The position numbers and the translations under genes are program-made. The notes under the pieces were generated by a model that was given only the letters and a program-made list of their open reading frames with translations, did not search any database and was not told the DNA's origin. A stretch of 34,378 bases of DNA, taken from positions 1 through 34,378 of the forward strand of contig QIAU01000173.1 of NCBI GenBank assembly GCA_003225055.1, in the 5' to 3' direction. How positions within the stretch are numbered: position 1 is the stretch's first letter; every line of letters starts with the position of its first letter. The stretch is from Acidobacteriota bacterium (GTDB taxonomy: Bacteria; Acidobacteriota; Terriglobia; Terriglobales; Acidobacteriaceae). This document shows, in pieces, positions 1-34,378 of this stretch.

Positions 1-829
1 TTCCCGGCTTTGCCTTCGTGCCCCGGGCGGAGGCAGACATATTCTTTACCGGAAGGTCTTCGACAAACACGACGGCGTGGTTTTTGCTGATGTCGTTCGA
101 AGCCTTGGGTACGAAGTCCTTTCTGATATGGGTAATCTTGCTGTGCAACTTGGTGATTTTGGCTTTCGCCTTCCTCCAGTTGCTTGACCACTTTTTCTTA
201 CCAGCTAGCCGTCGTTCGAGTTTCGCCAGCTTCGGCAAGAACCGTTTAAGCGGTTGCAGCTGGTCTTGGTACTCACCGTCGGACAGGGTATAGAAACGAG
301 TCGCTCCCCAATCCAGACCGACCGACGATCTGGAAGCATGCACCGGCGGCTCGACTTCGCGCCGCGTGCTGATACCGACGGTGACACTCGGAATCTCGCC
401 CAGCACCTCACGGCTGTTGCGATAACGCACCCGACCAAGCTTGGGCAGCTGAATGCGGCGGTTGACTTGGTCTAGTTGGATACACTTCGGGTCGGATTCT
501 CGGAAGGAATCCCCTATGCCCTTCTTGTGAAACTTCGGAAACTCGGCTCGCTTCCTGAAAAAGTTGGTATACGCACGGTCCAGGTCGAGGCGGGCTTGCT
601 GTAAGGCATGGTCTGGGGCTTCCGACGGCCATGGGGTTTCTTGCTTCCACTCTACCAGCATCTTGTCCAGCTGGAAGCGGGTGAGCTTCTCTTTCTTCTC
701 GTATCGCTCTTTCTTGAGCGCCAACGCCTGATTGTAGACGTAACCGGCGCAACCTGCCGAACGGCTCATCTGCCGTGGCTGTTCGCCCTTAGGCATCAAC
801 TCGAATTGGAACGCTTGCCTACGTTCCAT
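1..829 (-). CDS. tnpB: IS200/IS605-family TnpB (RNA-guided nuclease-like OrfB), 3' part off the window
   Basis: Reading the minus strand from the ATG at 829 gives 276 uninterrupted codons that leave the window at its left edge. The N-terminal part carries the family pattern CAGYVYNQAL (about residues 27-36), then a helical region and the first RuvC motif VGLDWG with Asp173. The second RuvC motif, VFVEDLPVKNM with Glu257, lies near the edge. The zinc finger and the third acidic residue would be outside the window. TnpB proteins are omega/reRNA-guided RuvC nucleases encoded by IS605-type elements; the guide RNA normally overlaps the right end of the element, also off-window. There is no stop or frameshift in the visible part, so this copy may be functional, unlike the neighbouring tnpA. 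I chose the start by homology at the N-terminus; no strong ribosome-binding site is seen. Confidence 0.88.
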   Translation of the reverse strand, partial: MERRQAFQFELMPKGEQPRQMSRSAGCAGYVYNQALALKKERYEKKEKLTRFQLDKMLVEWKQETPWPSEAPDHALQQARLDLDRAYTNFFRKRAEFPKFHKKGIGDSFRESDPKCIQLDQVNRRIQLPKLGRVRYRNSREVLGEIPSVTVGISTRREVEPPVHASRSSVGLDWGATRFYTLSDGEYQDQLQPLKRFLPKLAKLERRLAGKKKWSSNWRKAKAKITKLHSKITHIRKDFVPKASNDISKNHAVVFVEDLPVKNMSASARGTKAKPG

Positions 830-850
830 GCTGGCATCATGATCTGGTGT

Positions 851-1110
851 ATGGACAAAAGCAAGGACCTTCGGCACGCTAGACACTGCGTGTTTCGAAT
901 GCATATTCATCTGGTCTTCCGAGGTCTGCTCCGACTTTGAGGCGGTGTTGGTGCAGATTGACGGTGAGAGCAAGCACGTACACTTGCTGGTGAACTACCC
1001 GCCGAATGTACTGCGGTCGCCTTCTTACTTCGCCGCATCCTGTGGCAGCCCACCGCTCGACGTAATCTAACCGCTACATCGAACAAGCGACCGCTATAGT
1101 CAAAGGGTTT
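851..1110 (+). pseudogene. tnpA: Decayed IS200/IS605 TnpA (Y1/HUH transposase) remnant
   Basis: The plus strand from 851 starts like a TnpA: MDKSKDLRHARHCVF, then MHIHLVF, which resembles the region just after the family start. A segment is then missing. In the next frame (about 933-1070) come DFEAVLVQIDG, the HUH motif region KHVHLLVNYPP, and the C-terminal signature SPSYFAASCG. A third frame continues with RYIEQATAIV, resembling the catalytic-Tyr helix. Two internal deletions and at least two frame changes make it non-functional. It is divergent from tnpB with start codons only about 20 bases apart, which is the IS605 gene arrangement. Confidence 0.8.
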
Positions 1111-1150
1111 CTCCGAATCCCAACCCGCGTTCCGTGCCTGAATCCAACCA

Positions 1151-1480
1151 TCAACGAATTCCGATCAATGGCCAATAAAACGGCACCAGGACCAACAGCG
1201 CTAGCGATTCGAAAATGCTGAGACAGATTCCGATGCGTAACATATCCTTCATCTCAAAATAGCCGTAAGAGTATCCTGTGACCATCACGCCGGATTGATA
1301 GACAAAGATTTTCCCACCGGCAGCAAAGGCCCACACTAGCCCAAGCGGCACGGCATGTATCCCGCTCACTTTGGCAAAGCTCATGAGGGGAGGCACGGAC
1401 GTGGCCAACATCGAGATCTCATTGCCAAGAAAGATGTGATAGAGGAACGCCGGGGGAGGGGTGTGCAGGTGAGAATTGAC
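1151..1480 (-). pseudogene. C-terminal remnant of an SLC13/DASS-type anion permease
   Basis: The minus-strand frame is open from 1480 down to the stop at 1151. It reads LYHIFLGNEISMLATSVPP, then LVWAFAAGGKIFVYQSG, GYSYGYFEMKDMLRIG and a last hydrophobic segment ending VPFYWPLIG. This looks like the last third of a divalent anion:sodium symporter (SLC13), with two or three transmembrane helices. A complete permease would be 450-600 residues; only about 100 remain. The upstream side hits a stop codon at 1481-1483 and then the end of the TonB receptor gene. An internal ATG at 1411 could in principle start an 86-residue peptide, but I regard this as a relic. Family assignment is from memory of motifs and is moderately sure. 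Confidence 0.6.
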
Positions 1481-1518
1481 TTATTGACGACGCGGTGGAG
1501 CAAGATTGCTTTCGTCAC

Positions 1519-4500
1519 CTACCAGAGAAACTTGAGCGCAAACTGCAACTGACGATTGCTGGCTGCAGTGCTGTTGATTGTGTTGAAGTCACCAATTTCG
1601 CTGATGTCAACAGGGCCTAGCGGAAATCTGCCACTCGGATCATATTGCGCATAAGTATCCACAAACGGGCTTGGCATCGAGAAGATAGGGTGATTCAGGA
1701 AATTGAAAGCTTCGAATCGAAACTGTAATTTTAGGCGTTCCGATATGGCAGTGGTCTTCATGGCGACGAAATCAAAGCTCACAAATCTTGGCCCGCGCAA
1801 AGCACCGCGGCGTGCCGTACCGAACACCTCTGCATCGGTTGGTTGAGCAAAGGCGGAGAGATTCCAAAAACTAAGAATGGACTTCGGGCCATTGTTTGGG
1901 TTGCCAAGAAGATCGCAAAAATCCTGTTCGAAGTTGACGCTGTTCACCGCGGCATCGCTGGTTGTAAGACACGAGGCTGCAAAGCCACTGCGAACCGTGC
2001 TGATCCCGCCGACCTGCCAGCCTCCCAGCAGCTTTTCAACGGGGCCAGACCAGCCCGTGCCCCAGCGCCGGCCTCTTCCGAAGGGAATCTCATAGAGTCC
2101 GCTGTTTACCCAGTTGATCTTGGCATCGAATGCGGATGGTCCGTAATCGAGCCTCAGATCGTAGATGTGGGGAGTCGCCTGGCCAAAACCGCCGTCTCTC
2201 GTAGCCGAGGCTGTATCCAGACTTTTGGACCAGGCAAATGAGCTTAGGAAGGTGAAGCCACCCGAGAAACGTTTTTCAACCTTGCTCTGCAAGGCATTGT
2301 AGTTCGCAGAAGTAAAGTTTTCGAATACGTTGTAAAAGTTGCCCAGTGATTCATATTTCTGCGGCAAATATGTGACCGGCTGCACTACCTTGTCGCGCTG
2401 CATCAGAGGGTAGGTCTGGTTGGCGTCAATCAGGTGAGGCAGATGCGTGGACGCCGATCCTACATACGCGACTTCGAGAACCAGGTCTTTCGCCAGTTCT
2501 TGCTGCACTCCAAAGCTCCATTGCTGAATCCGCGAAGTCTTAAGGTGCGGATCTACCGTGAACATTGACGGTTGAATGATGATTTGGGAGGTGTTGCTGA
2601 AGATCTGATCGACGACGGAAAAGTCCCCTTTGCGAATGAACTTGGCTGCGCGCGGCGCATTTCGCGCAAAGTCGAACCAAGGATTGGCATTCATCGAGGA
2701 ATAAAAGATTCCTGCGCCCCCCCGTATCACGGTCTTGTCGTGGCCAAACCCAGGAGACCATGAGAAGCCGAACCGTGGCGCCAGGTTAGTACGGTCTGTA
2801 AATACCAGGTTGTGGCCTAACCGATTGTCCCGCACGTAAGGCAGATAGGTAGGCGAGGTCGGATCCGAATCAAATCGCACGGGAGGAAAGTCTTGATAAG
2901 GATCGCCACTTCCCGGCCTTACGACGACAGGGGTAGAGCCGCGGAAATCTACATTAACCATGGCATCGTCGAGATCGTGCCAATACGGCGCAAGCTCATA
3001 GCGCACGCCGAAATTCAAGGTTAGATTCCGCGCTGGTTTGAAATCGTCCTGAGCATAGTAGGCCTGCGTCCAGCGGAACAGATGCACATGGGAATCACCG
3101 GTGGCAACTTCGGAGTCGTTGCTAACACCGAGAAGCATCGATGCAAGCGACAAACCGCCGGTCCCGTCCAGTGCCCCGGTGGCAATCGCAGGAGATGTAA
3201 ATGATCCCCGTGCAATGTTGTGCGACAGCAGGTTCAAATTTTCATGCCGGAAGTTCGCTCCGATCTTGAGCACATGGCGGCCTTTGATCATTGAAAAATC
3301 GTCGCCATATTCGTAAGTCGACTGGACCTTCCGCAACGGGTGGCCGAACGCATCCTCGCCGAGACCCAGGAAGTGGTCGCCCTCCCCTAAAAAGTTGGGA
3401 GTTCCAAAATCAAGCGGGTCGTCGGAAGCGCCCGAAATGCCGAGTTGCGCAACCACATTGGTAGTGCCGGCGAGTGGGCCCACGCGCCTGGAGTTTACGC
3501 GCAACCAGTTGACCTTGGCCTCATTCACCATGGTAGAGCTGATGGTCCACGAATAATGTATGGTTGTGATCTGAGTCTTTACCGCTTCGAATAAGTTCCT
3601 CACTGGTTGCACGTTATTGATCGTATTGTCCTCCCGGCCCCACGAATACCTTCCCCATAGTGTTGTCTTAGGGTTGAGGACGTAGTCAATCCTGCCTGCC
3701 GCCTGGTCGAAATTTGTGGGAAGGCTGACGACGCTGGTCAAATTGTTCAGGAGACCTGAGCGGTTCGGCTTAGGCACATACGAAGAAGACAGAAAGTTTG
3801 ATGTAGCGGCGTTCCAGCACTGCTGCGGGATCGTCATCCCCGGCCAGGGGACATCCGTAGGGTCAGGGTTGAAGCATCCATTCGGTAACGTGTTACCAAG
3901 CCGAAAGTCTGATGAGTGCGGCATGTAAATCGGTATACCGTATTCGGAGAAATTTCCGTTCCGAGCGTTCAAGGTTGGAACGGTTGCGGTTTGGGCTGCG
4001 CTCGTACGATCGCGCAGGCCTTCGTAGCTACCGAAGAAAAACAACTTGTCCTTGATGATTTTTCCTCCGGCAGTCGCACCGAATTGGTTGCGATGAAATG
4101 GCGGTTTTGGCGCGCCGGGAAAGCTATTAATGTCATTGAAAAAGTCCTTCGCGTCCACGGCCTGGTTGCGGAGGAATTCGTAAGCCGTCCCGTGAAATGA
4201 ATTCGTCCCGCCTCTGGTGACAGCATTCACCTGGGCTGCACCCCGCCCGAACTCGGCGGTGTAGGAATTCGTCTGAACCTTGAACTCCTGAATCTCGTCA
4301 ATCGAGGGAACGGCTCCGAACGTGTTGAAATCCGGTGCGGTATTGGTTGCGCCATTCAGAAGGAAGTTGGTGTCTTGAGCTCGCGCACCGCCTAGGGAAT
4401 ATTGATTGGTCACGCGCTGTCCAACATCGCGAACTTCCTGAAAGGCGGTGTTGCTGTCCTTACTGAACGTAACGCCAGGGCCTAGTGTGGCAAGATCCAG

Positions 4501-4983
4501 GTAGTTGCGGCCGTTCAGCGGTAGATCCACCACGCGCTGATTGTCAATCACCTGGCCGACAGTGCTCGATTCGGTATCGAGCAGTGGTGCCTCACCCACA
4601 ATGTTTACGGTTTCACTGACCTGGCCGAGTTCCAGCTTTACATCGATACGGCCCTTCTGGTCCACTTGCAGCTCGAAAGCAGGGACGGCAGCAGTCCGAA
4701 AACTGGTGTGTTTCACGGTAACGGAATAGTTTCCGGGGGTAAGGCCAGTGACAGCATAGCTGCCAGTATCAGTGGTTCGTGTCGTATGAGGAACATTGCG
4801 ATCAACATTCGTCACGATTACCTCAGCGTTTGGAACCACGGCACCGCTGGCATCGGAAACCAAGCCGGTAACGCTGCCTGTGCCGATCTGCGCCAGACCG
4901 ACGCCGGGAATCAAGAGCAGCACAGCAACACACATGAGTTGAGAAACGATTCTTTCGGCGTGAAATCGGTTTAGCGTTAACAC
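1519..4983 (-). CDS. TonB-dependent receptor, Oar-like, with N-terminal carboxypeptidase-regulatory-like domain
   Basis: A 1154-residue outer-membrane protein. Residues 1 to about 31 form a signal peptide (hydrophobic [11 protein letters not shown], then Q). Residues about 35-115 are a carboxypeptidase-regulatory-like Ig fold ([18 protein letters not shown], then GNYSVTV). A plug domain follows, with [25 protein letters not shown] and the loop [20 protein letters not shown]. The long beta-barrel ends in the aromatic C-terminus QFALKFLW expected for Bam insertion. Such receptors are strongly expanded in Acidobacteriota and are thought to import glycans, peptides or other large solutes; the substrate cannot be read from sequence. 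Translation starts at a GTG (4981-4983) preceded by GGGAGGA. It stands alone, followed downstream by a permease relic. The oxidoreductase block lies upstream on the same strand and may be functionally linked (inference). Confidence 0.93.
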
Positions 4984-5360
4984 AGGTTTATCCTCCCGGC
5001 CAACAGGCTGCTGGTTTGTTTCGCTTCCGCAAAGCTCTGATTTGAAGTGTTTCCAATTGGGAAGCGTTCGGCTTGGCTCCGAGGGTTATTCAGCATCCAC
5101 TCACATTCAACTATTCTGACTGGTTAAGACCTATGCGACGGGATTCAGCGCTGGAGTTGCAGAGCTGGACGGGCGTTCCCGACCGCATTTTCTCCCAGCT
5201 CAAAAGATAGGGTACCGATCATTCCTCTCACAGTCCGAACCATCCCGACGCCCCATTCCTCTACGTGTCGCCGTTGATCAGCCAAACAGCACGGCGGCAG
5301 CTTGTAGCACGGTGTTTCCGAGCTTGTCAAGCAGTTTGGGTGTCAAAGCGGTCATGAAAA
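4984..5360. other. Intergenic region upstream of the TonB receptor, no gene recognised
   Basis: About 380 bases between the receptor start and an IS110 relic. It must hold the receptor promoter. A ribosome-binding site (GGGAGGA) sits just before the GTG start, but I see no convincing -35/-10 pair. Small open frames on the minus strand (5145-5330, and a 25-codon frame from the ATG at 5354) have no recognisable product and are probably chance. Confidence 0.5.
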
Positions 5361-5573
5361 TTATCTCTCCGGGCCTATGCTGCTTTCTGTCGTGGTTAGT
5401 GCCACGGAGTAGCCCAAACATTCGAGTCGATGAACCAGATTGCGAGTTAAGTCAGGCCGGTTGAACTTGTCCAAGCAGAGATCGCCGCACGAGACGTTCT
5501 AGGAAGCCATGTGATAGATGGATAACAAGACCTTATGGGCGACCGCCAGGACGGCTGCGCCAGCCAAAGTTCC
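5361..5573 (-). pseudogene. C-terminal relic of an IS110-family transposase
   Basis: Directly after the GMC dehydrogenase stop, one minus-strand frame reads TLAGAAVLAVAHKVLLSIYHM, an in-frame TAG (5499-5501), then FNRPDLTRNLVHRLECLGY and a stop at 5361-5363. This matches the far C-terminus of IS110-type transposases, where a VAHKLL helix is followed some 30 residues later by a RLExLGY helix close to the end. Only about 70 codons survive, with one nonsense codon, so it is a dead fragment. No inverted repeats are seen, as expected for IS110. Its abutment with the GMC stop suggests that an old insertion, or a deletion after it, set the 3' boundary of that gene. Confidence 0.62.
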
Positions 5574-7262
5574 CTAAATGTTTCCCTTCTTCATCTGCTG
5601 CACGGCATAATCACACGCGCGCGCTGTTAGTGCCATATATGTGAGCGATGGATTCACGCAGGACGACGAAACCATGGCCGCACCATCGGTGACGAACAGG
5701 TTTTTGACGTCATGCGCCTGATTATAGGAGTTAAGGACCGAAGTCTTCGGCTCGCGTCCCATACGGGCTGTTCCCATCTCATGAATCGAAAACCCTGGCG
5801 GATCATCGTCAGTGAAAGGCTCGATGGCTCTCGCTCCGGCTGCCGCCAACATCTCCGCCGCTGCAATCGACATATCTTTCCGGATTGCGCGTTCGTTCGC
5901 ACCCCAGGCGCAATGTATCTTCAATACCGGAATTCCCCACGCATCAACCTTCTCGCTGTCGAGCTCCGCGTAGTTATTATGATTCGGCAGGCATTCGCCG
6001 TACCCCTGAAAGCTGAACCGCCAGGGGCCGGGTCGGCTCAGCGACTGCTTAAGCTCCGGGCCAAATCCTCCCTGCAGGATTCCTCGCTCCCAGCCTTCAC
6101 GGTGTCCGCCTCCTTCGAAACCATATCCCCGCAGAAACTCGACTTGCTTTGTCCTCAGGTTTCGAAATCGCGGAACGTAAATCCCATTTGGCCGTCTGCC
6201 GATCACAGTGCGGTGTTCATTGCCAGGAATGATTGCTGTTGCTCCTCCACCCTTCACATGGTCCATCAGGTTGTGGCCCAGCTCCCCGCTCGAATTCGCC
6301 AGCCCGTTTGAAAATTCCGCAGTGGCAGAGTTGAACAAGATGCGCACCGATTCCAACGCGGAAGCGCACAGGAAAATCACTCTGCTGCGAAATTGCATTG
6401 TTGCGCCGGTCTCTGCGTCGATCACGCGTACTCCAGTCGCCTTGCGCGTTCGCGGATCAAAACTCACGCTGTGCACAATGCTGTGTGGCCGCAAGGTCAT
6501 TCGTCCAGTCATTTCCGCCGCCGGGAGCGTGGCGTTGACACTGCTGAAGTATGACCGGGTGATACACCCTCTTTCACAAGGGCCACAGTAATGGCAAGGT
6601 GCGCGGCCACGATGGCGTTCGGTCAAAACAGCCGCGCGCCCGATCGTCAACACGCGTTCTCCGCCGAAGGTTTTGGCAATTGCGTCTCGGACGACTGCCT
6701 CGGCGCAATTCAGCTCCATCGGCGGCAAAAATTTGCTGTCAGGTAACTGTGGCAGGCCCAGCGCCTCGCCGCTGATTCCGATGAAATCTTCCACGTAGTC
6801 GTACCAGGGCGCAATGTCTGCGTAACGAATCGGCCAATCAATGGCAATGCCTTCGCGAACGTTTGCTTCAAAATCCAAGTCGCTCCATCGGTAAACTTGG
6901 CGACCCCACGTTATCGAACGCCCACCTACCTGGCGGCCGCGAATCCACCGGAACGGCTTGCCGGGTTCCGTCGTGTAGGGATGCTCTTTGTCGTTTACGA
7001 AGAACTTCGCCGACCACTCATCACACGCATAACAAGTGCTCTGAATGGGCTGATCTTCCTGTAATCGGCGGCGATCGCGCATTCCCCGAAATTTCATCTC
7101 CCAAGACGGAACGTGCTCGACATAGTCTTTCCCCGGCTGAATTGGACGCCCAGCTTCGAGCACAAGGGTTTTCAATCCTTTCTCGGTCAACTCCTTCGCC
7201 GCCCACCCGCCGGTCATTCCGGAGCCGACTACAATCGCGTCGTAGCTCGTCTCAGCCTTCAC
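5574..7262 (-). CDS. GMC-family FAD oxidoreductase (sugar/polyol or glycoside dehydrogenase type)
   Basis: A 562-residue GMC oxidoreductase of normal length. The N-terminal Rossmann motif VVGSGMTGG (11-19) binds the FAD ADP moiety, followed by LVLEAG. The second GMC block is GRQVGGRSITWGRQVYRW (109-126). The C-terminal catalytic block has FSIHEMGTARMG (His494), then CVNPSLTYMALTARAC (Asn537), the usual His/Asn pair. A cysteine cluster CHYCGPCERGC (Cys223, 226, 229, 233) resembles the Cys-rich segment of membrane-linked FAD glucose dehydrogenases that carry a 3Fe-4S cluster; a second CxxC is at 77-80. It starts at GTG and lies 5 bases downstream of the small-subunit gene, so the pair is probably translated together. 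Likely role: periplasmic oxidation of a sugar or glycoside with electrons passed on; the substrate is unknown. Confidence 0.92.
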   Translation of the reverse strand: MKAETSYDAIVVGSGMTGGWAAKELTEKGLKTLVLEAGRPIQPGKDYVEHVPSWEMKFRGMRDRRRLQEDQPIQSTCYACDEWSAKFFVNDKEHPYTTEPGKPFRWIRGRQVGGRSITWGRQVYRWSDLDFEANVREGIAIDWPIRYADIAPWYDYVEDFIGISGEALGLPQLPDSKFLPPMELNCAEAVVRDAIAKTFGGERVLTIGRAAVLTERHRGRAPCHYCGPCERGCITRSYFSSVNATLPAAEMTGRMTLRPHSIVHSVSFDPRTRKATGVRVIDAETGATMQFRSRVIFLCASALESVRILFNSATAEFSNGLANSSGELGHNLMDHVKGGGATAIIPGNEHRTVIGRRPNGIYVPRFRNLRTKQVEFLRGYGFEGGGHREGWERGILQGGFGPELKQSLSRPGPWRFSFQGYGECLPNHNNYAELDSEKVDAWGIPVLKIHCAWGANERAIRKDMSIAAAEMLAAAGARAIEPFTDDDPPGFSIHEMGTARMGREPKTSVLNSYNQAHDVKNLFVTDGAAMVSSSCVNPSLTYMALTARACDYAVQQMKKGNI

Positions 7263-7267
7263 TGGTT

Positions 7268-7870
7268 CTATCGTCCCTTTTTCGTCTCTTGGTCATCCGC
7301 GCAACTGTCGTAGTGATTGGGCACCAATTCAAACCCTAGTTCTCTGATGGCCCCTTCTTCAGACGTGTAATAGCCCGTCAACGTGAGCCTTCGTATCATG
7401 TAGTAAAAGTTCCTTTCCGGCTTTGGCAGTGAACCTCGGTATGGCCGGGCATGATCTCGCACTGCTTCCGCCTCCTCATTCATCTGCTCTCCCAGTTCCG
7501 CTAGAACCGCTGCCTGCTGACGCAGCGAGCAATCGGCGAATTTTTTCTCAAACAACGATTGCGTGCGAGAGTCCACCTCTGCCAGACCGTTTAAGAAACA
7601 GTGCCGCTCCTCATCGCTATACCATTCGGTCAGAATCAGGTCGATGAATTGGTTCACGCCAACATCAGTAGCGCCCGGCGTCTCCGTCCTGGGAATGATC
7701 AGCTCTGCAATCGCAGTGACGGTTGCGTTTTGGTGGGAATCCAGGGTCCGCAGCCCGGTCTGGGTTCCGAGCACAACACGTGCCTCCTGCAGCGCTGCAA
7801 ATAGATTGCGTGGCGCCAGTTGGAGTGCCAGGCCCGTCGCCAGCAAACGCAGCGCTTCACGTCTCTCCAT
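7268..7870 (-). CDS. Gluconate 2-dehydrogenase subunit 3-like protein (Tat-type small subunit)
   Basis: A 200-residue protein starting MERREALRLLATGLALQL, a short Tat-like signal (RR followed by a hydrophobic stretch). The mature part contains the family pattern ELIIPRTETPGATDVGVNQFID (about residues 57-78), in two pieces ELIIPRTETPGA and GVNQFID, plus the later FYYMIRRLTLTGYYTSEEG. Small subunits of this type accompany GMC dehydrogenases and are needed for their export through Tat and for assembly. The gene lies immediately upstream of the GMC gene (gap 5 bases) as expected for a complex. No cytochrome c subunit gene is visible in the window, so the electron acceptor protein must be elsewhere or absent. 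Confidence 0.88.
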   Translation of the reverse strand: MERREALRLLATGLALQLAPRNLFAALQEARVVLGTQTGLRTLDSHQNATVTAIAELIIPRTETPGATDVGVNQFIDLILTEWYSDEERHCFLNGLAEVDSRTQSLFEKKFADCSLRQQAAVLAELGEQMNEEAEAVRDHARPYRGSLPKPERNFYYMIRRLTLTGYYTSEEGAIRELGFELVPNHYDSCADDQETKKGR

Positions 7871-8364
7871 AAGAACAAGCTCCGATCGTCGTCAACGTTC
7901 CCCAGCGTCTCTAGTTACTCAATCTGCTCACCGTTGTGACATGATATCTCTGACTGAAGATGAAATGTCGTGACAATTGGTGAGAGTAGGAGATCATGCG
8001 ACAGATGATCTTCTGCACCCAGGCAATGCGACGGCACCTGGATGCTACAAAGACAGAGGAGTTCAATGCAAATCACATGGATCGACGGCTCATCTAAACT
8101 ATATTGCCCCTCCCATTGGGCCCTCTCTCGATGAGACGACATGCCGAACCGCGAAAGAGACTTGGGCAGGAATTGCGGCAGATCCCGAACTAAGTGGCGC
8201 ATGAACCAGGAAGAGTGCGCTCACCTGGAAAGCACCTTACGAGTGTTTCACAAAGCACGCCAGCTGTAAGTGCCAGTATTTTTGTTAGCGGTCGCGTAAA
8301 CTGGGGCCAATAGCTACACTCTCAGGAAGGCTGGGAAATTTTCGGCTCTTTTACAAGGGCCTCA
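7871..8364. other. Intergenic region between divergent small-subunit gene and MFS relic
   Basis: About 490 bases between divergently oriented reading frames. It must contain the promoter of the dehydrogenase pair and formerly that of the MFS gene. Open frames of 75-95 codons on both strands have no recognisable motifs. I see no RNA gene, clear promoter or repeat. Confidence 0.5.
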
Positions 8365-9200
8365 ATGAGCGTCTTCTACGGCGGGTGGATTGTCCTCGCT
8401 GCGTTCCTGAATCTTTTCTTCTCGGTCGGGATCATCTACGGCTTCCCCGTCTTTTATCCCGCTATGGTCGATGCGCTCGGGTTTACCCGGGCGCAATTGA
8501 CTCAGGGCTTTCTGGTGGGATTCCTGCTGGCGGCTCTGTTATTCGGAATCCTGGCAGGCGTTCTGATCGACCGATTGGGATCTCGTCAGGTGATTCGGAT
8601 TGGAATTTGGTGCGTGGGGTTGCCGCTGATTCCCATGGGAAGCATGACACGCCTGTGGCAATACTATCTGCTCTGTATCATGGAAGTCGTCGTTACGTAC
8701 TGACCGGACTGACCGGACCTATTCCCAACCAGGTATTAAAGGCCAGGGATATTCCCTGAGTACAGCTTCCCGTATATCGAGTTCTCCACTGACTTCGAGC
8801 CTCGCAGGCCGGGTGATCGTTGGCTAGCTTGCCGATCACTACAACAGGAAGAATGTTATGGCCTTGTTTTACCTGGTGCTCGGACTGGCAATTCCCCTAC
8901 TGTTCGTGGCCCGAGCCTGCCGCCATCTGGGGATTTGCCATGCTTTTCGGCTTTGCGATGGGCGCCGACTACATGCTGATTCCGCTGGTGACGGCGGACT
9001 GCTTCGGCTGGCTTGTCGGCCTTGGGAAAGATCCTGTCTTTGATCATGATGGGATATTCACTCGGCCAATGGTTTGCACCTTGGATGGCGAAGAATCTTC
9101 GATGCCCGCCACAGCTATATAGGATCTTGCCTGGATCGTCATGGCCGCACGCTGCGACTGTGGGCGCTGCATTGATCTATGGGGTAACGCCGGAGGCGGG
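8365..9200 (+). pseudogene. Decayed major facilitator superfamily transporter
   Basis: The first 112 codons read well as an MFS N-terminus: GGWIVLAAFLNLFFSVGIIYG, GFLVGFLLAALLFGILAG, then the loop LIDRLGSRQV, a variant of the GxLxDRxGxR motif. At about 8697 the frame breaks; the next frame carries YVLTGLTGPIPNQVLKAR, with a small tandem duplication of ctgaccgga. Then a large internal piece is missing. From about 8910 come IWGFAMLFGFAMGADYMLIP and TADCFG, another shift to SALGKILSLIMMGYSLGQWF, and finally ALIYGVTP. Three frame changes, stops and a deletion of well over 100 residues make this a pseudogene. It lies between the GMC pair and the aldo/keto reductase, so it was probably the inner-membrane importer of the same catabolic block (inference). 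Confidence 0.8.
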
Positions 9201-9232
9201 TATAAGATACTCTCGGGAATTCCGGAGGGATC

Positions 9233-10225
9233 ATGAGCAAGGAAATCTCTCGCAGACAGTTTCTTGAGAATATCGGAGTTGGAACGGCGGCCAGTACGAG
9301 TCTTTTGCTATTGAAGGATGTTGCCAGCGCGCGGCTGGAAACCAATCTTCTTCCCTCGCGGACTCTTGGCAGAACCGGGGCAAAGGTCTCGATTCTTGCT
9401 TTCGGCTGCGGCAGTCGCTTCCTTGTGTACAAGGACGAAGAGAGCGCCCTGGCGATCCTCAATCACGCGATTGATCTGGGCGTGACTTATCTGGACACGG
9501 CATATGCTTACGGAGATGGCGAGAGCGAAACTCGCGTCGGCAAGGTGATGGCGTCGCGCCGTAAGGAAGTCTGGCTGGCAACAAAGATTCCTGATCGCAC
9601 CCGGGACGAATTCCTGCGCCGCTTGGAGGCAAGCCTGAAACGCCTCCGGACAGACCATGTGGATCTGGTCCACATCCACAGCCTGGGTCAAGACAGCGAT
9701 CTGGCGAAAATCGAGGCACCGAACGGGGCTCTGAAGGGTTTGATGGAAGCGCGTGAGCAGAAAATGGCGCGCTTCGTCGGGATGACCAGCCATACGAACG
9801 GAGAGGTGATGGCCAGGGCCATCGAGCGACACGACCTTGACTGCGTGCAGATGGCTCTCAACGCTTCCCGTAACGGCCGATTTGAAGAGCTGGCTCTCCC
9901 CGCTGCCAATCGCAAGAACCTTGGGGTGATCGCCATGAAGGTGACCGGTCAGGAGTTTCTGGTGGGCGACGGTCCTGGAAAGGCAGACATGGGCTCTCTG
10001 CTCCGGTATTCCCTGAGCTTGCCCGTAACAACTGCGGTCGTGGGAATGCCGCGCCCCGAAATGTTTGCACAGAACATTGAGACTGCGCGGAACTTCCGAC
10101 CGATCAAGGATCAGGAGAAAGAGTACCTGAGGCAGCACCTCAAGCCCGCTCGCGACGGACTGGAGAAGCGACTGGTCGGGCATCTGGATGGACCGACAGC
10201 GAATCCAGGAATGTTCCTGGCGTAG
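9233..10225 (+). CDS. Aldo/keto reductase with Tat signal
   Basis: A 330-residue protein. Residues 1-33 form a twin-arginine signal (ISRRQFLENIG, then a hydrophobic stretch), so the enzyme is probably exported folded with its cofactor. The TIM-barrel AKR signature is complete: LGRTGAKVSILAFGCG, then LDTAYAYGDGESE (Asp88 and Tyr93), WLATKIPDR (Lys118) and VDLVHIHS (His149), the catalytic tetrad. The C-terminal half has GVIAMKV and VVGMPRPE. Such Tat-tagged AKR-like proteins are frequent in Acidobacteriota and Planctomycetota; the substrate is unknown. The ATG is preceded by CGGAGGG at good spacing. It follows the decayed MFS gene on the same strand. An exported NAD(P)H enzyme needs a bound cofactor or acts as a lyase/epimerase-type variant, which is not resolvable here. 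Confidence 0.9.
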   Translation: MSKEISRRQFLENIGVGTAASTSLLLLKDVASARLETNLLPSRTLGRTGAKVSILAFGCGSRFLVYKDEESALAILNHAIDLGVTYLDTAYAYGDGESETRVGKVMASRRKEVWLATKIPDRTRDEFLRRLEASLKRLRTDHVDLVHIHSLGQDSDLAKIEAPNGALKGLMEAREQKMARFVGMTSHTNGEVMARAIERHDLDCVQMALNASRNGRFEELALPAANRKNLGVIAMKVTGQEFLVGDGPGKADMGSLLRYSLSLPVTTAVVGMPRPEMFAQNIETARNFRPIKDQEKEYLRQHLKPARDGLEKRLVGHLDGPTANPGMFLA

Positions 10226-10245
10226 TGCCACGAAGTCCGGTTCGA

Positions 10246-10719
10246 CTCAGCCAGGATGCGCTCGACTGGAAGAAACTCGAGCTAAGAATTCAGCGGGGCG
10301 TGGTACTGCGAGTGCCCGGACGGGTGAAAACGATCAAGTCCAAAGCACCCATGCCGCCGGACCGAAATCTCGCGACGGTGTTCCTGCAGCACGCGCGCCG
10401 GAGCAATGTGCTCCCGGAGCCCGGCCAGTGGGTGTTCGTCAATCTGTCCACGGGCAAGCCGTAGCGGCCGTCGCACATCCAATCGAAGTACATTCGGCCT
10501 ACGGGAAAGACGGCCACAGGCGTCGACGGCGTTGGCTGGCACAACTTCCGTCATACCTTTTCCACCATGTTGCGGGAGCTGGGCACAGACCTAAAGGTCC
10601 AGCAGGAGTTGCTGCGCTACGCCGATATCTCGACGACGCTGGACGTGTATACCCAGGGCTCGGCAGTACAGAAGAGGGAAGCGGTCGGCAAGGTAGTCAG
10701 CATAGGGCTGCCCGCATAA
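10246..10719 (+). pseudogene. Truncated tyrosine recombinase (integrase) with in-frame TAG
   Basis: One frame reads the C-terminal half of a phage-type integrase: LDWKKLELRIQRGVV, the beta-hairpin lysine region RVKTIKSKAPMP, WVFVNLSTGKP, then a TAG stop (10462-10464), then in the same frame YIRPTGK, HNFRHTFSTMLRELG (HxxR box), KVQQELLRYADISTT and the catalytic Tyr in LDVYTQ. The N-terminal domain and the first catalytic Arg are missing. The usual His of the RHxDI box is Tyr (LLRYADI). Truncation, nonsense codon and a lost catalytic residue mark it as dead. It ends 84 bases from the 3' end of tRNA-His, the classic place for an integrated element. Confidence 0.85.
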
Positions 10720-10803
10720 ATCCGCAGGAGCAGCCGATCTTCCCCTTATTGCCCAGCATTGCCCAGTAAAACCGGCCAATTCCTTTGTGGCTCAATGAGA
10801 TGC

Positions 10804-10880
10804 TGGGGTGGGAGATGGGAATCGAACCCACAACGTCCGGAGCCACAGTCCGGTGCTCTGCCAGTTGAGCTACTCCCACC
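10804..10880 (-). tRNA. tRNA-His (anticodon GTG)
   Basis: The minus strand folds into a full cloverleaf: acceptor GTGGGAG pairing with CTCCCAC, D-arm GCTC...GAGC, anticodon stem CCGGA/TCCGG around the loop CTGTGGC (anticodon GTG), and T-arm with GGTTCGATTCC. The extra 5' G (G-1, at 10880) opposite C73 is the identity mark of tRNA-His. The 3' CCA is encoded (10804-10806). An integrase relic lies just beyond its 3' end. Confidence 0.96.
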
Positions 10881-10890
10881 GTTCCTTGTG

Positions 10891-10920
10891 ATTATAACAA
10901 GCGAATTCCGCGCGCGTCAG
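10891..10920 (-). promoter_or_regulatory. Putative promoter of tRNA-His
   Basis: On the minus strand a perfect -10 box TATAAT (10891-10896) lies 10 bases before the tRNA 5' end. A weak -35-like CTGACG (10915-10920) stands 18 bases further upstream. Confidence 0.45.
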
Positions 10921-11013
10921 AGGCGTAATTCTGCACGCAAGATCTTCGCAGCCTTCAAGGCTGCTCCGGATGAAGACATCTTTAGAAATGTGAGAATGGC
11001 CTGAGTGTGCGGT

Positions 11014-12282
11014 CTAAATCCGACCGATGCCGACGTACTCGTATCCCATCGCACGCAAGCGAGTGCCGTCGAGCAGGTTTTTGGTGTCGAAGATGAGCGG
11101 ACGCTTCAAGAGCTGTTTGATGCGATCAAAATCCAAGGAACGAAATTCGGCCCACCCGGTGCCGACCACCAGGGCGTCGGCGCCTTCGGCGGCGGCATAC
11201 GGGGAATCACAATAGTGGACCGCTCCATTCAGCTCCAGCTTGGCTTCGGGAATGGCGACTGGATCATAGGCGCGCACCCGTGCCCCTCTATCGATCAGGC
11301 TCTGCGCCAGGCGCATGGCAGCCGATCCCGCGACGGAATTCGTATTCGGCTTGAAGGCTAGGCCGAGAATGCCAACGTCTTTGTTCTGCAACGAGTCGAC
11401 CACGCGACTGATCCGGTCGATCATGCGATCCGCTAATGAGTGATTGACCTCGCGAGCCGCGCCGAGCACCTTGAGGGTTACGCCGCTTTCGCGCGCCAGT
11501 TCAGCCAGGGCTTCCATATCGGATTCGGCGAAGCGCCCGCCCATGCCCGCTCCCGGTTGCAGGCATCGAGGAGCGATTTTCTTGTCCAACCCCAATGCCA
11601 GGGAGAGGCTTACGGCGTCGGCATTGACGCACTCGCACAAGCTCGCCAATTCGTTGATGAACGAGATCTTGGTTGCCACAAACGCAGTTACTGCCTCGCG
11701 CACCAGTTCCGCTGTCTCGTGATTGGTCACAATGACCGGCACGCCGCGCATGACCAAGGGATGGTAAATCTGCTTCAATGCCAGCACTGCTTCATGCGAG
11801 GAGGTGCCGAGGACGATCCGGTCCGGCCAGTTAAAGTCTTCCACGGCGCAGCCGTTCGTAAAGAACATAGGCTGCGACACCACGGTTGCTGTCAGACTGT
11901 TCTCGATCAACTGCCGCTCGACCCGCGATGCCGTACCAACAGGAACCGGCGTAGTTACCACGAACGTGTGAGCTCTGGGGGCGAGCCGGGTAATGCGCAC
12001 TGCGATATCGCCGAGGTGTTCAGGGCTATCTTCGGCCAGGAAGATCACTCCAACCTTGCGGGCAAAAGCCTCGATATCCGTGGAGTAGGCCAAACGGCCG
12101 CAGCGCACGTTGCGCCGAATGACCTCCTTGAGATTGCGCTCGAAAAAAGGGATGCTGCCCTGCGCCATCTCGACCATGCGCGAACTGTCAGAGTGGCAAC
12201 AAGTTACAGGAACCCCGAAATCGGCCAGACAGGCGGAGATTACTGTGCCCAGGTACCCTGAACCGTAAACTCCGATCTGCAT
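11014..12282 (-). CDS. UDP-glucose/GDP-mannose dehydrogenase-like protein lacking catalytic residues
   Basis: A 422-residue protein with the architecture of UDP-glucose 6-dehydrogenases. It has an N-terminal Rossmann fold (GVYGSGYLGTVISACLADFG), a central helical domain (FVATKISFINELA, Lys205 region) and a C-terminal Rossmann-like domain (GILGLAFKPNT, then ARVRAYDPVA). Key catalytic parts are altered. The family block GGSCFPKD is GGRFAESD (248-255), so the nucleophilic Cys and the Lys are gone. PEFLREG has become PMFFTNG, removing the catalytic Glu. FKPNTDD has become FKPNTNS. The frame is open and normal in length, so this is a conserved-looking paralogue, not a wreck. I start it at the ATG at 12282 (start of the Rossmann strand, preceded by AGAGGGG). 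An upstream in-frame start at 12387 would add 35 unrelated residues. Function unknown; ordinary UDP-glucuronate synthesis is unlikely. Confidence 0.85.
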   Translation of the reverse strand: MQIGVYGSGYLGTVISACLADFGVPVTCCHSDSSRMVEMAQGSIPFFERNLKEVIRRNVRCGRLAYSTDIEAFARKVGVIFLAEDSPEHLGDIAVRITRLAPRAHTFVVTTPVPVGTASRVERQLIENSLTATVVSQPMFFTNGCAVEDFNWPDRIVLGTSSHEAVLALKQIYHPLVMRGVPVIVTNHETAELVREAVTAFVATKISFINELASLCECVNADAVSLSLALGLDKKIAPRCLQPGAGMGGRFAESDMEALAELARESGVTLKVLGAAREVNHSLADRMIDRISRVVDSLQNKDVGILGLAFKPNTNSVAGSAAMRLAQSLIDRGARVRAYDPVAIPEAKLELNGAVHYCDSPYAAAEGADALVVGTGWAEFRSLDFDRIKQLLKRPLIFDTKNLLDGTRLRAMGYEYVGIGRI

Positions 12283-12369
12283 GATCTGCCCCTCTGGCGG
12301 ACACTTGCCGCTTTGCCGTGCCGCGATCCGACCGCGATAGGCGGATTCCCCACCTTCTTGTGTACCCTC

Positions 12370-12407
12370 GTACATACCCACGTGCAATGCACGGGAGGGT
12401 TATGTAC
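12370..12407. repeat. Long imperfect hairpin between two minus-strand genes
   Basis: The arms GTACATACCC (12370-12379) and GGGTTATGTAC (12397-12407) pair over 10 base pairs with one bulge. An inner stem CGTGC-AAT-GCACG (12381-12393) sits in the loop. It lies in the 190-base gap between the 2H phosphoesterase gene and the dehydrogenase-like gene. No T-run follows on either strand, so it is more likely an operator, a processing site or a small mobile repeat than a simple terminator. Confidence 0.6.
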
Positions 12408-12474
12408 CAACGGGGCAGACGGGAAAGTACCGGAAAGCAAGTCTGGCTTAGCGCAACTATCGAAACACAGGGAC

Positions 12475-13056
12475 TTACCGGCTCTTGCCGGACACCAGGC
12501 TGCGGCCCAGAGGGATAGGCGCCAGGTCAACCCAGGTGTTCTTTTCGCCTTCCCGCACGAAGGTAAGTTCGTCGACGGCAATGCGCCGGTTTCCTTCATA
12601 CCGGTTCCAGCGTTCTCGGGCGATCTCGAATGCTCGCAGCGCCTGCTCCTCGGCGGCCATCTTAACGATCGTCAGATGAGGCATATAGGGCCATTGCTCC
12701 TCGGATGAGAGGATCCCCGAGTTAAGCCGCTCGTGTAGCTCCCGCATACGGTACGCCGCATGTGCTACCCGGATGAAGACCGTGGGCGTAACCGGAACGA
12801 AGGTTTCGACCTCTCCCAACACCATCTCGAACGGATCTACCTGGCGACACATTTCGCCCAGTGTTTCCAAGGCCGTAGCTTCGTTCGGCGGGGGCGTAGC
12901 CCGATTGTTGCCGGCAGCCAGATAACGGGGAGGAAGGACGGTCAGATGCGCGGGCAGGTGGGGCAGTTCGGGATGCAGCTCGCGCCGGAGACCCTCGACA
13001 AATTCCCCGACCGGATGCTTGACATAAGACACCAGCGCGTATCGCGGGTTCAGCAT
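12475..13056 (-). CDS. 2'-5' RNA ligase / 2H phosphoesterase superfamily protein
   Basis: A 193-residue protein with the two HxT motifs that define the 2H superfamily: PAHLTVLPPR (His37-Leu-Thr39) and MPHLTIVKM (His127-Leu-Thr129), about 90 residues apart as in LigT/ThpR-like proteins. The N-terminus RYALVSYVKHPVGEFVEGLR and the inter-motif strand VFIRVAHA fit the bilobal fold. These enzymes hydrolyse or form cyclic or 2'-5' phosphodiester bonds; the substrate is not predictable. It is on the same strand as the dehydrogenase-like gene 190 bases downstream, but the large gap with a hairpin argues against tight coupling. Confidence 0.85.
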   Translation of the reverse strand: MLNPRYALVSYVKHPVGEFVEGLRRELHPELPHLPAHLTVLPPRYLAAGNNRATPPPNEATALETLGEMCRQVDPFEMVLGEVETFVPVTPTVFIRVAHAAYRMRELHERLNSGILSSEEQWPYMPHLTIVKMAAEEQALRAFEIARERWNRYEGNRRIAVDELTFVREGEKNTWVDLAPIPLGRSLVSGKSR

Positions 13057-13152
13057 GACCGCTTGGCATTATACCGCGCGGCCCCCGCGTGACCGGCTGG
13101 CTTGGGGGAACCCGTGCGATGAGGTCAGTTATAATCTTAAAGATACTCTCGG

Positions 13153-13172
13153 GAGTCGGGGCTTAGCGCAGC
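13153..13172 (+). repeat. 5' fragment of a tRNA-Pro gene
   Basis: The 20 bases at 13153-13172 match 19 of 20 bases of 13943-13962, which covers the 4 bases before and the first 16 bases of the intact tRNA-Pro (acceptor 5' strand and start of the D-arm). A TATAAT box (13130-13135) sits 21 bases before the tRNA-like start, much as TAGAAT (13923-13928) sits before the real gene. After position 13172 the similarity ends and ATPase-derived sequence follows. Confidence 0.7.
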
Positions 13173-13488
13173 GCGCGCGATCTGGGAAACATTTGTGTTC
13201 GCCCAATTGCGGGCCCGCGAACGCCGTGAAGGAAGAGTGGGGAGCCTGTTCTTCTGGCGTGACCGCACGCGAGAGGTGGACTTCGTAGCGGATGTGGCCG
13301 GGCGCTTGGAGCTATTCGAAGCGAAGTGGAACGAAGTCCCGACGGTCGGAGACACAGTCAACCTGGAGTTCGTCCGCAAGGTGGTTGGGAAGTCGCGGAT
13401 AGCCACCGGCGCGGTAGTTTGCCGCACCCTGAAGGGCTATCCCCTTGCCAACGGATTTCGGGCGTTGCCAGTAACGGCGCTGGATTAG
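13165..13488 (+). pseudogene. C-terminal relic of a DUF4143-type AAA ATPase
   Basis: From about 13174 the plus-strand frame reads ARAIWETFVFAQLRARERRE, then LFFWRDRTREVDFVAD, ELFEAKWNEVPT and a C-terminal LANGFRALPVTALD before the stop at 13486-13488. This is the end of the prokaryotic ATPase family with a C-terminal DUF4143 PD-(D/E)xK-like domain (pattern WRDRxxxEVDF...FEAK). Only about 105 of some 400 residues remain, and the ATPase domain is absent. The fragment begins immediately after, or within, the tRNA-Pro 5' fragment, and no start codon with a ribosome-binding site exists. It is a recombination remnant. Confidence 0.75.
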
Positions 13489-13532
13489 GTTGAACCCCCG
13501 TCACTCGCTGCGGGTAGTCCCGGCGATCAATC

Positions 13533-13817
13533 GTGTATTTTGCAGACTTGGCGAGCGGGAAAGTGAGGATCCATTGGGCGGCAAACGCCTTCCTCCACGA
13601 ACGCGCGGGTGCCTCAAAGGGAAAAATGTCTTTCCCTTTCCACGGATATGACATCAACGATACTTCAGGCGGGGTTGCCGGCGAATGGGTCACGCAACTG
13701 TTGCGGCAAGGCAACGCCAAGGTGTTCAAGAAGTATTCTCAACTGAAGCTGCAGATGAAGCGCGAGGCTTTATTCAAGTTGAATCGGCAGGCCAACCAAG
13801 AGAACGTCAGTTTTTGA
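13533..13817 (+). pseudogene. Probable C-terminal relic of an integrase-like protein
   Basis: A 94-codon frame whose last 45 residues (EWVTQLLRQG, AKVFKKYSQLKLQMKREAL, KLNRQANQ) look like the end of a tyrosine recombinase, with KKYSQ as the catalytic Tyr helix. The first half (MYFADLASGKVRIHWAANAF) is not recognised and may be unrelated sequence joined to it. The frame has no clear ribosome-binding site. A 9-bp perfect inverted repeat (13616-13624 with 13631-13639) lies inside it. Assignment is tentative, based on resemblance and on the tRNA-proximal position. Confidence 0.4.
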
Positions 13818-13852
13818 CACAGCGAGGGCCAACAGATGGGTTTTTGGCACAG
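13811..13852 (+). repeat. Pair of 12-base direct repeats at the end of the integrase-like relic
   Basis: TTTTTGACACAG (13811-13822) recurs as TTTTTGGCACAG (13841-13852), exactly 30 bases later. They sit between the integrase-like relic and tRNA-Pro and could be recombinase arm-type sites or part of a larger mobile repeat. Confidence 0.5.
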
Positions 13853-13946
13853 TTTTGACGCGCTTGGGCCGCATTTGCACCGCGAGCGGGCAGTCCGCCG
13901 TGGTGCGCTTCGTAGAAGTGGTTTAGAATCAGTGAAGCCATAGAGT

Positions 13947-14023
13947 CGGGGCGTAGCGCAGCCTGGTAGCGCACCTGCCTTGGGCGCAGGGGGTCGTTGG
14001 TTCAAATCCAATCGCCCCGACCA
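13947..14023 (+). tRNA. tRNA-Pro (anticodon TGG)
   Basis: A complete cloverleaf: acceptor CGGGGCG/CGCCCCG, D-arm GCGC...GCGC, anticodon stem CCTGC/GCAGG around the loop CTTGGGC (anticodon TGG), and T-loop TTCAAAT. Discriminator A73 is at 14020 and an encoded CCA at 14021-14023. Its first 16 bases are duplicated about 790 bases upstream. Confidence 0.95.
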
Positions 14024-14220
14024 ATCTTGGATTCGTCGCTGGCCAGCACGGGGAGAGCAACCGAACCACAATCCTTCGCGATCCCTCGCTACGCTGGGGA
14101 TTTCGGCAACAGCCCAAGTTCTTAACCACTACCCAATCCTGTCATTCCTGTCACTCCCAATTTGCCTTGCGAAGGGGCACTTCCCAGTAGATAATTTCGC
14201 TTCCCAAGGAGGTGAATCGT

Positions 14221-14937
14221 ATGCGCAGAGTGGTATTGCTGGTTATCATTGCCCTGCTCGGTATTTCTGCCGGCCACAGTTCCCCGCCGGCGGCGGACTG
14301 GGCGATCAACGCCACCGCAATCGAGGCCTGCAGTTGTCCTCACTTTTGCATGTGCTATTTCAATCCGCATCCGGCGGGACACCACGAGCACGGCAAAACT
14401 GAACACTATTGCAAGTTCAACAATGCCTACAAAGTCAACGAGGGCCATTACGGCAGCACCAGCCTGGCTGGCTCCAAGTTCTGGGTCACCGGCGACCTGG
14501 GCGGCGATTTCTCGCAGGGTCAGATGGACTGGGCTTTGGTCACGTTCGATAAGGCCACAACGCCAGAACAGCGCCAGGCTCTGGGCGAGATCCTGGGGCA
14601 CGTTTTCCCGGTAAAGTGGAAATCGTTCCAGACCACCGAAGGAAATATCGACTGGACGGCGGATAAAGACCAGGCGCACGCCGCGATCAATGGCGCTAAA
14701 ACCGCCGAGGTCAAACTGAAGCGCTTCCAGGGCATGACCGACGATCCAGCGGTGCTGAAAAACGTCAAGTACTGGGGAACGCCGCGCAATGACGGGTTCG
14801 TGATGATGCCGAATGAGCTGGAGACCTATCGGGAAGGCCCGAAGGCTTTCGAGTTCAAGGGCACCAACGGATTCATGCTCACCTTCGACATGACATCGAA
14901 GGACGTTTCCGGCAACAAGACTTCAATGGGCTACTGA
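14221..14937 (+). CDS. DUF1326 domain protein, secreted, Cys-rich N-terminus
   Basis: A 238-residue protein starting at the ATG at 14221, with a perfect AAGGAGGTGA ribosome-binding site at 14206-14215. The GTG at 14212 lies inside that site and is not the start. Residues 1 to about 22 form a signal peptide (VVLLVIIALLGISAGHS). The mature N-terminus begins WAINATAIEACSCPHFCMC, with Cys37, 39, 43 and 45 and a nearby HHEH; the family name is DUF1326. The cysteines and histidines suggest metal binding or a thiol-rich site. Function is unknown. It stands alone after tRNA-Pro with no partner gene. Confidence 0.85.
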   Translation: MRRVVLLVIIALLGISAGHSSPPAADWAINATAIEACSCPHFCMCYFNPHPAGHHEHGKTEHYCKFNNAYKVNEGHYGSTSLAGSKFWVTGDLGGDFSQGQMDWALVTFDKATTPEQRQALGEILGHVFPVKWKSFQTTEGNIDWTADKDQAHAAINGAKTAEVKLKRFQGMTDDPAVLKNVKYWGTPRNDGFVMMPNELETYREGPKAFEFKGTNGFMLTFDMTSKDVSGNKTSMGY

Positions 14938-15033
14938 CAAGCATTTCTTTTCGATGAAGGGATTGCGGCGGAAATTCTCCCGACTTTTCTCTTTGTGAGC
15001 ACGGGCAGCATTTCAGCCGCAGTCCACGCAGCT

Positions 15034-15321
15034 TTAGCTCAGCAGGGCTTCAGCGATCTCTCCCCATTCCTGCTCGAGCGAATTACGCGCGGGAGTTCTG
15101 CCCGCGCGGGTGTACCAGTATGCCGCGTTGGAAGTGTCGCCTTCTTTCCTGTGCAGGTAGGCGTGGACCCACGCGCCTGTTGGGCCTTCGTCCTGCTGAG
15201 CCGATTCGTGGGCGCGCTTCCAGTCGCCCTTGGCATCCCACCACAATCCGGCAAGGGCAACGCTGAGTTCGCGGGGTGGCTCGTCTCCGCGCAGAGAATC
15301 GCGGAATTGTTGCAGCGTCAT
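15034..15321 (-). CDS. Conserved hypothetical protein (about 95 aa)
   Basis: The frame encodes MTLQQFRDSLRG, then ELSVALAGLWWDAKGDW, RAHESAQQDEGP, AWVHAYLHRKEGD and NAAYWYTRAGR. I recognise this as a small conserved bacterial protein seen in Acidobacteriota and Proteobacteria without an assigned role; the helices and WYxRAG pattern suggest a TPR-like helical fold. I place the start at the ATG at 15321, where the familiar sequence begins. An upstream ATG at 15396 in the same frame would add 25 residues. There is no strong ribosome-binding site. It is convergent with the DUF1326 gene. Confidence 0.7.
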   Translation of the reverse strand: MTLQQFRDSLRGDEPPRELSVALAGLWWDAKGDWKRAHESAQQDEGPTGAWVHAYLHRKEGDTSNAAYWYTRAGRTPARNSLEQEWGEIAEALLS

Positions 15322-15574
15322 GCGGAATAAATTTAGCACGCCACCGTAGCAGTCAAGGATGCGCACGACGACCGGATCGGGCCAACCCGTGTTCATGCGT
15401 AGCTGGCGTTAAATCAGAAAGCTAAAATCCAACAATCAACAATCCGCGATATACGCCTCCTTCCCCCGGTCAGCTGGAGTTAGAAACTTACGCGTGAGCA
15501 GCTCAATCCTATGACTACCAAGGAGTTACGCGTGTTGCGTACAAGGCTAAATCTGGCGGACAAAGGAAATTGAT

Positions 15575-15605
15575 GTTTGATTTTCGATTGCAGATTAGAA
15601 CCTGC
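15575..15605 (+). repeat. AT-rich dispersed repeat, copy 1
   Basis: GTTTGATTTTCGATTG... ending in ACCTGC is repeated, with about 80 % identity and in the same orientation, at 17195-17226. The two copies flank the aminotransferase gene. A related stretch (aatcaacaat) occurs near 15430 in the opposite sense. Confidence 0.6.
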
Positions 15606-15624
15606 CGGTGCTGCTGGGGAGAGA

Positions 15625-15861
15625 TCAAGGTGTAGGGCCCAACCATTTTTCCGCATACTTCCACTTGTCCGATCGCCGCTCCGCGCATAGTGGAGGTGGT
15701 GTGCTCTCAATGAGCCATTTGCGGCGCAGCGCTCGAAAGCCACGGAAGAAAACTTCAATGCCGATGATGAATCCAAGAATTGCCCGAAGAACAATTCCGA
15801 GCCGAGTAGCAATCACCGTGTCAGAACGCGCCCGGGAAGGGGTTTGCTCGGCGCCAACCAT
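15625..15861 (-). pseudogene. Possible N-terminal fragment of a membrane protein (GIDE-like start)
   Basis: A 78-codon minus-strand frame. Its centre, GIVLRAILGFIIGIEVFFRGFRALRRKWLIESTP, read as FFRGFRALRRKWLIESTP after a hydrophobic helix, resembles the start of GIDE-domain membrane proteins (helix, then RxLxRKRLIENTPTS). After TP the similarity stops and the last 25 codons are unrelated, so this looks like a 5' fragment. The surrounding region 15322-15952 otherwise holds only repeats and no recognised gene. Confidence 0.35.
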
Positions 15862-15952
15862 TGCTGAAGCCCCATACCAGGAGGGCCAGAGTGAGGAGAG
15901 AATGGCGAATCTTGTTCACTGGCTGCCTTGGGAGACGGACGATCGCTTCCTA

Positions 15953-17161
15953 TCAGCCCTGAGTGTTTCCGTGCAGCTTACGCAAACGCCGTGCCGCTTC
16001 GTCGAGCGTCTGATCGCGCTTGCAGAAGGCAAAGCGGACTTGCTGGGCGCCATCGCGTGGATCACCGTAAAAACTGGAGCCCGGCACCGCCGCTACACCG
16101 ATTTCCTTCACCAGGTATTGGGTGAAGGCGACGTCATCGGGAAAACCGAATGCGCTGATATCTGTCATGACATAGTAGGCTCCTCGTGGCCGGAAGCAGC
16201 GAAAGCCAGCCTCGACTAGAGCCGGCATCAGGTGGTCGCGACGGGTGCGGTAATTTTCGGCCAGTCGTTGGTAATAGATCGCGGGCAGATCGAGCGCCAC
16301 CGCCCCTGCTTCTTGCAAGGGAGCGGGCGCTCCTACGGTCAGAAAATCGTGAACCTTGCGGATTGCGTTAGTAATGGATGGGGGAGCGACCGCCCACCCC
16401 ACGCGCCATCCGGTGACGCTGTAACTTTTAGAAAGCCCATTAATCGTGACTGTCCGGTCGCGCATGCCGTCCAGGCGAGCGATCGAAACATGCTGAGCAT
16501 CTTCATACAGAATGTGCTCGTAAATTTCATCAGTGATCGCCAGCACATTGAACTCGACGCACAAGTTGCGAATGAGTTCGAGTTCCGCCCGGCTGAAAAC
16601 CTTACCAGTCGGATTGTTAGGCGTGTTCAGGATGATGGCCTTGGTGTTGTTGTGGAAAGCCGCGCGCAACTCTTGTTCCGCAAAGGTCCATTCGCCGTCT
16701 TTCGACGTCGGCGGGCGCAACTTTACAAATCGCGGCTTGGCTCCGCATAAGACGGAGTCCGGTCCGTAATTCTCATAAAACGGTTCGAAGATGACAACCT
16801 CGTCGCCGGCGTTCGAAACCGCCAGGAGAGTGGAAATCATGGCCTCCGTCGAGCCGCAACATACGGTTACTTCCTTTTCCGGATCGACCGAAATTCCTTG
16901 CCACTCCTGCATCTTGCGGGCAATCGCCTGCCGCAGGTTCTTGGCGCCCCAGGTAATGGCGTATTGATTGATATCGGCTGCAACCGCCTCCTGCGCGGCC
17001 TGCTTGATCTCGGCGGGAGCAGGGAAGTCGGGAAAACCCTGCGCCAGGTTGATCGCGCCATAGAGCATTGCCTGGCGCGTCATCTCGCGAATGACGGACT
17101 CGGTGAAGTGCTCAACTTTTCCGCTGAGAAAATGCCTTTGCTGGGCTGCGACGTCGGCCAT
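15953..17161 (-). CDS. Class I/II PLP-dependent aminotransferase
   Basis: A 402-residue fold-type I aminotransferase of the aspartate/methionine/kynurenine aminotransferase group. Visible landmarks: INLAQGFPDFPAP near residue 38, QYAITWGAKNLRQAI, the cofactor pocket CCGSTEAM, LNTPNNPTGKVFS (Asn183), TDEIYEHILY (Asp211), and the PLP lysine in LSKSYSVTGWRVGW (Lys245). The C-terminal Arg region is VRFAFCKRD. GFPDF and the general length fit methionine/glutamine aminotransferases of the YbdL/KAT type; the exact substrate is not determined. It is downstream of pheT on the same strand across a 206-base gap, so it may be at the tail of that operon, but direct AT-rich repeats flank it. Confidence 0.93.
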   Translation of the reverse strand: MADVAAQQRHFLSGKVEHFTESVIREMTRQAMLYGAINLAQGFPDFPAPAEIKQAAQEAVAADINQYAITWGAKNLRQAIARKMQEWQGISVDPEKEVTVCCGSTEAMISTLLAVSNAGDEVVIFEPFYENYGPDSVLCGAKPRFVKLRPPTSKDGEWTFAEQELRAAFHNNTKAIILNTPNNPTGKVFSRAELELIRNLCVEFNVLAITDEIYEHILYEDAQHVSIARLDGMRDRTVTINGLSKSYSVTGWRVGWAVAPPSITNAIRKVHDFLTVGAPAPLQEAGAVALDLPAIYYQRLAENYRTRRDHLMPALVEAGFRCFRPRGAYYVMTDISAFGFPDDVAFTQYLVKEIGVAAVPGSSFYGDPRDGAQQVRFAFCKRDQTLDEAARRLRKLHGNTQG

Positions 17162-17194
17162 GGTTGGTCAGACTAGCACAGGAGACTGCTGATT

Positions 17195-17226
17195 GTTTGA
17201 TTTTTGATTGTCGATTTAAGACCTGC
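17195..17226 (+). repeat. AT-rich dispersed repeat, copy 2
   Basis: GTTTGATTTTTGATTG... ending in ACCTGC is the partner of 15575-15605. It lies just upstream of the aminotransferase start codon, within the gap to pheT. Confidence 0.6.
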
Positions 17227-17367
17227 ACGCACACGTTTGGGTACAGGGTGATTCACTTCGAGAAGAGGGAGCGACAGACCTTAGTGTCAGCCGCGCAGCG
17301 GGGTCATGGGAAAGCTTGGCACGGAAAGGTAAAAGTGTTCCCCAGTCCCCGCAGGGACGGCACCTGC

Positions 17368-19404
17368 TCAGTCCCGCAGGGTCCCGCCGATTCCTTCCAA
17401 TGCCCGGATGATCTCTGCCGACCAGCGCGCGACTTCATCTTCGCGCAGCGTGCGCTCGCCGGATTGCAAGGTCGCGCGCAGCAGCACGGAATATTTGCCC
17501 GCCGGGATGGCTCCGCCGCGGAAAAGGTCAACCGGCACAAGACTCCGCAACTCTTGGATGTCGAGCGCGGCTATGGCGGCTTGGATCTTGTCGAACCCGA
17601 CCGTATCTGCGAACACCAATGAGAAATCGCGCTCCACGGCTGGATAGCGGGGCAGCGCCTGGTATTTCGCCTCGCGCAGTTCGTGGTTGTACAGACGATC
17701 CAGGTACAACTCTCCTAAGAACACAGATTGACGGAGCTTGCGATCGGCCGCCACGTCGGGATGAATCTGCCCGAACTGAGCCACCGTCACATCATCCAGG
17801 ACCGCGCGCGCAGAGCGTCCCGGATGGAAGCACTCGGCCGTGTGCGCGTCGAAATAGACCGACTCGTGCTCGAAACCTCGCAGCAGAGTCTCGATATCGC
17901 CTTTGAGATCAAAGAACGAGTACGGCCGCGCCGGCTGATTGACGCTGGGCACAACCGCACTGCCCGTCGCGCCCAGCGAAATCTGCTTCCTCTCCAGCGG
18001 CGACGTGCCAATGTATTGGTAAACCTTGCCGCTCTCGAACAAGCGCACGTTGGCAATGCCGCGATTCAGGTTATAAGCCAGCATGTTCAACATGCCCGGA
18101 AGCATCGAGGTACGCATAACCGACGCCTCTTCGCTCAGTGGGTTGGCTACCTCGATCGTCGCTGCCGACGAGAATTTCCTGGCATCCTGGTGCGAGATAA
18201 AGGTCAGCGAGACCGCCTCGTTGTATCCCAGGCCGAGAAGGAAAGAGCGCAGCCTGCCGTCCCTCTTAGCATCGGGGAGCTCGATGACCGAACCCGAATA
18301 GGAAGGCAGGGTATTGGGGAATTGATCATACCCATGGAGCCGCGCGATCTCTTCAATCAGATCGATCTCGCGCTCCACATCCAACCGCCACGAGGGAATT
18401 TGAACGGTGAACTCGGATGCGTCCATCTTTTCCGGGGTGATGTCGAACCCGAGCCGCTTGAGAATGCGAACAACATCATCCGCCGTCAGGCGGCAGCCCA
18501 GGATGCGATGCACTTCGGACATGTGCAGGGCGACTGGCGCCTGGTCAATCCGACGCGCCATGTGATCGATGATATCGCCTGCAACTTGACCGCCTCCGGC
18601 TTGTAGGATCAATTCGGCAACGCGATCACAGGAGAGAGTGGTCGATTCGAAATCGGCACCGCGCTCGAAACGATGAGAAGCGTCCGTGTGCAGACCGTGT
18701 CGTTTGGACGTCTTGCGGATGGTCACAGGATCCCACCAGGCGGACTCGATGAGAACATTGCGGGTTTTGTCAGTAATCATCGTGTCGTAGCCGCCCATGA
18801 CGCCGGCAAGGGCGACTGGCTTGCCGGCATCGGCCACGACCAGATCTTCCGTGTTCAGCTTGCGCTCTATACCGTCCAGTGTTTTGAGCGTTTCGCCTTC
18901 GGCGGCGCGGCGCACCACGATTTTTCCCCCTGCGAGCCGATCGAGATCGAAAGCGTGCGTGGGTTTGCCCATCTCCCAAAGCGCGTAGTTGGTGGCGTCG
19001 ACAGCAAGATTGATCGGACGTTGGTCGAGCAGGGCCAGCCGTTGCGCGATCCGAGGAGGTGAAGGCCCAATTTTTATTCCGCGGACAATTCGAGCGGTAA
19101 AGCGTGCGCAACCCTCCGGATCCTGAATCGCGATGGGAAAACTTGCGGCTTGAGTAGCCTTTGGGAGCTTGGGCACGATGGGTCTCAGCGGTAAATCGTA
19201 GATCGCCGCGGCCTCCCGCGCCACGCCGTAGTGGTTCATCTGGTCCGGTCTGTTGGTGGTGATTTCCGCTGCGAAAACCGTGGACTCACCTTCGCCCGTG
19301 ATCCCTTCCACACCAATGCCCACGGAAGTGAGGTCCTCCGCAAGGCGACGGTTATCGACCTTCAGGTCAATGAAATCACGCACCCAGTTGGCGGAAATTT
19401 TCAT
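17368..19404 (-). CDS. pheT: Phenylalanine--tRNA ligase beta subunit, short form without the EMAP/OB domain
   Basis: A 678-residue PheT; most bacterial PheT proteins have about 800. It begins normally (KISANWVRDFIDL, then VGIGVEGITGEGE) but jumps at about residue 46 to ITTNRPDQMNHYGVAREAAA, the segment that usually follows the tRNA-binding EMAP/OB domain (about residues 40-150 in E. coli). The B3/B4 editing-type domain follows (IQDPEGCARFTARIV, THAFDLDRLAGG), then B5 (LGCRLTADDVVRILKRLGF), the catalytic-like core (EIARLHGYDQFPNTLP, SFFDLKGDIETLL) and the ferredoxin-like anticodon-binding domain (LPRYPAVERDFSLVF). With PheS it makes Phe-tRNA(Phe). It is the last gene of infC-rpmI-rplT-pheS-pheT, 112 bases after pheS, the gap being filled by structured repeats. 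Confidence 0.95.
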   Translation of the reverse strand: MKISANWVRDFIDLKVDNRRLAEDLTSVGIGVEGITGEGESTVFAAEITTNRPDQMNHYGVAREAAAIYDLPLRPIVPKLPKATQAASFPIAIQDPEGCARFTARIVRGIKIGPSPPRIAQRLALLDQRPINLAVDATNYALWEMGKPTHAFDLDRLAGGKIVVRRAAEGETLKTLDGIERKLNTEDLVVADAGKPVALAGVMGGYDTMITDKTRNVLIESAWWDPVTIRKTSKRHGLHTDASHRFERGADFESTTLSCDRVAELILQAGGGQVAGDIIDHMARRIDQAPVALHMSEVHRILGCRLTADDVVRILKRLGFDITPEKMDASEFTVQIPSWRLDVEREIDLIEEIARLHGYDQFPNTLPSYSGSVIELPDAKRDGRLRSFLLGLGYNEAVSLTFISHQDARKFSSAATIEVANPLSEEASVMRTSMLPGMLNMLAYNLNRGIANVRLFESGKVYQYIGTSPLERKQISLGATGSAVVPSVNQPARPYSFFDLKGDIETLLRGFEHESVYFDAHTAECFHPGRSARAVLDDVTVAQFGQIHPDVAADRKLRQSVFLGELYLDRLYNHELREAKYQALPRYPAVERDFSLVFADTVGFDKIQAAIAALDIQELRSLVPVDLFRGGAIPAGKYSVLLRATLQSGERTLREDEVARWSAEIIRALEGIGGTLRD

Positions 19405-19424
19405 TATTGCTTCTTAGCTGTAAC

Positions 19425-19510
19425 GCCGGCATCTTGCCGGCTGTCCGGAGGGCATCCTGGCCTCCGCAGGGTGGGCGAGACGCCCACGCGACAGCCGCCG
19501 GGACGGCGGC
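19425..19510. repeat. Cluster of four GC-rich hairpins between pheS and pheT
   Basis: Four stem-loops follow each other: GCCGGC-ATCTT-GCCGGC (19425-19441), an imperfect GGAGG/CCTCC stem (19447-19465), GTGGGCG-AGA-CGCCCAC (19471-19487) and GCCGCCG-GGA-CGGCGGC (19494-19510). The pattern resembles the dispersed GC-rich palindromic elements seen in several soil phyla, and a similar element lies at 21215-21282. In the mRNA they fill the pheS-pheT gap and would form a compact structure. Confidence 0.75.
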
Positions 19511-19516
19511 GCTACA

Positions 19517-20641
19517 TCACACGAACTGCTCCAGGAATCTCACGTCGCCCTGGAAAAATAACTGCAGGTCATCCACGCCGTACTTCAACAGCGCGATGCG
19601 GTCGGCACCCATGCCAAAGGCGAAGCCGCTGACCCTCTTCGGGTCGTAACCATTGTCCTTTACGAACTCGAAAACATTGGGATCGACCATGCCGCAGCCC
19701 AGGATCTCGATCCAGCCCGTTTGCTTGCAGGGACGGCAGGGCTCCGTTCCGCGCCTTCCACTGCCGCCACAGATGAAGCAGCTCACCAGCATTTCCGCGC
19801 TGGGCTCGGTGAACGGGAAGAAGGACGGCCGAAAAGCCGTCTTGACGCTCGACCCAAACATCGCCTTCATGGCGTGATCCAGTGTCCCCTTCAGATCGCC
19901 GAGAGTGATATTCGTATCCACGGCCAGTCCTTCGATCTGGTGAAACATCGGCGAGTGGCTGGCATCCGGTGGATCGTTGCGGTACACCTTCCCGGGAATC
20001 ACGATTCGGATGGGTGGCTTCAGCCTCTCCATAGTTCGAATCTGCACGGGCGAAGTGTGCGTACGCAGAAGCAACCGCTCCCGCAGCGGTTTCGATTCCT
20101 GTCCCGAGATGAACAGCGTGTCCTGCGTATCGCGCGCGGGATGGTTGGGCGGGAAGTTCAGAGACTCGAAGTTGTAGTAGTCGGTCTCGACTTCCGGTCC
20201 TTCCTCAACCGAGTAACCCAGATTGCGGAAGATCGCCACCATCTCGTTGGAAGTTTTAATTACCGGGTGCTCCGCGCCGAGCGGGCGGCGGATGCCCGGA
20301 AGAGTGATGTCGAGCGCCTCAGCCGTTAGACGTGCGGCAGAGGCGCCGCCTTTTAGCCATTCCGGCGTCTGCTCGACGACTTCCTCGACTTGCTTCTTGA
20401 GTTGGTTGACGCGCTGCCCGACGTCGCGTTTGGCATCCTCAGGCGCAGCTTTCAACCACAGGACGTTGACTTGGGTCAAGACGCCGTTCTTGCGAGCCAT
20501 CCACCGGTCGCGGAAGGTTTTCCAATCGGACTCGCTGGAAACGTCTTTTGACTCTTGCTGGAGAGCAGACAGCAACTCCTGGACGGCCTTGTCCAGAGCC
20601 GGCGCCGAATAATCCTTCAATTTAGGAACCGTATATGCCAT
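19517..20641 (-). CDS. pheS: Phenylalanine--tRNA ligase alpha subunit
   Basis: A 374-residue PheS from the ATG at 20641 (MAYTVPKLKDYS); an upstream in-frame start at 20731 would add 30 residues without family similarity. The N-terminal coiled-coil region (KNGVLTQVNVLWL) precedes the class II core: HPVIKTSNEMVAIF, LNFPPNHPARDTQDTLFI (motif 2 region PARD), LLRTHTSPVQIRTM, MFHQIEGLAVD, FRPSFFPFTEPSAEM and the C-terminal motif 3 AFGMGADRIALLKYG. Between EPSAEM and GCGMVDPNVF lies a zinc-ribbon-like insertion, CFICGGSGRR...CRPCKQTGW, also known from Bacillus-type PheS. It catalyses Phe-tRNA synthesis with PheT. It follows rplT by about 130 bases in the classic translation operon. Confidence 0.96.
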   Translation of the reverse strand: MAYTVPKLKDYSAPALDKAVQELLSALQQESKDVSSESDWKTFRDRWMARKNGVLTQVNVLWLKAAPEDAKRDVGQRVNQLKKQVEEVVEQTPEWLKGGASAARLTAEALDITLPGIRRPLGAEHPVIKTSNEMVAIFRNLGYSVEEGPEVETDYYNFESLNFPPNHPARDTQDTLFISGQESKPLRERLLLRTHTSPVQIRTMERLKPPIRIVIPGKVYRNDPPDASHSPMFHQIEGLAVDTNITLGDLKGTLDHAMKAMFGSSVKTAFRPSFFPFTEPSAEMLVSCFICGGSGRRGTEPCRPCKQTGWIEILGCGMVDPNVFEFVKDNGYDPKRVSGFAFGMGADRIALLKYGVDDLQLFFQGDVRFLEQFV

Positions 20642-20770
20642 TTTCCACTCGAGTCTACACGCTGGGACAGCCGAGGGCGGCTGACCCGACGTGGACATTG
20701 GCAAACCAAGATGGCCACCCGCACCGCTCAAGGGCTGAGTACTGAATGCTAATCGCTGAAGGCTGGTTAA

Positions 20771-21136
20771 TTACGCGGCCCCGCCGAGAGCGCCTCTCGC
20801 CTGCTCGGCGAGGCTCTTAAAGGCGATGGGATCGTTCACCGCCAGGTCGGCCAGGATCTTGCGGTCCAGTTCGACTCCGTTCTTCTTCAGCCCATGAATG
20901 AACTGGCTATAGCTCATCCCGTTGAGCTTGGCGGCGGCGCCTATGCGCACGATCCACAGCGAGCGGTACTGACGCTTTTTCTGGCGACGTCCCACGTAGG
21001 CAAACTTCAGCCCGCGCTCGACCGCCTCCTTGGCAGACCGGTACAGTTTGGATTTTGTAAGGAAATATCCGCTGGCGCGATCCAGTATCTTTTTGCGCTT
21101 GGCGCGCCGCTTGGTTCCACGTTTGACACGAGGCAT
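20771..21136 (-). CDS. rplT: 50S ribosomal protein L20
   Basis: A 121-residue L20. It begins [20 protein letters not shown] and contains [59 protein letters not shown] and [15 protein letters not shown], all family landmarks. It binds 23S rRNA early in large-subunit assembly. In E. coli and Bacillus the operon is autoregulated by L20 or by its leader; here the 147-base rpmI-rplT gap with a large inverted repeat could take part, but no L20-binding mimic is obvious. Confidence 0.98.
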
Positions 21137-21214
21137 GATCTGCTCCTTTTCATTTTCAAATTACTGGCGGCTGGAGGCAGGAGACCGAAGTCTGTAAACC
21201 TCTTCACGCGCCTT

Positions 21215-21282
21215 GGTGGAGATACGGCTTGCTGCGTCTGCTTGCCGCGTCCTTGAAGCGACGGGCGAGTCCCGTCTCCACC
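21215..21282. repeat. Inverted repeat element in the rpmI-rplT gap
   Basis: The outer arms GGTGGAGATACGG (21215-21227) and CCGTCTCCACC (21272-21282) pair with one bulge. An internal hairpin ACGGG-CGAGT-CCCGT (21261-21275) overlaps the right arm and offers an alternative fold. It ends one base before the rpmI stop codon. Confidence 0.65.
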
Positions 21283-21283
21283 A

Positions 21284-21478
21284 CTAGTAGGGAATCATCC
21301 GCTTGATCTTCGGCTGATCCGCGGGGTCCACCAGCACGGCAGTCCCCAACTTACGTTTTCTCTTCTTGTCCTTCGACGTCAGGATGTGGCGCAAATGCGA
21401 ATGCCCGCGCTTTACCTTGCCTTTGGCAGTTTTTTTGAAGCGCTTGGATGCGCCACTGTGTGTTTTCAACTTTGGCAT
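21284..21478 (-). CDS. rpmI: 50S ribosomal protein L35
   Basis: A 64-residue L35. I start it at the ATG at 21478 ([20 protein letters not shown]), the invariant family start; the ATG at 21490 adds four residues inside the ribosome-binding region (GGGAGGGTTT). The rest, [20 protein letters not shown] and the C-terminus KIKRMIPY, is typical. It is the second gene of the infC operon. Confidence 0.97.
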
Positions 21479-21501
21479 AAACCCTCCCATCTCTGTCAGA
21501 T

Positions 21502-21609
21502 CGTCATTCTAAGGCCCATGCAGGTCGCGAAGAATCCTTTTGGCCCGACCTAATGGCCGCACGCACGCCGGATCCTTCGCAGCCTGACGGCCAGTTGCTG
21601 AGGATGACG
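21502..21609. repeat. Nested inverted repeat (MITE-like dispersed element) between infC and rpmI
   Basis: Terminal arms CGTCATTCT (21502-21510) and AGGATGACG (21601-21609) pair at 8 of 9 positions. Inside them GCGAAGAATCC (21527-21537) pairs with GGATCCTTCGC (21570-21580) at 10 of 11 positions. The GTCATyCT...GCGAAGgATCC make-up is that of dispersed non-coding repeats common in GC-rich soil bacteria. It fills the 155-base gap within the operon. Confidence 0.6.
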
Positions 21610-21634
21610 ACATCAATCGCAAAATGGAATAAAC

Positions 21635-22186
21635 CTACGCCTGGCTAAGCCGCGGCTGTGCCGGGGCCTTTTCGGACTTCTTCGGAGCCAGAATGGCGTG
21701 CAGCGTATTGCCTTCCTGGCGCGGCCGGAACTCGACAATCCCCTTTTCGGACACGTCTTTGATCAGCCGCTCTAGGATTTCGCGTCCCAGCCCTGTGCGC
21801 GTCATTTCCCGGCCGCGGAAGAAAATCGTCGCCTTGACCTTGTCCCCCTCATCCAGGAAGCGCAATACGTGATTTTTCTTGGTCTGGTAGTCGTGGTCGT
21901 CCACGTTGATGCGGAACTTTACTTCCTTAACCGTGATCGTCTTCTGATGCTTCTTGGCTTCGCGCTCTTTTTTCTCCTGCTGGTAGAGATATTTCCCGTA
22001 ATCCATGATGCGGCACACCGGGGGATTTGCAGTGGGTGAAATCTCAACCAAGTCTAGGTTTCGTTCGCGGGCCATCTTGAGCGCTTCAAACGGCGGCAGG
22101 ATACCGATCTGCTTGCCTTCATCATCAATCACCCGGATCTCGCGTGCCCGGATGCGCTCGTTAGTGCGGATAAAACGCTTGTCGAT
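21635..22186 (-). CDS. infC: Translation initiation factor IF-3, probable AUC start codon
   Basis: The protein reads IDKRFIRTNERIRAREIRVID, MARERNLDLVEISPTANPPV, CRIMDYGKYLYQQEKK, KEVKFRINVDDHDYQTKKN and the C-terminal domain VKATIFFRGREMTRTGLG. Both IF-3 domains are complete. I place the start at an ATC codon (22184-22186). It is exactly where IF-3 homology begins, and a perfect AGGAGG (22192-22197) lies 5 bases upstream. Translating from the upstream ATG at 22225 would read through that ribosome-binding site and add 13 residues (MIPIALCKEQEDC) unlike the family. A non-AUG AUU/AUC start is the known autoregulatory device of infC: IF-3 discriminates against such starts and represses its own synthesis. 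First gene of infC-rpmI-rplT-pheS-pheT. Confidence 0.95.
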   Translation of the reverse strand: MDKRFIRTNERIRAREIRVIDDEGKQIGILPPFEALKMARERNLDLVEISPTANPPVCRIMDYGKYLYQQEKKEREAKKHQKTITVKEVKFRINVDDHDYQTKKNHVLRFLDEGDKVKATIFFRGREMTRTGLGREILERLIKDVSEKGIVEFRPRQEGNTLHAILAPKKSEKAPAQPRLSQA

Positions 22187-22228
22187 ACAGTCCTCCTGCT
22201 CTTTACACAGGGCAATCGGAATCAAAAA

Positions 22229-22234
22229 ATTATA
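22229..22234 (-). promoter_or_regulatory. Putative extended -10 promoter of the infC operon
   Basis: On the minus strand TGTTATAAT occurs, a consensus TATAAT with the TGn extension, about 42 bases before the ATC start of infC. No good -35 box is seen, which fits an extended -10 promoter. Confidence 0.5.
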
Positions 22235-22264
22235 ACATGCAACCTGAGATACAGACCGGACCGC

Positions 22265-23686
22265 CTAGCGGGCAGCGCAGCCGACCAGCGAGCCACGTGA
22301 GACCTCGAGGACGTGAGCTTCAACCCACTGATTAGCTGCGTGTTTCCCCGCGAGTCGCAGTTTCAGGTAGTTATCCGTGAGCGCTTCGGTGTACTCACCG
22401 TCCGATACATTCAGAGTGATCGCGCCGAGCGGTTTGCCAATAAATGATCGCATAAATTCCAGCTTCTTCTGTTGCGCCAGCTCGCGAAGAACTCGGTTGC
22501 GTTCGCGGGCGATCGGAACAGGTACTTGCTCGGACCTTGCCGCTGCCGGAGTCCCTGGGCGCGCTGAATACGTGAAGACGTGCAAATAGGTGAAGGGCAG
22601 GTCCCCCACCATTCGCCGCGTTTGTTCGAAATCGGAGTCAGTTTCTCCCGGAAAGCCGACCATGACATCAGCGCCGATGGCGGCTGCCGGCACGGAAGCG
22701 CGGATTTTTTCGATCTTCTCGCGGTAATGCCAAGGCCGATACTTGCGGTGCATCGCGCGCAGGATCCGATCACTGCCCGATTGCATGGGGACATGCGCGT
22801 GCTTGGCGATTCGTGGCGACTCTGCGAGCAACCGGATCAGCCGGTCACTCCAGTCCATCGGCTCAACCGAGCTGATGCGCAGCTTCTCCAGCGGCGTGCG
22901 GTCAACAATGGCCGAGACCAGGTCTTCGAATTGCATTGGTCGGGAAAAATCGCGGCCCCAGCGCCCGAGATTAATCCCCGAGATTACAATTTCGCGATAA
23001 CCCGCCGCTACTAACTGGGTCACCTCGCGAATTACTTCTTTGAGCTCCAACGAGCGACTTTGCCCGCGAACATAGGGAATGATGCAGAAGGAGCAGCGGT
23101 TGTCGCATCCGTCCTGGACTTTCAGGTTGGGACGCGTGCGCTCATTGGCGGCATCGAACACCGGTGCAGCCAGCAATTGAGTATGCGCGAAGATATCGGA
23201 AACCCAAATCCGGTTCTCAGTTGCCAGTTCCCGGTTCTCAGTTGTCAGCCTCGCGAGGGGCACAAAACTCGCGTCCTGCGACAGGTTCGTATCGCGCCAC
23301 GCCTCCAGGCCTGCCGAAAAGAGTGGGCGAGGAGAGCCGGTTTTAGCCGCTGCACAGGTTGCTACGTCGGCCACGGCCTGTTTATGCGAATTGCCGACTA
23401 CCCACTTCACGCCCGGAAGCTCCGCGATTTCCTGCGGTGCTCGCTGTGCGTAGCAGCCGGTTACCAGGATCTGGCATCCGGGGTTTTCACGATGGATGCG
23501 GCGGATAGCAGCGCGCGCGTCCCGATCGGCCGCCGCTGTCACCGTACACGTATTCAAGACCACGATGCCGGCTTCCTCAGGCCTGGCTGCCCGCTCCAGT
23601 CCGCGCTCGCTGAACTGCCGTTCCATAGCCGCGCCATCGGCCTGGGTCGCCCGGCAGCCAAAATTCTGTATATAAAAACTAGCCAC
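22265..23686 (-). CDS. mtaB: tRNA threonylcarbamoyladenosine methylthiotransferase MtaB
   Basis: A 473-residue radical-SAM methylthiotransferase. The N-terminal UPF0004 domain carries the three cluster cysteines: FGCRATQADG (Cys11), LNTCTVT (Cys47) and VTGCYAQR (Cys78). The radical-SAM CxxxCxxC is DGCDNRCSFCIIPYVRG (Cys194, 198, 201). GEILLTGxN-type text appears as EIVISGINLG, followed by HVPMQSGSDRILRAM and GADVMVGFPGETD. A C-terminal TRAM domain ends the protein. It converts t6A37 to ms2t6A37 in tRNAs. FGCRATQADG marks it as MtaB (t6A) rather than MiaB or RimO. It begins at a GTG. Residues about 147-160 contain an odd repeat (LTTENRELATENR) between the two domains, encoded by a 21-base tandem repeat. 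Confidence 0.93.
   Translation of the reverse strand: MASFYIQNFGCRATQADGAAMERQFSERGLERAARPEEAGIVVLNTCTVTAAADRDARAAIRRIHRENPGCQILVTGCYAQRAPQEIAELPGVKWVVGNSHKQAVADVATCAAAKTGSPRPLFSAGLEAWRDTNLSQDASFVPLARLTTENRELATENRIWVSDIFAHTQLLAAPVFDAANERTRPNLKVQDGCDNRCSFCIIPYVRGQSRSLELKEVIREVTQLVAAGYREIVISGINLGRWGRDFSRPMQFEDLVSAIVDRTPLEKLRISSVEPMDWSDRLIRLLAESPRIAKHAHVPMQSGSDRILRAMHRKYRPWHYREKIEKIRASVPAAAIGADVMVGFPGETDSDFEQTRRMVGDLPFTYLHVFTYSARPGTPAAARSEQVPVPIARERNRVLRELAQQKKLEFMRSFIGKPLGAITLNVSDGEYTEALTDNYLKLRLAGKHAANQWVEAHVLEVSRGSLVGCAAR
23211..23244. repeat. 21-base tandem repeat inside mtaB
   Basis: CGGTTCTCAGTTG occurs at 23211-23223 and again at 23232-23244, a period of 21 bases. The unit resembles the intergenic gttctcagttgccagt-type simple repeats found in this kind of genome. 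Because 21 is a multiple of 3 the reading frame is kept. Confidence 0.8.
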
Positions 23687-23816
23687 GCTAATATAGTAGT
23701 GGAAGAACGTCGTTTATGCGGGGTGAACTGGTTCGCAGCTCTTGGATATTGCGAGAGCTTTCGCAAGTTCGCACCTTGAGGTTCGCACCTTAAGAATCGG
23801 GCGAAAGAGGTACTCC

Positions 23817-24266
23817 ATGAAGCGGCGCATCCTCTTGGTTGATGATGACGTTGCTGTTCTGCTGACGCTGAAGGCCGTGCTCGAGATGCATGGTTTCGAA
23901 GTTCACACCGCGAATTCCGTCAACGACGCAGTCGAGAAGCTTAACGCCGGTATCTACCAGATGGTCATCACCGACATGCGTATGGAAACGGAAAACGCCG
24001 GCTGGCAGGTTGTGCGGGCCGCCAAGGACCAGGAGTACCGCCCGGCGACCGCAATCCTTACAGCTTACCCATCGATTGAAGACGACTGGCAGGAACGTGG
24101 CGCGCACTCGCTGCTGGTCAAGCCGGTTGGCACCAGGGATTTGGTTCGTCAGATCGAAGCCCTGCTGGTGAACCACGAAGACGAAAAACAGCGCAGTCGT
24201 GCCACTGAGTCTTTGTCTGCGGCCGAAGTTCCAACAGACCGAAAGGGAACAAGAAAGGCGGGCTGA
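23817..24266 (+). CDS. Single-domain (CheY-like) response regulator
   Basis: A 149-residue receiver protein from the ATG at 23817, preceded by AAAGAGG. It reads KRRILLVDDDVAVLLTLKAVL, then MVITDMRM with the phospho-acceptor Asp53, AILTAYP with Thr82, and SLLVKPVG with Lys102, all switch residues present. The last 35 residues are a charged tail without a DNA-binding domain. No histidine kinase is adjacent. It is divergent from mtaB, with a direct repeat ttcgcacctt twice in its leader (about 23767-23789). Confidence 0.9.
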   Translation: MKRRILLVDDDVAVLLTLKAVLEMHGFEVHTANSVNDAVEKLNAGIYQMVITDMRMETENAGWQVVRAAKDQEYRPATAILTAYPSIEDDWQERGAHSLLVKPVGTRDLVRQIEALLVNHEDEKQRSRATESLSAAEVPTDRKGTRKAG

Positions 24267-24327
24267 CACCTGGCACACGCGCCACATCGCCAATTAGGGC
24301 CCGGGAACAGCTTGGCTTCAGTTAAGC

Positions 24328-24645
24328 TTAGGCGCTGACTGCCGCTGTTCTCCGCTGCTGGAAGCATTCCCGGCAAAAAACCGGGCGTCCCTGAGTCGGC
24401 TTGAATGGTACGGTTGTTTCCTTGCCACACTGAGAACAGGTGGTGCGGGTTTCGACTTTGGCATAGCTCGGTCCGCCGCTAGCGGGAGGTGCCCCCAGCA
24501 CCGCCACCCGTTTTGCCTTGCAGGCCTTACACCGCTTCGGTTCGTTCTTAAACTGTTTATCGTGGAAAAACAGCTGTTCCCCGGCAGTGAAAATGAAATC
24601 GGCACCGCAATCGACGCACTTCAGTACCTTGTCCTGGAATTCCAT
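24328..24645 (-). CDS. Zinc-ribbon domain protein
   Basis: A 105-residue protein with two zinc ribbons. The first is DKVLKCVDCGADFIFTAGEQ, followed by FKNEPKRCKACKAKR (Cys10, 13, 39, 42). The second is TTCSQCGKETTVPF and PVFCRECF near the C-terminus. The first half is the probable-zinc-ribbon family with the FTAGEQ.F signature; the second is a CxxC...CxxC ribbon often fused to it. The role is unknown, perhaps RNA or protein binding. The stop lies 60 bases from the response regulator's end, and the two genes converge. It lies 3' of rpsU with a terminator between. Confidence 0.85.
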   Translation of the reverse strand: MEFQDKVLKCVDCGADFIFTAGEQLFFHDKQFKNEPKRCKACKAKRVAVLGAPPASGGPSYAKVETRTTCSQCGKETTVPFKPTQGRPVFCRECFQQRRTAAVSA

Positions 24646-24881
24646 TGAGAGATGCTCCCTTCACCCCATTCCCTGCGCACCCCACTCGGCGAAGAAAAAA
24701 CTAACACTCTCGCCGCGCCTGAGACGGCGCGGGGGTCCAACCACAACACCCCTCGATTGTTCCCTGGGTTCGGCCCGCCATGCGCCTTGCATGCATGGAT
24801 AAGTCCCGTGACATGAAAAATCAAAAGCCTTCGACTGCGACTGCTCTCCAGGGGCATGAAAAGGCTAGCTAGAAAGGGAAG

Positions 24882-24905
24882 GGGTCGCCAGCCGAATGGC
24901 GACCC
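24882..24905 (-). terminator. Terminator hairpin of rpsU
   Basis: A perfect 9-bp stem GGGTCGCCA-GCCGAA-TGGCGACCC lies 13 bases beyond the rpsU stop codon. On the minus strand it is followed by CCTTCCCTTTCT, a pyrimidine-rich but not pure T tail, so the terminator is plausible though not canonical. Confidence 0.65.
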
Positions 24906-24918
24906 TCGGACAACGAAC

Positions 24919-25116
24919 TTAGTCTTGTTCCTTGCGTGCCTTTTTGCGGCTACGCTTGCGCGCCAGTGCTTCCTTTACACGCTTTTTTTGGCCAGGCTTC
25001 AAGTAAAAGGAATGCCGCTTGACCTCCTTAATTATGTCTTCCTGCTGCACCTTGCGTTTGAAGCGCCGCAATGCGTTCTCAAGGGATTCGCCCTCTTGAA
25101 TTCTAACCTCCGCCAA
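24919..25116 (-). CDS. rpsU: 30S ribosomal protein S21, UUG start
   Basis: A 65-residue S21: AEVRIQEGESLENALRRFKR, KVQQEDIIKEVKRHSFYLKP, GQKKRVKEALARKRSRKKAR. The family sequence begins at a TTG codon (25114-25116), with a G-rich ribosome-binding stretch GGGGGGTG about 7 bases upstream. The next in-frame ATG, at 25245, would add 43 unrelated residues and lies upstream of the predicted promoter. An in-frame GTG three codons upstream is the alternative. S21 is a late-binding small-subunit protein that helps mRNA selection. It has its own promoter and terminator. Confidence 0.93.
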   Translation of the reverse strand: MAEVRIQEGESLENALRRFKRKVQQEDIIKEVKRHSFYLKPGQKKRVKEALARKRSRKKARKEQD

Positions 25117-25156
25117 ACGCCACACCCCCCCAACCGATCCTTTTTGGACCTTGTAG

Positions 25157-25184
25157 TTATTACAAGCTTCTACCCGATAGTCAA
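25157..25184 (-). promoter_or_regulatory. Putative promoter of rpsU
   Basis: The minus strand has TTGACT (25179-25184) and TAATAA (25157-25162) with a 16-base spacer, about 40 bases before the TTG start. A 6-bp inverted repeat CTTGTA-GTTAT-TACAAG (25150-25166) overlaps the -10 region and could be an operator. Confidence 0.6.
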
Positions 25185-25530
25185 GAGCTATATGACTGTA
25201 ACGCAGGAAAAAACCAGCTTCTGACTTACCCTCGCAGATTTCCAACTTCTTCGCCCGGTTCAGAAGATTATCCTCAAAGCGAACTAAATCTGTCTCGCAG
25301 CGGCTCTTAAGAAATTGGCAGGCCCCCGATAATAACCGGGGAAGTAATTGACGCCAAGGAGTTTATCACCTTGCAGGAGTTGTCCGACCGTGTTCAGAGA
25401 GCCCTGCTCGCCGGTAATACAGGTTTGTTTTTGCGGTTACGCAAGTCAAGGGTCGCAAATAGAAGCTCGCTCTTCAAACGGCTCGCGCGGGGAATCCGCT
25501 GCGCTAAGCGAAAATTGGCAGTTACGTAAT
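25185..25530. other. Intergenic region upstream of rpsU, no recognised gene
   Basis: About 350 bases. A plus-strand frame without ATG, from about 25347 to a TAA near 25529, reads VIDAKEFITLQELSDRVQRA and then a basic tail. It has coding-like composition in its first half but no start codon or known homologue that I recognise. Otherwise I see nothing. Confidence 0.35.
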
Positions 25531-25755
25531 CTAATCTGGTCCAACGAAGGGGTTGCGGCCATAACCTGGCAAGCGATCATTCAGCTCGTCATGGTCCGGG
25601 TTGGGATCGCCCAACACTCGGGCCTCTAGCGGTCGCCCGCTACCCATGGTGAAGACTCCAGAGATACGCCAGTCATGGAACAGGCTTTCCCAGAAACTCG
25701 TGACTGCGGGCAAACGGCTGCGGTTCAGCCAGCCCGGAGCAGACCAAGTCCGCAA
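25531..25755 (-). pseudogene. Relic of an Oar-like TonB-dependent receptor barrel
   Basis: The minus-strand frame reads SLFHDWRISGVFTMGSGRPL, LGDPNPDHDELNDRLPGYGR and NPFVGPD before a stop. This is the conserved segment near the C-terminus of acidobacterial Oar-like receptors (FTxGSGRP, DPNxDxxxxNDRLPGxxRNxFxGPD). The last barrel strands and the terminal aromatic residue are absent, as is everything upstream. It is a 75-codon fossil of a receptor of the same class as the intact one at the left of the window. Confidence 0.75.
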
Positions 25756-25853
25756 GATGGGTTGGCATCGGGTGCATTTCGGTTAGCCCTGCTTGGGCCT
25801 AAGCCTCAGGGCGTGCTATTTTCAATATCTTTAGCTCCCTGCGTTGAACCAGC

Positions 25854-26369
25854 ATGATTCGCTCCTACAAAGGCAGGACGCCCAGAGTCCCGGAGACCTG
25901 CTACGTGGACTCGTCGGCGCAGATCATTGGCGACGTCGAGCTAGGCGAGCATGCCAGTGTGTGGATGAACGCGGTGCTTCGCGGAGATGTTTATGCCATT
26001 CGGGTCGGCCACTACTCCAACATTCAGGATTGCAGCGTCCTGCACGGCATGAAAGAGAAGCATGGAGTCTTTATTGGCGACTACGTCACCGTCGGGCATT
26101 CCGTGACCCTGCATGGCTGCACCGTCGAAGACCGGTGCCTGATTGGCATGGGTGCCGTAATTCTGAACGGCGCGCGCATCGGTGCCGGGTCCATTATCGC
26201 GGCGGGGACTCTGATTCCGGAGGCAGCCGTCGTCGAACCAAACTCACTGTGGATGGGCTTGCCGGGAAAATTTCGACGCCACCTGGAAGAGACGGACCAG
26301 GAAATGATCCTGCTGCATGCACAGAATTACCTCGGCTACAAGGAATCGTACTTGCGGGAGATGAAGTAA
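25854..26369 (+). CDS. Gamma-carbonic anhydrase-like hexapeptide-repeat protein (YrdA/CaiE-type)
   Basis: A 171-residue left-handed beta-helix protein. Hexapeptide turns run from IIGDVELGEHASVWMNAVLRGD to LIGMGAVILNGARIGAGSII and IIAAGTLIPEAAVVEPNSLW. The metal ligands of the gamma-CA family are present in SVLHG and GHSVTLHGC (three His). The C-terminal helix is FRRHLEETDQEMI. Such proteins bind zinc or iron; carbonic anhydrase activity varies among them. It starts at the ATG at 25854 and lies 61 bases upstream of hisS on the same strand. Confidence 0.9.
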   Translation: MIRSYKGRTPRVPETCYVDSSAQIIGDVELGEHASVWMNAVLRGDVYAIRVGHYSNIQDCSVLHGMKEKHGVFIGDYVTVGHSVTLHGCTVEDRCLIGMGAVILNGARIGAGSIIAAGTLIPEAAVVEPNSLWMGLPGKFRRHLEETDQEMILLHAQNYLGYKESYLREMK

Positions 26370-26430
26370 TCGCTAGTCGGGAGTCAGCGCTAACGCTCGC
26401 CCGCGTCCCCCGACCTGCGACCTGAGGCCC

Positions 26431-27711
26431 ATGATCAAAGCCGTCCGCGGAACTCGTGACCTGCTCCCGCCCGACACGGCACTGTGGAACTTCGTCGAGG
26501 CTGCTGCCCGCGATGTTTTTCGCGCCTACAACTTCCAGGAAATCCGTACGCCCATCTTCGAAGAAACCCAGTTGTTCTCGCGCTCGGTGGGGGAGGAGAC
26601 AGATATCGTTTCCAAGGAGATGTTCACTTGGGAAGACCGAGGCCGCGCCCAGAGCGACAAAGGCCAGTCGCTAACGCTGCGTCCCGAAAACACGGCGGGC
26701 GTCGTGCGTGCATACGTTGAGCATAAGCTCTGGGAGCGGGGCCTGAACAAGCTCTACTACATCGGCCCACAGTTCCGCCGCGAACGTCCGCAGAAAGGCC
26801 GCTATCGCCAGTTTTATCAGATTGGCGCGGAGGTGATCGGTCCGCCTACTGCGGGCAGCGAATCCCCAGCCCGAGATGCCGAGATCATCGAACTGCTGGC
26901 CACGTTTCTCGACCGCCTCGGCATAGCCGGCTGGAACCTGGAATTGAACTCGGTGGGCTGCCCGAACGACCGCGCCTCGTTCAATGAGGCCCTGCGCAAG
27001 GCGCTTCGACCGGTCGTTTCCAAAATGTGTGCCGACTGCCAGCGCCGTGCCGTGACGAATCCTTTGCGTGTATTTGATTGCAAGGTCCCGGAAGACCAGC
27101 CGATCATCGCGAAGCTGCCCCGCATCAGCCAGTTTCTCGATGAACCTTGCCGCAAGCACTTTCGAGAACTGCAGGGAATTCTAAACTCGGTAGGTGTCCC
27201 GTTCGCGATCAATGATCGCTTGGTTCGCGGGCTGGATTACTACACGCGCACTGCGTTCGAGTTCACGCATGGCGCGCTGGGTGCACAGAATGCCGTTCTC
27301 GGGGGCGGCCGTTACGATGGCTTGTCGGAATCTCTAGGAGGACCGAGCGCTCCCGGTATTGGTTTCGCGATCGGCGAGGATCGGCTGGTCATGTCACTGA
27401 AAGAATCAGCCGAACCGGTGTTGCGCAGGCCGGACGTTTACATTGCGCCGCTCGGCCCGGGTATGAACCGCGAAGCTGCGCGCTTGGCGCGGGAACTGCG
27501 GCGCCATGACCTGGTCGTAGAACTCGGCGATGAGAGCTTCCGTCTGAAAAAGTCCTTCGAGACGGCCACCAGGGTAGGGGCAAAGTTTACGTTGATTGTC
27601 GGGGAGAATGAAGTTAAGGCCGATTCCTTCGCAGTCAAGAATCTTGAAACTGGCGAGCAGGTGTCGGTTCGACGCCAGGAACTGGTAGCCAGGATACAAT
27701 CTGACCGTTGA
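26431..27711 (+). CDS. hisS: Histidine--tRNA ligase
   Basis: A 426-residue class II synthetase. It begins IKAVRGTRDLLPPDTALW. Motif 1 region RTPIFEETQLFSRSVGEETD, motif 2 LRPENTAGVVRAY with QFRRERPQKGRYRQFYQIGAE, the His-specific LVRGLDYYTRTAFEF and GGGRYDGL, and motif 3 GIGFAIGEDRL are all present. The C-terminal anticodon-binding domain starts at VYIAPLGPG. A complete enzyme of usual length. tRNA-His itself is encoded elsewhere in this window. Confidence 0.97.
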   Translation: MIKAVRGTRDLLPPDTALWNFVEAAARDVFRAYNFQEIRTPIFEETQLFSRSVGEETDIVSKEMFTWEDRGRAQSDKGQSLTLRPENTAGVVRAYVEHKLWERGLNKLYYIGPQFRRERPQKGRYRQFYQIGAEVIGPPTAGSESPARDAEIIELLATFLDRLGIAGWNLELNSVGCPNDRASFNEALRKALRPVVSKMCADCQRRAVTNPLRVFDCKVPEDQPIIAKLPRISQFLDEPCRKHFRELQGILNSVGVPFAINDRLVRGLDYYTRTAFEFTHGALGAQNAVLGGGRYDGLSESLGGPSAPGIGFAIGEDRLVMSLKESAEPVLRRPDVYIAPLGPGMNREAARLARELRRHDLVVELGDESFRLKKSFETATRVGAKFTLIVGENEVKADSFAVKNLETGEQVSVRRQELVARIQSDR

Positions 27712-27787
27712 GGATCTGTCGGCGTGAGCACAGCGAAGAATCTATGCAGTTTCCCGCTGTGCTCAACTCCGAGTATGTGGAGGTGTT

Positions 27788-28273
27788 ATGACAATGCGCC
27801 TATCCTGTCTGGTGCTATTCATTCTCGCTATCGCACTATCGGGCTATTGCCGAGACGCCGGCTTCCAAGCGACCCAGGGTCAGTTGCCGCCGCAATCTGC
27901 CCTCCAGCAGAGGCTGATCAACGCGGAAAAAAACTTGCTTGACGCCTTTGAACGGAGCGATATCGCGAACATCCGAAATGCGGTCAGCGACGATTTTTAT
28001 GCTATTGGCACCAACGGTGACAATTACGGGAGGGCCGACTTGCTGGAAGGCCTTCATGAGGATCGAAGCCGAGCGAAGACAAAGCCCATTCTTTATTTTG
28101 TCCAGGCCGTCCCCTTGAACGACGGCGCGGTTGTGGTGACTTACGACGCTGTTTTCCCCGGACACCATCCCCGCTATCAGCACGTAAGCAGCACGTGGGT
28201 GAAAGAAGGAGACCAGTGGAAGCTAAAATTTCAACAGTCCACCCCCAATCTCTGGAGCGCGAACGATCTGTAA
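27788..28273 (+). CDS. Secreted DUF4440 / NTF2-like protein
   Basis: A 161-residue protein from the ATG at 27788, with GGAGGTGTT just upstream. Residues 1 to about 22 are a signal peptide (RLSCLVLFILAIALSGYC; the Cys could be a lipobox but its context is weak). The mature part is an NTF2-like DUF4440 domain: RLINAEKNLLDAFERSD, VSDDFYAIGTNGDNYGRADL, then VVVTYDAVF and STWVKEGDQWKLKFQQSTP. The family is structurally known but functionally diverse. It sits between hisS and aspS and is probably not part of a tight operon. Confidence 0.85.
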   Translation: MTMRLSCLVLFILAIALSGYCRDAGFQATQGQLPPQSALQQRLINAEKNLLDAFERSDIANIRNAVSDDFYAIGTNGDNYGRADLLEGLHEDRSRAKTKPILYFVQAVPLNDGAVVVTYDAVFPGHHPRYQHVSSTWVKEGDQWKLKFQQSTPNLWSANDL

Positions 28274-28395
28274 TGCCGTCAGGGGTCGTTGGTCCTTGAC
28301 ACGCCCGGCATTCCGACATGGTTTTGAGAGTTAGTAACGCACTCTTCAATTCACAGGAATTCTGAGCCAATTCCCCAAAATTCCCGGAGCCAGGG

Positions 28396-28423
28396 CAAGG
28401 ACCAAGGACCAAGGACCAACGAC
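28396..28423 (+). repeat. Heptamer tandem repeat CAAGGAC
   Basis: CAAGGAC occurs three times in tandem followed by CAACGAC (28396-28423), in the gap before aspS. It is a simple intergenic repeat of a type also hinted at by the ctgatccctgaccacgacc stretch before mutL. Confidence 0.75.
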
Positions 28424-28479
28424 CAATTTATAATTCCTGATTTGGCTCCGAGCCCTATTCCCCTAGACAAGGAAGACCT

Positions 28480-30294
28480 TTGCTCGACTTTTTAGGCGAG
28501 TTGCAACGTACGCATACCTGCGGTGCCCTCCGCGTCTCTGACGCCGGCCGGAAGGCGGTGCTCATGGGCTGGGTTAACCGCCGCCGCGACCTCGGAAGTC
28601 TTATCTTCATTGACGTTCGCGACCGCACCGGCGCAACCCAGGTGGTCTTTGACCGGGAGCGGAATCCTGCGCTGCATGACAAGGCTGAAGTTCTGCGCAA
28701 CGAGTATGTCGTCGCCGCTATCGGTACGGTGAAGAAGCGCGATCCCAACACTGTCAACAAGAACATTCCGACCGGCGAAGTTGAGCTCGTGGCCGACGAA
28801 CTCCGCATCCTCAACCAAGCCAAGCAGCCGCCATTCCTGCCCAGCGAAACAGTTCTGCCCAACGAGGAGATGCGGTTGAAGTACCGCTACATCGACCTGC
28901 GCCGCGACGCCATGCAGTTCAATATCGAACTGCGTCATAAGGTAGCCATGGCGATCCGCGGCTACCTGTCTGCGAAGGGCTTTTTCGAGATCGAGACGCC
29001 CTTCATGACCCGGTCTACCCCGGAAGGCGCGCGCGACTACCTTGTTCCCAGTCGAGTACAGCCCGGCTCCTTCTACGCACTGCCGCAGTCGCCACAATTG
29101 TTCAAGCAGATTTTGATGATCTCGGGCTTCGACAAATATTTTCAGATCGTTCGCTGCTTCCGTGACGAAGACTTGCGCGCTGACCGCCAGCCGGAATTTA
29201 CGCAAATTGATTTGGAGATGTCCTATCCCCAGCCCGACCGCGTATACGAAGTGGTGGAAGGCTTTCTGACCGCTGCCTTCAAGGCAGCCGGATTCCAGAT
29301 CAAGACGCCGTTTCCCCGCATGACCTATGACGAAGCCATCCGTTTGTACGGTAGCGACAAGCCCGACCTGCGTCTGCCCCCGATGACCGACGTGCGCGAC
29401 ACCTTTGCGCAAGAGAACTTGTCGAACCTGGCTGTAAGCGCGAGCTCGCCGATTGTTGCGATTTGTATTCCGAAAGTCGGGGAGCTTTCACGCAAGGAAC
29501 GCGACGACATCAAGCCGCTCTTTAGCGGTAGGGGCAACGCCAAGCTCTTCGAGGACTTCAAACGCTTGGAGAAATCTTTCCCAGAAACTGCCGCCAAGAT
29601 CCGTGAAAAAAGCGGCGCGCAGCCGGAGGACCTAATCGTGATCGTCGCCGCTGACAGTAAGCCCGCTACTCATCCTTCCGAGGGCGGCGTAAAGCCCGAA
29701 GTCAAGCAGCACGATCACGCGGTCTATACGGCTGCCGGCCTGCTGCGTGTGGCGCTGGCGCAAAGGTATGCCGCGCAGCATGGAGCGTTCGTCCGCCGAG
29801 ACTTTCGCTTCTTGTGGGTGACCGATTTTCCCATGTTCGAGTGGGACGAGCAAGGGAAGCGCTGGGCCGCCGCCCACCACCCCTTCACGTCGCCCCATGA
29901 GCGGGACATGGACAAACTCCAATCCGATCCGGCTTCAGTCCGTGCTCTCGCCTATGATGTGGTGCTGAACGGCACTGAGCTCGGTTCCGGCTCGATTCGT
30001 ATCCATCGCCAGGATATTCAGCGAACGATTTTCCACGCGCTTGGCATGACCGAGGAGGAAGCCCACACGCGCTTCGGATTTTTTTTAGAAGCGCTGGAGT
30101 ATGGCACGCCTCCCCACGGCGGCATTGCGCTTGGCTTGGATCGCATTGTGATGATCCTGGCCGGCGCAGAGAGCCTGCGAGAAGTGATACCGTTTCCCAA
30201 GACCGCGCGCGCGGTGGATCTGATGGTGGATGCACCAACCCCGGTCAGTGAGGCTCAATTGAAAGAGCTGGGCATACAGGTCAAGAAGAACTAG
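28480..30294 (+). CDS. aspS: Aspartate--tRNA ligase, UUG start
   Basis: A 604-residue bacterial-type AspRS. The N-terminal OB anticodon domain reads [24 protein letters not shown]. The class II core has [20 protein letters not shown] in the form [19 protein letters not shown], then [40 protein letters not shown] and motif 3 [17 protein letters not shown]. The bacterial GAD insertion lies in the middle (about 290-430). The start is the TTG at 28480 ([15 protein letters not shown]), with AAGGA about 8 bases before; no ATG fits the conserved beginning. Whether it is discriminating or also charges tRNA-Asn cannot be judged here. Confidence 0.97.
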
Positions 30295-30356
30295 CCACGG
30301 ACTTTTTCACCGACAGGGTTGAGGCGATTGGTTCTGATCCGTCCCAATCCGTGGCT
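30293..30356. repeat. Inverted repeat after aspS
   Basis: AGCCACGGA (30293-30301) is the exact reverse complement of TCCGTGGCT (30348-30356), with a 46-base loop. It starts within the aspS stop codon and could act in transcript end formation or stability; no T-run follows. Confidence 0.5.
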
Positions 30357-30420
30357 GCTTTTGCGTTCCTGGCCTGCATCTGCGAAACTGACCATTAGCC
30401 ACTGATCCCTGACCACGACC

Positions 30421-32373
30421 ATGGCGCGCATCCACGTCCTCTCCGAAGCCGTCGCCAATACGATCGCCGCCGGCGAGGTGGTCGAGCGCCCTGCCTCCGT
30501 GGTCAAGGAACTCCTGGAAAACGCCCTGGATGCCGGCGCCTCCCGGATCAAGATCCAGGTCGAAGCCGGAGGCAAGAAACGCATCCAGATCACCGACAAT
30601 GGTTGCGGCATGGTTCGCGATGACGCGCTGCTTGCCTTCGAGCGCCATGCCACTTCCAAGATCAAAAATGCCGAAGACCTGCTGCGTGTGACGACGCTTG
30701 GTTTCCGCGGAGAAGCCCTGCCTTCGATTGCTTCAGTCTCGCGGCTCCGCCTGGAAACCCGTGCTGCCGAGGATCCCGCAGGGACCGTGGTCGAGATTAA
30801 CGGCGGCAAGATTTTCAAAGTCGAGGAGGCTGGCCTGCCGTTGGGCACCTCGATCACGGTTCGAGACCTTTTCTTCAATACGCCGGCCCGAAAAAAATTT
30901 CTGAAGTCCGAATCCACAGAATTGTCACACATCGCCTCGCTGGTCACGCCTTATGCCCTGGCACACCCTGGTAAGCAATTTGAGCTGCACTCGACGACAA
31001 ATGCCCTGTTGATTGCTGCGCCTGTCTCCAGCCCCAGCGAACGCGTATACCAGGTCTTTGGCAAGGACACGCTCGAACAGCTTCTGCCGGTCACGGCCGC
31101 AATCCTGCTGGAGAGAATAGGCCTGCCGCAACCGCCGCCCTGGAAGCGGCAGGGGCTCGAAGACGAGGAACCGTCTGCGCCGGGAGAACTCCGCGTCCAC
31201 GGCTTCGCCTCGAAACCCGAGATTCAGAAGCTGAATCGCAACTCAATCTTTGTTTTTGTGAATGGGCGACTTATTCGCGATCGCATCATCCAGCACGCTT
31301 TGACTGAGGCTTACCGCAACATCCTCCCGGCAAGCGTCTTTCCCGTCGTGCTGCTGTTTCTGGAGATGCCCAGCGCGGAAGTTGACGTCAACGTCCATCC
31401 TTCTAAGACCGAAGTTCGTTTCCGGCAGCAGACAGTGATTCACGATTTCGTGCGCGACACGGTTCGGGCTGCCCTCATGAAATCGCGCCCGGTTCCGCAG
31501 TTCACGACGGAAATCAACGCGCATCCCACGGCGGCTCCTGGTTTTGGCCCCGGATCGCGAGTCCCCGAGCCGACGCAGCCTTGGCGTGCGCTCTACGAAC
31601 CCGCCCCGAGCGAAGGGTGGGCGCTGACTGCCCCCTTCTCACAACCTACGACTGAAGGCTTCCGCTTTGAAGGTGGAATCGCGGTGGAAGCCAGCGCCGC
31701 TGTCTCGCTCGCCCGGGCACCGCGACCGATTCCGGATGACGGCTGCGTTCCACCTATGCCCGACGAGCCCGAACCCAGTTCATTGGCGCCGTCGCTCGGC
31801 TCGCTAAAGCCGCTAGGCCAGATTCGGAATTCGTTCATTCTCGCCGTGAATGGGGATGGCCTGTGGATCGTGGATCAGCACGTGGCTCACGAGCGCGTGC
31901 TGTTCGAAAAAGTTCTGAAGCAGCGCTCGGCTCGGAAAGTCGAGAGCCAGCGCCTCTTGATGCCTTTACTCGTCGAGCTAACGCCCGCCCAGCAGGCTGT
32001 CTTTGCCGAGATTTCCGGCGAACTTCAGCTCAATGGCTTCGAGGCCGAACCTTTTGGCAAGCGGACTGTTGCCATAAAAATCGCGCCCGCCGGTTTGGAA
32101 GCTTCTCAGATTGAGCATATGTTGCACGAGTTGCTCGACCAGTTCTCCCGGGAAGAGCAGAACCTGAATATGGAAATGGTGCGCAACCGTGTTGCCGCCT
32201 CGATCGCCTGTCACGCCGCCATCAAGGTCAACATGCCTTTGGAGCAGAACAAAATGGAGTGGCTGCTGGCGGAGCTCGCCAAGACCGACTGCCCGATGAC
32301 CTGTCCTCACGGTCGCCCGGTGGTCCTGCGCTACTCGATGAAAGAGATTCAGCGGGCGTTCAAGAGGATCTGA
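30421..32373 (+). CDS. mutL: DNA mismatch repair protein MutL (endonuclease-type)
   Basis: A 650-residue MutL. The GHKL ATPase motifs are intact: VVKELLENALDAGA, ITDNGCGM, RHATSKI and GFRGEALPSIASVSRL. The transducer domain includes FVNGRLIRDRIIQHAL and VDVNVHPSKTEVRF. A Pro-rich linker (about 360-460) leads to the C-terminal dimerisation/endonuclease domain. There the metal motif is DQHVAHERVLFE (from Asp485), matching DQHAxxExxxxE except Ala to Val. ACHAAIKVN and CPHGRPVV complete the site. It is therefore the nicking type found in bacteria without MutH. It follows aspS and precedes an AlkZ-related gene on the same strand. Confidence 0.97.
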   Translation: MARIHVLSEAVANTIAAGEVVERPASVVKELLENALDAGASRIKIQVEAGGKKRIQITDNGCGMVRDDALLAFERHATSKIKNAEDLLRVTTLGFRGEALPSIASVSRLRLETRAAEDPAGTVVEINGGKIFKVEEAGLPLGTSITVRDLFFNTPARKKFLKSESTELSHIASLVTPYALAHPGKQFELHSTTNALLIAAPVSSPSERVYQVFGKDTLEQLLPVTAAILLERIGLPQPPPWKRQGLEDEEPSAPGELRVHGFASKPEIQKLNRNSIFVFVNGRLIRDRIIQHALTEAYRNILPASVFPVVLLFLEMPSAEVDVNVHPSKTEVRFRQQTVIHDFVRDTVRAALMKSRPVPQFTTEINAHPTAAPGFGPGSRVPEPTQPWRALYEPAPSEGWALTAPFSQPTTEGFRFEGGIAVEASAAVSLARAPRPIPDDGCVPPMPDEPEPSSLAPSLGSLKPLGQIRNSFILAVNGDGLWIVDQHVAHERVLFEKVLKQRSARKVESQRLLMPLLVELTPAQQAVFAEISGELQLNGFEAEPFGKRTVAIKIAPAGLEASQIEHMLHELLDQFSREEQNLNMEMVRNRVAASIACHAAIKVNMPLEQNKMEWLLAELAKTDCPMTCPHGRPVVLRYSMKEIQRAFKRI

Positions 32374-32375
32374 AC

Positions 32376-32486
32376 GCATTTAGCACTGGGCTTAGCATTT
32401 GGCCGGCAAAGGTCCATGCTGGCACCTGCAGGGAAGTTCAGGGGCTTGAGGGGCTCAATAAGTGCCCAGTGCGAATGGGTAAATGC
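32376..32486. repeat. Interrupted inverted repeat between mutL and the AlkZ-related gene
   Basis: GCATTTAGCACTGGGC (32376-32391) pairs with GCCCAGTGC (32464-32472) and, after a 7-base bulge, TAAATGC (32480-32486). This makes a 9-bp plus 7-bp stem with a 72-base loop. The loop contains another agcattt copy. It could be a terminator/attenuator structure or a small mobile repeat. Confidence 0.55.
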
Positions 32487-32521
32487 TGAGTTCCCAGGCG
32501 CGCTGTGTTCTAATCAAATAC

Positions 32522-33409
32522 ATGACCGACTCCGAACTCCAGCGGGCCCGGTTCCACAAATGGCATCTCGACGGCCGACCCGTCCGCACCCTCGATGAGG
32601 CCCGCGAGTTCATCGAGTCGGCGGGCTTCTGCCTGATGTACCCGCTGCGTCCACCGGTGCTGGTGCCAACCTTCATTGGCGCTTGGGTTGGAGCCGACGA
32701 CCGCCTGCCCACCTGGCAGCACGCCTTCGAAGACCCCCGAGCCCAACAAGCGACCGATTTGATGGTGAGAGTCCTGCGCGACAAGGCCGCCCATGAGGCC
32801 AACCTGTTTGACGAAAACAACAACTTCCTGGTCGCCGGTTCGGTGTTTCCGTACTTCTATGCTCTGGCGGGAGAGCGTAATCCCAAGCAGCCACCCAAGC
32901 CGGGTCCACGGTCGGGATATTCTCAGTTGGCAGCCGACGCCTTCGAGATCATTCGTCGTGAAGGCCCGATCTCGAAAGCAAAACTCCGAGAGAAACTCGG
33001 CGGCGAATTGTCCCTGCCTGCGCTAGATCACGCCCTCGGTGAGTTGTGGTCAAAGCTGCGCATCACGCGGGTGGACTACACCCCCAATGAGGGCTCTTCC
33101 TGGGATGTACTCTACCGCTGGTCGGCGGACACGGTGCGGGAAGGCATTGGACTATCCGTTGCCCAAGCCCTTTCGGCGCTGGTTACGAAATACCTGGATT
33201 GCGTGACTGCGGCCGAACCGGTCGAGGTCGAGAATTTTTTCTCCCACGTAGTTCCTCGCTCCCGCGTAAGAGAGGCAATAAATGCCCTTCTGGCTGCGCG
33301 CGAGCTGAGTTTTGTGCGCGTGGGTAACCGCTCTCTGATCCAAGTTACCCCCCTCAAATCCGCCAGTACCCGCGAAAGCCGAAGTCCAACCACGGTTCGG
33401 CCCAGATAG
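32522..33409 (+). CDS. AlkZ-related winged-helix protein
   Basis: A 295-residue protein from the ATG at 32522; an upstream in-frame ATG at 32483 would add 13 residues inside a repeat. It reads DEAREFIESAGFCLMYPLRP, FIGAWVGADDRLPTWQHAF, then a winged-helix-like block EIIRREGPISKAKLREKLGG and ALDHALGELWSKLRITRVDY. The C-terminal part has DVLYRWSADTV and SHVVPRSRVREAINALLA. The pattern fits the family annotated as AlkZ-related (HTH_42/YcaQ relatives, DNA glycosylases acting on alkylated or crosslinked bases). I do not see the QxQ/QxD catalytic motif of true AlkZ, so glycosylase activity is uncertain. The position after mutL supports a DNA-related role. Confidence 0.65.
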   Translation: MTDSELQRARFHKWHLDGRPVRTLDEAREFIESAGFCLMYPLRPPVLVPTFIGAWVGADDRLPTWQHAFEDPRAQQATDLMVRVLRDKAAHEANLFDENNNFLVAGSVFPYFYALAGERNPKQPPKPGPRSGYSQLAADAFEIIRREGPISKAKLREKLGGELSLPALDHALGELWSKLRITRVDYTPNEGSSWDVLYRWSADTVREGIGLSVAQALSALVTKYLDCVTAAEPVEVENFFSHVVPRSRVREAINALLAARELSFVRVGNRSLIQVTPLKSASTRESRSPTTVRPR

Positions 33410-33473
33410 AACACCGGAACCACGTGTGTGACCGGCCTTTTCCAGAGGGCCGTGTAGAATCAACTTAGCGCGA

Positions 33474-34172
33474 ATGGCCGATTCCCGAGGGCGCAAACTG
33501 ATCATTGCCATCGACGGTCCCGCCGGCGCCGGCAAAAGCACCATTGCTTCCCGCCTGGCCCGCAAGCTGGGCTATAAGAACTTGGAGAGCGGCGCCATGT
33601 ATCGAGCCCTGGCGCTGAAGGCAATCGAGTGGGATGTCTCGTTCGAGGATGAAGCCGCTCTCGTCAACCTGGCTGACCAGTCGCGTATTCGCCTGGAGCC
33701 CAGCCTTGGCGGCAATCGCGTGCTGCTGGATGAACGCGATGTCTCCTCTCGCGTGCGGGAGAGAGACGTAACGGAAGCGGCGTCCCGCGTATCGGTTCAC
33801 CCAAGAGTGCGCGAGTGGATGGTGGCTCGTCAACGCGAGATGGGTATTGGCGGCGGGGTAGTGATGGAAGGCCGAGACATCGGGACAAAAGTTTTTCCGG
33901 ATGCTGATCTCAAGATTTTTCTCGACGCCGATCCGGTGGTTCGCGAGCAGCGCCGCCTGGAACAGCAGAGGATCAAGGGCCCGTCGGCCGAGAGCATTGC
34001 TGCCGAACTCCGCGAGCGCGATCAGCGTGACCGCACGCGCGCTAATTCTCCCCTCCTTCCCGCGCCCGACGCGGTGATTCTGGACTCCACCAATCTCTCG
34101 GAAGACAAGGTATTGGAAACGGTAGAAGAGTTGGCCCGGAAAAAATTGGGATCCAAATCCGCAGCGAAATGA
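33474..34172 (+). CDS. cmk: Cytidylate kinase
   Basis: A 232-residue (d)CMP kinase. The P-loop is IAIDGPAGAGKSTIASRLAR; LGYKNLESGAMYRALAL holds the substrate-binding region, with ES in place of the usual DT/DS. GGGVVMEGRDIGTKVFPDADLKIFLDAD is the conserved central part, seen here as MEGRDIGTKVFPDADLKIFL. The LID-like region ELRERDQRDRTRANSPL and the end ILDSTNLSEDKVLE are typical. It phosphorylates CMP/dCMP. The usual downstream neighbours (such as rpsA or ispH) are not seen because an IS element follows directly. Confidence 0.97.
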   Translation: MADSRGRKLIIAIDGPAGAGKSTIASRLARKLGYKNLESGAMYRALALKAIEWDVSFEDEAALVNLADQSRIRLEPSLGGNRVLLDERDVSSRVRERDVTEAASRVSVHPRVREWMVARQREMGIGGGVVMEGRDIGTKVFPDADLKIFLDADPVVREQRRLEQQRIKGPSAESIAAELRERDQRDRTRANSPLLPAPDAVILDSTNLSEDKVLETVEELARKKLGSKSAAK

Positions 34173-34179
34173 CGGTCCC

Positions 34180-34251
34180 GTTCCTCCCCTACACGGTTAT
34201 CCGATGGAGCGTAAAACCTGGCCCTTTAGGGTGGGGATATAAGCGACTCGG
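34180..34251 (-). mobile_element. Right end of an IS200/IS605-family element
   Basis: Between the cmk stop and the tnpA stop the minus strand reads ATATCCCCACCCTAAAGGGC and then CAGGTTTTACGCTCC. This contains the imperfect hairpin CCACCCT/AGGGCCAGG and the TTTTACGCTCC-type tail common at right ends of this family. Such subterminal hairpins are recognised by TnpA. The exact cleavage site cannot be fixed; it lies within about 34175-34210. Confidence 0.55.
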
Positions 34252-34378
34252 TTAAGTCGGTGTCTTCTGAGATTCTATGTACTGCTTGAGGATGCTGATT
34301 GGCGCTCCTCCCCAGGTTGCAGCCAAGTAGGAAGGTGACCAAAGTACGCCCTTCCAGTATTGGTGGGCCAGATCAGGT
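34252..34378 (-). CDS. tnpA: IS200/IS605 TnpA (Y1/HUH transposase), C-terminal end only
   Basis: The minus strand entering from the right edge reads PDLAHQYWKGVLWSPSYLAA, then TWGGAPISILKQYIESQKTPT and a stop at 34252-34254. VLWSPSYLAxTxGGAPISxLKQYIE is the hallmark C-terminus of IS200/IS605 TnpA, following the catalytic Tyr helix. The visible 41 codons are intact, in contrast to the decayed copy at the left of the window. The rest is outside. Confidence 0.9.
   Translation of the reverse strand, partial: PDLAHQYWKGVLWSPSYLAATWGGAPISILKQYIESQKTPT

Follow-up and report, generated by a model that had tools for sequence, protein, structure and literature searches.

A clade of UDP-glucose dehydrogenase (UGD)-fold proteins, hereafter pUGD, has, across many soil acidobacteria, lost most of the catalytic residues of UGD and carries a different, mostly invariant set in their place, and its gene is recurrently accompanied by that of a 2H phosphoesterase. 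The exchange of the active site for a fixed set of residues, the strong selection acting on the gene and the 2H neighbor suggest that pUGD probably has a different job. It is almost certainly not a UGD, and we lean toward viewing it as a neofunctionalized non-dehydrogenase, either a binding or scaffold protein or a redirected enzyme, working with the 2H phosphoesterase.

The UGD fold and the retention of inactive homologs are known, whereas the UGD-fold clade with a replaced active site and its 2H link are new here. A literature search with few subscription papers within reach returned nothing that describes a clade of inactive UGDs, or a UGD or nucleotide sugar dehydrogenase 'pseudoenzyme'. 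The columns that are constant but different from canonical UGDs, in genomes that mostly have another UGD-family gene (14 of 16 checked), amount to a natural experiment on the repurposing of a catalytic scaffold, and the linked 2H phosphoesterase offers a concrete partner for functional tests.

A UGD fold with a replaced active site

We analyzed a 34,378-nucleotide stretch of acidobacterial DNA (the window), in which pUGD is encoded on the minus strand at positions 11014-12282, with its ATG at 12282 and its stop at 11014 (Table 1). The coordinates given in a preliminary description of this DNA hold; the strand is minus, and the plus-strand frame is interrupted by stops. That description had also read the gene as a full-length 422-residue UGD-like frame with intact fold landmarks, in agreement with our detection of PF03721, PF00984 and PF03720, each above its cut-off and in the order N-terminal NAD, central and C-terminal UDP domain. 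With TIGR03026, the general model for nucleotide-sugar dehydrogenases, the score is 286.6 bits against a cut-off of 189.8, and the closest solved sequences are UGDs, 4a7p first. The UGD equivalogs TuaD and AglM reach 315.8 and 258.2 bits, in neither case even half of the cut-off (700 and 670), but these models were built for particular lineages and failing them proves little alone. By fold and sequence, pUGD belongs to the UDP-glucose/GDP-mannose dehydrogenase superfamily. As it lies far above the TIGR03026 cut-off, automatic annotation likely credits it with being a UDP-glucuronate-making enzyme, which it probably is not.

Table 1. Features of the pUGD locus, in window coordinates
Feature	Position	Strand	Conservation or basis
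tRNA-His(gtg), downstream border of the pUGD/2H pair	10804..10879	-	in 34/46 scanned loci
pUGD gene, 422 aa	11014..12282	-	frame, domain profiles, alignments, fold model
GGRFAESD (residues 248-255) replacing GGSCFPKD; Phe251 in Cys column, Asp255 kept	11518..11541	-	gap-free alignment
Cys240 at canonical Phe column	11563..11565	-	87/87 Cys vs Phe in 31/31
Residues 195-199: Arg195 (catalytic Lys column), Thr199 (Asn column)	11686..11700	-	each 87/87
PMFFTNG (residues 138-144) replacing PEFLREG, then invariant Cys145	11851..11871	-	alignments
Pro112, Thr column of STVP loop	11947..11949	-	87/87 Pro vs Thr in 31/31 canonical
Promoter-like block: GTACAT box, CGTG, TTGC, TA-rich hexamer	12358..12413	-	conserved upstream of pUGD
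2H phosphoesterase (PF13563), 193 aa, HLTV and HLTI motifs	12475..13056	-	PF13563 74.5 bits, cut-off 27
tRNA-Pro(tgg), upstream border, opposite strand	13947..14023	+	in 27/46 scanned loci

The UGD fold is kept in pUGD according to structure prediction. An AlphaFold2 model computed from 34 pUGD and 23 canonical sequences has a mean pLDDT of 92.1 and superimposes on 4a7p with a Z score of 48.1 and an r.m.s.d. of 1.6 Å over 416 residues. A first model, built from 69 pUGD sequences alone, was set aside as its halves were misplaced (r.m.s.d. of about 23 Å); since it arranged the halves differently, the 23 canonical sequences in the alignment may have influenced the domain arrangement of the mixed model.

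To describe the active site, we counted residues in 87 non-redundant pUGDs drawn from 129 clade loci, many of which represent one genome present in two collections; near-identical or end-cut sequences were excluded, and two of the loci (L114 and L133) are short. The canonical set of 31 sequences, chosen by similarity to the query, comprises the 26 top-ranking matches found outside the family but within the phylum, and five UGD-family genes of the same family.

A study of human UGD (PMC3184952) outlines the roles of the relevant residues: Cys276 forms the covalent adduct and is adjoined by Asn224, Lys220 stabilizes charge, Thr131 and Asp280 serve NAD and the catalytic water, the latter being bound by Asp280, and a Glu161 mutant traps an intermediate. 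It also describes Arg260 as spanning the dimer and residues 265-280 as wrapping UDP-glucose.

Five of these six catalytic positions are changed in the window pUGD (Thr to Pro, Glu to Met, Lys to Arg, Asn to Thr and Cys to Phe) and the Asp is kept. At least five are lost in all 87 pUGDs and none in any of the 31 canonical sequences. Pro112, Arg195, Thr199 and Phe251 are invariant replacements in the 87 pUGDs, the last standing where all 31 canonical sequences have Cys; a His occupies position 195 in one further, end-cut sequence (L021, identical to L071, the same contig in two collections). Residue 139, the Glu of PEFL, is M, V, L, I or T across the clade and never E. Residue 255, in the column of human Asp280, is Asp in 79 of the 87, including the window protein, Glu in six and Gln in two.

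The replaced blocks align without gaps to their canonical counterparts (GGRFAESD with GGSCFPKD, PMFFTNG with PEFLREG and FKPNTNS with FKPNTDD), which bears out the changes reported in the preliminary description for the first two and for NTNS. Its claim that several catalytic positions are lost stands and proves too narrow, as the equivalents of Thr131 (Pro112), Lys220 and Asn224 are gone as well. It had also described the segment around Lys205 as kept: Lys205 is indeed present, but the catalytic Lys is not, as human Lys220 aligns to Arg195 and Asn224 to Thr199.

A catalytic Cys in a shifted position would have spoken against the loss. Cys240 does stand 11 residues before the Cys column, but it occupies its own gap-free column, in which all 31 canonical sequences have Phe, and the alignment is gap-free across the block; we therefore excluded a misaligned catalytic Cys and interpret Cys240 as a new residue. 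Clade and canonical sequences have thus swapped Phe and Cys reciprocally between columns 240 and 251. By constant offset, Cys240 corresponds to human residue 265. A second cysteine, Cys145, is likewise invariant in the 87 pUGDs.

Changes extend beyond the catalytic positions. Gly85 of the AVGTP loop is replaced by an invariant Asp in 87/87, and residue 30, Asp in canonical UGDs, is mostly His (67 of the 87, with Asp in 19); we take both columns to contact NAD. The canonical Arg at position 401 has become an invariant Lys, and Lys311, Gly7 and Gly9 are retained. Lys311 and Lys401 presumably match Lys339 and Arg442 of human UGD, and we assume that the Arg equivalent to Lys401 contacts UDP. Overall, the two groups each have a characteristic residue, but not the same one, in 32 columns (frequency of 90% or more in the clade and of 80% or more in the canonical set), whereas 56 columns reach a conservation of at least 95% in clade and canonical set alike. 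pUGD therefore shares its length and three-domain fold with UGDHs such as Sphingomonas elodea UgdG (4a7p), BceC (2y0c-2y0e) and human UGDH (2q3e), and differs from them by its replaced Thr, Glu, Lys, Asn and Cys, by Lys401 in place of Arg, by Asp in place of Gly85 and by the invariant Cys240 and Cys145.

An apparently family-specific clade and its probable 2H phosphoesterase partner

Clade members were found in at least 50 of 100 genomes of the family, at 58-81% identity to the window pUGD over most of its length, a few of the 50 holding them as contig-edge fragments or in pieces; canonical paralogs in the family show about 40% identity or less, among the matches listed. A clade member is present in 86 of 298 genomes of the order (E 1e-120) and in 12 of 299 of the class (E 1e-110), all of them from the same family. 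In the phylum, 147 of 297 genomes give a match at E 1e-80, with identities of 43% at most outside the family, and the 26 best out-of-family matches all carry the canonical residues. The best 80 of 109 relatives all belong to Acidobacteriota groups (for example, Terriglobia, Acidobacteriaceae and Candidatus Sulfotelmatobacter). As far as sampled, the clade is confined to one acidobacterial family. One genome of the same genus as that of the window (G059, 97% complete, 750 contigs) has neither a pUGD clade member nor the 2H gene among the matches listed.

In a quick tree of 61 sequences (29 of the 87 pUGDs and 32 others, two of which, L003 and L130, form long branches), pUGD forms a single clade, split off by a branch of 1.52 changes per column with an SH-aLRT support of 100. 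The median pairwise dN/dS is 0.057 (5-95% range 0.036-0.100) over 695 pairs with 80-98.5% amino acid identity and dS of 0.05-1.5, which are non-independent, include genomes from two collections and have synonymous sites near saturation (median dS 1.25). Sequence conservation is also visible in 85 invariant columns among 69 pUGDs, and of the 27 genomes in which pUGD and PheT both match nearly over their full length, among the matches listed, 26 have a pUGD that is more similar to the window's than their PheT is, with one tie (judged by eye).

The pattern of loss is not decay. The preliminary description had favored a retained pseudoenzyme or a redirected enzyme over random decay, had proposed tree and dN/dS analyses and had held that absence of the variant from all relatives would count against it. 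Its reading agrees with the single clade with maximal support, the same losses in 87/87 and the low dN/dS, and the variant is far from absent in relatives. With its lost catalytic residues, its purifying selection and its orthologous clade, pUGD resembles a pseudoenzyme: like pseudoenzymes in general, it has kept fold and conservation, and unlike them, it has mostly replaced what it lost by an equally invariant set and is linked to a phosphoesterase.

The 2H phosphoesterase gene, which the preliminary description had omitted, lies upstream of pUGD (Table 1). His37, His127 and Thr129 are invariant in 90 non-redundant 2H sequences, and the Thr39 column is conserved in fewer than 90%. Like LigT and YjcG (2d4g, PF13563), the protein has both HxTx motifs; unlike them, it is linked to a UGD-fold gene, and its similarity to them is weak, the only solved relative found being Bacillus subtilis BSU11850 (E 6.7e-07 to 2d4g). 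Those of its relatives that have been characterized use cyclic phosphates of nucleotides or RNA as substrates. Many 2H phosphoesterases have no known physiological function, according to a further paper (PMC5283653).

Among 99 loci with flanks, the 2H gene stands upstream and on the same strand in 85 and is the sole frequent protein neighbor; three more groups of ORFs are frequent but merely alternative frames overlapping one of the two genes, and the most common group beyond these occurs in 22/99. In a tblastn search, 110 of 129 pUGD loci, a set that counts some genomes twice, had the 2H gene within 2.5 kb upstream and in the same orientation, and for 102 of these 110 the distance to the pUGD match is 132-329 bp. 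Among the 19 remaining loci, five have less than 270 bp of upstream sequence and three (two being the same contig) carry 2H further upstream. None of the 31 canonical UGDs adjoins a 2H gene in the upstream flanks examined, most of which span only 1.5 kb.

The two genes also tend to be present or absent together. Among the matches listed for the 100 family genomes, in which some of those scored as having neither gene may hold weak pUGD fragments, 46 have both genes, 46 neither, four only 2H (G013, G055, G061 and G063) and four only pUGD (G050 and G054, and contig-edge fragments in G071 and G074). In G055 and G013, pUGD is gone and 2H lies directly before the tRNA-His gene. A PheT tree of 61 of the 100 genomes, the window's own included, provided 11 independent pairs differing in pUGD, of which on average 9.0 differed in 2H the same way and 0.2 the opposite way; the sign test gave a median p of 0.0039, a statistic that treats the losses as more independent than they are, since both genes can vanish with a single deletion or missing contig. 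Seven of the other genomes had no PheT match and 32 were left out of the tree (G076 and G096, with pUGD and 2H, and 30 with neither). Two genomes keep both genes though separated, which counts against mere linkage: in G092, they lie on different contigs and the 6 kb upstream of pUGD is free of 2H, and in G006, they are 4.6 kb apart with other ORFs between them. A functional link between pUGD and the 2H enzyme is likely, although the genomes with only one of the two genes count against it.

Possible roles of pUGD

We propose that pUGD is a UGD-fold protein that has given up NAD-dependent sugar-nucleotide dehydrogenation, its new, mostly invariant residue set being kept by strong purifying selection. 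The water-binding Asp, present at position 255 in most members, counts against this view. The cleft between the Rossmann domains might still bind a nucleotide-type ligand, as suggested by the retained Lys311 and the invariant Lys401, and the cofactor contacts would be altered, given the invariant Asp at position 85 and the His at position 30 in most members. pUGD and the 2H enzyme would serve a common process, in which pUGD would bind a ligand or provide a scaffold. Whether its role is non-catalytic, in binding or sensing, or that of a redirected catalyst is in our view evenly poised. An anti-phage role found no support: neither pUGD nor 2H had a match in PADLOC at E 0.01, a result that leaves room for one.

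The most substantial alternative, although we consider it somewhat improbable, is a redirected enzyme in which the same cleft would carry out a different reaction with Cys240, Cys145 or both as active residues, and in which 2H would act on the substrate or the product. The invariance of the two cysteines fits this possibility, as do the reciprocal Phe/Cys exchange that turned the Cys column into an invariant Phe and the retention of Asp255 in 79 of the 87 sequences. In the human UGD study, moreover, the position of Cys240 (human 265) opens the UDP-glucose-wrapping segment (PMC3184952). Pro in place of the Thr of the nicotinamide-side loop and Asp in place of the Gly of the GTP loop count against it and make hydride chemistry look unlikely, and no known chemistry that we can name fits. 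Our estimate for this alternative overlaps with that for a non-dehydrogenase working with 2H, and both share the premise that pUGD is not a UGD. More speculatively, and in our opinion unlikely, the UGD scaffold may have given rise to a new enzyme or sensor whose ligand would be a sugar nucleotide or a cyclic phosphate derived from a nucleotide, its active Cys having moved from 251 to 240 by the Phe/Cys exchange; with 2H, it would form a family-specific module of two proteins that processes metabolites or RNA ends.

It is rather implausible that pUGD is a regulatory subunit tuning an active paralog within mixed hexamers with canonical UGD. Human UGD is a hexamer of dimers, according to the same study (PMC3184952), and potential partners exist: the window's genome encodes three more UGD-family genes above the cut-off, two of them with intact motifs, which answers the search for a second, canonical ugd suggested in the preliminary description, and 14 of 16 pUGD-bearing genomes checked hold another UGD-family gene. 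However, the other two, G060 (completeness 100) and G091 (98), keep pUGD with no other PF03721 gene over the cut-off; there, pUGD is probably independent of a canonical UGD rather than merely its regulator. The only recurrent protein neighbor, moreover, is the 2H gene.

That pUGD still oxidizes sugar nucleotides by means of an unusual active site is more improbable still: the retained Gly7, Gly9, Lys311 and, mostly, Asp255 are what such an enzyme would keep, but every member would have to work with no more than one of the six catalytic residues and with the altered NAD contacts suggested by the changes at positions 85 (87/87) and 30 (67/87). We dismiss a decaying pseudogene or an annotation or assembly artifact, since among the clade matches listed only that of G053 has a frame interrupted by stops; all others, including the one in G032, a genome assembled as a single contig, are open, and the dN/dS and the invariant columns described above also speak against decay.

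Upstream block and genomic surroundings

A promoter-like block precedes pUGD (Table 1) and is probably non-coding, as indels distinguish the relatives in this stretch. Of 86 loci, 60 have GTACAT in the 200 nt upstream, versus 2.7 in mononucleotide shuffles, and a loose -35/-10 pattern is present in 38 of the 86, versus 3.9 in shuffles. A position matrix for the block was trained on the sequences that it scored and its scores do not constitute independent evidence. A generic sigma-70 scan missed the block and reported one other site, no more than expected by chance; a promoter role for the block is therefore putative. We also considered a regulon sharing the upstream box and rejected it: allowing three mismatches at most, the 24-base core matched nowhere else in the genome of the window, and hence gave no functional hint. 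In a subclade (including L095 and L103), the box is a palindrome, GTACATGTAC, which suggests a dedicated regulator.

The pUGD/2H pair is bordered by two tRNA genes, which were the only RNA elements found by Rfam at gathering scores between positions 8000 and 16000 of the window. Pfam scans of eight neighboring ORFs fit the previous placement of the gene outside any polysaccharide cluster, and the tRNA-linked integrase relic reported nearby fits by motif reading only: a C-terminal piece reading as a tyrosine recombinase, judged by eye, adjoins the tRNA-His gene (10465-10719, plus strand). Of 99 related loci, nine have an integrase-like ORF of about 370 residues after the pair; such ORFs beside the pair suggest that tRNA-His may be a recurrent insertion site.

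Further remnants and genes lie on either side. On the plus strand, positions 13195-13488 hold a DUF4143 C-terminal remnant, below the Pfam cut-off, and positions 8365-9122 an MFS transporter apparently in pieces, the first of which matches PF07690 below its cut-off. On the minus strand, a GMC oxidoreductase gene and a gluconate 2-dehydrogenase subunit 3-like gene (5574-7870) likely encode a membrane sugar dehydrogenase pair.
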